Source: Myxacorys almedinensis A
GTDB taxonomy: Bacteria; Cyanobacteriota; Cyanobacteriia; Leptolyngbyales; Leptolyngbyaceae
Length of the DNA: 64,000 bases
Assembly: GCF_010091945.1 (NCBI RefSeq)
Contig: NZ_WVIE01000001.1
Span: forward strand, 186,001 to 250,000
Direction of reading: 5' to 3'
Part shown: positions 1-64,000 of the stretch, piece by piece
How positions within the stretch are numbered: position 1 is the first letter of the stretch
How the letters are laid out: each line of letters begins with the position of its first letter
Made by a program: the position numbers and the translations under genes
Notes under the pieces: generated by a model
What the model was told of the DNA's origin: nothing
The model's database searches: none
What the model saw: only the letters and a program-made list of their open reading frames with translations

Positions 1-2
1 AC

Positions 3-2054
3 ACCGATGATTTGTCCCCGGCAACGCAAGCCACGACTCGCCCGGATATTCCGCTCCATGCGTTGGCAATGCTAGAAACTCGTCAGCCTGGATCACTCGA
101 TGCGATCGCACAGTTAAAGCAGAAAGGGCATCCCGTTGCCTACGTGGGGGATGTCGTGGGAACCGGATCGTCGCGCAAATCGGCAATTAATTCAGTGCTG
201 TGGCAGGTGGGCAATGATATTCCGTTTGTGCCCAACAAGCGAGCGGGCGGCTATATTTTAGGCGGCAAAATTGCCCCGATTTTCTTCAATACCGCCGAAG
301 ATTCGGGCGCACTACCGATCGAATGTGATGTCACACAGATGAATACGGGGGATGTGATCACGATCTATCCCTATAAAGGTGAAATCACCAACGAGGCTGG
401 CACCGTGATTTCTACCTTCACGCTCAAGCCCGACACGATTTTAGATGAAGTGCAAGCAGGCGGACGAATTCCGCTCTTGATTGGTCGCACCCTGACCGAC
501 AAAACTCGCATCGCGTTGGGCCTTGAGCCTAGCGATCGCTTCACCCGTCCTCAACTGCCCGCAGATACAGGCAAAGGCTTTACCCTCGCGCAGAAAATGG
601 TAGGCAAAGCTTGTGGTCTCCCCGGTGTGCGTCCTGGAGCCTCGTGTGAACCCGTGATGACCACCGTAGGGTCTCAAGACACAACCGGACCCATGACCCG
701 CGATGAATTGAAAGAATTAGCCTGTCTTGGCTTTAGTGCAGACCTGGTGATGCAGAGTTTCTGTCACACCGCCGCCTATCCCAAGCCAGTGGACATAGCG
801 ACCCATCAAGAGTTGCCCGATTTTATTAACTCTCGCGGTGGCGTTTCGCTGCGCCCAGGCGATGGCATCATTCACTCGTGGCTCAACCGCATGCTGCTGC
901 CCGACACTGTAGGAACGGGTGGCGATTCTCATACCCGGTTTCCGCTCGGAATTTCGTTTCCGGCAGGTTCTGGTCTGGTTGCGTTTGCGGCGGCGTTGGG
1001 GGCAATGCCGTTAGATATGCCTGAATCGGTGTTGGTTCGCTTTAAGGGCACGCTGCAACCGGGTGTGACGCTGCGCGATATTGTGAACGCGATTCCCTAT
1101 GTCGCGATGCAGAATGGAAAGCTAACGGTTGCCAAGGAAAATAAGCAAAACGTCTATTCTGGCAAAATTATTGAGATGGAAGGACTGCCCGATCTCAAGC
1201 TAGAGCAAGCGTTTGAGCTAACCGATGCCACGGCAGAACGATCGGCGGCAGGCTGTACGATCGCCCTGGGCATTGACACGGTTGCAGAATATCTGCGATC
1301 GAATGTGGCGTTGCTGAAAAACATGGTGGCTCGTGGCTACGGGGATGCCCGCACCATTCTCCGCCGTGTTGGCAAAATGGAGGACTGGTTAGCCGATCCT
1401 CACCTGATGCAAGCCGATGCCGATGCAGAATATGCCGACATCATTGACGTTGACCTCGATCAGATCACAGAACCCCTCGTCGCGGCTCCCAACGATCCGG
1501 ACAACATTAAACTGATGTCCGAATGTGCAGGTAACTCGATCGAAGAAGTCTTTATCGGCTCCTGTATGACAAATATCGGTCATTATCGTGCGGCTGCCAA
1601 AATCCTTGAAGGCGCAGGCAACGTCAAGGTTCGTCTTTGGGTTGCGCCACCAACCCGCATGGATGAGGAGCAACTTCGCGAAGAGGGCGTGTATGGCATC
1701 TTTGAGGCGGCTGGAGCCAGAACCGAAATGCCTGGATGCTCGCTTTGCATGGGCAATCAAGCTCGCGTTGCCGACGACTCAACCGTGTTTTCCACCTCGA
1801 CTCGTAACTTCAACAACCGCTTAGGCAAAGGCGCTCAAGTTTACCTTGGCTCCGCAGAACTAGCGGCAGTGTGTGCCTTGTTGGGTAAAATGCCAACGCT
1901 GACTGAGTACATGGAGATTGTGCAGCACAAGATCGATCCGTTTGCGGCAGATCTTTATCGCTATCTCAACTTCGATCAAATTACCGGATTTGCCGATCAA
2001 GGGCGGGTTGTCTCGAAAGCAGAAGAAGAAACGTTAGTTGCGATCGCAGGCTGA
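3..2054 (+). CDS. acnB: Aconitate hydratase B, 5' truncated by the window edge
   Basis: Frame is open to the window start (the ORF track's TTG start at 12 is probably internal). Contains the aconitase motifs [20 protein letters not shown] and [10 protein letters not shown]. AcnB is normally about 860 aa. Confidence 0.95.
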
Positions 2055-2071
2055 TCACACCCGATTTGGAT

Positions 2072-2094
2072 TTAGGGTGGGCAGCCCACCCTAA
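2072..2094. repeat. Short perfect inverted repeat / hairpin after acnB
   Basis: ttagggtgggc-a-gcccaccctaa, 11 bp arms directly downstream of the acnB stop. No T-tract follows. Confidence 0.6.
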
Positions 2095-2139
2095 CCGTTG
2101 AGGCGTCATAATAAACTTAATTTCATCCCTCCTATTCCT

Positions 2140-2829
2140 ATGAGTTTTACTAAGCTCAGCGATCGCACCGCTACCCTATTAGAAAAGCCTTGTCGATGGC
2201 AATCTGGAACGTGGAATGATTACTTAGCGCTGCGAGATCATCCGCACTTGGAGCGCCTGCGTATCTTTTTTGATCAAGAGTGGCTGTGGTTTGAAATGGG
2301 CAGCGAAGGAATTAATCACTCTAAATTCAGCAATCTTTTGACCATGATGACCGTGCTGTGGAAGCAACGCCATCCAGAGCAGACCATTTCTTCGCTAGGA
2401 GGGTGTCAGCTTGAAAAAGTTGGAAAGAAAGCCTGTGCACCTGATTTAGTGATTTATTTAGGTGACGATGTACCCCAGTGGGGGCAAGGACAACGAAGAT
2501 TTATTAATTTAGACGAGAGCCGGGTTCCTGATTTGGTAGGAGAAATTTCAGACACAACCTTAGCCACGGATTTGGATGAAAAGAAGCGTCTTTATGCAAG
2601 CTTGGGTATCCCGGAGTATTGGGTCATTGATGTGCGAGGAAGCCAAATTTTGGCGTTTCAGTTGCAGGAGACAGGCAATTATGAACTCTGCGATCGCTCC
2701 CAGGCATTTTCAGGATTAACAATTGCACTTTTAGAACAAACGGTAGAACGATTGGCAACTGAAGCAAACACCGATGCAGCGCTTTGGTTTGCTGAGCAAA
2801 TTGCCTCCCAATCAATGTCTCAATCCTAG
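2140..2829 (+). CDS. Uma2-family (DUF820) putative endonuclease
   Basis: PDLVxE and (S/D)TxxxDxxxKxxxYAxxGIPEYWVID motifs typical of the family. ATG at 2140 preferred over the upstream TTG. Confidence 0.8.
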   Translation: MSFTKLSDRTATLLEKPCRWQSGTWNDYLALRDHPHLERLRIFFDQEWLWFEMGSEGINHSKFSNLLTMMTVLWKQRHPEQTISSLGGCQLEKVGKKACAPDLVIYLGDDVPQWGQGQRRFINLDESRVPDLVGEISDTTLATDLDEKKRLYASLGIPEYWVIDVRGSQILAFQLQETGNYELCDRSQAFSGLTIALLEQTVERLATEANTDAALWFAEQIASQSMSQS

Positions 2830-2973
2830 CATCACCGAAGGCATGGAGCTTGTGTAAGGTTTTGGCGAGTGGTGCGAATCTATATCCAAAATCATCCTGC
2901 TAACTGCTAAATGCTACCGCTTCTAGAAATTTCCAATGCCTTACCATAAAGACAGACTTATCGGTCACCCATC

Positions 2974-3549
2974 ATGGCAAAGCATAAAAAAGGCAAACCA
3001 GAATGGATCAAAGAAACCCTCGACCTCAAAGACGATCATCGCTGGCAGTCGAAACCAGGCTACAAGATCTTTGTGGCTGATCGTGGTGCTGTCCGGTTGG
3101 ATGTGCCTCAAAACTGGATCTTTGAGCCAGATACCAAATCCTTTCGATTTCTAGATGCCGACCCTCCCAACGACAACTGCCGCCTCGAAGTCTCGTTCAA
3201 TCGGCTCCCCCAAGGTGACTGGAGCATGTTTCCCCTCAAGCACACCCTAAAGAACATCTTGGCTGACGAAGAGCGAGAGGTAATTTCGATCGGGGAGATC
3301 ATCACCGAAAAACGCCAAACAGCCCGAATTGTCTGGGCAGAAGTAAAATTTATGGACTCGGAGGAACACCGAGAAGCCTTTTCCCGGATTTGCATTGGCT
3401 TGGGGTCAAATGTTCAATGTTTGATCACGTTTGACTATTGGGTAGACGATGCAGAAAAACTGACGCCGGTTTGGGATGAAGTGCTGCGATCGCTGGTTCT
3501 CGGTCTCTACATTCGCGATCCTATGACCGGGCTTGCTTTTCCCGATTAA
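2974..3549 (+). CDS. Conserved hypothetical protein
   Basis: 191 aa ORF, ATG start, coding-like composition; no family recognised. Confidence 0.65.
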   Translation: MAKHKKGKPEWIKETLDLKDDHRWQSKPGYKIFVADRGAVRLDVPQNWIFEPDTKSFRFLDADPPNDNCRLEVSFNRLPQGDWSMFPLKHTLKNILADEEREVISIGEIITEKRQTARIVWAEVKFMDSEEHREAFSRICIGLGSNVQCLITFDYWVDDAEKLTPVWDEVLRSLVLGLYIRDPMTGLAFPD

Positions 3550-3629
3550 CTTTATTGCTCTTTAAACCATGCTAATCACTGATCCTGTCGCGGCTCCTAC
3601 GGGTGAAAACGTAACTTAGACCCATGGGA

Positions 3630-3749
3630 TTAGTCTTTGGGGTTGCTCACGATGATGCGCCATGTGACAAACAGGGTGAACGCCACAAAACTCCAAACGA
3701 CAACGGCATCTTGCCAATTCTCAAGAAAGCCCACGCGATCGCTCATCAT
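3630..3749 (-). CDS. Putative small single-TM protein (39 aa), not in the ORF track
   Basis: Manual translation: MMSDRVGFLENWQDAVVVWSFVAFTLFVTWRIIVSNPKD. One hydrophobic segment; 12 bp downstream of the mnmD-like gene on the same strand. Confidence 0.4.
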   Translation of the reverse strand: MMSDRVGFLENWQDAVVVWSFVAFTLFVTWRIIVSNPKD

Positions 3750-3761
3750 GCTGCCCTCAAT

Positions 3762-4667
3762 TTATGAAATGCCCCAGCGTCGCCGCCAGCTTGAAGTCGA
3801 TTCTACCGTTACCGATCGCTGCTCCTGAGCCTGCCTTGCCAAAATGGTCTCTGCCCCATCGTTTAAGCAGGGGTCACGATACGGAATCGCCGCACGAGTC
3901 TGCAAATGTTCTTGTTCCATCTGCGACAACGGCTCTAGCAGTTCCCCGCCCCAAGCCGCGATCGTGCCCTGTGCCCAATCGTGGGAACCATGCACCTCAC
4001 CGAGGGGAATCGTCCCAATCTTAAGCCCTGCTTCGATCAGAGCCGTTCGCACCGACGCCGATCGCGAATAGGTCGAAAGGATTCCAGTTTGCGCCAAGCA
4101 GCTTGCAACGCGCTGAAAGAAGTCTACCGTCCAAAGCTGTGGACATCGACGGGGAGAAAACGGATCAAGGAAGATTGCATCCGCCTGAAATCCTCCCTGC
4201 ATCAAGCTTTGAATAGTTTGTCGAGCATCCCCAATCAACACTCTCGCTTCTAGAGTTGAGTGCTGACAGACCTGATGCTTTGCTAACGTCGTTAAGACCT
4301 CCTGAATGGGTGCTGCCCAAGGCTCAAGCAATGCGATCGCACTCATCGGAACGGTGGCATCTAGTTCCAACCCATAAAGCTCAACTCGGCACGCTGGATT
4401 GACAGCCCAAATAACTTCTAAAGCCGCCGCCGTGTTGTAGCCCAATCCATAACAAACGTCCAGCAGTTTAAGGCTAGGCTGTTGAGCCTTCTGTGCTAAC
4501 CGAGTTGCATCTGCAAACTTCTGAAAAGCTTCTGTCTTTGCCCCTTGGCGGCTATGGAAGGCTTCGCCAAATTCGCTGGAAAAGAAAGTATAGGAGCCGT
4601 CTTGAGTGAGGAGGTGAGTCCAAGACATTGGAGAGACATCACGAGAGCATCGTGCAGTAGAATTCAT
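3762..4667 (-). CDS. mnmD: MnmD/MnmC-like tRNA (5-methylaminomethyl-2-thiouridine)-methyltransferase domain protein
   Basis: TxDGSxTFxSxxFGExFHSxxGAxxEA...LLDVCYGLGYNTAAALE and DAIFLDPFSPRRCPQLWT motifs of the family. Confidence 0.8.
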   Translation of the reverse strand: MNSTARCSRDVSPMSWTHLLTQDGSYTFFSSEFGEAFHSRQGAKTEAFQKFADATRLAQKAQQPSLKLLDVCYGLGYNTAAALEVIWAVNPACRVELYGLELDATVPMSAIALLEPWAAPIQEVLTTLAKHQVCQHSTLEARVLIGDARQTIQSLMQGGFQADAIFLDPFSPRRCPQLWTVDFFQRVASCLAQTGILSTYSRSASVRTALIEAGLKIGTIPLGEVHGSHDWAQGTIAAWGGELLEPLSQMEQEHLQTRAAIPYRDPCLNDGAETILARQAQEQRSVTVESTSSWRRRWGIS

Positions 4668-4749
4668 GCACTGGAAATGGTAACTGCTTTGCCATCGAGC
4701 AAGGCACTCATAGCATCACTTTAGCAATGTTTATCGAAATATTTGGAGC

Positions 4750-4788
4750 AACTATTTTGCCAGCCATTCAACTATTTTGCCAGCCATT
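4750..4788. repeat. Direct tandem duplication of about 20 bp
   Basis: aactattttgccagccattc repeated twice back to back. Confidence 0.85.
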
Positions 4789-4831
4789 GCTTATAAATCA
4801 GTCTGGAATAAGCAGAATAAACCTAGGTCTC

Positions 4832-4981
4832 ATACCAAATTGATTGTTCACTGCAACAGATCCTCGACCCCCCTACCTATGGCATCCCCCTTGGTCAGGA
4901 GGGACTTTCCGGCTCCCCGCTTTACTAAGGAGGGGTTGGGGGAGGTCGCACATCTGTAGGATTTACAGATTAATTTGGTAT
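4832..4981. mobile_element. MITE-like intergenic element (150 bp) with 10 bp perfect terminal inverted repeats
   Basis: ATACCAAATT at 4832-4841 and AATTTGGTAT at 4972-4981. Interior also has near-complementary arms (cgacccccctacc / ggttgggggaggtcg). Confidence 0.6.
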
Positions 4982-5308
4982 CAAAGTTTGACCAAACCAG
5001 GGCAAAGATCAAAATCAGACTGAACATAGCTTACTGATAATCCGATGCATGAGATGCGATCGCGCCCTGTACCACTCGCTGCAATCATCTTTTGACTCAT
5101 GCTTATTTATGCATAACATGCCTTGCATATACTACTTAAAATCTTCTGACACCTGGGTAAACAGGACAGTGAACAGAGAAATTAATAGAGAACGGAGGCT
5201 GCTTTCCCCCTTTTGGTAATTCCTATTATATCCTTCGACAGATTGGATAGGAAACACTAAGTTGGTATTCTGTGCATGTTGAATCTAATTTTTTAGGAGA
5301 AATAGGAT

Positions 5309-5581
5309 ATGTTGAATCTAATCGCGTGGGCTATCTTAGGTCTAATTGCGGGCGCGATCGCGAAAGCAATCTACCCCGGTACACAAGGCGGCGGCATCCT
5401 CGCCACAATGGCACTTGGAATCGTGGGTGCATTTATTGGTGGCAGCCTGTTTAGCCTGCTCACTGAAGGAACTATAGCTCTGACTGCAACAGGTCTGAGC
5501 TTTGGTGGCATTTTCGTTGCCGTGATTGGTGCGATCATTGCAATCTTTATCTGGGGATTGCTCACCCGTCGCGCAGCATAA
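5309..5581 (+). CDS. GlsB/YeaQ/YmgE-family membrane protein
   Basis: Small Gly-rich membrane protein MLNLIAWAILGLIAGAIAKAIYPGTQGGG...ATMALGIVGAFIGG, preceded by a Shine-Dalgarno-like aggaga. Confidence 0.85.
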   Translation: MLNLIAWAILGLIAGAIAKAIYPGTQGGGILATMALGIVGAFIGGSLFSLLTEGTIALTATGLSFGGIFVAVIGAIIAIFIWGLLTRRAA

Positions 5582-5630
5582 GTTTGTTGGGTTAAGAAAC
5601 TACTTTAGGGGTCTAGCGTCTTAAAAAATC

Positions 5631-5677
5631 AAGGTTCTCTCCAGCACGACGAGCGGAGAGAACCTTTTAGTTTTTAA
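5631..5677 (+). terminator. Rho-independent-like terminator
   Basis: 12 bp stem aaggttctctcc / ggagagaacctt followed by ttagttttt. Confidence 0.75.
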
Positions 5678-5749
5678 CCTCTGCTGACTAGGGGTCAGTG
5701 CAGATCATTGCTCATATCAATGCTTGGGCATCTTTGCTTGGGCATCTTT

Positions 5750-6016
5750 CTAAAACCTTCCTCCCCGCCCTTCTTCTTTGGGCTTCGCCTTATTGACTCT
5801 AAGCTGCCTACCCATCCACTCTGCACCATCTAGCTCAGTGATAGCCGCATCTTCATGGGCATCTTCTGCCATTTCTACGAACGCAAAACCGCGCATCCGA
5901 CCTGTCTCGCGATCGGTAGGCAAAACAACGCGGGTTACAGAGCCATACTCTGCAAACACCGATCTCAAATCATCAACCGTAGCTTGGTAAGACAGGTTTC
6001 CAACGTATATTGTCAT
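5750..6016 (-). CDS. RRM-type RNA-binding protein (cyanobacterial Rbp)
   Basis: IYVGNLSY and RGFAFVEM RNP motifs; short Gly/Arg tail GRGGRF. ATG at 6016. Confidence 0.9.
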   Translation of the reverse strand: MTIYVGNLSYQATVDDLRSVFAEYGSVTRVVLPTDRETGRMRGFAFVEMAEDAHEDAAITELDGAEWMGRQLRVNKAKPKEEGRGGRF

Positions 6017-6574
6017 GAGACTGGTCATCCGAACAAAGAGCAAAACTAGACTCCTGAGTGTTTTAGTCAATTCACCCACTGCTTCTTAGCCGAAACAAGA
6101 CGATTGACAAAACAGGGTAGGAACCCAGTCTAAATATTGCCCTTAGTTGCAAAATTAATTTTGTCATTAACATCACATTTATTCAGAAAATTGCAGATCT
6201 AGACCGTAACCTACCCTGCCATAACGGTATCTTGCACAAACTCAACTTAACGCTTCGCCGCCCGTTAGTTTGTGCATTGATGTCCTATCCTTGGACACCC
6301 TTACGCCCAAACCTTTTACCGCACCAGTTACTGTATATATCTATCTCCTGACCCACTTAACCGGCTTAACTTAAGTAGATGACAGTCACAGACTCGCCTC
6401 CCCCAGCGCTATTCTCAATGACATAAGAAAATCTAATAGCTATTTCTACCTAATTTGGCGGCTTGATTTGGCAAATCCTACTGACTGGATGAGTAAAATT
6501 GCCTTAAGATTGTCGTAATGATTTAAGCGGTTAGATCAAAACTCGCTGACCACAACCACCCAGGAGGACTACTT

Positions 6575-7654
6575 ATGGCGCTCGTACCAATGCGGCTGCT
6601 GTTGGATCACGCGGCTGAAAACGGCTACGGCATTCCAGCATTTAACGTCAACAACATGGAGCAGATCCAAGCGATCATGCAAGCTGCCCATGCAACTGAC
6701 AGCCCTGTGATTTTGCAAGCTTCTCGCGGTGCTCGTTCCTACGCTGGCGAAAACTTCCTGCGTCATCTAATTTTGGCGGCAGTTGAGACCTATCCTCACA
6801 TCCCCATTACCATGCACCAAGATCATGGTAACGAGCCTGCAACCTGTTACTCTGCGATTAAAAATGGCTTCACGAGCGTCATGATGGATGGCTCGCTGGA
6901 AGCGGATGCCAAAACTCCGGCAAGCTATGAGTACAACGTGAATGTTACCCGCGAAGTGGTGAAAGTGGCTCATGCGATCGGGGCATCGGTAGAAGGTGAA
7001 CTGGGGTGCTTGGGTTCCCTCGAAACGGGCAAAGGCGAGGCAGAAGATGGTCACGGGTTTGAAGGTGAACTCGATCATTCCATGCTGTTAACCGACCCTG
7101 ACGAAGCGGTTGACTTTGTGCTGCAAACTCAGGTAGATGCGCTGGCAGTTGCGATCGGAACTAGCCACGGTGCATACAAATTTACCCGCAAACCAACGGG
7201 CGAAATTCTGGCGATCAGCCGGATTGCGGAAATCAACAAGCGCTTGCCCAACACCCACTTGGTCATGCACGGTTCGTCTTCGGTTCCTGAAGACTTGATC
7301 GCGCTGATCAACCAGCACGGGGGTACGATTCCTGAAACCTACGGTGTACCCGTTGAAGAAATTCAAAAGGGCATTCAAAACGGGGTACGTAAGGTGAACA
7401 TTGATACCGACAACCGTTTGGCAATTACGGCGGCGGTTCGTGAAGCGCTGACCTCCAACACCAAAGAGTTTGACCCCCGCCATTTCCTGAAGCCGTCGAT
7501 CAAGTACATGCAAAAGGTGTGTGCCGATCGTTACACGGAATTCTGGTGTGCAGGTAACGCTAGCAAGATCAAGCAAGTTGGGGTGGAAATTTACGCCAGC
7601 ATGTACAAGAAAGGTGACCTTGATCAAGTTGCTAAAACGACTGCTAACGTCTAA
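6575..7654 (+). CDS. fba: Class II fructose-bisphosphate aldolase (Calvin-cycle subtype)
   Basis: [32 protein letters not shown] and NIDTDNRLA motifs. Confidence 0.93.
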
Positions 7655-7668
7655 TTGTTGATTTAACT

Positions 7669-7704
7669 AAAAAACTGGGTGGTTAGAAAGCTACCCAGTT
7701 TTTT
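7669..7704 (+). terminator. Rho-independent-like terminator after fba
   Basis: aaaaactgggt...acccagttttttt hairpin with T-tract. Confidence 0.8.
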
Positions 7705-7776
7705 ATCGAGCAACTAGGTAACGGTTTAGTTGAGGGGAGTCTCTCAAAAACTGCGAAATTCTGCTGACTTTAAAAG

Positions 7777-9675
7777 TCAAAAGTCTATGTCGTCTTGATC
7801 CTCATCTTCTTCGTCTTCCAAATCGTCTAAAGGAGCCTCGTTAAGCGAAGTGACTTGCTCTTCAAACGAGACAGATATTTCGCTCGTGTCGCTTTCTAAA
7901 TCAACCACGGCTCCGTTGAATGCATCTGCAAGATTGAGTGCGGCTCTGGCGATTTCGTCTTCTTCCCATTCCTGCTGATAGGTTGGATTTGCGCCTGAGA
8001 ATGAGTCGTCTAGAGGCGCGATCGCAGGGTCTAAATCTTCAGGTTGCGCCTCCGAAAAATTGTCTGTTGAATCTGGTGACTGGGTTGCGGGTTCTGGAGA
8101 AATAGCGGTTCTGCTAACAGCGTCGCTCGTTTCACTGACCGTTGTTTCTTTAGCCGCAACGCCGCTTTTTGCAACAACCAGACTGAGCTTGATCTCTGCC
8201 CCAACGGTCGTCATAAAAGCGGCTTTAATGTTGCTTATCCGTGTTTGCGCCATGTTCAGCAACTTATCGGATGCAATGCCAACTTTGGCAACTTCTCCGT
8301 CAAAGCTTAAGAGACATCCCTGCTGGCGCAAGAGCATTTGTGTGCCCGGCGGCTGAATATTTACAATTACGCGCTGCCAAAGATCGCCCAAGTCTGGGAG
8401 GGGAGATGCCGGGGGTTTAGAAAGCGGTGTTGCCTCCTCAAACGCAGCAGCAGACGCCTCTTGTGCTAAAAACGAAGGGGGTTCCGGAGGGATAGATGCT
8501 GCTTCATCCGGACGTTGAGGCTTGAACTCGCTCCGGGCGTTTGGCGGCGCTGCCACAGGAACCGTTAGAGGTGGCTGCGCCATCCCTGCTGAAGGTAGCA
8601 ATCCGAGTAACGTTACTTCTAGCCACAAACGGGGTTGAGTCGTGTTTTTTAATTGCAGTTCGCTATCTTTGAGGTGCTTTTGCCCTGCCAGAATGGTGTG
8701 GATATCAAGATTTTTGGCAAAGTCGCACAGTTTTTCCCAAGTTGGGGGCGTGAGTGCCACTAAATCGCCACGGTTTGTAGCCGTTTTTGCGATCAGTAAA
8801 TCCCGATAGAAACTGGCAAAATTTTGCAAGACGATGAGTGGCTCTCGCCCCCGATCCATGAGTCGCCTTGTCGTGTCGAGAATGGTTTCAGGATTGTTAG
8901 ATGCGATCGCTTCAGCTAGCGCCATCAAATCTTGCTCTGGAACTGCGCCAACTAAATCCCACACTCGTTCGGCGGTAATTTCCCCGATCAGCAAACTCAG
9001 TTGATCGAGCAGGCTTTCGGCATCGCGCAAGCCCCCTTGAGAGATCTGAGCAATCAAGTGCAGGGCGGCTTCGGTGACGGGAATGCTTTCTTTTAGTGCG
9101 ATCGCGCTTAAATGGTGCACCATCGGCTCAAGAGCAATGCGGCGAAAGTCAAACCGTTGACAGCGAGAAATAATGGTCGGAAGAACGCGCTGAGGATCGG
9201 TAGTAGCAAGAATAAAGACAACCCGATCGGGAGGTTCTTCTAACGTTTTTAACAACGCATTGAATGCCGCATTTGAAAGCATATGTACTTCATCAATGAC
9301 ATACACTTTATATCGGCATTGAACCGGCGCAAACTGAGCGCGCTCAATCAGTTCGCGAATGTTATCCACCCCGGTATTGCTCGCGGCATCAATCTCGATC
9401 ACATCTAGCGCCGAACCATTCGTGATCGTCCGGCACGTTTCGCAGACCCCGCATGGGTGATCGGTCGGGGCATCTGAGGCAATGCAGTTGAGCGATTTTG
9501 CAAAAATTCTGGCACTTGATGTCTTTCCGGTTCCCCGCGCGCCGGTGAACAGATAGGCGGGCGCAATTCGATTTTGCAGCAGCGCATTGGAGAGGGTCGT
9601 TGCGATCGCAGCTTGCCCCACCAATTGCGTGAACGTTTGGGGACGATATTTATGATGAAGCGGAATGTACGTCAC
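7777..9675 (-). CDS. dnaX: DNA polymerase III subunit gamma/tau
   Basis: YRPQTFTQLVGQ, Walker A GARGTGKTS, zinc-binding CGVCETC, VIDEVHMLS and LLKTLEEPP. Contiguous, with no intein seen. Confidence 0.95.
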   Translation of the reverse strand: MTYIPLHHKYRPQTFTQLVGQAAIATTLSNALLQNRIAPAYLFTGARGTGKTSSARIFAKSLNCIASDAPTDHPCGVCETCRTITNGSALDVIEIDAASNTGVDNIRELIERAQFAPVQCRYKVYVIDEVHMLSNAAFNALLKTLEEPPDRVVFILATTDPQRVLPTIISRCQRFDFRRIALEPMVHHLSAIALKESIPVTEAALHLIAQISQGGLRDAESLLDQLSLLIGEITAERVWDLVGAVPEQDLMALAEAIASNNPETILDTTRRLMDRGREPLIVLQNFASFYRDLLIAKTATNRGDLVALTPPTWEKLCDFAKNLDIHTILAGQKHLKDSELQLKNTTQPRLWLEVTLLGLLPSAGMAQPPLTVPVAAPPNARSEFKPQRPDEAASIPPEPPSFLAQEASAAAFEEATPLSKPPASPLPDLGDLWQRVIVNIQPPGTQMLLRQQGCLLSFDGEVAKVGIASDKLLNMAQTRISNIKAAFMTTVGAEIKLSLVVAKSGVAAKETTVSETSDAVSRTAISPEPATQSPDSTDNFSEAQPEDLDPAIAPLDDSFSGANPTYQQEWEEDEIARAALNLADAFNGAVVDLESDTSEISVSFEEQVTSLNEAPLDDLEDEEDEDQDDIDF

Positions 9676-10027
9676 GGGGTTCAGACATCGGTGTGGGATG
9701 GATTGATCCTATCAGGCGATTGGCAAATTGGTGGGGTAGCGTTCTGCATCTGATCAGCCAAGCGCCGCGATCGCAACTCCCCTACATGCTCAGCCTGACC
9801 CACGTTTGATCTTTTGATCTCATGATCTAGACCCATCTGGTTTTGCTCACTGATGCACCCCGTTGGGTGACGGGTTGGCAATCCAATAGCTCGTTGGAAG
9901 AGCCAGGATGGCAACAGATGGAGCGAAGGCCCAGATGGCAAACCGAGTTCTCTCAAGCTCACCGCCCACTCATCCGCTCCATCCATTTTTATTCGTTGTC
10001 AACACCCGTTTTAGCCTTCAGCTACCT

Positions 10028-10801
10028 CTAGACAGGTTCGCGAACTCGTTCGGTTTCTTGGACAACTTCGCTAAACACAGCATTGTAAACCAACCCAGCC
10101 AAAACGGCTCCAGCGATCGGTGCCAGCCAGAACAGCCAGACTTGCCCCAGCACATCACCGCCCACAAACAGAGCCGGCCCAAGACTCCGCGCCGGATTTA
10201 CAGAGGTGTTGGTGACCGGAATGCTGATCAGGTGAATCAAGGTCAGAGCAAACCCAATGGAGAGGGGTGCAAGCGCTTGAGGAGCCCGGCGATCGGTCGA
10301 ACCCAAAATGATCATTAAAAAGAAAAACGTCATGACGACTTCGATAATTAAAGCCGACAAGAGGGAATAGCCGTCAGGAGAGTGAACGCCGTAGCCATTG
10401 GTCGCAAGGGGATTAGAGCCAGTTAGCGCAAATCCAGCCTTGCCGCTAGCGATGACGAAGAGAACGCCTGCCGCCGCGATCGCGCCTAAGCATTGAGCCG
10501 CAATATAGCCTGCCAATGTTGATCCTCCTCGAATCCGTTTTGCAACGAAGAGACCAAACGACACTGCCGGGTTGAAGTGACCCCCCGAAATGTGCCCAAA
10601 CGAATACGCCATCGTCAGCACGGTTAACCCAAAGGCAAGCGAAACCCCGACCAGCCCGATCCCTAGAGGAAACGAGGTAGTGTCACTAATCTTTGTGGCA
10701 TCTGCGGTATAGGCAGCCGCCAAAACAGCACTACCACAGCCCCCCAAAACCAGCCAGAACGTACCCATAAACTCTGCAATGCAGCGTGTCATTAGAGACA
10801 T
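10028..10801 (-). CDS. aqpZ: Aquaporin Z / MIP-family channel
   Basis: Two NPA motifs ([21 protein letters not shown]) and six hydrophobic segments. Confidence 0.93.
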
Positions 10802-11307
10802 GGTGATCTACTCCTTAGATGTTTAACCCATCGAAATGTTGAAATCGGGCGTTCCTCAACTATTAGTTGAAGATGAAAAAAGAAGGCGAAAGCTGACATT
10901 GCACTGCTCAGCAGGACAATGCCACTTCTGCATGCTGAACAACATCAACATCCAAGCACAAAAAAATTTGTGCACAGGAAATGATACCTTGATTTGCTTT
11001 ATGAAAGCAAAGAAAGAAATATGTAAGTTTTAAGGCTAGAAGATAGCAAATTGCCTTGCTACATAAAAATAAAATAAAGGCTAAAAAACTTGATTATTCG
11101 CCCGTTTTAGTGCCATTAATGACGTGCTAAAAACCTGACAGTTTTACTTCTGATTGAAATAATTTGTTAAGCACCAGAAAAGTTTTGCCATGTTCAAATT
11201 TTATTTGACAGCTTCAAGTAGCCATGCCTGCGCCATGCTGTAAATCAGGAAATGGCGTTGAATTTCAGCCTCTTGAAACGCACCATTCCGGTACACGCGC
11301 TACCCCA

Positions 11308-12519
11308 TCATTGAACGTCCGTAACTCGCCAACTCAGTTTGAGGTTAATCCAAAAATTCCAGAACGTAACAATCGCGATCGCAATTGGTTTTGCCACAAA
11401 TTCGCTGATCTGAAATAGATCATACATCGCACTCACCAGCAGTGTTTGAAGAATAATTCCCATCAAACAAACGGCGTTAAATTTAAGAAATCGCTTGAGA
11501 CGCTGCCGTTTTTTGGGCTGCTCTCTTGCCACATCGCCAAACGTCCAAAGGTCATTCCAGCAGAAATTATTGACGACTGCAAGTTCGGCAGAGAGGATCG
11601 TGCTACGGGCAATGCCTAAGGTAAACGACGTGCGAAGAAAATAGAAGGCTGCCATGTCCACCACAAACCCACTCAAGCCGACCAACCCAAAGCGCAGAAA
11701 GCGACCAATTTGGAAGGTTTCGTTGAGGCGGCTGATGCGCCCTCTAGAGCGCAGTTTCACTAGATGCACCAAATATTCAACATATTGTTTCCACGTCACC
11801 TTACTCTCGCCTGCTTGCCGCTCTTGGAACACATAACCAACTTCAGCAATGCGCTGGATCTGCCCGCGCCCAATCACTTCTAGCAAAATCTTGTAGCCGA
11901 GAGGGTTGAGCAGACACTGTGCGATCGCACTACGCCTCACCATAAAATAGCCGCTCATCGGATCAGAAACTCGCCCCACCACACCAGGCAAAATAATTAA
12001 TCCCACGAGTTGCGCCCCCCGCGAGAGAAACCGCCGTATAAAGCCCCAATCGCTCGTGCCGCCCCCTTCCACATGACGACTTGCCACCGCCAAATCTGCC
12101 CCAGTACGCAGGGCATGCAGCAGCTTGAGCAACACCTCAGGCGGATGCTGCAAATCTCCATCAATGACGCCTAAAATCTCTCCGTGCGCCCCCTGCCAGC
12201 CTCGGATCACTGCCGTTGATAAGCCCCGATCGCTCTGCCGCCGCATCACCCGCAACTGTGGATAAGTTGGCAGCAAGCGCTGAGCCACTTCCCAGGTGCG
12301 ATCGGGGCTGTCGTCATCCACCACAATGAGTTCGTAATCATTCGGTAACGCCTGATCGAGCAATTGTGTCAAAATCTCAACGATCTGCCCAATATTTCTG
12401 CTTTCGTTGTAGGTCGGAACGACCAGGGAAAAGGCAAGCGATCGCTCGGTCGGCAAGCTAGAGATTTGGTAGGCACCCGTTGGCACAGGCAATAGCGCAC
12501 TAGAGAGGTCGAGATTCAT
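11308..12519 (-). CDS. GT2 glycosyltransferase (dolichol-P-mannose synthase-like) fused to a GtrA-like membrane domain
   Basis: VVPTYNESRNIGQIV, IVVDDDSPDRTW, DGDLQHPPE; C-terminal RFGLVGLSGFVVDM...NNFCWNDLWTF GtrA-like region. Confidence 0.88.
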   Translation of the reverse strand: MNLDLSSALLPVPTGAYQISSLPTERSLAFSLVVPTYNESRNIGQIVEILTQLLDQALPNDYELIVVDDDSPDRTWEVAQRLLPTYPQLRVMRRQSDRGLSTAVIRGWQGAHGEILGVIDGDLQHPPEVLLKLLHALRTGADLAVASRHVEGGGTSDWGFIRRFLSRGAQLVGLIILPGVVGRVSDPMSGYFMVRRSAIAQCLLNPLGYKILLEVIGRGQIQRIAEVGYVFQERQAGESKVTWKQYVEYLVHLVKLRSRGRISRLNETFQIGRFLRFGLVGLSGFVVDMAAFYFLRTSFTLGIARSTILSAELAVVNNFCWNDLWTFGDVAREQPKKRQRLKRFLKFNAVCLMGIILQTLLVSAMYDLFQISEFVAKPIAIAIVTFWNFWINLKLSWRVTDVQ

Positions 12520-12732
12520 GAATAAACGTGAGCGTCCAAAAAGGGCTATGACGGCTGGTTAGAGAACATATAAATTAAGTCTGGCGCTATGAAGACCTTC
12601 GGGCTTCTGAGACCATTGCGTCAACCTTGTCGAGTTAACAAGACTGCAAGTTTAAATATATTGTGCCTCAGAACGCTGCTCTAACATGACAGACAACTGA
12701 AGACCCGACGGCAATATGTAGTCTGTCAAAAT

Positions 12733-12893
12733 GTAGTCTGTCAAAGTTGAAATGAGGGACTAGGAGTGGATGGGTTAGAGAGTCGATGGGTGGATGGGTC
12801 GCTAATCCAGCCCATCGACTCCTGCACTCATCGACCCCTGCACTCATTGACCCCTGCACTCATCGACCCATCGGCTTAACGTTGACCATCTAA
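12733..12893 (-). repeat. Dispersed intergenic repeat, copy A (inverted orientation)
   Basis: gtctgtcaaagttgaaatgagggactag ... cttaacgttgaccatctaa, matching the reverse complements of the ends of the copies at 18700 and 27609. Confidence 0.65.
12813..12872. repeat. 16 bp minisatellite, about 3.6 units, inside repeat copy A
   Basis: catcgactcctgcact / catcgacccctgcact / cattgacccctgcact / catcgaccca. Confidence 0.85.
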
Positions 12894-13206
12894 TAGGCAG
12901 CAACGATGCTTTACCCGGTTGCCTATCTAGCGTTTCTCTCTTAGCCCAAATAGGTGCTGCGATCGCAGGCAGTAAAACAACGGAATTAGCCGTAAATTCA
13001 CGCATGAATGGAACCCAGCTTTGCAAAAGAGGGATGAAGTATGCGGGCTTTAACGACGTCTTGGGTCTCAACCCTGGTGTTTAATGCTCAATAAACCGAC
13101 CGGATTTCAACTCATTTAACGTGTTAAACCGATCAGGCTGCTCTTGCGATCAGCGCACCGCGCCACTCTGGGAAAACCAACGCTCTTGCTGTGCCATCTC
13201 TCTGCC

Positions 13207-14856
13207 ATGCCAAAGCCAAAACGTCTGTCTAAGCCTGCCTCTCCTACCGAGCCTACTCTGAGCCTCAAAGAGCAATTGGTGCAGAAGCGCAAGGAAGCGC
13301 AAGCCCGCAAGGAGGCGATCGGGTTTATTTCGATGACCGTGATGGTCGCGATCGCACTCAGCCTGATGTTAGCGATCGTGGGCGGAGTGAAAGGGGCAAT
13401 CGGGGGATTCGTGGCGATCGTAGCGATCCTCCTCTCGTTCAAGTTTCCGTGGCAAGCGCTTTATGCGTTTTTAATCTACATGCCGTTTGGTGGAACTATT
13501 ACCTACGCCGTGGGAGGCGACAATCCCCTATTCCAGCTTGCCAAAGATGGACTGTTTATTCCAGCCCTGATCGGCGTTGTGCAGTACTGCAAACAGCAAA
13601 AACTGCCCCTGTTGGTTGTGAAATCGTTAACAACACCGTTCGCGTTGTTATTGGGATATTGCCTTCTCGTTTTGCTGTTTGTCAATGGCGCTCAGCAGTT
13701 TGCAGGTCTGTCAAACCAAGCGTCAATTGCCACGGATGCGATCGCAGCGACGGTGCCAAACGAAAAGCCAATTGCTATGGGCATTCTTGGGTTAAAAGTA
13801 TTGGTCGGCTATGTGCCGCTGATTCCTTGCGCCTACTATTTGATGCGAAAAAAACAGGATGTTTACTGGCTCATGCGGATGACGGCGATCATTGTGATCG
13901 TCTGCTGCGGCTTGGCATTTTTGCAGTACATGTTCCTCAAAACTGGGCGATGTGAGGGCACGGTTGGATCGGGGGCAGCCCTATTTAAGGCGTCGCTGTC
14001 GGCTCGCTGTCTGGTAGGGGGATCGCTGCTCTACAGTGAAGAACAAGGCGTCATTCGGCTCCCAGGAACGTTTGTAGCGCCATGGCAATGGGGCTGGTTT
14101 TTGATTTCGAGTGCTTTCTTTAGTTTTGCCGTCACGTTTTTCGATCGAAACTTTCTCTGGAAAATCATCGGCGGGGTGGCGTTGCTTGGCACGATGATCA
14201 TGGCGGTCTTGTGCGGACAGCGAATCGCCCTCATGCTGGTGCCGGCAATGATCGTGCTGCAACTGATTACGACTGGACAAGTTGCAAACTTGAAGCGGTT
14301 TATTCCGATTGGGATCGGGGTGACACTTGTCCTATTTGTGGCGATGGTGTCTAATCCAGACGTGGTGCAAGAACGGTGGGATAGTGCAGTCGGGCGTTGG
14401 AATGCATCGCCGCCGGACTCATTTATTGTTCAGCAGTTTGAGAATGTTTCTAAAGGGACATCTCTGTTAGGAAAAGGGCTAGGACGGGCGACAAATTCTG
14501 CCCGGGCCCTTGGAGAAACGGAACTCATTGAAACCTACTATCCAAAAGTAATGTTTGAGATAGGACCGATCGGGGCACTACTGTTTTTGGGTGTAGCAAC
14601 GTCGCTGACGGGCGCGTGTTTTAAAGCTTATCAGCAGGTGCGCGATCGCAACTTACGCGGCTATGGCGCATCGCTCTGGACGTTTGTTTTATTCATCAGT
14701 TACAACACCTATTACTATCCTCTGGATGTTGATCCTGTAGCGGTTTATTACTGGTTTTTTGCAGGAATTGTACTGCGTTTGCCTTATTTAGATCAGCAAG
14801 AGCCTATTGTAATTGAAGACGCTAATTCTAAAAAGAAAAAGAAAAAACAAAAGTAG
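13207..14856 (+). CDS. hpsL: O-antigen ligase/polymerase-like membrane protein, HpsL-like
   Basis: Polytopic membrane protein with a Wzy/WaaL-like C-terminal half, located next to hpsN/O/P-like glycosyltransferase genes. Symbol from family recognition and context. Confidence 0.65.
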   Translation: MPKPKRLSKPASPTEPTLSLKEQLVQKRKEAQARKEAIGFISMTVMVAIALSLMLAIVGGVKGAIGGFVAIVAILLSFKFPWQALYAFLIYMPFGGTITYAVGGDNPLFQLAKDGLFIPALIGVVQYCKQQKLPLLVVKSLTTPFALLLGYCLLVLLFVNGAQQFAGLSNQASIATDAIAATVPNEKPIAMGILGLKVLVGYVPLIPCAYYLMRKKQDVYWLMRMTAIIVIVCCGLAFLQYMFLKTGRCEGTVGSGAALFKASLSARCLVGGSLLYSEEQGVIRLPGTFVAPWQWGWFLISSAFFSFAVTFFDRNFLWKIIGGVALLGTMIMAVLCGQRIALMLVPAMIVLQLITTGQVANLKRFIPIGIGVTLVLFVAMVSNPDVVQERWDSAVGRWNASPPDSFIVQQFENVSKGTSLLGKGLGRATNSARALGETELIETYYPKVMFEIGPIGALLFLGVATSLTGACFKAYQQVRDRNLRGYGASLWTFVLFISYNTYYYPLDVDPVAVYYWFFAGIVLRLPYLDQQEPIVIEDANSKKKKKKQK

Positions 14857-14954
14857 TCTATTTTTTTAGTTCCCATGATTTGTTGTTATCAATAAATATC
14901 ATTCAATCGTGTGCAGTGGATTGATCAGATTACAAGCATTTTGGTTTCAGAGCG

Positions 14955-15209
14955 TTGCAAATAGCATTGTCATGGGCAGCATTAGTCGGTTTCTATTTCT
15001 ATCAAGTTTATCTGATTCACCGAATGCGATTATGTTCAACTTTTCCATATTTATCAAAATACATTCCTTTTGCTTTCTTTCTTAAATTTAGTGTTTCATT
15101 CATCGCTATTTTGGGATTACTAACTATATATATTTATGCATTCATACTACTAGAAATATTTTTTAGAAAACGGCTTGATACCCTGATCCGACGAACCCAA
15201 ACTCCCTAA
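14955..15209 (+). CDS. Possible small hydrophobic protein in the hps-like cluster
   Basis: 84 aa hydrophobic ORF but with TTG start and AT-rich; weak support. Confidence 0.3.
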   Translation: MQIALSWAALVGFYFYQVYLIHRMRLCSTFPYLSKYIPFAFFLKFSVSFIAILGLLTIYIYAFILLEIFFRKRLDTLIRRTQTP

Positions 15210-15238
15210 ATCAAGACCCCTAAATCAGCGATAACGTT

Positions 15239-16216
15239 ATGCTTCCTCCTTTGATCTCCGTCGTGATTGCAACCTATGGGCGCGAAGAAACGCTCCGAGA
15301 CACGATCGCGGATGTGCTGAATCAAGATTATCCCCTGTACGAGGTCATCGTAGTTGATCAGACTCCGGTGCATGAACCTGCAACCCAAGCCTTTTTAGAT
15401 AACTTGGCGCAAGCAGGAAAAATTCGACTTTTTCAGCCGATGTGGGCAAGTTTGCCGGGGGCTAGAAATTTTGCAGTGCGACGGGCAAAGGGCGAGATCA
15501 TTCTATTTATTGACGATGATGTGCAGCTTCAGCCTGGGTTTTTCGCGGCTCATGCCAGAAATTACGATCGCGCTGATGTGGGGGCGGTGGCAGGGCGAGT
15601 CTACGATCGCATGAAACTGGCTGACTTTAAGCCGGGTTTAGAAATTCAAGATTTGCCACCCGAAGCGCTCGATCCGGGCATCGCGTGGTATCACATCAAT
15701 CTCGTTCATACCGTCAAACCGCAGCGAGTTCTGAGCGCCCGCGGCTGCAATATGTCTTATCGTCGCGACATTTTTACCCAGCACGGCATCTGGTTTGATG
15801 AGCGATTTCAGGGCAGCGCCGTGCGAGAAGAATCTGATTTTTGCCTGCATCTGCGGCAAACCGGGCTGATAGTTTGGTATGACCCGGAGGCATCGCTGGT
15901 GCATTTGGGCGAAGAGACGGGCGGATGCCACGACATCAGCACCAAATCCCTGAAATATCAACTGACGTTCTATCACAACCATTTTTTGATGGGCTTGAAA
16001 AATCTCACTCCGGGGCAATGCCTCCGGTTTTTTCTGCGATTGTTTGATTGCCATGTTTTGGGGCGTCCACCGTGCCATAAAAGCGGTTCACCCATCAAAA
16101 TTCTCACGCGATTTGGATTTTATACCCTGGGATTTTTGCAAGCTTTAAAAACTATAGTGCGATCGCGCTGGGATGATGGACAGATTTACACCCGGCAAGA
16201 CGCAGGCGAGGCATAA
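15239..16216 (+). CDS. hpsN: GT2 family glycosyltransferase, HpsN-like
   Basis: SVVIATYGREETLRDTIADVLNQDYP, PGARNFAVRRAKGEIILFIDDDV. Confidence 0.7.
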   Translation: MLPPLISVVIATYGREETLRDTIADVLNQDYPLYEVIVVDQTPVHEPATQAFLDNLAQAGKIRLFQPMWASLPGARNFAVRRAKGEIILFIDDDVQLQPGFFAAHARNYDRADVGAVAGRVYDRMKLADFKPGLEIQDLPPEALDPGIAWYHINLVHTVKPQRVLSARGCNMSYRRDIFTQHGIWFDERFQGSAVREESDFCLHLRQTGLIVWYDPEASLVHLGEETGGCHDISTKSLKYQLTFYHNHFLMGLKNLTPGQCLRFFLRLFDCHVLGRPPCHKSGSPIKILTRFGFYTLGFLQALKTIVRSRWDDGQIYTRQDAGEA

Positions 16217-16220
16217 ATTG

Positions 16221-17393
16221 ATGAAAATTCTCGTTGCCAGTCATTCTTATATTGTTGATCTCAACTGCGAAAAGCTGCGAATTTTAGCAAATTTAGAACC
16301 CGAAATCGAAGTAACGATCGTGGTGCCCAAACGCTGGAAGCCGGGGGGAGTGATGACAGATGTAGTCGAACCTCGGTATCGAGAAGATGGCTCATTTCGG
16401 GTGGTGCCGGTGTCTAACTTCAGCCAAAATAACCAGGGGTTGCTATCGTTTGGAGCCGATCTGATTCCGCTTTTGCAACAGTTTCGTCCTGATATTATTC
16501 AAGTGGAACAAGGCTCAAAGTCGATCGCCTACGCCGAACTGATTATCCTGAATCGGCTCCTCGGATTGCAAGCCAAAAATCTTTTTTTCACCTGGTGGAA
16601 TCTCCCGTATACACTTAAGTTTCCTGTTTCCCTGTTAGAATCTTATAACCTCTGCCATACCGATGGTGTTGTTGTTGGCAATCGCGATGGCGAGCAGATT
16701 TTGCGTCAACACGGTTACCAAGGTGAGATGCGAATCATGCCGCAATTGGGGGTCGATCATCAGTTATTTCGTCCTCAATGTCAGCCGAAACTTGCTGCCC
16801 AGTTGGGCATTGCCGAGACAGATTTCGTCATCGGTTTTGTTGGGCGATTTGTCCCTGAGAAAGGATTACTCACCCTAGCAAACGCGCTTGCAGGTCTGAA
16901 AAATCGCCCGTGGAAGTGGCTACTTCTCGGACGAGGAGAACAGCAGGAAACGCTGTTAGCCGCCGCGAAAACGTTGGGATTTGACGATCGCTTAATCTGG
17001 GTAGACAGCGTTCCCCATGCTGAGGTTTACCGTTACATCAATCTCATGGATACGCTGATTTTGCCGTCTGAAACCACAAATCAGTTCAAAACGCTCACCT
17101 CTGCCGGATGGAAAGAGCAGTTTGGGCATGTCCTGATCGAGGCGATGGCGTGCGAAGTCCCGGTGATTGGCTCTGATTCGGGTGAAATTCCCAACGTGAT
17201 TGAGGATGCGGGGTTGATTTTTCCGGAAGGAGATAGTGAGGCGCTGCGCGATCGCATCTTTCACCTGATGGGCGATCGCACCTTTGCCAAAGACTTAGGC
17301 AGATGCGGCTACGCTCGAGCGATCGCCCGCTATACCAATCACGCCCTCGCCAAAGAGCTTTTCACCTTCTATCGCCAACTCCAAGCAAACTAG
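16221..17393 (+). CDS. hpsO: GT4 family glycosyltransferase, HpsO-like
   Basis: GFVGRFVPEKGLLTLANAL and EAMACEVPVIGSDSGEIPNVI; ATG at 16221. Confidence 0.72.
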   Translation: MKILVASHSYIVDLNCEKLRILANLEPEIEVTIVVPKRWKPGGVMTDVVEPRYREDGSFRVVPVSNFSQNNQGLLSFGADLIPLLQQFRPDIIQVEQGSKSIAYAELIILNRLLGLQAKNLFFTWWNLPYTLKFPVSLLESYNLCHTDGVVVGNRDGEQILRQHGYQGEMRIMPQLGVDHQLFRPQCQPKLAAQLGIAETDFVIGFVGRFVPEKGLLTLANALAGLKNRPWKWLLLGRGEQQETLLAAAKTLGFDDRLIWVDSVPHAEVYRYINLMDTLILPSETTNQFKTLTSAGWKEQFGHVLIEAMACEVPVIGSDSGEIPNVIEDAGLIFPEGDSEALRDRIFHLMGDRTFAKDLGRCGYARAIARYTNHALAKELFTFYRQLQAN

Positions 17394-17406
17394 CCTCCCA
17401 ACCCTC

Positions 17407-18609
17407 ATGCGTATTCTTCAGATTGTTCCGTCCATCTCGCTTGTGTATGGAGGACCTAGCCAAATGGTGGTCGGGCTGTCTGAAGCCTTGGCAAAAGCAG
17501 GCGTCGAGGTAACGATTTTAACCACAGATTCCAACGGCGACACCGGGCAAACACCGCTAGATGTGCCGTTAAACGTACCAATCGCGCAAGACGGTTACGA
17601 AATTTGCTATTTTCGATGTTCGCCCTTTCGCCGCTATAAGTTCTCCCTCGATCTTTTAAAGTGGCTCTCTCGGCATCATCAAGACTATGATTTAGCGCAC
17701 ATTCACGCGCTGTTTTCTCCGGTCAGTTCTGCGGCGGCAAGGGTAGCGCGATCGCATCATCTCCCTTATATCCTGCGTCCGCTTGGCACCCTCGACCCTG
17801 CGGATTTACAGAAAAAACGCCTCCTCAAAACCCTCTACGCGGCATTTTTAGAACGCCCAAATCTCGCAGGGGCAGCCGCCATCCATTTCACCAGCGACCA
17901 GGAGGCGAAGGTTTCAGAACGATTTGGAGTGGTGACGCGCGATCTCGTGCTGCCGTTAGGCGTCAAGCTGCCCAAACCAGCAGCCACAGATATCAGAGCA
18001 AAATTTGGCATTCCGGCGCTGCGCCCAATGCTGCTGTTTATGTCCCGCATCGATCCTAAAAAAGGGCTAGATCTCTTAATTCCTGCCTTAGAAACCTTGA
18101 TTGCGGAAGACCAAGAGTTTCAGTTTGTTTTAGCTGGCGGCAATCCTCAGAATCCAGACTATGAGACAAAGATCCGCGATCGCATCCGGCACTCTCCGTT
18201 GAATGCTCACACTACAATTGTTGGATTTATCACAGGTGGTGATAAAGCTGATCTACTTAACGCGGCTGATCTATTTGTCTTGCCATCTCATTACGAAAAT
18301 TTTGGCATTGCAGTTGCTGAGGCAATGAGTGTTGGCACTCCGGTTGTTGTTTCCGATCAGGTTCACATTTGGAAAGGCATTCAACAAGCCGAAGCGGGAT
18401 GGATAAATGCTTGCAATGTTTCTAGTTTAACCGATGCGTTAAGACTAGCCTTGTCCGATCCGCACGAGCAACAGCGACGAGGAACCAATGCCCATCGCTA
18501 TGCTCACGAAAATTTTAGTTGGGATGCGATCGCTCATCAGTTAATTCGCGAATATGAGCACATCGCCAAACCTACCCTCACCCCTCCCGAAGGGCAAAAA
18601 GAGCCTTGA
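17407..18609 (+). CDS. hpsP: GT4 family glycosyltransferase, HpsP-like
   Basis: YGGPSQMVVGLSEALAKAGVEVTILTTD, SRIDPKKGLDLLIPAL, VAEAMSVGTPVVVSDQV. Confidence 0.72.
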   Translation: MRILQIVPSISLVYGGPSQMVVGLSEALAKAGVEVTILTTDSNGDTGQTPLDVPLNVPIAQDGYEICYFRCSPFRRYKFSLDLLKWLSRHHQDYDLAHIHALFSPVSSAAARVARSHHLPYILRPLGTLDPADLQKKRLLKTLYAAFLERPNLAGAAAIHFTSDQEAKVSERFGVVTRDLVLPLGVKLPKPAATDIRAKFGIPALRPMLLFMSRIDPKKGLDLLIPALETLIAEDQEFQFVLAGGNPQNPDYETKIRDRIRHSPLNAHTTIVGFITGGDKADLLNAADLFVLPSHYENFGIAVAEAMSVGTPVVVSDQVHIWKGIQQAEAGWINACNVSSLTDALRLALSDPHEQQRRGTNAHRYAHENFSWDAIAHQLIREYEHIAKPTLTPPEGQKEP

Positions 18610-18699
18610 GCCAACTCTTGTTCCGGCTTCTGTAGGAAAGGGTGAGGGCGATTCACAGGATAGAAACCCCTGATGCTTCACACTCTAGAACAGCCCTCT

Positions 18700-18805
18700 C
18701 TAGTAGATTGTCAACGTTGAGTGATGGGTGGAGGGGTAGATGGTTCCGATTACTAGACTCCCCCTCGCCTCCTAGTCCCCTATTTCAGTCTTGACAGACC
18801 CCTAG
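18700..18805 (+). repeat. Dispersed intergenic repeat, copy B
   Basis: ctagtagattgtcaacgttgag...ctatttcagtcttgacagacccctag. Confidence 0.7.
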
Positions 18806-18817
18806 CGCAACGACAGG

Positions 18818-19219
18818 TCAACGACGAGGCTGAGGTGTCAGAATGTTAATCACCGCTCCTACAGCCGCCCCATTCGCTGCATTTCTAATGGTGTGACGAC
18901 GGTTTGTCACTCCGCCTGCGGCTGCCCCTGCGGCTGCCCCAAACCCCGCATCTCGCAGCACATCTGGGCGCTGCCCTTTGCGCGTCGAGAGGTCACGGGA
19001 CTGATTTACGGCGGCTCCGGCGGCTGCCCCGTTGATAATGTTTGGCACTACCTTATGTTTCGTCACAATGCTAGACACCGCTCCCGTTGCGGCTCCAATT
19101 CCAATATCGCGCCAGACATTCTGATCGGCAGACGCAGGCTTGGCAGGAAGGAATGTCGCGCTGATGAGACCCGTTGCCATTAAACCTGGCATGAGCGCGC
19201 GCTTCAAAGTCTGCTTCAT
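18818..19219 (-). CDS. Secreted/membrane glycine-zipper protein with internal duplication
   Basis: Signal-peptide-like N-terminus; two similar blocks DIGIGAATGAVSS..NIINGAAAGAAVN and DAGFGAAAGAAAGG..RNAANGAAVGAVIN. Confidence 0.7.
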   Translation of the reverse strand: MKQTLKRALMPGLMATGLISATFLPAKPASADQNVWRDIGIGAATGAVSSIVTKHKVVPNIINGAAAGAAVNQSRDLSTRKGQRPDVLRDAGFGAAAGAAAGGVTNRRHTIRNAANGAAVGAVINILTPQPRR

Positions 19220-19450
19220 GGCTTTCTCTCCTGAATGGACAAACGACCAAAAATCTAGTCAAAAAATCTAGTTTTTTCTGGGTCAAATTCAGTCTATGCA
19301 GCCAATTTTGGAATGCCCTACCTCTTTAGATTGAAATCGTTAAGCCGTGGCTTTGCTGGCTAAAATCGCTTCAAACTTGCTTCAGTTCAGGGTTTGAGAG
19401 CTTATTAAAACGAAAAATCTTAGCTCTAAAGACCTACTACCTCATACACA

Positions 19451-19747
19451 CTACGAGTTGCGGATTAAATCTGCAACGCCATATAAACTGATGAGCAACA
19501 GGACGGTTGCAGCAACCTGAGTTGGGCGAGGGCGAGGCTCTGAAATTCGAGATTCTCTCACCAAAATTGAAGCACACGCGCCAACCGTGAACACTAAGCC
19601 CAACAGCAAGTAAGGCGAAGCGGGGACAATCAACCACACGATAAACAGCACCATCGACAACGCCAACATCAATGTTTCAACCAATTGAGGTGGATTGTAT
19701 TGACCCAGCATACTCAACCCAAGCCAGAAATTGCGCCACTGCCTCAT
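19451..19747 (-). CDS. Hypothetical small membrane protein
   Basis: 98 aa, about three hydrophobic segments. Confidence 0.65.
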   Translation of the reverse strand: MRQWRNFWLGLSMLGQYNPPQLVETLMLALSMVLFIVWLIVPASPYLLLGLVFTVGACASILVRESRISEPRPRPTQVAATVLLLISLYGVADLIRNS

Positions 19748-19788
19748 CGGTTTCTCCAGGTTCCACTTCTTTTTCTTACTAAGGATTA

Positions 19789-20550
19789 TCAGGCTTGAGT
19801 ACTCTTTTTCAAGTAGGCAAGGGCTTCTTCTGTGGAAAGTTGGGGAAACGATTGATAAAACCGACTGACACTAAAAAACGGATCGGGCGTCGCTAGAATA
19901 ACCGTGCGATCGCACCACTGCTTTAACGCCTTAATCATTCCTTCAGGCGCAACCGGAGCACAAATCCAGATCTCATCAAGATTTTGCTGTCGCAATGCCT
20001 TCGCTGCCACAGTGATTGTCATTCCAGTGGCGATGCCGTCATCCACCAAAAGCGCAATCTGACGGCGTTTAGCGGCATTCATCGCTTGATCAGAGCCTTG
20101 CTCAGGCAGGGTAGCTTCTGCCCCTCGATGCGTCTGCTGGGAAAATTGCGCCAACTGCTGCTGAGCCTTTATCCGCGCTAGTTCTACCGCCTCCTGCCAT
20201 TCATCTGGATGGATCGACAGCCGCATTGCGGTTCGTAGCACCTGTCCATCGGCGGTGACTGCCCCGATTGCCAGTTCTGGATCGGTGGGGCGAGTAATCT
20301 TTTTCGCCACCAGCACCTCAAGTGGGCAACCCAGCGATCGCGCCACCGGCAACGCCACCGGCACCCCCCCTCTTGGCAACCCATACACCACAAATTGGTG
20401 CGGCTCTCTCAACGTCTGCACTTCGCGCAGTACGGCTTGAGCGAGTTGCTCTCCGGCAGCATCGCGATCGACAAACAAAATCGGATTTTCGGCACTTCGG
20501 AACACCTGAGCCACAATGCCTCCTCGCGTAGAGCGGCTTTTCTCCAGCAT
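19789..20550 (-). CDS. Phosphoribosyltransferase-domain protein
   Basis: YGLPRGGVPVALPVA and PRPP-binding loop LLVDDGIATGMT. Confidence 0.88.
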   Translation of the reverse strand: MLEKSRSTRGGIVAQVFRSAENPILFVDRDAAGEQLAQAVLREVQTLREPHQFVVYGLPRGGVPVALPVARSLGCPLEVLVAKKITRPTDPELAIGAVTADGQVLRTAMRLSIHPDEWQEAVELARIKAQQQLAQFSQQTHRGAEATLPEQGSDQAMNAAKRRQIALLVDDGIATGMTITVAAKALRQQNLDEIWICAPVAPEGMIKALKQWCDRTVILATPDPFFSVSRFYQSFPQLSTEEALAYLKKSTQA

Positions 20551-20659
20551 AGAAGAACTGCACCCAAATCGGAATTTTGATCCAGGGGTGCGATCGCGGA
20601 GGCGATTGGCTTAGAATTTAGAGGCGAAACCGCCGATCTTGAGAACACGCCTGCGATTC

Positions 20660-21373
20660 ATGAGTAACGAAGAACAAATCAGTTTATTTGATGTTGCCCC
20701 TGCCAGTTCTGCTGGTGCCCCCCCAATGCCCCCGGCTGAGGTTGACCCAGAGCTAATCCCCACGAGCGCCAAAGTGCCAATTCCGGTCGGCACGTACAAC
20801 TCTATGGAGAAAATGGCAGAACACTGTAATCGCTGTCATCGCTGCGATTTGGGCGAATATCGAACGAATGCTGTAATCGGTCGAGGAAATCTCAGCGCTC
20901 CCATCATGCTGATTGGGGAAGGACCGGGACAAACAGAAGATGAAACCGGATTGCCGTTCACGGGCAAGTCAGGACAGTTGCTCGAAAAGATTTTGGCATC
21001 GGTCAAACTCACCACGGAAACCGACGTTTTTATTTGCAACATCGTCAAGTGCCGCCCACCGGAAAACCGAGTTCCGACAACTGAGGAAGCCAGGGCATGT
21101 AGTGGCTATTTAAGAGAACAAATTCGCCTGGTTGACCCCAAAATTATCCTATTGACGGGGGCAACAGCAATGAAAAACCTGGTGGGAATTAAGCAAGGAA
21201 TTACTAAAGTTCGGGGGCAGTGGATTGAGCAAGATGAGCGGTTTTACATGCCTATTTTTCACCCTGCCTATCTATTAAGAAATCCCTCTCGCGAAAAGGG
21301 CGCGCCTAAGTGGCTCATGTGGCAAGATATTCAAGCGATAAAAGCAAAACTAGACGATTTGAAATCAGCGTAG
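20660..21373 (+). CDS. Uracil-DNA glycosylase, family 4-like
   Basis: CNRCHRCDLGEYRTNAVIGRGN, IGEGPGQTEDETGLPFTGKSGQLL, NIVKCRPPENR, FHPAYLLRNP; Cys residues fit a 4Fe-4S cluster. Confidence 0.92.
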   Translation: MSNEEQISLFDVAPASSAGAPPMPPAEVDPELIPTSAKVPIPVGTYNSMEKMAEHCNRCHRCDLGEYRTNAVIGRGNLSAPIMLIGEGPGQTEDETGLPFTGKSGQLLEKILASVKLTTETDVFICNIVKCRPPENRVPTTEEARACSGYLREQIRLVDPKIILLTGATAMKNLVGIKQGITKVRGQWIEQDERFYMPIFHPAYLLRNPSREKGAPKWLMWQDIQAIKAKLDDLKSA

Positions 21374-21462
21374 ATTAACCAGAACTATTTCATCCAATCT
21401 AAATGCCAAACACGACAGATCAACCCACACCCCCATCTGCAACCCTGTTCTTTCAATTGCTC

Positions 21463-21564
21463 TGAAGGGTGTAGGTGCACGAGTCGATGGACTAGATTCC
21501 TTCCCGAACCCTCCACCCATCCACTCTCTACCCATCCACTCCTAGGTCTTCAGTTGACCCCTAG
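21463..21564 (+). repeat. Degenerate copy D of the dispersed intergenic repeat
   Basis: cccatccactctctacccatccactcctaggtcttcagttgacccctag resembles the interior and right end of copies B and C; left end not clear. Confidence 0.4.
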
Positions 21565-22484
21565 TTTGTTACCATTAATACAGATTTTACCGGGCGTTTT
21601 ATAGGATTTCCATTTTCATTCACTTTGCCATAATAAGCATTCCCTTGATAAACCAGGGCTGAGGAACTTCCGCCATCTAGATTCATCGCTTGCACTGTGC
21701 CCTGCTCCTTCATAAAGTCTGCTAATTGGGCAAGAGACAGCCCAGAGGTTTTGGGCGCATCTGGTTTCTGGGCTGCCATCACAAAGATGATTGAGCCATC
21801 GTGGGTGATGCCAACGGCACTTCTGGCATTGGGTTGGTTGATCGCGATCGCATCTCTCCCGGTTGCCGCATCGACAAATCCTTCGTCGGAAGCAGTCAGG
21901 GTGGGCAAAAGGCGAGGGCCCCCGCCGACTGCATCTACTAGCTGACAGGCTGATGGCATCGGGTTGAGGGAGGGGGAGAGGCCTCCAGAACTGCGCCTTG
22001 CACGAATGGCGTAGCGCACCGATTGCCCACACTGATACCGCTGAAATTCGGTTCGATTGAAAATCTGATTCAAATAGGGCTGCAATTTTGGGTTTTGCGT
22101 CAACCGCTCATTTTGGCGAGGATCAGCCATCAGCGTGCCGTCTATGGTGATGTAAGACGTTGATTTTTGATTCACCGGATCGAAAAAGCCAGCATTGATC
22201 ACCGCGATCGCACCTGATTGCTCAGCGAATTCCCCTACGGTTTGGGTACTTTTTGATACAAAAACTTGAATTTTAGACGGAGATGCAGCCGCTATCGTCA
22301 GCGTGTAAACATCACTTTGCGGTAATTTATAAAGCCGGTACTGAGGTGGCTTCACAGGCACGACCGGGGTTTGAATTTCGACCGAGCGAGATAAAAAGGC
22401 GACAGACGGCAACCATGCCCGTACCATCCAAACTGCCAGTCCGCCCCCAAACAATCCAATACCGAGTCGCCAAATTGGTTTCAC
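21561..22484 (-). CDS. Phosphodiester glycosidase (NAGPA-like) family protein
   Basis: AVINAGFFDPVNQKSTSYI, VDAVGGGPRLL, ARSAVGITHDGSIIFV, AMNLDGGSSSALVY. Confidence 0.85.
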   Translation of the reverse strand: MKPIWRLGIGLFGGGLAVWMVRAWLPSVAFLSRSVEIQTPVVPVKPPQYRLYKLPQSDVYTLTIAAASPSKIQVFVSKSTQTVGEFAEQSGAIAVINAGFFDPVNQKSTSYITIDGTLMADPRQNERLTQNPKLQPYLNQIFNRTEFQRYQCGQSVRYAIRARRSSGGLSPSLNPMPSACQLVDAVGGGPRLLPTLTASDEGFVDAATGRDAIAINQPNARSAVGITHDGSIIFVMAAQKPDAPKTSGLSLAQLADFMKEQGTVQAMNLDGGSSSALVYQGNAYYGKVNENGNPIKRPVKSVLMVTN

Positions 22485-22772
22485 TGCCTTTCCTCGATTC
22501 GCTACACCCTCCAGCGCGCTTGGTCAGAAGCGCCTTACCTCCGCAAAATCTCAGTTCTGAGTCAGTCTTCGCTCTGAAACCGTACCATTTTTGTTGGATA
22601 GCAGAGGTGTCAGTTGTTTAAGTATGAGCAATAGAATGGTATCTATTTTTACAAAACTGCCCAGGTTAGTGGATAAATCCTAATGGGGAACAAAGCGATC
22701 GCGGGGTCTATCGTTATGCTTGCTACTCAGTAGCCAACCCAAGCCAACCGGAGGCAACCATCGATTTCACTC

Positions 22773-22811
22773 GAACAATTCTCAGAAAATCAGAAAATTT
22801 TCTAATTGTTC
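22773..22811. promoter_or_regulatory. Strong inverted repeat upstream of the export operon
   Basis: gaacaatt-ctc-agaaaat-cagaaa-attttct-aattgttc: 15 bp stem with a 3 nt bulge. Confidence 0.6.
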
Positions 22812-22892
22812 CCAAGTATTCCGGATTTTTTTACCTTCATTCACCTGAGATTCGTCGCTAGCGGTCGTTTTAGAGCAACACAAATCCTATTT

Positions 22893-22908
22893 AGAGAAAA
22901 TTTTCTCT
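22893..22908. promoter_or_regulatory. Perfect 16 bp palindrome upstream of the export operon
   Basis: agagaaaattttctct; shares agaaaattttct with the upstream hairpin. Confidence 0.6.
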
Positions 22909-22942
22909 GTGTCGCTTTTTTAACGCTCCGAAAACTATCCTG

Positions 22943-23068
22943 ATGCAACCGAGAAAACCCTGTATCAGTAGACGAGCCACTGTAATTGTGAGCGGATTTC
23001 TACTGACTTACGGATACAGCCCTTTGCAGCCCGGTGTAGCAGGTCTTACCCCCCCTCAGAGCTTATGA
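22943..23068 (+). CDS. Putative 41-aa upstream ORF, signal-peptide-like
   Basis: Manual translation: MQPRKPCISRRATVIVSGFLLTYGYSPLQPGVAGLTPPQSL*. Stop overlaps the next start (ATGA at 23065-23068). Confidence 0.45.
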   Translation: MQPRKPCISRRATVIVSGFLLTYGYSPLQPGVAGLTPPQSL

Positions 23069-25335
23069 AGTTGAAATTAACACCCACTAACATTTCACTC
23101 CTTGCAATCAGTGCCTTTGGAGCATTAGTCGCCCAAGAGCTAATTCGCACAGAAGCGCAAACCCCCTCTCCTGCGGGCGATAAAGTCAAGCGCAAGCAAT
23201 CTAACCTGCTAGCCCGCACCGCTGCCAATCCAGCGATCGCATTAGCTCAACCCGAAACCTTGGGCGGGCAAGACGTTCTAGCACCGAGTATGAGCAGCAC
23301 TCTGCCGAAGCCACAATCCGCCAGTAGCGTGGCACAAAAAATGCTCGATCTCGAAATCGCCGAACTGCCGCCCCCGCCGCCTACGGCTCTAAAGGTCAAC
23401 CTGCCCCCGGCTCCTCAGATGCAAACCGCCTCGACGCAGGTCAGGTCGGTCAGCGTGGATCAACTGCCGATCGATTCGATCGTGGCGGCGTCTTTGAGTT
23501 CGAGCATGCCGTTTACGTCAAATCTTGCTGCTGCGGGTCCGCAATCTAGCGCCCAACCCGAAGCCGCGCAGGCTGCCGCCTTACCCAACCCAGACGAGGC
23601 AGCGAAACCTGTTGCCACCTCACGCGATGATATTGAAGGACACCGTGCCCAACGCACGATTCAAGCGCTGATGCAGGAAGGTATTGTACGCGGCTATGGC
23701 GATGGCACCTTTCGCCCCGATGCCCCCGTCACCGACCAGCAGTTTAGCACTATGCTGAAGGCGGCGTCGGGTAAAGCACCGAGCGCGATCGCGCAGATCA
23801 AACGCCCGAAAGATATCGTGACGCGAGCCGATGCCGCCACCTTTGTCTATCGCCAACTCCAAGCATCGAAAGGGGCAACACCTGCTGCTGTCGCTCAAAC
23901 TAACACGGCTGGGCTGCCCACCTTAGCCAGCGCTACTCTGCCCACCCTTGAAGCAACCCCAGCCGTCGATCGAATAACTCCCACTGCGGCTCCAAGCCCA
24001 GAAAATTCTACCCCTCGTACCCTGCCTCCGACCCAGACCCCCCCCGCGATCGCGCCCAACCGCCCTCAGCCTACCCAAGTTGCGGCGGCGGCTGTAGATG
24101 CTTACACCTTAGGAGCGGGCGATCGCGTGCGGGTAGATGTGTTTAATGTGCCAGAGTACAGCAAAGATTATCAAGTCCTTGTCAATGGCACCTTAAACCT
24201 CTATCGGGTCGGCAACTTGCCCGTTACCGGCATGACGCTACGGCAGGCTCAACAAGCCATTTCTGCAAAGTATGCTCGGGTGCTAAAGCGTCCGCTCGTG
24301 GATGTGAGCTTAGCCGCCGCTCGTCCCCTCAATGTTGCGATCGCTGGCGAAGTTGGGCGTCCAGGGTCGTATCCGCTTGAGTTAAAAGATGGAAAATTTC
24401 CAACGATTACCAAACTCCTTCAAGAAGCGGGCGGCATGACTCGCTCGGCCAATCCTCGGCAAGTTGTGGTTCGTCGCCCTCAGTTCAATGCGCCGGATCA
24501 GGAGATTGCCGTTGACCTGTGGGAGTTGTTCCAAACCGGCAACATTCGCCAAGACCTGACGTTGCTCGACGGCGACACTGTGTTTGTGCCCACTTCTAAT
24601 GGCGTCAATCTCGCCGAAGCGTCGCAGTTTGCGGCGGCTAACTTTGCTACCGATGCCGCCAAGCCAATCAACATCGCGGTGGTGGGCGAGGTCAGCCGCC
24701 CCGGTCCCTATGCCCTAGAAGTGAAAGCGGGGCTGCCCACCATCACCCAAGCCATTCAACAGGCAGGCGGTGTCAATCAACTGGCAAACGTTCGGAAAAT
24801 CGAGGTGCGCCGCACCACCCGTTCTGGCGCAACTCAAACCATTCCGATTGACTTCTGGAAGCTCTTGAAAGAAGGAGATTTGAGTCAAGATTTGGTGCTG
24901 CAACAAGGCGATACGATCGCCATTCCAACGGCGACTGCCCTCGACCCTGCCGAAGCCGCTAAGCTCGGCTCGGCTAGCTTCTCACCTGGAACTATGAACA
25001 TCAACGTGGTGGGCGAAGTCACTCGACCGGGAGCCGTTCAGGTTGCTGCCAATACACCCCTTAACCAAGCGATCTTGGCAGCCGGTGGATTTAATAAAGA
25101 TGCCAAGAAAAAGGCTGTCGAACTGATTCGGTTAAACCCCAACGGGACAGTGATGCGCCGCGAAATAGAAATCGATCTAGCGCGGGGAATTGACGAGAAA
25201 GGCAACCCCGTTTTGCAAAATGGTGATGTTGTCGTTGTTGAGCGATCTGGCGCGGCTAAGTTCTCCCAAACCCTAGATACGGTTCTAGGTCCAATCGGTC
25301 GAATTTTGCCGTTCCGCTTCCTGTTTGGATTGTAG
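23065..25335 (+). CDS. Polysaccharide export protein (Wza/GumB-like) with SLBB repeats and an SLH-like segment
   Basis: YTLGAGDRVRVDVFNVPEYS (Poly_export), repeated VVGEV(S/T)RPGxxxL...QAGG (SLBB), and QEGIVRGYGDGTFRPDAPVTDQQFSTML (SLH-like). Confidence 0.9.
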   Translation: MKLKLTPTNISLLAISAFGALVAQELIRTEAQTPSPAGDKVKRKQSNLLARTAANPAIALAQPETLGGQDVLAPSMSSTLPKPQSASSVAQKMLDLEIAELPPPPPTALKVNLPPAPQMQTASTQVRSVSVDQLPIDSIVAASLSSSMPFTSNLAAAGPQSSAQPEAAQAAALPNPDEAAKPVATSRDDIEGHRAQRTIQALMQEGIVRGYGDGTFRPDAPVTDQQFSTMLKAASGKAPSAIAQIKRPKDIVTRADAATFVYRQLQASKGATPAAVAQTNTAGLPTLASATLPTLEATPAVDRITPTAAPSPENSTPRTLPPTQTPPAIAPNRPQPTQVAAAAVDAYTLGAGDRVRVDVFNVPEYSKDYQVLVNGTLNLYRVGNLPVTGMTLRQAQQAISAKYARVLKRPLVDVSLAAARPLNVAIAGEVGRPGSYPLELKDGKFPTITKLLQEAGGMTRSANPRQVVVRRPQFNAPDQEIAVDLWELFQTGNIRQDLTLLDGDTVFVPTSNGVNLAEASQFAAANFATDAAKPINIAVVGEVSRPGPYALEVKAGLPTITQAIQQAGGVNQLANVRKIEVRRTTRSGATQTIPIDFWKLLKEGDLSQDLVLQQGDTIAIPTATALDPAEAAKLGSASFSPGTMNINVVGEVTRPGAVQVAANTPLNQAILAAGGFNKDAKKKAVELIRLNPNGTVMRREIEIDLARGIDEKGNPVLQNGDVVVVERSGAAKFSQTLDTVLGPIGRILPFRFLFGL

Positions 25336-25437
25336 TTTTTTCACCTGTTTCAACGATTTCTCCATCAGTGGCTTAGCTATTCGGATTCTATATTTCACCT
25401 GTTTCATGTTTCTTCTATTACTAGCTTAGGTATTTTG

Positions 25438-27612
25438 ATGAATAATCAGTCGAATTCAGGGAACTCCACTCACACGATCGTCGAGCGCAATGGCAAATCG
25501 CCGTTAGTGCTAGATTATGCAACTCGTCCGCATGTCAGCCAGAGCGAAGAAGACTGGCAGTCTCCTCAGGTTCTCGATATTGCACGCCGCAGAGGCTTAC
25601 TTATCGCAGGCACGGCTATGACCGTGACGCTGTTAACAGGAGTGATCACGCTTAGGCAAACTGATAGCTATGAAGGGGCATTTCAGATCCTGGTTGAACC
25701 CGTTACGGCGGAAAGTGAGCAAGGCTTAGATCCGTTGTCTAGTGAGCCAAAGCCATCGTCAAATACTGGCTTAGACTATGCAACGCAGATCCAAGTCTTG
25801 GGTAGCCCGAAGACGATGAAGCCGATCGTTGAGCAAATTCAGAAGCGGTATCCAGAGATCGGTTACGGCTCACTGATGGATCAGCTTAGTATTTCTCGAC
25901 CAGAGGATACGAAGTTGATCGCCGTTAAGTATAAAGACGAAGATCCCGATCGGGTCAAGTTTGTGCTCGATCAACTCGCGGCTGGATACCTAACCTATAG
26001 CCAACAAGAACGGCAGTCTAATCTCCGCCAAGGCATTACTTTTGTAGATGATCAGATCGAAAGCACTCGGAAACGGGTAGATACCTTGCAGCGGCAGATT
26101 CAGACCTTTCGACAGCGCAATAATTTGATCGGGACAGAAGCGTTAGCCAGTCAGGTCGCCAGCCAGATTCAAGGACTAGAGCAACAGCGTTTAGAAGCGC
26201 GCCGAGAAATTGCGGAAACTCAGAAGCAGTATAACAATCTGCAAGATCCGTCCGGAGCGATCGCTGCTCTTGCTGCCGATCCAGCGTACCAAAAAGTGCT
26301 GGACAAGATGCGGGAAATTGACAGTAAGGCTGCCACAGAATCCACTCGATTTCAGGCGAGTGAGCCTGAGATGGCTGTGTTGCAAGAGCAGCGCAACAGT
26401 TTGATTCCTGTGCTGCGCCAAGAAGCTCGGCGAGTGTTAGGAGACAAGATGGCGTCAGTTGGCACTGATCTTTCGGTCTTAGAGACGCGCCAACAAGTGT
26501 TGGGGAATGCTCAACGGTATTGGGAACAGGAAGTCCAGCGGTTGCCGGTAGTGTCGCGCATCTATAGTGATTTAGAGCGCGAACTAAACGTTGCGACGGA
26601 CAGTTTGGGGCGCTTTTTAGCAACCCGAGAAAATCTTCAGGTGCAAGCGGCTCAAAAAGAAGTGCCCTGGCAGTTAATTGCTCCTCCTGCAACGCCTCAA
26701 ATGCCAGAAGATACTAAGCAGCGAAACCTGGTGCTCGGCGCGATCGCAGGTCTGCTGTTGGGGGTAGGTGCCGCTACGATCGCAGAGCGGGTTGATGATA
26801 CCATTCGCACCAATGACGAACTGAGAAAGCACGTCAGGCTGCCCATTTTAGGAAGCATTCCGCTGTATGAAGCGTTGCAGAGACCGCACTTCTTGCAGCG
26901 TGGCATCCCTCAAAGAGCAGATCTGCGCTCGGATACGTTCCGCTATTCAGGCTTTTCAGAATCGTTTGGATCGCTCTATTCCACGCTGCGGATGCTCAAG
27001 GCAGATCAACCCATTCGCTCGGTGGTGATCAGTTCCCCATCGGCAGGGGATGGCAAATCTACGGTGGCAACCTACTTAGCTCAGGCGGCAGCGGCGATGG
27101 GGCATCGGGTGCTGCTAGTAGACGCAGACTTGCGCCACCCTCAGATCAGCAGCCTTTTAGATCTGGCTAACGATCGTGGTTTAGTAGATGTGCTGACCTC
27201 AAATCTTAATCCCCAGCAGGCAATTCAGCGCGTCTTTAATCTGACTGCTGCCAGGGTTACTAACGACCCGACTGCGATCGTTGCAGACGATGAAAATTTG
27301 TATGTTCTCACCTCTGGGCAGGTGCCGCCTAACCCGGCTCGATTGCTATCGTCCCAAAAAATGAAGCGATTGAGCGAATATTTCCATGCCATGTTTGATC
27401 TTGTGATCTACGATGCTCCGCCCTTGCTCAATCTGGCAGATAGCAAACTGTTAGCCTCTCACACAGACGGAATGATTTTGGTCACAGGGCTAGGAAAAAC
27501 TAGCCGCTTTGAGTTGACGCAGGTTCTCGATCGATTACAAACAGCGCGAACTCCTGTGTTGGGCATGGTTGCCAATCGTGATCCGTCGAGTTTTGCAGAT
27601 ATGACGTACTAG
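25438..27612 (+). CDS. Wzc/GumC-like polysaccharide co-polymerase with BY-kinase domain
   Basis: Wzz-like N-terminus, coiled coil, Walker A SSPSAGDGKSTVATYLAQ, Walker A' VLLVDADLRHPQ, DLVIYDAPPLL. Confidence 0.9.
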   Translation: MNNQSNSGNSTHTIVERNGKSPLVLDYATRPHVSQSEEDWQSPQVLDIARRRGLLIAGTAMTVTLLTGVITLRQTDSYEGAFQILVEPVTAESEQGLDPLSSEPKPSSNTGLDYATQIQVLGSPKTMKPIVEQIQKRYPEIGYGSLMDQLSISRPEDTKLIAVKYKDEDPDRVKFVLDQLAAGYLTYSQQERQSNLRQGITFVDDQIESTRKRVDTLQRQIQTFRQRNNLIGTEALASQVASQIQGLEQQRLEARREIAETQKQYNNLQDPSGAIAALAADPAYQKVLDKMREIDSKAATESTRFQASEPEMAVLQEQRNSLIPVLRQEARRVLGDKMASVGTDLSVLETRQQVLGNAQRYWEQEVQRLPVVSRIYSDLERELNVATDSLGRFLATRENLQVQAAQKEVPWQLIAPPATPQMPEDTKQRNLVLGAIAGLLLGVGAATIAERVDDTIRTNDELRKHVRLPILGSIPLYEALQRPHFLQRGIPQRADLRSDTFRYSGFSESFGSLYSTLRMLKADQPIRSVVISSPSAGDGKSTVATYLAQAAAAMGHRVLLVDADLRHPQISSLLDLANDRGLVDVLTSNLNPQQAIQRVFNLTAARVTNDPTAIVADDENLYVLTSGQVPPNPARLLSSQKMKRLSEYFHAMFDLVIYDAPPLLNLADSKLLASHTDGMILVTGLGKTSRFELTQVLDRLQTARTPVLGMVANRDPSSFADMTY

Positions 27613-27731
27613 TAGATTGTTAACGTTGAGTTGAGGGGTGAGAGGGTAGAGGGGTGAGAGGGAGACGTTACCCATCCACTCATCCACTCATCGATTCTCA
27701 GTCCCTCATTTCAAACTTGACAGACCACTAG
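27609..27731 (+). repeat. Dispersed intergenic repeat, copy C (best preserved)
   Basis: ctagtagattgttaacgttgagttgagggg ... ccctcatttcaaacttgacagaccactag; imperfect inverted ends (about 20 of 29 positions). Confidence 0.7.
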
Positions 27732-27774
27732 GAAGCTGAGGTAGAGTGCTCTGGGGTGTTATCCCTTCAGACTT

Positions 27775-29307
27775 CTAATACGTCAAACTGCGAATGGCTT
27801 CTAACACCCCTCGCGCTTTATTCAGCGTTTCTTCGTATTCGGTTTCAGGGACAGAATCTGCCACTAGCCCTGCCCCTGCCTGCACGCTGACCACATGTTG
27901 ACCATTGCCCAACGGTCGAACTGTCATCGTGCGAATGGCGATCGCACTGTTCAACTGTCCCTCAAAGTCGTAATAGCCGTAAACGCCAGAATAGACACCC
28001 CGACGACAGGGTTCAAGATCGTGGATAATCTCCATCGCTCGAATTTTAGGTGCGCCGCTCACTGTTCCTGCCGGAAAACAGGCTTTGAGTAAATCCCAAG
28101 CGGTCTTGCTTGGGGACAATTGCCCCACTACATTGCTGACAATGTGCATCACATGGGAATAGCGCTCAACCACCATCAGTTCGTCTACCCGAACCGAACC
28201 GTTGAGGCAAACCCGACCCAAATCATTTCGACCGAGATCAATGAGCATCACATGCTCTGCCACTTCTTTCGGATCGGCTAACAAGTCTTGCTCTAACGCC
28301 AAGTCTTCTGCGTGGGTTTTGCCGCGCCGCCGGGTGCCTGCGATCGGGCGAACGGTTGCCACTTTTGGCTGGGTTGGGTCGCTTGCCAACTCTGCTTTTA
28401 CCATCACCTCAGGGCTGGAGCCGATAATTTGCCAATCGCCAAAGTGAAAATAGGCCATGTAAGGCGACGGGTTGACAAGGCGCAACGATCGATACAAGCC
28501 AAACGGCTCACCGCTATAGGGGGCCGATAGCTGCTGAGAAACCACGACCTGAAACACATCTCCCGCCCGAATGTGGTCTTTGGCGTTCTCGACGTGGGCG
28601 CAAAACTGCTGTTTTGTGGTGTTGCTTGTCCAGGCGAGCGCTGTTGTTTCGGGCGTTGGGGCTTTCCACGGCAGCAGACGAGCATGGTCTGACAGGGGAG
28701 ATTGCAATTTTGTAACTAACTGGGAGACGCGATCGCAGGCTTGCCCGTAGGCTGCTTCTAAATCCACGGCTGGGTCGCGCAGATCGGCATACGCGATCGC
28801 CCAAATTTTTCGCTTCACCTGATCAAAAATCAGCAAGTTATCCACCTGCATCCACACGCCATCGGGCAAGTCTGTTTCAGTGGTTGGGTAGGTCGGCACT
28901 CTCGGCTCGATCCACTGAATCAATTCATAGCCCCAAAACCCAAATAAGCCCCCAATTCCAGGCGGCAACTGCGGCAGCTTGACCGGATGAAACGGTTCGA
29001 GGCAGTGGGATAGCGCATCAAACGGATTGCCTTCGTAGATTTGCTGCTGTCCGTCTCGCTGAGTTTGGGTGGTGCGATCGCCGCGAGCTTCCAATACCCA
29101 TAGCGGGTCGCATCCCAAAAAGCTGTAGCGCCCGATCGTTTCTCCACCTTCGACCGATTCCAGCAAAAAACTGTAGGGCTGCCCTGCACAGACGCGATAC
29201 CATGCCGACACCGGCGTATCGAGATCCGCCACCCATTCTTGATAGAGCGGAACAAAGTTTCCCTGTTTCGCGAGTTCTTTAAACTGGGAGACGGTTGGAA
29301 AGATCAT
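27775..29307 (-). CDS. trpE: Anthranilate synthase component I
   Basis: PYSFLLESVEGGETIGRYSFLG, RPIAGTRRRG, LIDLGRNDLGRV, FPAGTVSGAPKIRAMEII. ATG at 29307. Confidence 0.93.
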   Translation of the reverse strand: MIFPTVSQFKELAKQGNFVPLYQEWVADLDTPVSAWYRVCAGQPYSFLLESVEGGETIGRYSFLGCDPLWVLEARGDRTTQTQRDGQQQIYEGNPFDALSHCLEPFHPVKLPQLPPGIGGLFGFWGYELIQWIEPRVPTYPTTETDLPDGVWMQVDNLLIFDQVKRKIWAIAYADLRDPAVDLEAAYGQACDRVSQLVTKLQSPLSDHARLLPWKAPTPETTALAWTSNTTKQQFCAHVENAKDHIRAGDVFQVVVSQQLSAPYSGEPFGLYRSLRLVNPSPYMAYFHFGDWQIIGSSPEVMVKAELASDPTQPKVATVRPIAGTRRRGKTHAEDLALEQDLLADPKEVAEHVMLIDLGRNDLGRVCLNGSVRVDELMVVERYSHVMHIVSNVVGQLSPSKTAWDLLKACFPAGTVSGAPKIRAMEIIHDLEPCRRGVYSGVYGYYDFEGQLNSAIAIRTMTVRPLGNGQHVVSVQAGAGLVADSVPETEYEETLNKARGVLEAIRSLTY

Positions 29308-29469
29308 GACAGTGCTAAAGGGATGATGGCTAACGCAACACAGACCTGAATACAACGAAGTTGCATAGCTTAGAATACAGCACCCAGAAGAGCTTTGGGT
29401 AGGTTGCACCCAGCGATGATGCGCTAGAAACTTGGTGTAAAGTTCTCTCTAAATCCAGCAATTAAAACT

Positions 29470-29511
29470 TAAAGAGCCAGCATCTGGAGTTTCCCAAATG
29501 TTGGCTCTTTA
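29470..29511 (-). terminator. Hairpin downstream of psaD
   Basis: aaagagccagcat...atgttggctcttt, 13 bp stem; minus-strand readout continues aagttttaatt. Confidence 0.6.
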
Positions 29512-29654
29512 GTAAGATGGGCGCGATCGCAAACTGCCCTCAGCGCCCCACCCTTTTCCTCAAAAAGCAAAAACGTCAGGGCGTTCTAGAAAATTGCCTT
29601 AGCGTGATCTAGCCGCGATCGCACCGTAACTCTATGACACCTAAACCGCGTGAT

Positions 29655-30077
29655 TTAAGGATCGTAAGTTTTCTTGCTGCTGAACTTTAGCTTGACAGGT
29701 TCCCCATTTTCGCCAATGCTGCGAGGCACACTATTGACTGCAACACGACCAGGATTTACTTTTTCGGGGAAGACACCATCTGCCGGGTGCAAATACTGCA
29801 ATTCGCCGTTGGGGAATTCGCGGTAAATCTTGTAGTTGGTGATTTTGAACTTCGTGCGAAGCTGCCCACCAAGCGCAAGACAATGTTCCTTACGAGCTAA
29901 ATACAGCAAATTGTCACCCTGGCGCATTTTGGCAGCGCCGCCCATCGGCATTTCAAAAACCTGCTCTTTGGGGCTAGACCAGGTGATGGCATATTTTTCT
30001 TCTACCAAGGCTTTGGTTAGCAGTCCGCCCGTACTGCCACCAAACAAAGGAGCCTGTCCTGTAAGAGTTTCTGACAT
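29655..30077 (-). CDS. psaD: Photosystem I subunit II
   Basis: [58 protein letters not shown]. Confidence 0.97.
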
Positions 30078-30179
30078 AAGGTCACGCTCTAAACGTTTTT
30101 ACGCATCGTATCATCGAGCGTTTACTTCGCTATCGAAACTGTAATACGCCTTAATAAATTAGGAAAAAGAGCAGGGACT

Positions 30180-32171
30180 TCAGGTATTCCGCTTGCGGCG
30201 AGTAGACATAGATTGCTTCTCTTCTAGAGGCACAATGGGGACGGTAAAGTGAAACTGACTGCCGCAATCTTTGCCGCCCGATTCTGCCCAAATCTGCCCA
30301 CCCCAATTGGTAATAATTTGGCGACAGATGGCGAGTCCTAGCCCTGTGCCGCCGGTAGTGCGGCGGAGTGCGCCTTCTTCTTGGTAGAAGCGATCAAAGA
30401 CCGTTTCGAGACGGTTGGCTTCGATGCCGCGCCCCGTATCAGAAACGGTCACTTCTAACTTATCAGTGCCGAGGCGCTGGGCTTGGATGGTGATTCTGCC
30501 CTTAGCATCAGTAAATTTACAGGCATTATCGAGCAGTTTGCTGAGCACTTCGACCAGCCATTCACCATCGACCTGCACCAACGGTAGCTCGGTCGAAAGC
30601 TGAGTGATAATTTGCGGAATCGGATTGGCAGATCGGCGCGCCTGAAGGCTGCTCAGCGCCAGATCAACGCATTCCCACAGGGGCAACGGCTCAACTTTCC
30701 ATTCGATGCGCCCACTTTCTAGACGCGAGAGGGTGAGGAAGTCTTGGATCAGCTTCCGCATTCGCTCTCCGTCGGTTAAGGCAGAATTGAGCATCACTTG
30801 CCGCAAATCGGGCGACATATCCGGTTCGCTGGCAAGGCTTTCTAGACATACTTGAATGGTAGATAAGGGGGTGCGGAGTTCGTGCCCGGTGATGGCAATC
30901 AGGTTGCTGCGTGTGCGATCGAGGGCTTCTAGCTGCTGGTTGAGATCTTCTAAATTCTCGAAGGCTTCGGCTTGGATCAAAGCAACACCAATTTGGGTGG
31001 CGATCGCTTCGATCATTTCCAGTTCATGGCGATCCAATTCGTGGGGTGTGGGGTCGCAAAAGTGCAACTCTACCATGCCCAAAAGCTGGTTTTGGTGAAG
31101 CACCGGCACCATCAGCCACGAGTGAATCCGCCAATCTTGGGCGAGGGCTTGAATTGTCAATTCTCCATCTTTGATCACCGACAACCGATCATCGGCTTGC
31201 GTGTCTTGGATGTAGACCGGTTCTTGCTCCTGCACCACTTGTTCAAACAGGGGATTGCCTTGCAGCGTCCAGGGGCGACCCGCTAACGAGGGAATGGGTG
31301 CGGCGCAGACGGCATTGAGAAATTCGTGTTCTAGGGTGGCGATCGTATCTGCTGCTTTACAGCGATAGATCAAACAGCGACCCGCGCCTAGCACCTGTCC
31401 GAGTTCTTGTGCCGCAATCTTGAGGATTTCGTTGGGGTCAAGCGAGCGGCGCACGGCTGCTGTGATCGAGTTAACCAATCGCTCTTTGCGCTCTTTCTCT
31501 GCGATCGCACGATACGCTTTCGCAAGTTTGTACTGCCCTGCCTGAAGATAGGTGACCAATCGCTCAGCAAACGGAGCCGGATCAACCTGGTTGATGCCCG
31601 ACTGCGGCTCGGTTTCAATGCGCTCAAGCACAGGATTAATTTTAGCGGCAAGTTCGGGTCTATAGTAGGCGATGCGGTGCAGCAGTAGCTCAGCCGACTT
31701 GCACACCACAGAGCGATCAAACGTCCAAATTCCTTCAAAGCGCCGCGCTTGATCGACATGCAGTTCTGGGGTGTCAGTGCGGAGGTCGGGCAACTCTCGT
31801 TCTTTGCAAATCAAGCACGAGGCATACTGTTTGCCCAACACAACCAGATGCCACTCTTTGCTGAGACCATCGGTTGGCTTAAAGGCGATCGTTTCATAAT
31901 GCTCTGATTGGTTTGCAAAATCGGTTTCTGGTGCCGCCAAGACATACACCTGGTCTGTGCGTTCGGCGATGCGAAGATAGCGGTGGGCTTCTTGCCGATA
32001 AAACCGTTCGCGCTGAAAGCTGGCAATCACGAGTGGATGATCGTCCCCCGCCAAAACCTGATCTTCCATCGCGTGGGACAGAGCCGTCATGGAAGATTTG
32101 AAATACATTTGGGGGCGTGCCTGGGGACGCGCTTTGAGGAGGGCATCCAAGACAGAATCGGAGATGATCAT
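30180..32171 (-). CDS. DICT-GAF sensor histidine kinase
   Basis: DICT-like N-terminus, GAF (SLAGRPWTLQGNPLFEQV...), HisKA ITGHELRTPLSTI, HATPase LLDNACKFTD...TGGTGLGLAI. Confidence 0.88.
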   Translation of the reverse strand: MIISDSVLDALLKARPQARPQMYFKSSMTALSHAMEDQVLAGDDHPLVIASFQRERFYRQEAHRYLRIAERTDQVYVLAAPETDFANQSEHYETIAFKPTDGLSKEWHLVVLGKQYASCLICKERELPDLRTDTPELHVDQARRFEGIWTFDRSVVCKSAELLLHRIAYYRPELAAKINPVLERIETEPQSGINQVDPAPFAERLVTYLQAGQYKLAKAYRAIAEKERKERLVNSITAAVRRSLDPNEILKIAAQELGQVLGAGRCLIYRCKAADTIATLEHEFLNAVCAAPIPSLAGRPWTLQGNPLFEQVVQEQEPVYIQDTQADDRLSVIKDGELTIQALAQDWRIHSWLMVPVLHQNQLLGMVELHFCDPTPHELDRHELEMIEAIATQIGVALIQAEAFENLEDLNQQLEALDRTRSNLIAITGHELRTPLSTIQVCLESLASEPDMSPDLRQVMLNSALTDGERMRKLIQDFLTLSRLESGRIEWKVEPLPLWECVDLALSSLQARRSANPIPQIITQLSTELPLVQVDGEWLVEVLSKLLDNACKFTDAKGRITIQAQRLGTDKLEVTVSDTGRGIEANRLETVFDRFYQEEGALRRTTGGTGLGLAICRQIITNWGGQIWAESGGKDCGSQFHFTVPIVPLEEKQSMSTRRKRNT

Positions 32172-32323
32172 TGATTATGCTGAGCCAATCCCCGCGATCT
32201 TGGCAGGTGAGAAGGGGTGATGTTAGTCTAGCGGGTTGTGCTTCGGAACGTGGGAAGACTGTAAAACTCTGTAACGCAAATTGGGTGAGCCAAAGTAAAA
32301 CGCTCCTTCAGATCGCAGACAGA

Positions 32324-32806
32324 TTAGGGCAGCAGTTCTAGCAGCACAACTGCGTAGGCGGCGATCGCAGCTTCGTTTCCGACTGCATCAAGCTTTTCAT
32401 TGGTCGTAGCTTTAACGCCAACCCGATCGGCAGGAAGTTGCAACGCTTGGGCAAGGCGCGATCGCATCGCCTCAATGTGGGGCTTTAGTTTGGGACGTTC
32501 GGCAACCACGACCGAATCGATGTTAATAATTTGCCAGCCGCGATCGCGGATCAGGTGGTGAACCCGTTCTAAAAGATTGACGCTATTGGCTCCTGCCCAT
32601 TTTGGATCGGTGGGTGGGAAATAATGCCCAATGTCGCCAAGGCTCAATGCGCCAAGCATTGCATCCATAATTGCGTGAGTGAGAACATCGGCATCGCTAT
32701 GACCCAGTAACCCCGTTTCGTGGTCGATCTTGATGCCACCGAGAATTAAGTCTCGTCCTGCTACGAGGCGATGAATGTCGTATCCATTTCCGATTCTGAT
32801 CGTCAT
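32324..32806 (-). CDS. ispF: 2-C-methyl-D-erythritol 2,4-cyclodiphosphate synthase
   Basis: [67 protein letters not shown]. Confidence 0.96.
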
Positions 32807-33019
32807 ACTTGTGTTTGTCTGAGCCGTCTTTAAGAGTAGTCTAAAACGCCGATGGACATAGAACTTTGCGATTTAACGCGATCGCAGATGGTGGAAGCAT
32901 GAGTTTTGGCTTGAGTTGCAGGTGCGATCGCACCCCCCAGTGCTGTCTCAAGCAAAGATTTCTGGATAGGATGATTTTTGCGCTAAAAATAAAAGCATCC
33001 GTTTGCTGATGGACTTACT

Positions 33020-35266
33020 ATGCCAGAAGAGCCGACACCAAAGCCAGATAAGCAGGAAGAAAAGTCACCCTGGAACGAGAAACTGGCTGAACTTTTGATC
33101 AAAGCTGCGATCGGGGGTGGGGCAGGCACAGTCATCACGTTGCTTAGCAGTACCGAACTCCCTAGATTAGCCTTGGGTGCAGGAATTGGCGGGGCGGCAA
33201 CGATGGTTTATGCCTTTGTTGAACCGATCGCGAAACGGACAAATAAGGGCTTAGGTCAAGCCGGAGATAAAACGGCGGATGCGATCGGCAAGAAAACAGA
33301 GCAGGTAATCGCGACGCTCACATCAGCAGAAGACCGCTACTTTACCGCGCAGTCGCAGGAGTGCAAGTATTGCCGCACAGAGGGCATGGCAAAGGTCGAA
33401 GGGATTTTCACACCCATGCTGGAGAAGGTGTATGTACCCCTAGAACTCGATCGCAGTGCCTTTCGACCTGGGTTAATGAGCGATGTTGCTAAGTCCGGCA
33501 GATTTGATGAGACTGACTCTGATCGTTTGACCCGTTTAGATATTTGGAAACTGCTGGCACAAACAGAAAAAGATTTAATTTACCGTCGCCTTGTGATTTT
33601 GGCGTGGGGTGGGTATGGCAAAACGACGTTGCTGAGGCATTTGGCATTTACTTATGGGCAAAACCAGCAAGGCTCCGGGTTACCGCGTCTAGTTCCGATT
33701 TTGCTGCTGCTGCGAAAGTATCGTGAAGAGTTGACCCAAGAAAATCCGCTGAGTCTGCCTGATCTGATTGCTCAAAAGCACATTCCAAATTTGCCGGAGG
33801 GAGCAACGCTGAGGATGTCACCCGACTGGGCAAAAAACATTCTCAGGCGCGGCGATGCTTTGGTATTGGTGGATGGCTTTGATGAAGTGCCAAAAGCTCA
33901 ACGTCCCCAAGTGGCGCGGTGGTTAAACGAGCAAATGCGACACTATGGCAAATCAACGTTTATTTTGACATCGCGACCCAAAGCTTACCAAGAGCAGGAT
34001 CAGGCGATGGATACGTTAGAGCTAGAGACGATCTTGTGGGTGAAAGACTTTCAGGAGAAGCAGCGACGGCAGTTTGTGGAGCAGTGGTATTGGTGTCAGG
34101 AATATTATCACCACGGCAAGGAGGATACGCCTGATATTCGCAGAGAAGCGCAACGATCGGCAGATGAATTGCTAGCGCAAATTGAGGCGCGATCGGAGCT
34201 AAAAGATCTTGCCAAAAACCCGCTATTGCTGAATATGATGGCGACCTTTCATCGGCGCTATCCCAGTGCAGAACTGCCTCGACGACGAGTGGAACTCTAT
34301 CAGGAAATGTGTGTGTTGCAGTTGCGCGATCGCCCAGGGGCAAGGCGGCTAGAAACCATTTTGGGATACGAGGAGGCGCTGGTAATTTTGCAAATGCTGG
34401 CGCTAGAGATGATGCAGCAGCACGATGAGCAGGTCAGCCAAGAGGTGATTTTGCGACGGCTGACAACCTATCTGACAGAGCAAGCGGAAACGGTTTCAGC
34501 CGCAGATTTTCTCAGGCATATTGAGCAGGTGAGCGAATTACTGGTTCAGCGAGAACCCGAAGAGTATGAGTTTTCGCACCTGAGTTTTCAGGAATATCTT
34601 GCAGCTAAAGAAATCATTCGACTGAAGCGGGAAAGCGTTTTGTACCAACATTTCGAGGATGGCTGGTGGAAGCCGACGATTTTGCTCTATGCGGCGCAAA
34701 CTAACCCGACTACGTTAATTCGGCAAGCGATGCAACAAGGCGCAACCGACCTTGCTTACACCTGCTGGCAAGACACAACCAAACGGGTGAACCTAAACGA
34801 TGCTGAGCTAGAAGTGCTGACCCAGTTGACCCCAACGCTACAAACCTCGCGCTACCAAACGCTAGAAGATTTGCTGAAGTCTGGGCAGTGGCGCGACGCA
34901 GACCAGGAAACCTATCGGCTGATGATTACTACCGTGGGCAAAGAAGAAGGGCAATACTTCGAGCCGGCTGATCTAGAAAATTTCCCTTGCGATGACCTGC
35001 GGACTCTGGATCAACTGTGGTTACGGTACAGTAACGGCAAATGGGGCTTCAGCGTCCAGAAACAAATCTGGCAGGAATGCGGTAGCCCAACGGAGTATAG
35101 TGACGGCTGGGAAAAGTTTGGCGATCGCGTCGGGTGGCGCAAGGACGACGACTGGGTGGATTATGACGACTTAACCTTTGACCTCCAAAAAACTCGGAGC
35201 GGAGAATTTCCCAGGGAAATACGGGGAAGTGTTCTCTTTTCTCGCGCAGAGACTTGTGAACTTTAG
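33020..35266 (+). CDS. NACHT-domain NTPase with C-terminal GUN4 domain
   Basis: Gly-rich hydrophobic N-terminus; Walker A LAWGGYGKTTLLRHLA; Walker B DALVLVDGFDEVP; STFILTSRP; FSHLSFQEYLAAKE; C-terminal GUN4 signature ADQETYRLM...DLENFPCDDLRTLDQLWLRYSNGKWGFSVQKQIW. Confidence 0.88.
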   Translation: MPEEPTPKPDKQEEKSPWNEKLAELLIKAAIGGGAGTVITLLSSTELPRLALGAGIGGAATMVYAFVEPIAKRTNKGLGQAGDKTADAIGKKTEQVIATLTSAEDRYFTAQSQECKYCRTEGMAKVEGIFTPMLEKVYVPLELDRSAFRPGLMSDVAKSGRFDETDSDRLTRLDIWKLLAQTEKDLIYRRLVILAWGGYGKTTLLRHLAFTYGQNQQGSGLPRLVPILLLLRKYREELTQENPLSLPDLIAQKHIPNLPEGATLRMSPDWAKNILRRGDALVLVDGFDEVPKAQRPQVARWLNEQMRHYGKSTFILTSRPKAYQEQDQAMDTLELETILWVKDFQEKQRRQFVEQWYWCQEYYHHGKEDTPDIRREAQRSADELLAQIEARSELKDLAKNPLLLNMMATFHRRYPSAELPRRRVELYQEMCVLQLRDRPGARRLETILGYEEALVILQMLALEMMQQHDEQVSQEVILRRLTTYLTEQAETVSAADFLRHIEQVSELLVQREPEEYEFSHLSFQEYLAAKEIIRLKRESVLYQHFEDGWWKPTILLYAAQTNPTTLIRQAMQQGATDLAYTCWQDTTKRVNLNDAELEVLTQLTPTLQTSRYQTLEDLLKSGQWRDADQETYRLMITTVGKEEGQYFEPADLENFPCDDLRTLDQLWLRYSNGKWGFSVQKQIWQECGSPTEYSDGWEKFGDRVGWRKDDDWVDYDDLTFDLQKTRSGEFPREIRGSVLFSRAETCEL

Positions 35267-35512
35267 CACGAGCCAGTCCTAGACATTTTTTAAACTTTGT
35301 AAACGCTCTTCTTTTACACGATTTACCTACCTTTTGGCGATCCGTTACCTGGCACTGCGTTAGTTGGTTAACTTGTTGTAGCTGGTTAACTTGTAGTCGG
35401 TGGCAGGTCAGGGTTCTGGCTATTAGTAATGAGATCGGATGTCTGTGTCAATAGCAAGTCTGACGAGTGAGCATCAGGAAAGCTGACCTGAGAAGGTTTC
35501 GCCCGTTCTTCA

Positions 35513-36538
35513 TCAAATCTGCAACATATCCGAATACTCGGTCAGCAACTCATCGTAGGTGAGGCTGTCTCCTTCGGCTTGAGGCGTCCACAGCACCTCA
35601 AAAATCATCAAATAATCAGGACTGAGGCTAGAAATTTTTGTCAACACTTCTTTCAGCGCTTCCGAGGTTCGCACCTCCTGAAAGAGCGGCTGATCGTCTG
35701 CCGTGCCCACCAGCAGCGTCACCACAATATAGGATGCTGGATCTTTCTCTGGATTAATGCTGTAATCTTTGCGAGTGATGGTGCCGCCAACGTTGGTTAG
35801 CGTCTCTTCGGTGTATTTTGTGCGCTCTAAAATCGACCATTTCTCAAACAGCGTTTCACCTTCGTTGAGCGATTTCACCGTCTCAGAAGCCGCCTGCACA
35901 TGCGACCAATTTTCTGGCATCCTCAACAGCGCCAACGCCGCTTCTTGAACATGGTGCTGCCGACCTTCGGGCGTATCAAGATCCGCCGTTTCAACAATTT
36001 TAGCAAGCTGAGTCTGAATCGCTTTTCCCTGCGCCAGCAGCGCCACCTGAATCTTGCTCACCGTTACGATGTCATTCGTCAGTTCAGTGCTACCCGCAAA
36101 TTTCTTGCCTCTATTTGCCCAAATGAGATACCAGAGAACTAGCCCAACTCCGCCCACCGCTAGCAGCGCGACCAAGCTGAACAATCCGCCGCCCACCGAC
36201 GATCCATAGCCATAGCCGCCATAGCCGCCATAGCCGCCGCCATAGCCGTACCCACCATAGCCCGGACGCGCCGGAGCAACTCCGCCTCCTCTAGATCCGC
36301 CGCTAGATCCACCTGACGATCGGCTCGGTCTAGAAGGTGCACGGTTGAACGAGCCACCTCGGCTGCGCCCCCCGCTGCGTTGGGCAAGAGCAGCCTGCTC
36401 AAAGCGCCACGCTTGGGACTTGAAGGAAGAAGGCACAGGCACGCTAACCGAGTTGAGCAGGCAGTAGCTCGCGATTAGAGCAAGGCTCAACTTCGTAGGA
36501 AACGTCGCCCCCAGCAACCGAGAAAAAGGCTTTGACAT
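35513..36538 (-). CDS. DUF1517 membrane protein with Gly/Tyr-rich linker
   Basis: RSGGRSRGGSFNRAP, GYGGYGYGGGYGGYGGYGYG, TM segment, then a DUF1517-like domain. Confidence 0.85.
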   Translation of the reverse strand: MSKPFSRLLGATFPTKLSLALIASYCLLNSVSVPVPSSFKSQAWRFEQAALAQRSGGRSRGGSFNRAPSRPSRSSGGSSGGSRGGGVAPARPGYGGYGYGGGYGGYGGYGYGSSVGGGLFSLVALLAVGGVGLVLWYLIWANRGKKFAGSTELTNDIVTVSKIQVALLAQGKAIQTQLAKIVETADLDTPEGRQHHVQEAALALLRMPENWSHVQAASETVKSLNEGETLFEKWSILERTKYTEETLTNVGGTITRKDYSINPEKDPASYIVVTLLVGTADDQPLFQEVRTSEALKEVLTKISSLSPDYLMIFEVLWTPQAEGDSLTYDELLTEYSDMLQI

Positions 36539-36586
36539 GGTTTAGAACAGTCCGTTCAACGGTACGTCTATCTACACTTCCCCATT

Positions 36587-37330
36587 TTACGGGTCACCTT
36601 CAGATTGCGATGCTTCCTCTAGAGAGACACGGGCTGCACCTTGCTCTTCCTCAAGCCACTGCTGGTACAAATCAGGGCGGCGATCGCGGGTGCGTTCTAC
36701 CTGCTGCTGCGTACGCCAGCGCTCAATTTCGGCATGGTTGCCCGATCGTAAAACCGTAGGCACTTCTAACCCCCGAAACACCGACGGGCGCGTATATTGA
36801 GGATAATCTAGCAATCCTGCTTCAAAACTTTCTGCCTTGAGCGATTCTTCTTTGCCTACCGTCCCAGGCAACAGACGAATCGTCCCGTTTAGCAATGCCA
36901 GTGCCGGAATTTCGCCACAGGTGAGCACAAAATCGCCCAACGACACCTCACGGGTCACCAGTTGCATCACTCGCTCATCAATGCCTTCATAGTGTCCACA
37001 AAGAATGATAATTTGATCGAAGGCTGTCGATAGCTGTTTGAGCAAGGGCTGGTTCATGGCTTCACCTTGGGGAGTCACAAAAATTACATCTCGACGGGGC
37101 AACACCGGCAATGATTCTACCGCCGCAAACAGGGGTTCGGGCTTCATTAGCATGCCAACGCCGCCTCCATAAGGCTCATCGTCTACGCGGCGATGCTTGT
37201 CGGTGGCAAAGTCTCGCGGGTTGGTGAGATGCACCTGTGCGATTCCTTTGGCTAGAGCCTTTCCCAACAGCCCAGAACTGAGGGGAGACGTGAAGAAACC
37301 CGGAAACAGAGTCACAATATCGAAACGCAT
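36587..37330 (-). CDS. trmD: tRNA (guanine-N1)-methyltransferase
   Basis: MRFDIVTLFPGFF, VDDEPYGGGVGMLMKPEPL, LCGHYEGIDERV, LTCGEIPALALL. ATG at 37330. Confidence 0.95.
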   Translation of the reverse strand: MRFDIVTLFPGFFTSPLSSGLLGKALAKGIAQVHLTNPRDFATDKHRRVDDEPYGGGVGMLMKPEPLFAAVESLPVLPRRDVIFVTPQGEAMNQPLLKQLSTAFDQIIILCGHYEGIDERVMQLVTREVSLGDFVLTCGEIPALALLNGTIRLLPGTVGKEESLKAESFEAGLLDYPQYTRPSVFRGLEVPTVLRSGNHAEIERWRTQQQVERTRDRRPDLYQQWLEEEQGAARVSLEEASQSEGDP

Positions 37331-37667
37331 AACAGTTATTGATAAATCTTCGGTCTGGAACCAAGATGCCGCGATCGCTCTTGGCATGGGTCGGCGTTTG
37401 AGGCATCTTAGCCCTCCCAGTTCCCTAAACGCCAGTGGGGGAACAAACGCCAGTAGGGGAACCTTTCAACCGTTTGGGCAACGCACCGCCAACGATGCCC
37501 CCTGCTGCTATCTGCACCTGAATTGTCAGCTTACGTCTCTATTCCGTATCTAACCTATCTTCATCATGCCAACCTAACCTTCTAAAATTACAAAACTGAC
37601 GACTGCTAAACCTGGGGGTTTCCCCTCGTCTCTAAATTCCCCGAACCCTTACCCCATCGTCCTTCCC

Positions 37668-38519
37668 ATGCTACAGTTAGCTTTGCAATCTCTACAGTCA
37701 AAGATGCCTCAACCCACTCAAACTGCCATTATGGTTATTGGGGGAGCAGAAGATAAAGTCCATGGGCGCGAAATCCTCCATAGCTTTTTTGGGCGCTCTG
37801 GGGGCGAAGATGCTCGCATTGCCATTTTACCGTGTGCCTCTCGTGAACCTGCCTTGATTGGCGATCGCTACCGCAGCATTTTTCAAGCGATGGGGGCAAA
37901 AGCGATCGAGGTGCTCAATATCTGCGATCGCGCTCAATGTGATGACCCAGTGTTGCAAGCCTATGTGTCAGATTGTACTGGCGTCTTTTTGACGGGAGGC
38001 GATCAGCTTCGCCTGTGCGGTATTTTGGCAGATACGCCTCTGATGACGATCTTGCGATCGCGCGCCCAAGCCCAAGCTCTTACCCTGGCAGGAACTAGTG
38101 CCGGAGCCGCCGTTATGGGCTATCACATGATCGCCGGGGGCGGAAGTGGGGAAACCCCCAATCGCTCGATGGTCGATATGACCTTGGGGCTGGGCATCAT
38201 TCCAGAGGTGATTGTGGATCAGCATTTTCATAATCGTAATCGGATGGCGCGGCTGATGAGCGCGATCGCTGGACATCGCGATCGCTTGGGGATCGGAATT
38301 GATGAAGACACATGCGCCGTTTTTGAAGGGGATGGCATTTTGCAAGTGATGGGGAAAGGAGCCGTTACCATTGTCGATCCGGGCGAGATGAGCTACACCA
38401 ATCATGCTGAGGTCAGCCAAACTGAGCCACTCTGTATCAGCAATTTGCGCGTCCACATTCTCGATGCAGGCAGTTGCTTTGACCTGCACAAACGGAGAAT
38501 GACCCTTTTAAACCGCTAA
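37668..38519 (+). CDS. cphB: Cyanophycinase
   Basis: IMVIGGAEDKVHGREIL, GVFLTGGDQLRL, LAGTSAGAAVMGYHMIAGG, VIVDQHFHNRNRMARL. Confidence 0.95.
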   Translation: MLQLALQSLQSKMPQPTQTAIMVIGGAEDKVHGREILHSFFGRSGGEDARIAILPCASREPALIGDRYRSIFQAMGAKAIEVLNICDRAQCDDPVLQAYVSDCTGVFLTGGDQLRLCGILADTPLMTILRSRAQAQALTLAGTSAGAAVMGYHMIAGGGSGETPNRSMVDMTLGLGIIPEVIVDQHFHNRNRMARLMSAIAGHRDRLGIGIDEDTCAVFEGDGILQVMGKGAVTIVDPGEMSYTNHAEVSQTEPLCISNLRVHILDAGSCFDLHKRRMTLLNR

Positions 38520-38549
38520 ACGATTGGCTCTGCCAAGCTTGAGACACAG

Positions 38550-38615
38550 GCTTTAGACATCAGTTTTAGACCGTAGTTTAGTTTTAGACCTGAGTTTTAG
38601 ACCATCGCCGCCTAT
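38550..38615. repeat. Short degenerate tandem repeat (agttttagacc-type)
   Basis: ctttagacatcagttttagaccgtagtttagttttagacctgagttttagacc. Confidence 0.6.
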
Positions 38616-38629
38616 TAGCCGTTACGCTT

Positions 38630-38674
38630 CGAGCCAGCGTTTTTACCTCTAGCCCCCTAGCGCTGGCTCGTTTT
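38630..38674 (+). terminator. Hairpin/terminator between cphB and cphA
   Basis: cgagccagcg ... cgctggctcg, 10 bp stem followed by tttt. Confidence 0.6.
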
Positions 38675-39028
38675 CCACAAATTTTGCTAGGGTGCCTGTA
38701 AAGATCCAGATTTAAGTTTGAAATCGTTGCGCCTGTTTCGGCTAACCCTCCGTTTCGGCTAACGCTAAGTTGGTTCTAAACTACATTATTTGCACAGAGG
38801 TTTACAGAGATTTACAGAGATGGCACAGACGCCGACAGCAGAACTGCTTTACACCCCAAACTGTTTATAGTGGACAGTTTCATGGGGTTTTTACCGACCA
38901 CACTAGGTAACTGACCCAATTGGCAATCTCCACTGCCCGCCCACTCCATCACCCTGATTCAGAGCCTTGCGGATCGCGAAGTTTTCCGCTTCTAATCGCT
39001 AGTCTGTACCCCCCTTTACGACGTTCTT

Positions 39029-41755
39029 ATGAAGATTCTGAAGATTCTGACATTACGTGGTCCCAATTATTGGAGCATCCGCCGTCCCAAGCTAGTTGTG
39101 ATGCGCCTCGACCTAGAAACGCTGGCAGAAACACCGTCGAACGAGATTCCTGGTTTCTACGAGGGATTGGTTCACACGCTGCCCTCTCTGGTTGAGCATT
39201 TCTGCTCTCCTGGATGCCGTGGGGGGTTTTTAAGCCGGGTACAGGAAGGCACGATGATGGGGCACATCATTGAGCATGTCGCCTTAGAACTGCAAGAACT
39301 TGCGGGCATGGAAGTTGGCTTTGGGCGAACGCGCGAAACTGCCGAACCGGGTGTATATCAGGTGGTGATTGAGTACCAAAATGAGCAGGCAGGGCGCTAT
39401 GCGGCACGGGCAGCCGTGCGGATTTGCCAAAGCATTATTGAGCAAGGGGCTTACCCATCGCTAGAGCTAGCTCAAGATTTAAGCGATCTGCGCGATCTGG
39501 CTGGCGATGCTGCCTTGGGACCGAGTACTGAAGCGTTGGTCAAAGAAGCTGAGGCAAGAGATATCCCCTGGATGGAAGTCAGCGCTCGTGCCATGATTCA
39601 GTTAGGCTATGGTGCTCACCAAAAGCGGATTCAGGCCACTCTGAGCGGCTACACTAGCATCTTGGGGGTTGAACTTGCCTCCGATAAAGAAGGGACAAAA
39701 CAAGTGCTGCGCGCGGCGGGGGTTCCGGTTCCTCGTGGCACGGTGGTGAGCTATTTAGATGAGTTGGAAGATGCGATCGCAGATGTGGGCGGCTATCCCA
39801 TCGTGATCAAACCGCTAAACGGCAACCACGGACGCGGCATCACTATTAATATCACTCATTGGAAACAGGCAGAAGCAGGATACGATGCGGCAAAGGCGGT
39901 TTCCAAATCGGTGATTGTCGAGCGATTTTATCAGGGGCGTGATCACCGGGTTCTTGTGGTCAATGGCAAAGTGGTTGCCGTTGCCGAACGGGTTCCGGCG
40001 CACGTGGTCGGAGATGGACGCTCAACGATCGCCGCCCTGATCGAGGAGACCAACCGCGATCCGCGTCGCGGCACCGGACACGACAATGTGTTGACCAAAC
40101 TTGAAGTCGATCGCACCTCGTGGCAGTTGCTCGACCAAAAAGGCTACACGTTAGAGACGGTGCTAGAGCCAGATGAAGTGTTTTACCTGCGCTCAACTGC
40201 AAATTTGAGTACCGGCGGGATTGCCATCGATCGCACCGATGACATTCACCCTGAAAATGCCTGGTTGGCTCAACGAGTGGTCAAAATCATCGGATTGGAT
40301 ATTGCCGGGATCGATATTGTTACCTCCGATATTTCAAAGCCTCTGCGCGATGTCGATGCGGTGATTGTCGAGGTCAACGCTGCGCCAGGGTTTCGGATGC
40401 ACGTTTGCCCCAGCGAAGGCATTCCCCGCAACGTGGCAGAACCCGTGATCGATATGCTGTTTCCCCCCGGAACTCCCGGTCGGGTGCCCATTATTGCCAT
40501 TACCGGCACCAACGGTAAAACTACGACGACGCGCCTGATTGCCCACATTTTCAAGCAAACCAACCAGATTGTTGGCTACACCACTACTGATGGAACCTAC
40601 ATTGGCGAGTACCTGGTTGAGCCGGGCGACAATACAGGACCTCAAAGCGCTCAACTGATTTTGCAAGATCCAACCGTTGAAGTTGCCGTTTTAGAAAGTG
40701 CGAGAGGTGGAATCTTGCGATCGGGCTTGGCGTTCACTCAGTGCGATGTGGGCGTGGTGCTCAACGTCGCTGCCGACCACCTGGGCTTGGGAGACATCAA
40801 CACGATCGAGGCAATGGCACAAGTCAAAGGCGTTATTGCAGAAGCTACCATGTCAAATGGCTATGCGGTGTTAAACGCTGACGATCCATTAGTTTCGGCA
40901 ATGGCAGAGCGCACCTCGGCTCAGATCGCTTATTTTTCTATGAACCCTGAGAACGAGTTGATTCGCACCCACACCCAGCGCGGCGGCTTGGCGGCAGTCT
41001 ATGAGCACGGCTATTTGTCGATTCTTAAAGGCGATTGGACGCTGCGGATTGAGCAAGCAGTGAATGTGCCGTTGACCCTGGGTGGGCGCGCCCCGTTTAT
41101 GATTGCCAATGCCCTTGCAGCCAGCTTAGCGGCGTTTGCTCAAGGCGTTCGGATCGAAGATATTCGCTCAGCGCTGGCGACGTTTCAAGCCTCCACCAAA
41201 CAGACCCCTGGGCGAATGAATCTGTTCAATCTGGGCAGTTTCCATGCCCTGGTTGATTATGCTCACAATGTCCACAGCTATGAAGCGCTCGGTGGGTTTG
41301 TGCAAAATTGGACAACGGGCGAACGAATCGGCGTGGTTGGAAGCCCAGGCGATCGGCGAAATGAAGACCTGGTGATGCTCGGCAAGCTTTCTGCCGGAAT
41401 CTTTGATCGCATCATTGTCAAAGAAGATAATGACACGCGGGGGCGCGATCGCGGGGATGCTGCCAATTGGATTCAACTCGGCATCACTCAGGCAAAGCCC
41501 GATGCTCGGTGCGAGGTTGTTTTGGATGAAGCCACTGCCGTACGCGCTGCCTTAGATGATGCGCCGCCTGGAAGTCTTGTTGTGATTTTGCCAGAAAGCG
41601 TTAATCGCGCTATCCAACTGATTGAGGAGCGCCATCCGATTCAGGTGATCGCCCCCGCCAAGTCGAGTGATGCAGCCGAATCAGGCGCGATCGTGCCCAC
41701 TTCCAAATCGACAATCGATTCTAAAGAAACCGTTTCAACCCCCTCAGGCGTCTAA
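39029..41755 (+). CDS. cphA: Cyanophycin synthetase
   Basis: MKILKILTLRGPNYWSIRRPKL, ATP-grasp region KPLNGNHGRGI, Mur-ligase-like ITGTNGKTTTTRLIAHI; 908 aa. Confidence 0.97.
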   Translation: MKILKILTLRGPNYWSIRRPKLVVMRLDLETLAETPSNEIPGFYEGLVHTLPSLVEHFCSPGCRGGFLSRVQEGTMMGHIIEHVALELQELAGMEVGFGRTRETAEPGVYQVVIEYQNEQAGRYAARAAVRICQSIIEQGAYPSLELAQDLSDLRDLAGDAALGPSTEALVKEAEARDIPWMEVSARAMIQLGYGAHQKRIQATLSGYTSILGVELASDKEGTKQVLRAAGVPVPRGTVVSYLDELEDAIADVGGYPIVIKPLNGNHGRGITINITHWKQAEAGYDAAKAVSKSVIVERFYQGRDHRVLVVNGKVVAVAERVPAHVVGDGRSTIAALIEETNRDPRRGTGHDNVLTKLEVDRTSWQLLDQKGYTLETVLEPDEVFYLRSTANLSTGGIAIDRTDDIHPENAWLAQRVVKIIGLDIAGIDIVTSDISKPLRDVDAVIVEVNAAPGFRMHVCPSEGIPRNVAEPVIDMLFPPGTPGRVPIIAITGTNGKTTTTRLIAHIFKQTNQIVGYTTTDGTYIGEYLVEPGDNTGPQSAQLILQDPTVEVAVLESARGGILRSGLAFTQCDVGVVLNVAADHLGLGDINTIEAMAQVKGVIAEATMSNGYAVLNADDPLVSAMAERTSAQIAYFSMNPENELIRTHTQRGGLAAVYEHGYLSILKGDWTLRIEQAVNVPLTLGGRAPFMIANALAASLAAFAQGVRIEDIRSALATFQASTKQTPGRMNLFNLGSFHALVDYAHNVHSYEALGGFVQNWTTGERIGVVGSPGDRRNEDLVMLGKLSAGIFDRIIVKEDNDTRGRDRGDAANWIQLGITQAKPDARCEVVLDEATAVRAALDDAPPGSLVVILPESVNRAIQLIEERHPIQVIAPAKSSDAAESGAIVPTSKSTIDSKETVSTPSGV

Positions 41756-41772
41756 CCCACATCCAATCGTTG

Positions 41773-41814
41773 AACGGATGGATATTCTCATGGGTGTGGA
41801 ACATCCATCCGTTT
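41773..41814 (+). terminator. Rho-independent-like terminator after cphA
   Basis: aacggatggat ... atccatccgtttt, 11 bp stem. Confidence 0.7.
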
Positions 41815-41867
41815 TACAGCTTTATGATTAAATTTCATCTCATTAGGGATCGGCGTTGATCGACATG

Positions 41868-42047
41868 TTATGGATCGGCGTCAAGGTCATCCTCATTCGG
41901 CTCTTTCTCCGACTGCGTGATGCCCTCCTTAAAGCCCCGCAACGTCTTGCCAAACGTGCCGCCCAGTTCGGGAATCTTCTTTGGACCAAAAATTAGCATC
42001 GCCACAACCCCCACGATCACAACCTCAGTCCAGCCCAGGTTAAACAT
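41868..42047 (-). CDS. tatA: TatA/E-family twin-arginine translocase subunit (59 aa), not in the ORF track
   Basis: Manual translation: MFNLGWTEVVIVGVVAMLIFGPKKIPELGGTFGKTLRGFKEGITQSEKEPNEDDLDADP. Classic FGPKKIPELG hinge. Confidence 0.92.
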   Translation of the reverse strand: MFNLGWTEVVIVGVVAMLIFGPKKIPELGGTFGKTLRGFKEGITQSEKEPNEDDLDADP

Positions 42048-42100
42048 ATGCGTCTCCGGTTAGTCGTCTTTATTCTAGACGGTCTAAGGGGCTGAGCAGG

Positions 42101-43510
42101 CTATCCGCGTTCAATCGGCATATCTAGCCACTCACTCAACTCGTGGGCAATCCATTCTAGTTCTGCTTCGGTGGCGATGCCAATGCCCCCATGCCTTCCG
42201 GTAAGCTGATACTCCCGGCGATTCGTCCGAATTTCTAGCGAGGCGGGCTTGTGGATGCGATCGCCATCCGAATCTTTCACAAAATGCTTCGGAACATAGA
42301 CGAGTTTGTAAATATTTTGACGCTGATCATCGCGGGGGCGCGAGCATTTCAAGCCAAACATTTCCCATGTTAGCGAAATGTTATGTTGGTCGATCCGCAG
42401 ACGCACCGAGCCAAATACCGGAAACAAAGCGCTCAGTGCCATGGCGATCCCGGCACTCCAGAACGGCAGCGAAAACAGGAGAAACGGAATATTGATTGGA
42501 AAGGGAATAAAGAAGGCAGAAAGCGTCCAGAAAAAGATGAAGGAATTCCATGCGATCGCAAAGGGTGCCAAGAACACGCTTGCCCACTGAAATCCGTTCG
42601 GCAAAATCACAACCTCAATGGCTTGATTGAGCTTACTAATCCGAACTCTGCTGCCTGCGGGTTGGTGAGGTATGACCTTGGCGTGGTGCCCGTCTGACGC
42701 GATCGGGACTGGAGGAGTATGCAATGCCTTGAGCGCCGCTTCTGCTGTGGAAAATCGCTTTTTCAAACTCGGTTCGGTCATCTGCCTTAGCCAAGCCACA
42801 AAACTAGGACTGAGGTTGACCAACGATTCAAATTCAATTCGCAAGTCATCTTGGGGCAAATCTGCCGGGTGTTGACCGGTGACAAGACAGATCAGCGTTG
42901 CGCCCAAGCTGTATATATCAGAGGCAGCCCCGACCCGTCCGCCAAATTGCTCTGGCGGCATATATCCGTAAGTTCCGACGATCGTTCTAGTACCAATATC
43001 TTTGGCAACGCAAGTTTGCACCGAGCCAAAATCAACGAGATACACTTGACCGGGGCTAGTTCCAGAACGATCGCCGAGCAAAATATTACTCGGTTTGAGA
43101 TCGCGATGAATCACAGACGGCTGACGTTGGTGCAAATACGTCAAAATTTCTAGCAGATTGTGAGCTAGCTGCTTGATGTCGGCTTCGCTAAAGGTGCGCC
43201 CTGCTTGCAGATGTTGTTCTAAAGATGGGGCATCGATGTAGGTTTGCGCGATCGCAAAGCCCTTACGGGCTGGTTCGTCTACCTCAAAATAATCAAGATA
43301 CTGGGGAATCGCTGGATGAGACAGTTCTTGCAGGGTGGCTGCTTCTCGCTCAAACAGCTTGAGATCGTCCCATTCAAACTCATTTCCGAAACTGAGCAGC
43401 TTGATCACAACTAGATTTTGAGTCTGCGAATCTCTGGCGAGAAAGGTTTGTCGTCCCGCCTTTTTACCTAGTTGTCGTTCGAGCTTGTAACGATTTGCCA
43501 GAAGATACAT
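42101..43510 (-). CDS. Ser/Thr protein kinase with C-terminal membrane region
   Basis: VIHRDLKPSNILLG, DFGSVQT, GTYGYMPPEQFGG; two hydrophobic segments near the C-terminus. Confidence 0.9.
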   Translation of the reverse strand: MYLLANRYKLERQLGKKAGRQTFLARDSQTQNLVVIKLLSFGNEFEWDDLKLFEREAATLQELSHPAIPQYLDYFEVDEPARKGFAIAQTYIDAPSLEQHLQAGRTFSEADIKQLAHNLLEILTYLHQRQPSVIHRDLKPSNILLGDRSGTSPGQVYLVDFGSVQTCVAKDIGTRTIVGTYGYMPPEQFGGRVGAASDIYSLGATLICLVTGQHPADLPQDDLRIEFESLVNLSPSFVAWLRQMTEPSLKKRFSTAEAALKALHTPPVPIASDGHHAKVIPHQPAGSRVRISKLNQAIEVVILPNGFQWASVFLAPFAIAWNSFIFFWTLSAFFIPFPINIPFLLFSLPFWSAGIAMALSALFPVFGSVRLRIDQHNISLTWEMFGLKCSRPRDDQRQNIYKLVYVPKHFVKDSDGDRIHKPASLEIRTNRREYQLTGRHGGIGIATEAELEWIAHELSEWLDMPIERG

Positions 43511-43566
43511 TTGCCAGAAGATACACTATGTGTGATTCCGAACCTTGAAGCGGAATTATTTCTAGT

Positions 43567-44415
43567 TTAGAATCTCCTCACTTGGGCTGCATCTAATGCT
43601 TGCAGCGCTTGCATTGCCGTTCCTAAGCGTTTTTCTAAACTTGTTTCCGTCATCCACTTGAGCCAATCGGCAAAGGCGGGGCTGAGATCTATCAACTGCT
43701 CAAACTCAAAGCGGTTGCCCTTTCGGGGGAGTTGGGAGGGGTGTTTGCCCGTCACGATCGCAATGATAGTTAGCCCCAAACTGTATAAATCGGACGCGGT
43801 GAGAGCCCGTCCACTCCACTGTTCGGGCGGTGTGTAATCGTGCGTGCCTACTAGCGTAAAGGCAGTTCCGCTGCCATCGTGTTTGTTAAACAGGGTTTTG
43901 ACGGAGCCAAAATCAACCAAATGAGTTTTTTTCTCAGCAAGAATAATGCTGTTTGGTTTGATGTCGCGATGCACGATCGACGGATTACGGCTCTGCAAGT
44001 AAATCAAAATATATAAAATCGACTTGGCGATTTGCTTGGCTTCTGCCTCGGTAAAGGTTCGTTTGACTTTAAAGCATTCTTCGAGAGAGCGCCCCTTCAC
44101 ATAGGTTTGCACCAATGCCAAGGCTTGCCCAGTAGGAAGATTTTGCTGAAAGTACCCCAAATAGTTGGGAATCGATGGATGGGAGAGCGATTTGAGAATT
44201 TCTGCTTCTCGCTCAAACAATTTCAAATCATCGGGTCGCATGTTCTCATCGGTGCACAAGAGTTTGATGACGACCCGTTCTCCAGCGTGGACATCTTTGG
44301 CGAGCAATGTCCATCGACCGGACTGTTGTCCGAGTTCTCGTTCAATTTCGTAGCGATCGCCTAAAACTTGACCTACCATAGTTTGCTGTAGTTCACTCTT
44401 CACAGTCTGCATCAC
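43567..44415 (-). CDS. Ser/Thr protein kinase
   Basis: IVHRDIKPNSIIL, DFGSVKT, GTHDYTPPEQWSG; similar throughout to the adjacent kinase. Confidence 0.9.
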   Translation of the reverse strand: MMQTVKSELQQTMVGQVLGDRYEIERELGQQSGRWTLLAKDVHAGERVVIKLLCTDENMRPDDLKLFEREAEILKSLSHPSIPNYLGYFQQNLPTGQALALVQTYVKGRSLEECFKVKRTFTEAEAKQIAKSILYILIYLQSRNPSIVHRDIKPNSIILAEKKTHLVDFGSVKTLFNKHDGSGTAFTLVGTHDYTPPEQWSGRALTASDLYSLGLTIIAIVTGKHPSQLPRKGNRFEFEQLIDLSPAFADWLKWMTETSLEKRLGTAMQALQALDAAQVRRF

Positions 44416-44485
44416 CTTCGTTTGGGATTAACCTCGAACTGATATTCTGAAAAAGCGAGACCATGCCATAATTCCGTTCCTCACT

Positions 44486-45232
44486 GTGTGTACTATGTCT
44501 TCCCGTTCTGCACCCTCGATTCGTGAACAGCAGCATCCCTTAATCCGAAATTTAGCAAACACCATCGAATCTACATGGCAGCGTCATCTAGATCTGTCTC
44601 CTTACAGGTTGCCAGAGGATTTGGGGTATGTCGAAGGACGGATGGAGGGCGAAAGGTTGGTGATTGAAAACGTCTGTTATCAGGCTCCTCAGTTTCGCAA
44701 ACTTCATCTGGAGCTTGCCAAGGTTGGAACGATGCTAGACATTTTGCATTGCGTGATGTTTCCCCGCCCGGAGTATGGGCTGCCGATGTTTGGCACAGAT
44801 CTTGTGGGTGGGCGCGGACAGGTGATCAGTATGGCGATCGTGGATCTTTCTCCGACCGATGCGGTGCGATCGCTGCCCGTCGAATATCAAGCGAGTCTAA
44901 AGGCGCTGCCAGCCGTAGAATTTTCTCAACAGCGCCCGGTGCCAGAGTGGGGCGATATTTTCTCTAGTTTCTGTCTGTTGGTGCGTCCGACCAGCCCAGA
45001 GGAGGAATCGGCGTTTTTGGCGCGGGTTGCCGATTATTTGGAGGTACATTGTCAACGCGCGATCGCCACTCTGCCAACACCGGAACGGCGGGATGAAATT
45101 CTCGCTGGGCAGCGCTATTACTGCGCTCAGCAGCAGCAAAATGACAAAACTCGCCGGGTGCTAGAGAAGGCGTTTGGTGAGGTGTGGGCAGAGCGCTATC
45201 TGACGACCGTTTTGTTTGATGTGGCGGAATAA
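44486..45232 (+). CDS. pcyA: Phycocyanobilin:ferredoxin oxidoreductase
   Basis: [60 protein letters not shown]. Confidence 0.95.
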
Positions 45233-45371
45233 TCTGAATGGAGATGCAGACGGATTTTTAGGAGGGGTTGCTCTGGAAATTTGCGATGGACAAACACAAT
45301 TGCCCCGTGTCAATCCATCCTACACTCCAGGGCATTCTGAGAGCACCATCTTAGCGTTGCCCAGAGTTTCT

Positions 45372-45845
45372 ATGCCGCACGTTACTTCATCTTGGCACTT
45401 CGATCCGCAAGAAACCTACGTTCCGGTCTCCCACGAAGGCGCGATCGTGGGCTTTTGCAAACTCAACTACGCCAAGCACATCACCCATCAACTCAACCAA
45501 CTAGAGCGGGTGCAAAAAGCATTACACCAAGCCTGTTACGAACTGACTGCCCGGACAGGCGGTAGCCCAGAGCGAGTTGATGAAATGGTGCAACGCTACC
45601 TTGATACTGCCAACCGTCCCCTAGCCGGAACGGCAATGATCGCCGCGATGTTGAGAGAGCGGCAGCAAGATCTTGACCTCAACCCCGATGAGTTTGCGAA
45701 ATTCTGCGATTCGTATCGGCTTTCAATTCCCGAACTGCGGGCAATTTACGACGGGGACGAAATCGAGAGCTATCAGCTTGCGCCGTTGGCACGCATTTTG
45801 GGAACGACGATCGATCATGTGATTGCCGCATGGAAAGGCGAGTAA
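45372..45845 (+). CDS. Conserved hypothetical protein
   Basis: ORF with ATG at 45372 (longer ORF starts TTG 45216); coding-like composition. Confidence 0.6.
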   Translation: MPHVTSSWHFDPQETYVPVSHEGAIVGFCKLNYAKHITHQLNQLERVQKALHQACYELTARTGGSPERVDEMVQRYLDTANRPLAGTAMIAAMLRERQQDLDLNPDEFAKFCDSYRLSIPELRAIYDGDEIESYQLAPLARILGTTIDHVIAAWKGE

Positions 45846-45860
45846 AAGAGTGTTCCAACG

Positions 45861-46883
45861 TCAAGGCTCTTTGGAAGCGATGCTTTGTTCTGATTGCCCG
45901 ACCACTTCTCTGACCCGGTAAATCGGTCGCCCCTGGGATTCGTGATAGGTTCGCATCGAAATTTCTGCGACCAAGCCAAAGCTAAACAAATTTAACCCGG
46001 CGAGAAACAAAACAACCGCCAAAATCAGCAATGGGCGCTGACCGATGCTCGCCCCAAACCCAAACTTGAGTATGGCAAGATAGAGCGCGATCGCAGTTCC
46101 TGCCAACAGCGACACCCCACCAAACAGCCCAAACACATGCATCGGACGGGTAAGAAACGTTCGCATAAACGAGACAGTGAGCAGATCCATCACCACACGA
46201 AAGGTGCGATCGAGTCCATATTTGCTCTGACCAAAGCGCCGCGAATGATGCTTAACCGGCACTTCTGTAATTCGTGCGCCCTCGATAAACGCTAACGCAG
46301 GCAGAAAGCGATGCAACTCGCCATATAAATTCATATCCGCCACCAGTTCCGATCGGTAGACTTTGAGCGAGCAGCCATAATCGTGAAGCTGAACTCCGGT
46401 GACTTGCCCGATCAGCCAATTGGCGATCTTAGACGGAATTACCCGTGTAACAGCCGCATCCTGTCGATGTTTCCGCCAACCGCTCACTAAGTCGTAGCCC
46501 TCGTCTAATTTCTCTAGCAGCATCGGAATATCGCTCGGATCGTTCTGCAAATCTCCGTCTAGCGTAACGATCGCTTTTCCTCTGGCGTGGCTAAATCCGG
46601 CTGCCATAGCGGGAGTCTGCCCATAGTTGCGTCGCAAAATCACGGCTTTTAGATGGGGATGAGCGATCGCTTCTCGCTTTAGCAACGCATCCGACCCATC
46701 TTTAGAGCCATCATCGACACAGATAATTTCATAGCTCAAGGGGTGGGGGCTAAGACTCGTTGCGATCGCATCTAACAACATCGGAATGCTCTCTACCTCG
46801 TTATAAACCGGCACAACAATAGAGAGATCAGGCTGAAAGGTGGAGATAGGCGGCAGACTGTTTTGCAGAAGAGAGGGATTCAT
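45861..46883 (-). CDS. GT2 glycosyltransferase with two C-terminal TM segments
   Basis: SIVVPVYNEVESIPMLLDAI, ICVDDGSKDGS, TLDGDLQNDPSDIP. ATG at 46883. Confidence 0.9.
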   Translation of the reverse strand: MNPSLLQNSLPPISTFQPDLSIVVPVYNEVESIPMLLDAIATSLSPHPLSYEIICVDDGSKDGSDALLKREAIAHPHLKAVILRRNYGQTPAMAAGFSHARGKAIVTLDGDLQNDPSDIPMLLEKLDEGYDLVSGWRKHRQDAAVTRVIPSKIANWLIGQVTGVQLHDYGCSLKVYRSELVADMNLYGELHRFLPALAFIEGARITEVPVKHHSRRFGQSKYGLDRTFRVVMDLLTVSFMRTFLTRPMHVFGLFGGVSLLAGTAIALYLAILKFGFGASIGQRPLLILAVVLFLAGLNLFSFGLVAEISMRTYHESQGRPIYRVREVVGQSEQSIASKEP

Positions 46884-46953
46884 GGAGATCAGGGGCTGGC
46901 GATCGTAAAAGCAAAAACACGAGAAGAAATCTAGATTTGGATATCTTATCAAC

Positions 46954-47619
46954 CTATTTTCCCTCAGGCTGATAGCTTTCTACCACGCGACCTGCCCCGC
47001 GCCATTGAAGGTAGTAGTTTCGGCTGACGCGATCGCCATCTACAGCTAGTTCACTGATCCCGATGCCATTCAGTCCAATATCTTTTCCAGAACTGTGAAT
47101 GTAGCGGTTATCACCCAAATATAGCCCGACGTGTTTTGCTTTTTCCGGGGAGCCAAAAAAAACTAAATCTCCAGGGATTAAATCATCCTGCTTGATGGGT
47201 CTGACAAACCCTTCTTGCTGATAGGCATCTCGCGGCAACCGAATGCCCACAGAAGCAAACGCCGCTTGCATCAGCCCAGAGCAATCGTAATTGGGGGCAA
47301 CGGTTCCGCCCCAGAGGTAGTGATTGGGAACCGCCATCGCAGCGTGAGTAAACGAGATCGCGCCCCCGATGCGATCGCGGATCTCCGGTTCAGTCAAAAC
47401 CGGTGCACTATACCCCTGCTGAGATCGCTCCAAATGCTGTACATCCTTTGGGTTGAGCCAGCCCAGATAGCCATCTTCGCAGAGACGAACGTAAAGCGGG
47501 GACGGGGCTGCCAGATCCGTCACAATGGTGAGATATCTGCCAATTGCTGCTTGGGTTGCAAGCTCAGTGAGTTCTGCTGAATCGTAGAGATTTAGGGCGG
47601 CTTTGGTGAGATACTGCAT
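46954..47619 (-). CDS. C40 (NlpC/P60) peptidase with N-terminal SH3-like domain
   Basis: YLWGGTVAPNYDCSGLMQAAF, GDLVFFGSPEKAKHVGLYLGDNRYIHSSG. ATG at 47619. Confidence 0.9.
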   Translation of the reverse strand: MQYLTKAALNLYDSAELTELATQAAIGRYLTIVTDLAAPSPLYVRLCEDGYLGWLNPKDVQHLERSQQGYSAPVLTEPEIRDRIGGAISFTHAAMAVPNHYLWGGTVAPNYDCSGLMQAAFASVGIRLPRDAYQQEGFVRPIKQDDLIPGDLVFFGSPEKAKHVGLYLGDNRYIHSSGKDIGLNGIGISELAVDGDRVSRNYYLQWRGAGRVVESYQPEGK

Positions 47620-47709
47620 GGAGATAACCCAATCAAAATGACTGAAACAGGATACAGGGTATAGGTTACATGGTTTTTCCATACCTTGCCCCCCTACCCC
47701 ATTCTCGCC

Positions 47710-48645
47710 ATGACTTTCTTTCACAAAGATGCACAACTCGAACCCTTGGGCGATCGCATCCTCGACTCAACCTTTGCCCAGTTTCCCGAACTAGCCCGAA
47801 ACCAGCTTGCCCTAACGTGGATTGTGTACGATCCGCCGATTTTTGTGAACACTGGCGGCGCGATCGCACCCGAAGACTTTTGGCAGCGACCCGTGCGGGG
47901 CTATGCCTACCGAGGCGTGGAGAATGTGTATCCTGCCAGCGTGGTGAAGTTGTTTTATCTCGTAGCCGCCCACGAATGGCTTGAGCGCGGCATGATACCG
48001 CCCTCGGCAGAACTCGATCGGGCACTCCGAGACATGATTGTAGACTCTAGTAATGATGCCACAGGCTATGTGGTTGATGTGTTAACCGGAACCACTGGAG
48101 GACCTGAAATTCCGGATGCGCCGTTTGAAACGTGGAAATCTCAACGCAACATTGTGAATCGGTATTTTCAAGGCTTGGGTTGGGAAGAACTGGCAACGGT
48201 CAACATTAACCAGAAAACGTGGTGTGATGGTCCTTACGGGCGAGAACGAGCGTTCTACGGCGAGACGTTTGAGAATCGCAACCTGCTGACCACCAATGCC
48301 ACTGCACGGTTGCTGCATAGTATCATCGGGGGTGTGGCAGTTAGCCCAACGCGATCGCGCCAAATGATGGAATTAATGCAGCGATCGCTCAACCCCGCCG
48401 ATCTCCAAGCCAATCCCGAAAATCAGGTGACCGGATTTGTTGGGGCAGGCGTTCCGCCGCAGTCTGGGGTATGGTCAAAAGCCGGACTCACCAGCCAAGT
48501 CCGCCACGATGCCGCCTATATCCAACCGCCTGCTACCAACCCTTATTTACTAATCGTTTTTGTTGAGGGAAAAGCGCATAGTAATAATGAAGAAATCTTG
48601 CCATTTTTATCGCTACAAATCTTAGAAGCCATGAAACCGCTGTGA
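47710..48645 (+). CDS. Serine hydrolase of the class A beta-lactamase-like fold
   Basis: SxxK (PASVVKLFYL), SND (DSSNDATGYV) and K-A-G (VWSKAGLTSQ) motifs. Confidence 0.78.
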   Translation: MTFFHKDAQLEPLGDRILDSTFAQFPELARNQLALTWIVYDPPIFVNTGGAIAPEDFWQRPVRGYAYRGVENVYPASVVKLFYLVAAHEWLERGMIPPSAELDRALRDMIVDSSNDATGYVVDVLTGTTGGPEIPDAPFETWKSQRNIVNRYFQGLGWEELATVNINQKTWCDGPYGRERAFYGETFENRNLLTTNATARLLHSIIGGVAVSPTRSRQMMELMQRSLNPADLQANPENQVTGFVGAGVPPQSGVWSKAGLTSQVRHDAAYIQPPATNPYLLIVFVEGKAHSNNEEILPFLSLQILEAMKPL

Positions 48646-48849
48646 ATGTCTAGAAAGACAAAATAGCCATTTCTTACGCAACCTTTTATACAGTTTTAAA
48701 CTCAGTCATTTGACACAATATTTGCGTGTCCTAGAGTCAAATCACCATAACTCCCTGCCAAGTCACTTACAATGGTTTGGCAGTTTTACTGAGGATTTGA
48801 TAAATTCGGCGGTGCGATCGCAACCCTGATAGCCCCAAAATACTACCCC

Positions 48850-48879
48850 AAAGAAAAGGAGCAAATGTTACTTTGCTCC
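48850..48879 (-). terminator. Hairpin/terminator for the minus-strand VOC gene
   Basis: ggagcaaa-tgttac-tttgctcc; minus-strand readout followed by TTTTCTTT. Confidence 0.65.
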
Positions 48880-48916
48880 CACGGATCGGTTCATTAAAAA
48901 AGTAGTAGCAAACGTT

Positions 48917-49435
48917 TTAGTTGGCGACCTCTGCAAATTCAACCACGCGCCCAGCGTAATCTTTGACTAAAAAATTGAGCGGTTTCTCTCGGCGAATTTT
49001 ATGCTTTACACCCCGGGTTTGAACCCGCAGCAAGATTTGATCGAGACAATCGCGATCGAAGCAAACATGGCGATCGCGCTCTTTCTCGCCATAACTTGCT
49101 CCAGAAATCACATGCAGTTGAGTATTCTTCTTAAGCTGATACCACAACCCATCGCTGCCGCCCCGCGCCGTTGTGCTTCCCATGCTGCCAGACAGATACA
49201 TCGGGTTGAGTCCAGCCGTTCCTAACGATTGCTCGTAATTGTAGTAATAATGGAGCGGAATCTCAGCTACCGGCAAACTTAACATACCTTCATAAAACTC
49301 TCGTGCCCCCTCCACATCCGACACCATCACCGTGTGAACTTTGGGCGCGCTGGTGAGAAACAGCCACATGGCAACGGCATAGGCTCCAAGGAGCATCACC
49401 ATAATGCCTTGGGTAGAAAATAAAGTATCCATCAT
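48917..49435 (-). CDS. VOC/glyoxalase-like protein with N-terminal TM segment
   Basis: VHTVMVSDVEGAREFYEGMLSLP and C-terminal FLVKDYAGRVVEFAEV. Confidence 0.75.
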   Translation of the reverse strand: MMDTLFSTQGIMVMLLGAYAVAMWLFLTSAPKVHTVMVSDVEGAREFYEGMLSLPVAEIPLHYYYNYEQSLGTAGLNPMYLSGSMGSTTARGGSDGLWYQLKKNTQLHVISGASYGEKERDRHVCFDRDCLDQILLRVQTRGVKHKIRREKPLNFLVKDYAGRVVEFAEVAN

Positions 49436-49649
49436 AGATAATTCACTGGCGCAAAAGGCTTACAAATTTAGCTACTAGTATTGCGGAGCTATTCCATTCT
49501 AACAAGGGGAAAGGAGGAGATCCGTAAGATTTTGCGAGATCCCTGGCGCTCCATTTTGTAAAAACTAGTCTAAAAAACCTGTGCCATTTCCCACAAGTCA
49601 CTGTTATATAGTAAGTGGCATTTCCTAGTAGTTCTTCTGAGTTAAAGCT

Positions 49650-50336
49650 GTGCCTATTCCAACCTTTCCTGAAGCCAATCATCCGATCATTAAGTCACTA
49701 TTTCATTACAACGATCAAGAGCTTTTGACCTTGTATCAGCGCTATCCTGACGCTGGGCAATACTTTATAGCGCTGTTTTGCCGCTACAGCCCGATGGTGT
49801 ATACATTAATTCAGCACGCTGCCAAGTCACCCGTTCAAGCAGACTATTTATTTGCCCTGATTTGGCGGCATGTGTTCCATGAATTGGTCGGCGTTGATCT
49901 GCGCGCGTTTAGCGAAGGCGGCGGCACCTTTCAGGGCTGGCTGCTGGCGGTCACGGCGTCTGGCATCAACGAAGCAGCATTGCCTCCGGTCGAAGAGATT
50001 CACTACAACCTCAAAGCTGCCTCTCCGCCATTTTGGTGTTACCTCGATCGCGGCTTAAATCAACTGCCTGCTGCCACCCGATTAATGGTGCTGATGGCGC
50101 AAACGTTTCACTGGAGCGAAACTCGCATTTCGGCTTACTTACAAGCAGAAGGAGAGGATGTTCCGCCAGAACAGGTGAAAGCGCATTTGCGCCAAGGCTA
50201 TCGACTGTTGGAGGACAATCTGCCAGACGATATTAGAGAGATTTATTTGAGTGGGCACTCTAGGCAAGAACCTGTGCGGTCTGAAATAAACTCAGACTCG
50301 CTGGAAAACAGCTTAAAAGAACTCGAATTTCTCTAA
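49650..50336 (+). CDS. Sigma-70-like (divergent) regulatory protein
   Basis: Sigma-like arrangement (RYPDAGQYFIALFCRYSPMVYTLI ... LNQLPAATRLMVLMAQTFHWSETRISAYL); family by recognition only. Confidence 0.5.
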   Translation: MPIPTFPEANHPIIKSLFHYNDQELLTLYQRYPDAGQYFIALFCRYSPMVYTLIQHAAKSPVQADYLFALIWRHVFHELVGVDLRAFSEGGGTFQGWLLAVTASGINEAALPPVEEIHYNLKAASPPFWCYLDRGLNQLPAATRLMVLMAQTFHWSETRISAYLQAEGEDVPPEQVKAHLRQGYRLLEDNLPDDIREIYLSGHSRQEPVRSEINSDSLENSLKELEFL

Positions 50337-50352
50337 CGGATGGAGGTAGGTC

Positions 50353-51408
50353 ATGGGATGGGTAGCTCGATTTGCAGTGGGAATGGTTTCCGCTTTGGTG
50401 GCCGCAGGTGCAATTGGGTTTCCGAGCATGGCAGGCGACCTGACTCGACAACTGACGGCTGCGCCTCGCGATCGCATAGACGAAAGCTTGCGCCATAAAG
50501 CCGATCGTGCGGTTCAACTTGGTTCTCAGCAGCATGATGCTGGGCAAGGAACTGCCGCCATTAGCTCCGCAGGAATCACCGCTTGGCAAAGCGCGATCGA
50601 CCTTTATCGCCAGATTGGGGATACCGAAGCTCAGGGGCGGGTTTACGATTTGCTGGGCTACACTTACGCCAAAGCCGGGCAGCTAAGAAATGCGGACGAT
50701 GCCTTTCGGCGGCGGCTCGCGATCGCACGGGATAATCAAGATACTCAAGGGCAAATCTACGCGCTCAACAATATTGGCACCATTTTGGTGCAGCGTCGCA
50801 GCTTAGCCGAAGCTAAAAAAGCCTTTACCGAAGCCCAAGACGTTTCTCGACAAATTCGCCACACGGTCGGGCAGGGCATCTCGCTGAGCAATCTTGGCTT
50901 GGTGGCTTATTTGCAAGGTCGATATCCAGAGGCGATCGCTCAGTTAGAGCAAGCCAGAATCTTTCGGGGTCAGGCTAAAGATGCCATCGGAGAAGCAAAC
51001 ACACTGAGCAACCTGGGCGATGCCTACCAAGCGATGGGAGATTCCCGCTCTGCCTATGTTGCTCATCGTCAGGCGTTGTTTTTAGGGCAGCAAGGCTCTG
51101 ATCGCCCGACTCAATTTCGAGCGTTGGATGGCATGATTGCCTCGTATCGCGGAGCCGGACAAGACTCTAACTTGGTGAATGCCCTCAATGAGCGGCTGGC
51201 GCTATCGAGTAGAGATAATAACTCAATGCAGGTGTTGACTTCGCTCAAAGCGATCGCGCATCATCATCGGCAAACTGGCGATTTGCTCAACGCCCAAAGC
51301 TACTACGAGCAAGCCTTGGACGTGGCACGATCGGTCAATGCAACCCAAGATCGAGACTTTTTAATGACGCAGATCGGCGCGCTAAAGTCTCGGAAGTTTT
51401 TGCGATAG
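50353..51408 (+). CDS. TPR-repeat protein
   Basis: Multiple TPR units (AQGRVYDLLGYTYAKAGQLRNADDAFRRRLAIAR...), 16 bp after the sigma-like gene. Confidence 0.85.
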   Translation: MGWVARFAVGMVSALVAAGAIGFPSMAGDLTRQLTAAPRDRIDESLRHKADRAVQLGSQQHDAGQGTAAISSAGITAWQSAIDLYRQIGDTEAQGRVYDLLGYTYAKAGQLRNADDAFRRRLAIARDNQDTQGQIYALNNIGTILVQRRSLAEAKKAFTEAQDVSRQIRHTVGQGISLSNLGLVAYLQGRYPEAIAQLEQARIFRGQAKDAIGEANTLSNLGDAYQAMGDSRSAYVAHRQALFLGQQGSDRPTQFRALDGMIASYRGAGQDSNLVNALNERLALSSRDNNSMQVLTSLKAIAHHHRQTGDLLNAQSYYEQALDVARSVNATQDRDFLMTQIGALKSRKFLR

Positions 51409-51520
51409 GATAGCAGGCTCAAGAGGCTCACCCCCCAACCCGTTCGCACCGGAGAGAGCGCTAGAGTGCGGTTTTCTGAGCCTCCAAAGAGAAGAAGTTG
51501 GGCAGTCTTAGTGATGGATG

Positions 51521-53308
51521 CTATTGAACTTGCCGAAACCACTCGGTGATGCCATCAGCCAGGGTAAGCGCCAGTTTCTCTTGCTCTTTGCGATCGCGAA
51601 TCCATTCAAACTCGTCGGGATTGATCATAAACCCTAGCTCCAGCAGCACTGATGGTGTTACGGTCGGGCGAGTCAGCGCTAGGTTATTCCAAAACACGCC
51701 GTAGGATGGGCGGTTGAGCGTTTTTATCAAGTAATCGTGCATAAACTCTGCCAAACTCTGTGCCTGAGTTTGATACCAAAACGCCGCCACACCTTGGGTA
51801 TTGATTGCGTCGCCATCATCGGGAAGCGCATTGTAGTGAATGCTCAACGCGATCGCAGGTTCGGCTTTTGCGATCGCTGCCACTCGCGGCGGCAAGTCTA
51901 AATCCACATCTGTGGTACGGGTCATCACAACCGTTGCCCCTCGTTTCACAAGTTCTTGACGTAACAATTGACTCGTCAATAAATTTACCGATTTCTCAGG
52001 ATAGCCCGTTGGACCTCGTGATCCTTGATCATCAGGTCCGCCATGTCCCGGATCAAGAAGAATTTTTATTCCGTTTAATGCAGTTGGGCTGCGACCCTGC
52101 GATCGCTGTGGCTTAGGCGGATGTCTCAGCGATAGAACTAACGTTGTTCCTTCATAGCGAAGCTTGTATCCCCACTGTTGCTCATTCTTGAGGCTAATCC
52201 GATATTGAACTTTCATTGGATCTGTTTGTTGCCAATCCAATCTAGCAATCACTGGCTCATTCACAAGCCGAATCGTATCCGTTTGTGCTGTCGTGTTATA
52301 GAGCGTGAGATTAAATACACTATTTTCCTGCTGAACTGACACCGGAACCGGAGCCTGGAGGGGAAACAGCACTTCTGTCCAGTTTCCAGCAACTCGCGAG
52401 GTGATGCCTCGAATTAATGACTTAACTGGAACCGAGCCAGGAATCACTTTCGTCTCGCTCGCTCTCACCCAACCGCCATAGTCAAGCCTGAGCCAATCGC
52501 CCTCTCGACCCGTCACCGTGGCGCGGGTGCCTTTCGGCAGCGGAGTCAGTCGTGAATAATCGGTGCTAGCTCCGGTTCTCGCCGTTCCCTGATCTACCGT
52601 TACTTCAACAACCTCTAGCTGTGTAGGAGCAAGAACTTTGATTTTTCCAGGAGCCGCTTGGGCAAAACTGGCTCCATTGAAATTGAGAAGATACTCAGGC
52701 TGACCCAATTCTCCTGCGGCTTCAGCCGTAGTACAGCCAGCATACTGTCCGGGGTCGGTGGTGGTGGGTTGGGTTAGCCCGGTGAGAACGCCAGAATTAG
52801 CAGGGAGATTGGCGATCGCGCTTTGGCGCTGGAGGGCAATAATCCGATCACCCAACTTCACCGAAACTAACGCCTTCGGAGGTGCGATCGCGCTAAAGCA
52901 AATCAGTTCGCCGGGAAGCCGAACAATGTCTGTCGCAGGCGTGAGCGAGTCTTGACCAAACGTTGCCCCTTGAGGCGCAACTGGCTCCATCGAAGCGCGC
53001 GTCACGGTCAGCTTTACTTCTTGATCGGCGTACCGCACCGTAAAGGGATTTGCTCCCACCTTGAGCGGAAAGCTCGGCGCAAAATGCCCCGCCGTGCTGC
53101 GGGAAATCGCGGTGCCATTGACCAAAACATCGCCCTTGAGCGGTGCCGTGCCAATCAGAAAAATTTGCTTTGCCGTCGTCTCATGATCGATTGGCGGATA
53201 AATGATAGTGAGCGATGGATTTGCCCACGCTGATGTGACAATTATGACGGTCATTGCGATCGCAACCACCACCGAACCTAAAACTCTTTTCATGCCAAGC
53301 CGCAACAA
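51521..53308 (-). CDS. N-acetylmuramoyl-L-alanine amidase (AMIN/SH3/Amidase_3)
   Basis: ILLDPGHGGPDDQGSRGPTGYPEKSVNLL, VMTRTTDVDLDL, ALSIHYNALPD, PSVLLELGFMINPDE. Confidence 0.92.
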   Translation of the reverse strand: MLRLGMKRVLGSVVVAIAMTVIIVTSAWANPSLTIIYPPIDHETTAKQIFLIGTAPLKGDVLVNGTAISRSTAGHFAPSFPLKVGANPFTVRYADQEVKLTVTRASMEPVAPQGATFGQDSLTPATDIVRLPGELICFSAIAPPKALVSVKLGDRIIALQRQSAIANLPANSGVLTGLTQPTTTDPGQYAGCTTAEAAGELGQPEYLLNFNGASFAQAAPGKIKVLAPTQLEVVEVTVDQGTARTGASTDYSRLTPLPKGTRATVTGREGDWLRLDYGGWVRASETKVIPGSVPVKSLIRGITSRVAGNWTEVLFPLQAPVPVSVQQENSVFNLTLYNTTAQTDTIRLVNEPVIARLDWQQTDPMKVQYRISLKNEQQWGYKLRYEGTTLVLSLRHPPKPQRSQGRSPTALNGIKILLDPGHGGPDDQGSRGPTGYPEKSVNLLTSQLLRQELVKRGATVVMTRTTDVDLDLPPRVAAIAKAEPAIALSIHYNALPDDGDAINTQGVAAFWYQTQAQSLAEFMHDYLIKTLNRPSYGVFWNNLALTRPTVTPSVLLELGFMINPDEFEWIRDRKEQEKLALTLADGITEWFRQVQ

Positions 53309-53533
53309 AGTAGGGATAAGGTAACACGAGAGTGAATTCTTAACGTGAGAACTTTAAAAGGACGTTACGGTCGAGAGAAGGAATAACGACCTTGATCCCG
53401 TTGGGCGATCAGAAGTTCCCCACGTCAGATCCCTTGGTCATCAAAGCGGCAGACGTTTTGGCACGCTGTCTACGGCTCATATCGCAGCTATCAGCGCTGC
53501 TCTTGGTCATCCTTTGCGATCGCGCTGATGCCT

Positions 53534-53619
53534 GAAATTCTAAACCTCTGAGTTCTAGACAGCATAAAGTTCCCGACCTCGCCCATCTCCCCCTCAACTC
53601 AACGTTAATAATCTACTAG
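53534..53619 (-). repeat. Partial copy E of the dispersed intergenic repeat
   Basis: cccctcaactcaacgttaataatctactag is the reverse complement of the left end of copy C (ctagtagattgttaacgttgagttgagggg) with a single mismatch; other end degenerate. Confidence 0.55.
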
Positions 53620-53662
53620 ATACGGTATGATACAGTCCGCAGTCAGATGAACCACAACAGAT

Positions 53663-54748
53663 ATGGCACAGCATCGCATCACGCTTCTTCCTGGCGATGG
53701 GATTGGTCCTGAAATCATGGCAGTTGCCGTCAAGGTGCTGAAAACAGTCGGTCAAAAATTTGAGCTTGCGTTTGAATTTCAAGAAGCACTGATTGGAGGC
53801 GCAGCGATCGATGCCACAGGTGAACCGCTGCCTGCCGAAACCCTAGCCAAGTGCAAAGATAGCGATGCTGTGCTGCTAGCCGCGATCGGGGGATACAAGT
53901 GGGACACGCTACCCCGCCATCTCCGCCCCGAAACTGGGCTGCTCGGACTCCGCGCCGGACTCGGACTCTTCGCCAACCTCCGCCCCGCCATCATTCTGCC
54001 GCAACTGATCGATGCTTCGTCCCTCAAGCGAGACGTGGTTGAAGGCGTCGATATTATGGTCGTACGCGAACTGACGGGCGGGATTTATTTTGGTCAGCCC
54101 AGAGGCGTTTTCACGACCGAAATGGGCGAAAAGCGTGGTGTCAACACCATGGCATACACCGAATCTGAAATTGATCGCATCGGGCGAGTTGCCTTTGAAA
54201 CCGCCCAGAAACGTGGCAAAAAGCTTTGCTCTGTGGATAAAGCCAACGTGCTAGAAGTATCGCAACTGTGGCGCGATCGCATCACCGCCCTAGCCGCCGA
54301 TTATCCCGATGTAGCGCTTTCTCATCTCTATGTCGATAATGCCGCCATGCAGCTAGTCCGCGCTCCCAAGCAGTTTGATACGATCGTCACCAGCAATCTC
54401 TTCGGCGACATCCTATCTGATGCCGCTGCCATGCTGACGGGCAGCATTGGCATGCTACCTTCTGCAAGTTTGGGCACATCGGGTGCAGGCGTCTACGAAC
54501 CGGTTCATGGTTCCGCGCCAGACATCGCCGGACAGGATAGAGCAAATCCGTTAGCGCAGGTTTTGAGTGCCGCCATGATGCTGCGTTACACCCTACATCA
54601 GCCCGAAGCAGCACGCCATATCGAACAAGCAGTGCTTAAAGTATTGGATCAAGGCTATCGAACGGGAGACATTATGGCAGAAGGCAACACCCTGATTGGC
54701 TGTGAAGCGATGGGCAATGTCCTGATCAGCGCGCTATCCCAGGAATAG
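53663..54748 (+). CDS. leuB: 3-isopropylmalate dehydrogenase
   Basis: [69 protein letters not shown]. Confidence 0.96.
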
Positions 54749-54910
54749 ATAAATCGTCAGGGCTAAATCCCCAATTTCGATCTGTCTCTATCGTTGGATA
54801 GGTCTTTTATCGTTCATATTTCATTTCTTTTGTCAATCATAGTCTTTAACAGTAGGATACACTCGGAACAAAACGTGAGGATAGAATCTGTGGTTAATGC
54901 TTTACCCAGG

Positions 54911-55156
54911 ATGGACACAGGAGCAGACGTGGATGATGGCAGCTTTGCGGCGTACCTCGACCCGATGGTGATTCGCTCGGCTCGCCAAATTTATGAAACC
55001 TATTATTCGGTACACCCAGAACTGACGGAGCCACCGCTTGGGGTTGCCATCAATCGGGTGACGCATCGCGGCAAACTGATCTTCACCAGAAAACCCGCTT
55101 TGCTTCCTCAAGAATGCTTCATTCCCTTCGATTTGATTCAATCAACGGCCTACTAG
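54911..55156 (+). CDS. Hypothetical protein
   Basis: 81 aa, ATG at 54911, no recognised family. Confidence 0.5.
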   Translation: MDTGADVDDGSFAAYLDPMVIRSARQIYETYYSVHPELTEPPLGVAINRVTHRGKLIFTRKPALLPQECFIPFDLIQSTAY

Positions 55157-55288
55157 AGAGAACGAAGGGTAAGTAGAACCAGGGAGTAGAGTGGCCGTTA
55201 ACTCGGTAACTCATCCATAACTTTACGCTGGCTGTGGGGAAGATTAGAGGTTAAATTGTCCAATCGCTACCCCTAGCCGCTGTTTGTT

Positions 55289-56101
55289 ATGGAATTTTTT
55301 CTAGTGCTGCCTGCCTGCTTTATCGTGTTTGCGCTGGGTGCATCGATCGGTAGTTTTCTCAATGTGGTGGTTTATCGGCTTCCCGCCAAGTTATCCATCC
55401 TCTACCCGCCATCGCGCTGCCCCCACTGTTTGACGCGATTAAAGAAACATCACAATGTGCCTGTGTTAGGTTGGCTGTGGCTCAACGGCAAATGCAACCA
55501 CTGCAAAAGTCCGATTTCTAAGCGCTATCCGCTCGTTGAAGCTAGCACGGGGCTGATATTTTTACTTGTATTTCTAACGTTTGGTCTATCAGTTCAAACG
55601 ATTGGCTATTGGGCATTTCTCAGTTGGTTGGTCGCTCTTTCTATCATTGATTTGGATACGATGACTCTCCCAGAATCGTTGACTCGCTCAGGTCTGGTTG
55701 TGGGATTGGGATTTCAGCTTTTCTCAGGCTGGACGGTATCCGGATTCACGGGTGCAATTCAAAACCTGATGATGGGTGCGATCGCGGCGGTTCTCGGTAT
55801 CTGGTTGCTGGATATCATTGCGATCGTTGGCTCGGTTGTTTTCGGTCAGCAAGCGATGGGCGCAGGCGATTCTAAGCTGATGGCGATGATAGGCGCGTGG
55901 CTCGGTTGGAAATCGTTGCTGTTAGCCGGATTTCTAGCGTGTGCCTCCGGGGCGCTAGTGGGTGGCGGTGCGATCGCCCTGGGCATTTTGTCCCGTCGTC
56001 AACCCATGCCATTCGGTCCATTTCTAGCCTTGGGAGCCGCGATCGCTCTCTTCTACGGAGAACGGCTGATCTCTAGCTATTTGAGTCTGTTTCCAACCTA
56101 A
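55289..56101 (+). CDS. pilD: Prepilin peptidase (A24 family)
   Basis: GSFLNVVVYRLP, CPHC...CNHCKSPIS zinc motif, GAGDSKLMAMIGAWLGWK. Confidence 0.92.
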   Translation: MEFFLVLPACFIVFALGASIGSFLNVVVYRLPAKLSILYPPSRCPHCLTRLKKHHNVPVLGWLWLNGKCNHCKSPISKRYPLVEASTGLIFLLVFLTFGLSVQTIGYWAFLSWLVALSIIDLDTMTLPESLTRSGLVVGLGFQLFSGWTVSGFTGAIQNLMMGAIAAVLGIWLLDIIAIVGSVVFGQQAMGAGDSKLMAMIGAWLGWKSLLLAGFLACASGALVGGGAIALGILSRRQPMPFGPFLALGAAIALFYGERLISSYLSLFPT

Positions 56102-56168
56102 GGATGTGAAGCAACCTAAAGCGGTGCCCTTTTTCAACGCTTGTGCCACGATCACCCAAGCCTAGCCC

Positions 56169-57206
56169 TCACAGCCATTTCACGAACCAACGGGCAAACG
56201 CTTCGCCATCCCAGTTTTGCACCTCTACACGAGGCAACTCGAAGCAATTGCTCGTATGCACAACTTTGCTAGCCTTCGTAGAGCAAGCACAGGCAAAATC
56301 TGTTGTTCGCATAACATCAAGCGTCTGTGTATTGTAGTTGCCGTAAGGATAGGCAAAACTGCTGATAGAATACCCTAGCAGCGTTTCGAGGGCGGCTTTG
56401 CCTTGCTGAATTTCTTGCTGCTGCAAGGTTGCAGATAAGGTTGAAAGCGGCGGATGATAAACGGTATGTGCGCCAATCTCGATCAAACTTCCGTCCCCTA
56501 GCTGACGCACTTCTTCTGGCGAAAGAGAACGGTGAGTGAGACGAGTGGTAGACTCAATACCTGACCACGAGGCAAGTTGGGTAAGGAGGTTCTGCCGTTC
56601 TGGCTCAGGCAACGGAAAGCATAAGCGGCTCAGCGATCGGTAGATTGAGTGACGAATGGTTGGGTCGGCATTTGCAGCAGTGTAAATCGTCCACGTGCGA
56701 TCGCGCTCAAAATCGGCTTCAGAATAATCGGCAACCTCACCCAAATCCCATTCATAAACATCACCGCTAATTTCTAAACGCAACCGTTGCGGAAGATGCC
56801 CAGGCTGTAAAAACACACGCTCTAATGCATCCCACCAAAACTCTTGATTGCGGTTCCAATTTCCAGTAGGAACAAACATCGTTGCAGGAGCATTGTATTT
56901 TTCAAGCAGAGGCTTTGCAGTCAACAAATTATCTGCATAGCCATCATCAAAGGTGATGGCAACAGTTTGCTCTAGAGGCTTTCTCGCTTGAGCCATTTCT
57001 ACCATTTCTTGTAAAGGAAGAATGCGGCAATGGCGGCTCAAAACTTCAAGCTGCTCGGAGAAATGACGAGGTGAGACACACACGCGACATGGGTCATTCG
57101 GTGGCTCATCAATGCGGTGATACATCAGGATAATGCCTCCTGAGATGAGCCGATTTTTAATCGTATCGGTTACGCGCTGCAATTTTCCAAGTCCGGGAAT
57201 TCTCAT
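56169..57206 (-). CDS. Polysaccharide deacetylase (CE4) family protein
   Basis: AITFDDGYADNLLTAKPLLEKYNAPATMFVPTG, EIGAHTVYHPPLSTL, FAYPYGNYNTQT. Confidence 0.92.
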   Translation of the reverse strand: MRIPGLGKLQRVTDTIKNRLISGGIILMYHRIDEPPNDPCRVCVSPRHFSEQLEVLSRHCRILPLQEMVEMAQARKPLEQTVAITFDDGYADNLLTAKPLLEKYNAPATMFVPTGNWNRNQEFWWDALERVFLQPGHLPQRLRLEISGDVYEWDLGEVADYSEADFERDRTWTIYTAANADPTIRHSIYRSLSRLCFPLPEPERQNLLTQLASWSGIESTTRLTHRSLSPEEVRQLGDGSLIEIGAHTVYHPPLSTLSATLQQQEIQQGKAALETLLGYSISSFAYPYGNYNTQTLDVMRTTDFACACSTKASKVVHTSNCFELPRVEVQNWDGEAFARWFVKWL

Positions 57207-57521
57207 GGCTCATCTCACAGCTTTTTAAGCGTGCGTAATTGTTGAAAAGCAGAATCTAACCATAGATATATTGGCAGAGACTTTTATAAGTAAGCTCTAA
57301 ACAAAGCGAATTCTTTAAGACACCTTGCTGAGTTATAAAGTTTTTGAAAGGTATGCGATGAGGAGGGCTGTTTTGTGCTTTTAGAAGAAAATTTATTTTT
57401 TATCAAATCTTTCGGAGTTGCGCCTTGCACCGATCGCGGCACTCCTCCAGAAATCGGCAGACCACAATAGTAGAATGACCAAATCGAGTAATGAATTTGT
57501 GAAGGCTCGGTAGGTCAGCTT

Positions 57522-58313
57522 ATGAAATTTCAACGCACGTCCCTGATTCTAATTTTCCTTGCCTTGGCGTTTGGTGGAGTCGTTTATTATTACGAGTTTG
57601 GGCAGCCTCAGCGCGAGGAGGCAACGTTAGACTCAACGCCTATTTTCAATTTTGCAGAGGCAGACATCACGAGCTTTACGGTGAAAACCTCGGATCAGCC
57701 TACCCTGACGTTTGAGAGGCAAGTGGGAGTGACGCCTGCAGTGTGGCAGATGAGAACGCCAGAAACCACGCAAGCTGATGATGGTGCGGTGGCGTTTTTG
57801 CTAAACCTGCTGGCAACCGGAAGGAGCGATCGTATCCTCTCTGTTGCCCCCAACCGCAAAGCAGAGTTTGGACTCGATCAACCCTCCGCTACTGTTGAAA
57901 TCAAACTTGCGAATCAAGAGACGCATCAATTCGTTCTCGGCAAACCTAACTTTAATCGCAGCTTTTTGTATGCTTTAGCCGATCCGCCTGTCAATACTAA
58001 TCAAGATTTGGCGGTGCTGCTCGTGCCGATCGACGCTCAAAACGCCGTTGATCGCCCGTTGGCTGAATGGAAAAAAGAAAAACCCAAGCCTACTCCGAAC
58101 GCCTCACCGAGTCTTGCCCCGTCAGGCAATGTCAATCCAAATGTCAATCCAAATGTCAATCCAAATGTCAATCCAAATGCCAATCCATCGGTTCGCCCAT
58201 CGGTTAGCGCCCCTCCGAGTCCATCGGTTAGTGCTTCTCCGAGTCCATCGGCGGCTCCGCAAAGCAGCGCCAGTCCTGCTGCCTCTACCCCGTCATCCCC
58301 GCGATCGCAATGA
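57522..58313 (+). CDS. DUF4340-domain protein with NVNP/Ser-Pro-rich tail
   Basis: N-terminal TM; FTVKTSDQPTLTFER...W.M..P; low-complexity C-terminus. Confidence 0.75.
   Translation: MKFQRTSLILIFLALAFGGVVYYYEFGQPQREEATLDSTPIFNFAEADITSFTVKTSDQPTLTFERQVGVTPAVWQMRTPETTQADDGAVAFLLNLLATGRSDRILSVAPNRKAEFGLDQPSATVEIKLANQETHQFVLGKPNFNRSFLYALADPPVNTNQDLAVLLVPIDAQNAVDRPLAEWKKEKPKPTPNASPSLAPSGNVNPNVNPNVNPNVNPNANPSVRPSVSAPPSPSVSASPSPSAAPQSSASPAASTPSSPRSQ
58128..58187. repeat. 12 bp in-frame tandem repeat, 5 units
   Basis: aatgtcaatcca x4 + aatgccaatcca, encoding (NVNP)4-NANP. Confidence 0.95.
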
Positions 58314-59164
58314 CCTTTCCAACGGCTACTCTGCTCATTTCCTGCCCCGATCAAAAAGGCTTGGTCGCTAAAATTGCTAGTTTCATCTACTCCAATGGTG
58401 GCAATATTATTCACGCTGACCAGCACACAGACTTTTCGGCAGGGCTATTTCTCAACCGGATTGAGTGGCAGTTAGCAGGATTTCAGTTGCCCCGTGCGGT
58501 GATCGAGCCAGCCTTTCAAGCGATTGCCACTCCCCTCAACGCAACGTGGCAACTCCACTTTTCAGACACCACGCCTCGGATCGCTCTTTGGGTGAGTAAG
58601 CAGGATCACTGTCTGTTCGATTTGCTGTGGCGTCAGCGATCGGGTGAATTGCAAGCAGACATTCCCCTGATTCTGAGCAATCATGAAAAACTAGGCGCGA
58701 TCGCAGAACAATTTGGCATCGATTTTCATCACCATGCGATCGCTAAAGAAACCAAAGCAGAACAAGAAGCCAAACAGTTAGAACTCTTAGAGAAATACAA
58801 CATCGATTTAGTGGTTTTGGCAAAATATATGCAGGTGCTAAGTCCTAATTTCGTTGCTCAATTTCCGACCATAATTAACATTCATCACTCGTTTTTACCT
58901 GCCTTTGCAGGCGCAAACCCCTATGAGAGAGCATTTGAGCGTGGCGTAAAGATTATCGGCGCAACGGCGCACTATGTCACCGAAGATTTGGATGAAGGAC
59001 CAATCATTGAACAAGATGTGGTGCGGGTCAGCCACCGAGACAACACCGCCGATTTGATTCGCAAAGGAAAAGATTTAGAGCGCGTTGTTTTAGCAAGAGC
59101 AGTACGGCTACATTTGCAAAATCGTGTCTTGGTTTATGGAAATCGTACCGTCATCTTTGGATAA
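58310..59164 (+). CDS. purU: Formyltetrahydrofolate deformylase
   Basis: LLISCPDQKGLVAKIASFIYSNGGNIIHADQHTD, LVVLAKYMQVLSPNFV, INIHHSFLPAFAGANPY; overlaps the upstream gene by ATGA. Confidence 0.95.
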   Translation: MTFPTATLLISCPDQKGLVAKIASFIYSNGGNIIHADQHTDFSAGLFLNRIEWQLAGFQLPRAVIEPAFQAIATPLNATWQLHFSDTTPRIALWVSKQDHCLFDLLWRQRSGELQADIPLILSNHEKLGAIAEQFGIDFHHHAIAKETKAEQEAKQLELLEKYNIDLVVLAKYMQVLSPNFVAQFPTIINIHHSFLPAFAGANPYERAFERGVKIIGATAHYVTEDLDEGPIIEQDVVRVSHRDNTADLIRKGKDLERVVLARAVRLHLQNRVLVYGNRTVIFG

Positions 59165-59185
59165 CGTATACCTATTTTTGGGTGA

Positions 59186-59224
59186 AACTAACGCTTCAGT
59201 CTGCATAGACCAAAGCGTTAGTTT
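59186..59224. terminator. Hairpin between purU and the thioredoxin-like gene
   Basis: aaactaacgctt ... aagcgttagttt, 12 bp perfect stem between convergent genes. Confidence 0.7.
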
Positions 59225-59254
59225 ATGCGAGTCAATTGGTGAACTCTACCTATT

Positions 59255-59572
59255 CTATGAATTGTTCAACACACCTTGTAACTTCGTCCGAAACTCTCCT
59301 TTTGGATGCCCGCCTTTCACCTCACCGATGATGGTGAACGCACCTTCCGGCGAATCACAAACAATATAGGTCGGCCATCCCATCTCAGATTTATCCGGAT
59401 ATTGAGCTAAAAGAACACTGCGATATTTGCGATAGGTTGCGGTGTCTTGCATCTTTACATCAATAAATTGAAGCCCCAGTTCTTCAGCAACTTTTTGATC
59501 GTAAAATGCCATTTTGTGACAAATGCCACAATCTTCAGAAGAAAACTTGATTACTGCGCGAGTCATAGCCAC
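59255..59572 (-). CDS. Thioredoxin-family protein
   Basis: FSSEDCGICHKM (CxxC), GWPTYIVCD cis-Pro region. Confidence 0.85.
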   Translation of the reverse strand: MAMTRAVIKFSSEDCGICHKMAFYDQKVAEELGLQFIDVKMQDTATYRKYRSVLLAQYPDKSEMGWPTYIVCDSPEGAFTIIGEVKGGHPKGEFRTKLQGVLNNS

Positions 59573-59726
59573 TTTACATACAAATCTGCACTAGTCAGCG
59601 TAAAGGATTACAGAATTTTTCAAAACGGTTTTAGCAAAATTCTTTAGAGTTGGCTTTCTAGCGCCAGAACATCGCGCGCAAAGCAGGGATAATAAGCCTA
59701 TCTATCCTTTGCTTCATAAATGCCTT

Positions 59727-60293
59727 ATGCTCCGTAAACTTCCCTTAGGAATGCTGCTCCTGTGTGCGGGTGGCGTTGTCACCGTTGTTGGGATTGCTGC
59801 TTATCTTCTTGACTATGCCGCCCTGAACATGGTCGGCTTTTTCTATGGCATTCCGCTCTTTTTAGGGGGAGTCGCCCTCAAAATTACTGAGTTAAAGCCT
59901 GTGCCGTTCATGGCTCAGACAACGCCAGAGGTTTTAGCACTGCGAGAACAGCAAGCAACCAGCACCCAGACCCAGATTCTCAACGATGTGACCCGTTACC
60001 GCTATGGGCAGAAAGCGCATTTTGACAGCGCTTTGAATTATCTCGGACTTAGCCCTATCGAAAAACAACGTCCTGAACTGGCGGCAGTGCGCGAAGAATC
60101 TAGAAATGGAGCCTATACACTGGTGCTTTTGTTTGATTCTGCCTATCTCTCTTTTGACCTGTGGAAGCAGCGCCAGGACAAAATGACGAATTTTTTCGGT
60201 CCGGGAGTAAAGGTGGAGTTGGCGCAGCCGGATGAAGATGAGGTAGAAGTTTCAATTATTGCTGCGCCTGCGATCGCGGCTACAGTCGAGTAA
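59727..60293 (+). CDS. DUF2854-like membrane protein
   Basis: Two N-terminal TM segments followed by TPEVLALREQQATSTQTQILNDVTRYRYGQKAHFDSALNYLGL. Confidence 0.75.
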   Translation: MLRKLPLGMLLLCAGGVVTVVGIAAYLLDYAALNMVGFFYGIPLFLGGVALKITELKPVPFMAQTTPEVLALREQQATSTQTQILNDVTRYRYGQKAHFDSALNYLGLSPIEKQRPELAAVREESRNGAYTLVLLFDSAYLSFDLWKQRQDKMTNFFGPGVKVELAQPDEDEVEVSIIAAPAIAATVE

Positions 60294-60349
60294 CTGACCA
60301 GCGCAGGATGGCACGCCTATCTATCTTGTTTCAAACATAGGCGGTGTTC

Positions 60350-60607
60350 TCACTTTTCTAGGCGCACAGCATACCACTGCAAATACTGACCTGGAGCCAG
60401 ATCCAACTCATAGGTTGTGTTAATTAAGTAGGTGACTTGCTCATCTACGGTGGCAAATTGCTGTAAGTCTATCGGCAAATCATCGGGGTGAGAAGACAGC
60501 CGCGATCGTAGCTTCTGCCCTAATTCTTCTACTGACAAAATTTGCTCTGGCTGGTTTGTTTCCAGCACCACAAAATAATCTTCTTGATACATCAATGAAT
60601 TTGGCAT
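60350..60607 (-). CDS. CRR7-like (chlororespiratory reduction 7) protein
   Basis: MPNSLMYQEDYFVVLETNQPEQILSVEEL...DLAPGQYLQWYAVRLEK. Confidence 0.75.
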   Translation of the reverse strand: MPNSLMYQEDYFVVLETNQPEQILSVEELGQKLRSRLSSHPDDLPIDLQQFATVDEQVTYLINTTYELDLAPGQYLQWYAVRLEK

Positions 60608-60755
60608 CGGCTCTTATCGCAGGTTCAACAGGTTCCATTGAGAGGCTTTTCCCAGGCTCTCAAATCCCCCGCAAGTGGGAACCGAAAGCGCTTTCCCGTA
60701 TGATATCTAGAATACATTACTGCTTCAATGCTCTTTCAAAAGGAATCGTGCTGCT

Positions 60756-61715
60756 ATGCCGGGATCTGTCCGTCTGATTTTTAATCCTGTGGCGGGTCAG
60801 GGTGACCCCGACCAAGAGCTAGCCCTGATCAAGACTCTACTAGCTGATCTCAATCTAGAAGTGTGTGTGACCTCCAAAGAGATAGGAGCCGATGCCCTTG
60901 CCGAAGAAGCCGTTCAGCAGGGTGTTGATGCCGTGATTGCTTCGGGCGGAGATGGCACATTATCTGCGGCAGCCAAGGCGCTGATGGGAACGGGTATTCC
61001 CCTAGGTGTGATCGCGCGGGGAACAGCAAATGCCTTTGCCAATGCCCTAGAAATCCCAACCACGATCGAGGGAGCTTGCAAAACAATTTTGCACCAGTAC
61101 ACGCAGAAAATTGATATTGCATCTTGCAATGGTCAGCCCATGGTCTTGCTTGCTGGCATTGGCTTTGAGGCAGAGACGGTTGAGAAAGCAAATCGGGAAG
61201 CGAAAAATCGGTTTGGCATTTTGGCTTATGTTCTGGCGGGGTTGAGACAGTTGCGCGACATGGAACAGTTTGAAGCTGAAGTTGAAACCGATGACAAGGT
61301 GATTTCGTTTAGTGCGTCTGCTTTGACGGTGGCAAACGCCGCTCCCGCAACTTCTGTACTGGCGCAGGGTCCGTCAGGGTTGGTGGTGGATGATGGGTTG
61401 CTGGATCTGACGATCGTAGCGCCAACCAATCGGGCTAGCGCCATCACTGCGACCTACCATCTCTTTCAGTCGGCAATCAGCGGCAACCCTTCTGACCGCG
61501 ACGATATTGGATATGTGCGATCGCGCCGCTTTAAGGTCACGACCCATCCGCCTCAGAAGGTGGTTCTCGATGGCGAAATGATTGGGACAACGCCTGTTGA
61601 TATTGAATGCATCCCCGCCGGTTTGACGGTGTTTCTGCCCTCGCCCAACGAGGACGCGATCGCCACCGAGAAACTGGATGGATTGCCTGACTTAGTGATC
61701 GAATCCAAAGATTAG
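60756..61715 (+). CDS. YegS/DAG-kinase-like lipid kinase
   Basis: LIFNPVAGQGDPDQEL, IASGGDGTLSAAAKALMGTGIPLGVIARGTANAFA. Confidence 0.92.
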   Translation: MPGSVRLIFNPVAGQGDPDQELALIKTLLADLNLEVCVTSKEIGADALAEEAVQQGVDAVIASGGDGTLSAAAKALMGTGIPLGVIARGTANAFANALEIPTTIEGACKTILHQYTQKIDIASCNGQPMVLLAGIGFEAETVEKANREAKNRFGILAYVLAGLRQLRDMEQFEAEVETDDKVISFSASALTVANAAPATSVLAQGPSGLVVDDGLLDLTIVAPTNRASAITATYHLFQSAISGNPSDRDDIGYVRSRRFKVTTHPPQKVVLDGEMIGTTPVDIECIPAGLTVFLPSPNEDAIATEKLDGLPDLVIESKD

Positions 61716-61960
61716 CGGTTTTCCTCGCTAGAATGCTCAAGCGATGCAGTATATAAAGAATAGGGCTGATCTAGTCCAGAGGATAGATAGGAGCAACCTT
61801 CTGCCTACTTTAGGGCAAAATTTTGCTCTCTACACTTAATAACGAGGTATCGTAATCACGACCCTCTATAAAAACTACTCTCTGTGAACCTGGAGTAACA
61901 GAGCGGAAATTACTAGATTCAGGGCAATTTTCGCGACATACGGTCAATGTAGGACATCGA

Positions 61961-64000
61961 ATGGCAGTGAGCGTAGAGTGGGTTCTTCTCGGTGCAAACA
62001 TCCTTGCGATCGCAGGCAATATCGCTTTTTTCACCGCCGTGTTGCGTCGCTTTAAATGGCGCTCACCCGTCGGCAAATTTTTGATAGAAGCCCCTGAGCC
62101 ACGTTTGGAGCAGCAGATGCAAGCAGCCCTCTGGCGGCAATCCACCGTCGTTGAGGCAGCGCTAGACGGCATTGCTATCTTAAATGAACACGGTCAGTTT
62201 CTCTATCTCAACGATGCTCACCTTCGCATGTTTGGCTACCTATCAAAGGAGTTGGTTGGCAAAAGTTGGAAAAAACTCTACTATCCCGAAGAAATTAGCC
62301 GAATTGAGCGGGAAATCGTTCCTCTTCTCCAGCAGAACGGGCAGTGGCGCGGCGAAGTCGTCGCCAAACGCCGAGACAACAGTACATTTTTTGAGGAAGT
62401 GTCGCTCACGGTAACTGAAACAGGGTTTATTAGCGTCTGCCGGGACGTAACCGAACAAAAGCAAGCCGAACTTCGCCTCCGGATCTTAGACCGAGCCATT
62501 CGGGCTAGTAGCAATGGCATTATTATCACTGACTCCACCTGTGCTGATAATCCGATTATCTATGTCAACCCTGGTTTTGAGCGGATGACGGGCTACTCAG
62601 CAGACGAGGTAATCGGTAAAAATAGCCGCATTTTGCAAGGCGGTGAAACAGAGCAGCCTGCGATCGAGCAACTGCGCTGCGCGTTTCAAGACGGGGAAGA
62701 TTGCACCGTCACCTTACGAAACTATCGCAAAGATGGCTCTTTGTTCTGGAACGAGCTTTCCATTTCTCCGGTTTTAGATGCGGCAGGGCAGGTCACTCAC
62801 TATGTGGGAATTCAAGCCGACATTAGCGATCGCAAGCACGCTGAAGAAGCCTTGAAACGGCAATATCAACGGGCACTCTTGCTCAAGCAAATCACCCTAG
62901 AAATTCGCCAAAGTTTAGACACGCAGCAGATTTTTCAGACGGCAGCTACGCAGGTCGGTCATGCCTTTGGGGTCAATCGCTGCCTGATCCATGCCTATGT
63001 GTCTACCATAGACGACGCGATCTTGACAGAATTTGAATCTTTGCAAGGCGAAACCGAGTTTCCCAAAATTCCCATTGTGGCAGAGTATCTAGAGCCAGGG
63101 TGGAGCGCCATGACCGGGTTAACGGTGCCGATTGTTGGCAATCCCCATGTCGAGACTCTGCTGATCACCGATAGTGCGATCGCATCCCCCAATGTTTACA
63201 CCGAGCCGTTGCTGCGCGCTAGCCATGCCATTTGCGACCAGGTTTCTCTCAAATCTATGCTGGCCGTGCGAACGTCCTACCAGGGCGAACCCAACGGTGT
63301 CATTTGCTTGCATCAGTGCGATCGCTTCCGCCACTGGAGCCAAACCGAAATTGAACTGTTTGAAGCCGTTGCTGATCAAGTCGGTATTGCCCTTGCCCAA
63401 GCTCGGTTGCTCAAACAAGAAACTCTGCAACGGGAAAAGCTCACCGAGCAAAATCTCGCCTTAGCCCAAGCAAAACACGCCGCAGAAGCCGCAAATCGAG
63501 CAAAGAGCGAGTTTTTAGCCACCATGAGCCACGAAATTCGTACCCCTATGAATGCCGTGATTGGCTTAACAGAATTGCTGCTCGATATGGATCTCACCCC
63601 CCAACAGCAGGACTTTTTAGAAACTATTCGCAGTAGCGGAGATGCGTTGCTCACCATCATCAATGACATTCTAGATTTCTCAAAAATTGAATCAGGCAAG
63701 CTAGACGTCGAGCAGCAGCCGTTTGACTTACAAACCTGCCTCCACGAAACCATTGATTTAATGGCAGCTAAAGCGGCTGAAAAACAGATAGAGATTACCT
63801 CTCAGATTTCTCCTCAAACCCCAGCAACGCTTGTGGGTGATGGAACTCGGTTACGCCAAATTTTGGTGAATTTACTCAGCAATGCTCTTAAATTTACGGA
63901 TCGAGGGCAGGTTCAGTTGACCGTTGGCATTTTTCAACCAGAAAATGGGGTATCTAGACCTTGCAACTACTCCTCAGAACACTGCTCTGACCCCAACCAT
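61961..64000 (+). CDS. PAS/LOV-like-GAF sensor histidine kinase, 3' truncated by the window edge
   Basis: Manual translation from ATG 61961 (absent from the ORF track because it has no stop): PAS, LOV-like PAS, GAF, His[21 protein letters not shown], HATPase N-box [16 protein letters not shown]. Confidence 0.92.

Follow-up and report, generated by a model that had tools for sequence, protein, structure and literature searches.

The bNACHT and Avs proteins are antiphage STAND proteins with a central NACHT domain carrying Walker A and Walker B motifs, an NLR-like fold and variable termini (PMC12169576, PMC10907252). Fusions of GUN4 to conflict effectors have also been described (PMC7159879, PMC8195603). 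In the work of Kaur et al. (2020/2021), GUN4 is a module on conflict effectors (VMAP ternary, TIR, caspase and kinase fusions), and one study puts it forward as a sensor of tetrapyrroles in the conflict systems of cyanobacteria (PMC7159879). Diversity-generating retroelements (DGRs), which consist of a reverse transcriptase and a template repeat, diversify sensor domains at the C-terminus of conflict proteins, among them STAND and NACHT proteins, also in cyanobacteria (PMC10907252, PMC7517822). The RAYT (TnpA_REP) proteins are domesticated Y1 transposases; they have a Y1_Tnp domain with HUH and Tyr motifs, and are found in one or two copies per genome (PMC6006769).

We analysed a NACHT-GUN4 gene of a family that shares traits with each of these systems. 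It lies in the window, i.e., the whole stretch of 64,000 nucleotides of Myxacorys almedinensis A that was analysed, where it runs from ATG to TAG. Its features are as follows.

33020..35266, + strand: NACHT-GUN4 coding sequence, 748 aa (open reading frame and Pfam).
33092..33148, + strand: first hydrophobic Gly-rich segment, residues 25-43, candidate transmembrane or amphipathic helix 1 (hydropathy, position kept in homologues; low pLDDT).
33167..33223, + strand: second hydrophobic Gly-rich segment, residues 50-68 (position kept in homologues; low pLDDT).
33611..34087, + strand: NACHT NTPase, residues 198-356, Walker A GGYGKTTLL, Walker B LVLVDGFDE (PF05729; Walker residues).
34088..34789, + strand: post-NACHT helical part (NLR-like helical/winged-helix) to the GUN4 linker (Foldseek; pLDDT mostly >85).
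34844..35212, + strand: GUN4 domain, residues 609-731, ending with the GEFP anchor codons (PF05419, PDB sequence matches).
35201..35212, + strand: GEFP anchor (GGAGAATTTCCC), the final conserved codons before the tail, equivalent to GGACACCTCCC/GGAGAATTTCC of relatives.
35213..35232, + strand: hypervariable tail, with 20 nt a short one in this gene (placed by comparison with 84-121 relatives).
35233..35355, + strand: conserved DNA block (TCTCTTTTCTCGCGCAGAGACTTGTGAAC ... GATCCGTTACCTGGCAC), which at its beginning codes for the final residues and provides the stop.

The protein is a bacterial NLR-like NACHT switch with a GUN4-fold C-terminus. Pfam matched NACHT (PF05729, residues 198-356, E 2.4e-15, 57.2 bits for a cut-off of 26.7) and GUN4 (PF05419, residues 609-738, E 3.7e-38, 131.3 bits for a cut-off of 29.2), and the N-terminal hydrophobic hairpin gave no Pfam domain above its cut-off. 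A PDB sequence search with the C-terminus returned the GUN4 structures of Thermosynechococcus and Synechocystis (E 6e-16 to 3e-12). The AlphaFold model, built from 31 homologues, had a mean pLDDT of 80 and a pTM of 0.73, with low confidence in residues 1-100, and its best PDB folds in Foldseek were NLRC4, NLRP3 and NOD2 (E 4e-12 to 1e-10). Among the 31 homologues the Walker residues G197, G198, G200, K201, T202 and D285 are invariant, and the hydrophobic segments 25-43 and 50-68 keep their position in nearly all. A sequence-only reading of the window had already given the correct boundaries of the frame and recognised the NACHT, the GUN4 and the Gly-rich hydrophobic N-terminus; the Pfam scores far above cut-off and the GUN4 structures returned for the C-terminus agree with it. 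The protein differs from bNACHT and Avs in having GUN4 with a hypervariable tail, and a Gly-rich hairpin rather than a known enzymatic effector.

We found homologues (E ≤ 1e-20) in 254 of 390 cyanobacterial genomes. Among the matches listed, roughly 90 extend through to the GUN4 end, and many relatives have the N-terminal and NACHT parts in common, followed by frames of 880-1250 aa instead of GUN4. The GUN4 end of the same kind was found on TIR, kinase, caspase and NACHT proteins, and one NACHT-GUN4 homologue (L134:3505-6009, - strand) has a TIR-like domain in place of the hydrophobic hairpin. This natural domain swapping, which the sequence-only reading had proposed to survey, backs together with the domain hits and the NLR-like fold the layout it suggested: an effector or anchor, a NACHT switch and a GUN4 sensor. 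The fusion itself is of a known type and widespread in cyanobacteria. The genome of the window encodes four more NACHT proteins above the Pfam cut-off (L004-L007, contigs C24, C6, C33 and C85), in frames of ~1180-1230 aa and without GUN4. Searches for GUN4 in phages found none.

We rejected an assignment to the defence system PD-T4-6 of PADLOC. The match (9e-39) was confined to residues 541-734, i.e., the GUN4 end, and Pfam found no kinase domain. As it matches GUN4 only, the PD-T4-6 model seems to include GUN4-bearing kinases. PDLC04062 can thus give false defence calls in cyanobacteria when it matches a GUN4 end without a kinase.

The genome of the window has only two GUN4 genes. The canonical chlorophyll GUN4 has an ordinary helix-like end, with neither tail nor block. 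Its C-terminal helix (GHLP-LTNQLRGVRVMASLMAHSAW) is missing from the window protein, where a variable tail takes its place. In relatives this tail spans 13-160 nt, from the conserved GxxP codons (GGACACCTCCC or GGAGAATTTCC) up to the block. Its composition (A 0.14, C 0.10, G 0.44, T 0.32) amounts to about 75% G+T (0.72-0.76), equally at all three codon positions, and the upstream coding sequence has a near-even third position. Since the bias is equal at all codon positions, a biased process explains the tail best, rather than codon selection. Each stop codon (TAA, TAG, TGA) includes an A, so that a stretch made of G and T only is free of stops. Of 121 tails, 119 stay open into the block, although high G/T by itself already favours open frames.

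Tail hypervariation between relatives is established. Among 13 gene pairs with upstream identity >0.8, tails were unrelated in 12 and identical in one. The plasmid NZ_CP060823.1 of Cylindrospermopsis curvispora carries four GUN4 genes that are 86-98% identical over the upstream 300 nt and 97-99% identical over the downstream 120 nt, with tails of 33, 39, 65 and 82 nt that are only 26-49% identical. Both flanks and both junctions are near-identical in this quartet and only the tail differs; therefore, the tails changed after duplication. On the same plasmid (L300, L301) six genes are annotated as GUN4, of which one follows a MoxR ATPase gene, and two genes annotated as transposases lie convergently to GUN4 ends. 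Turnover is not constant, as two species (L082 and L086) share an identical 60-nt tail although their upstream DNA is only 92-93% identical, which suggests selection on, or transfer of, that particular tail. The near-identical plasmids of Tolypothrix PCC 7601, PCC 7712 and NIES-3275 were discarded as a test of tail variation: their GUN4 gene has no block and the ends shown are identical.

The origin of the tail letters was sought in nearby DNA and, for one genome, in the genome itself. Similarity to nearby DNA did not exceed that of shuffled controls, except weakly in L098. The G/T-rich tail of G269 matched itself and weak low-complexity sequences in its own genome, with no good donor. The 141-nt tail of L035 (before position 3757) resembles an internal NACHT-coding segment (EFEFSHLSFQEFLAAME) at ~73% nucleotide identity, and judging by this similarity at least one tail may be templated. 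Two tails hold a second copy of the GHLP segment.

The sequence that follows the tail is conserved as DNA. Homologues end in LLSHRDL, LFSRIETCKL or SLASRLVNCSR, which the comparison of 3' ends identified as the three reading frames of one sequence, TCTTCTCTCGCATCGAGACTTGTAAACTGTAGCA. The frames of entry into this block are used 32/29/28 times in 89 genes (42/45/32 in a larger set), and its conservation is therefore not due to coding. Every frame reaches a stop within about 40 nt, and the block extends over ~120 nt, to GATCCGTTACCTGGCACC. Allowing up to 3 mismatches, we found the pattern in 66 of the 390 genomes, in 1-3 copies each, and the reversed pattern in none of them; the copy at 35233-35355 is the only good one in its genome. 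GUN4 was directly upstream at all 30 sampled sites, and all 65 proteins scanned had GUN4, on TIR (18), kinase (16), NACHT (15) or caspase (11) proteins. The last ~18 codons of the gene and the next ~90 nt are neither ordinary coding sequence nor an ordinary 3' UTR.

These observations bear on two other accounts of the gene end. A dispensable C-terminus might just drift by neutral decay, next to a block that is an ordinary 3' UTR element, acting for example in RNA stability or termination. The persistence of the block in genomes without the transposase described below, that of the window included, would fit this account. Yet, where flanks are 86-99% identical, drift cannot have made unrelated tails of different length between them, and it cannot give a G/T bias that is specific to one strand. 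Within the block, RNAalifold found neither a consensus hairpin nor a consensus RNA structure for either strand. We therefore regard neutral decay as very unlikely. The second account builds on the role of GUN4 as a tetrapyrrole sensor, which the sequence-only reading also put forward: the domain would bind porphyrin or bilin and control NACHT, the tail being an irrelevant degenerate end. It agrees with the GUN4 fold and with the conservation of many core residues, but the tail stands in for the canonical C-terminal helix, and an irrelevant end leaves the G/T bias at all codon positions and the three-frame conservation of the block unexplained. We find it somewhat unlikely in this form. Both readings may nonetheless hold at once, with a tetrapyrrole bound in the pocket and a different signal read by the tail. 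Within the sensor it is probably the tail that varies, a part that the sequence-only reading overlooked.

At 26 of about 72 block loci the block is followed by a convergent gene of the Y1 transposase family (PF01797, 2.3e-17), often about 126 nt downstream. The next clusters of neighbours recur in at most 6 of these loci. When loci were chosen by Y1 alone, GUN4 was convergently upstream in 29 of 30, the 30th being at a contig end, and in named genomes Y1 adjoins GUN4 in 68 of 72 informative loci. The HUH and Tyr motifs are kept in all 71 complete Y1 frames. Y1 and the block co-occur across the 390 genomes (34/32/31/293; Fisher p 1e-13, inflated by shared ancestry). These computations establish the linkage of the block and GUN4 to Y1. 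The linked Y1 has 1-2 copies per genome, as do the RAYTs, but it adjoins GUN4 3' ends (or cyanobactin precursors) and a linear block, and not dispersed REP palindromes. The block elements, with their 1-3 copies per genome, are not dispersed repeats and show no consensus hairpin of the REP type. Two Y1 genes, in L292 (~3036-3867) and L290 (~2905-3886; both in reverse-complement coordinates), lack GUN4 and lie beside other conflict-type genes, respectively a patatin-like neighbour and a TIR protein, whose 3' ends are also G/T-rich.

The linkage has exceptions. Among 84 analysed tails, 45 have no adjacent Y1, and we found no Y1 of the linked subfamily in the genome of the window. The latter agrees with the earlier suggestion of a stand-alone gene among housekeeping neighbours. 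The tail of the window protein, which has 20 nt and begins REIRGSV, is probably frozen for the same reason, and the protein itself is probably a stable descendant of the system. Tail G/T is 0.83 next to an intact Y1, 0.78 without Y1 (p 0.10) and 0.70 next to a broken Y1 (p 0.02 relative to intact), which is only suggestive of a role of Y1.

The neighbourhood also weighs against rewriting of the tail by a DGR. Local hypervariation at the C-terminus of sensor domains is what DGRs produce in STAND proteins, but here Y1 is the sole recurrent neighbour at the ~72 block loci, and hence no reverse transcriptase recurs there. With a single copy of the element, the genome of the window has no pair of template and variable repeats, and the tail searched against its own genome had no good donor. 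The length of the tails is free, and their signature is G/T richness instead of A-to-N substitution. A DGR is hence extremely improbable as the source of the tails.

More distant Y1 members (about 60-67% identity) sit within cyanobactin clusters; loci with a Y1 of the same broad subfamily in such clusters are L191, L193, L195, L196 and L202. The precursors beside these Y1 genes have near-identical leaders and different cores, e.g., QVEAQ-SLQVVIYGGYI-PFAGDDAE and QVEAQ-LFWFSP-PFAGDDAE. Since Y1 adjoins both GUN4 tails and cyanobactin precursors, a single Y1 lineage has links to two hypervariable coding segments that are unrelated to each other. Like the GUN4 tails, the precursors of anacyclamides and piricyclamides have a short hypervariable coding segment with fixed flanks and an adjoining transposase gene. 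They differ in that the cyanobactin protein is a peptide precursor with the core inside the frame, whereas the GUN4 protein is a sensor with the variable part at the end of the frame. For the sph and art clusters, a transposase lying between genes E and F has been mentioned in passing (PMC6162287, PMC4663559).

Taken together, the GUN4 tail is replaced as a unit over evolutionary time while both flanks stay, and we consider it slightly more probable than its opposite that the protein is an NLR-like receptor whose GUN4 sensor has a tail rewritten at a fixed block by means of the linked Y1. Y1 enzymes (IS200/IS605) act on single-stranded DNA, which they cleave and religate by way of a 5'-phosphotyrosine, and the cut leaves the 3' end free. 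As the putative catalyst, the linked Y1 would cut single-stranded DNA at the block, just 5' of TCTTCTCTCGC, freeing the GUN4-side 3' end. This end would undergo non-templated, G/T-biased extension and trimming, and then be rejoined. Insertions of any length or frame would still give a finished protein, because the block stops all three frames and a G/T-only sequence has no stops. New sensor tips would thus be continually supplied to TIR, kinase, caspase and NACHT effectors, and a hypervariable tip common to four effector types looks like a scheme of receptor diversification. By analogy with NLRs, the GUN4 end would act as sensor and the NACHT as switch, and the hydrophobic N-terminal hairpin may be an effector or a membrane anchor. 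The tail may be a ligand-binding tip, and the receptor may act in immunity or defence. A hairpin in the target is the usual recognition feature of Y1 and RAYT enzymes. The simplest form of the mechanism is thus weakened by the lack of a hairpin in the block, by the many tails without Y1 and by the genome of the window without Y1.

The main rival to diversification by Y1 is that the tail is a by-product of transposition. The GUN4 end, the block and Y1 would then form a mobile C-terminal cassette, and the tail would be a scar without selected function, in which every transposition or repair leaves other filler DNA at one junction. Such a cassette would account for Y1 travelling with GUN4 across different effectors, for the 3' anchor CGATACCTGGCAC that also lies beside a distant Y1 with multiple copies in its genome, and for the duplicated anchor segments inside some tails. 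It fits poorly with the Cylindrospermopsis quartet, with the open frames of nearly all tails (subject to the effect of high G/T noted above), and with the cyanobactin precursors, a second and unrelated hypervariable target that carries the same broad Y1 subfamily. We therefore think a by-product unlikely. A broader proposal is that cyanobacteria have domesticated a Y1 HUH enzyme of the IS200/RAYT-like kind for the targeted generation of diversity: random, G/T-rich tails free of stops on GUN4 sensors and, in a related branch, the hypervariable cores of cyanobactins. We hold it tentatively, as having a little less than an even chance.

The combination of tail, three-frame block and dedicated Y1 suggests a system that matches none of the known hypervariation systems we found. 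Unlike DGRs, the GUN4 tails come without reverse transcriptase or template repeat, have variable length, are G/T-rich and are linked to a Y1 HUH enzyme. The accessible parts of Kaur et al. make no mention of a hypervariable tail, a three-frame block or a Y1 linkage for GUN4 proteins, and our search of the open-access journal literature found no report of the tail. If our inference holds, there would be a second kind of targeted hypervariation in bacteria beside retroelements, based on a transposase and on junction-like additions of variable length. The hypothesis is directly testable in culturable cyanobacteria. If true, its logic would be comparable to V(D)J junctional diversity, here applied to proteins similar to innate immune receptors. 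One branch of the RAYT-like transposases would then have a function, and there would be a candidate mechanism for the hypervariable cores of cyanobactin precursors, which have been noted for a long time.
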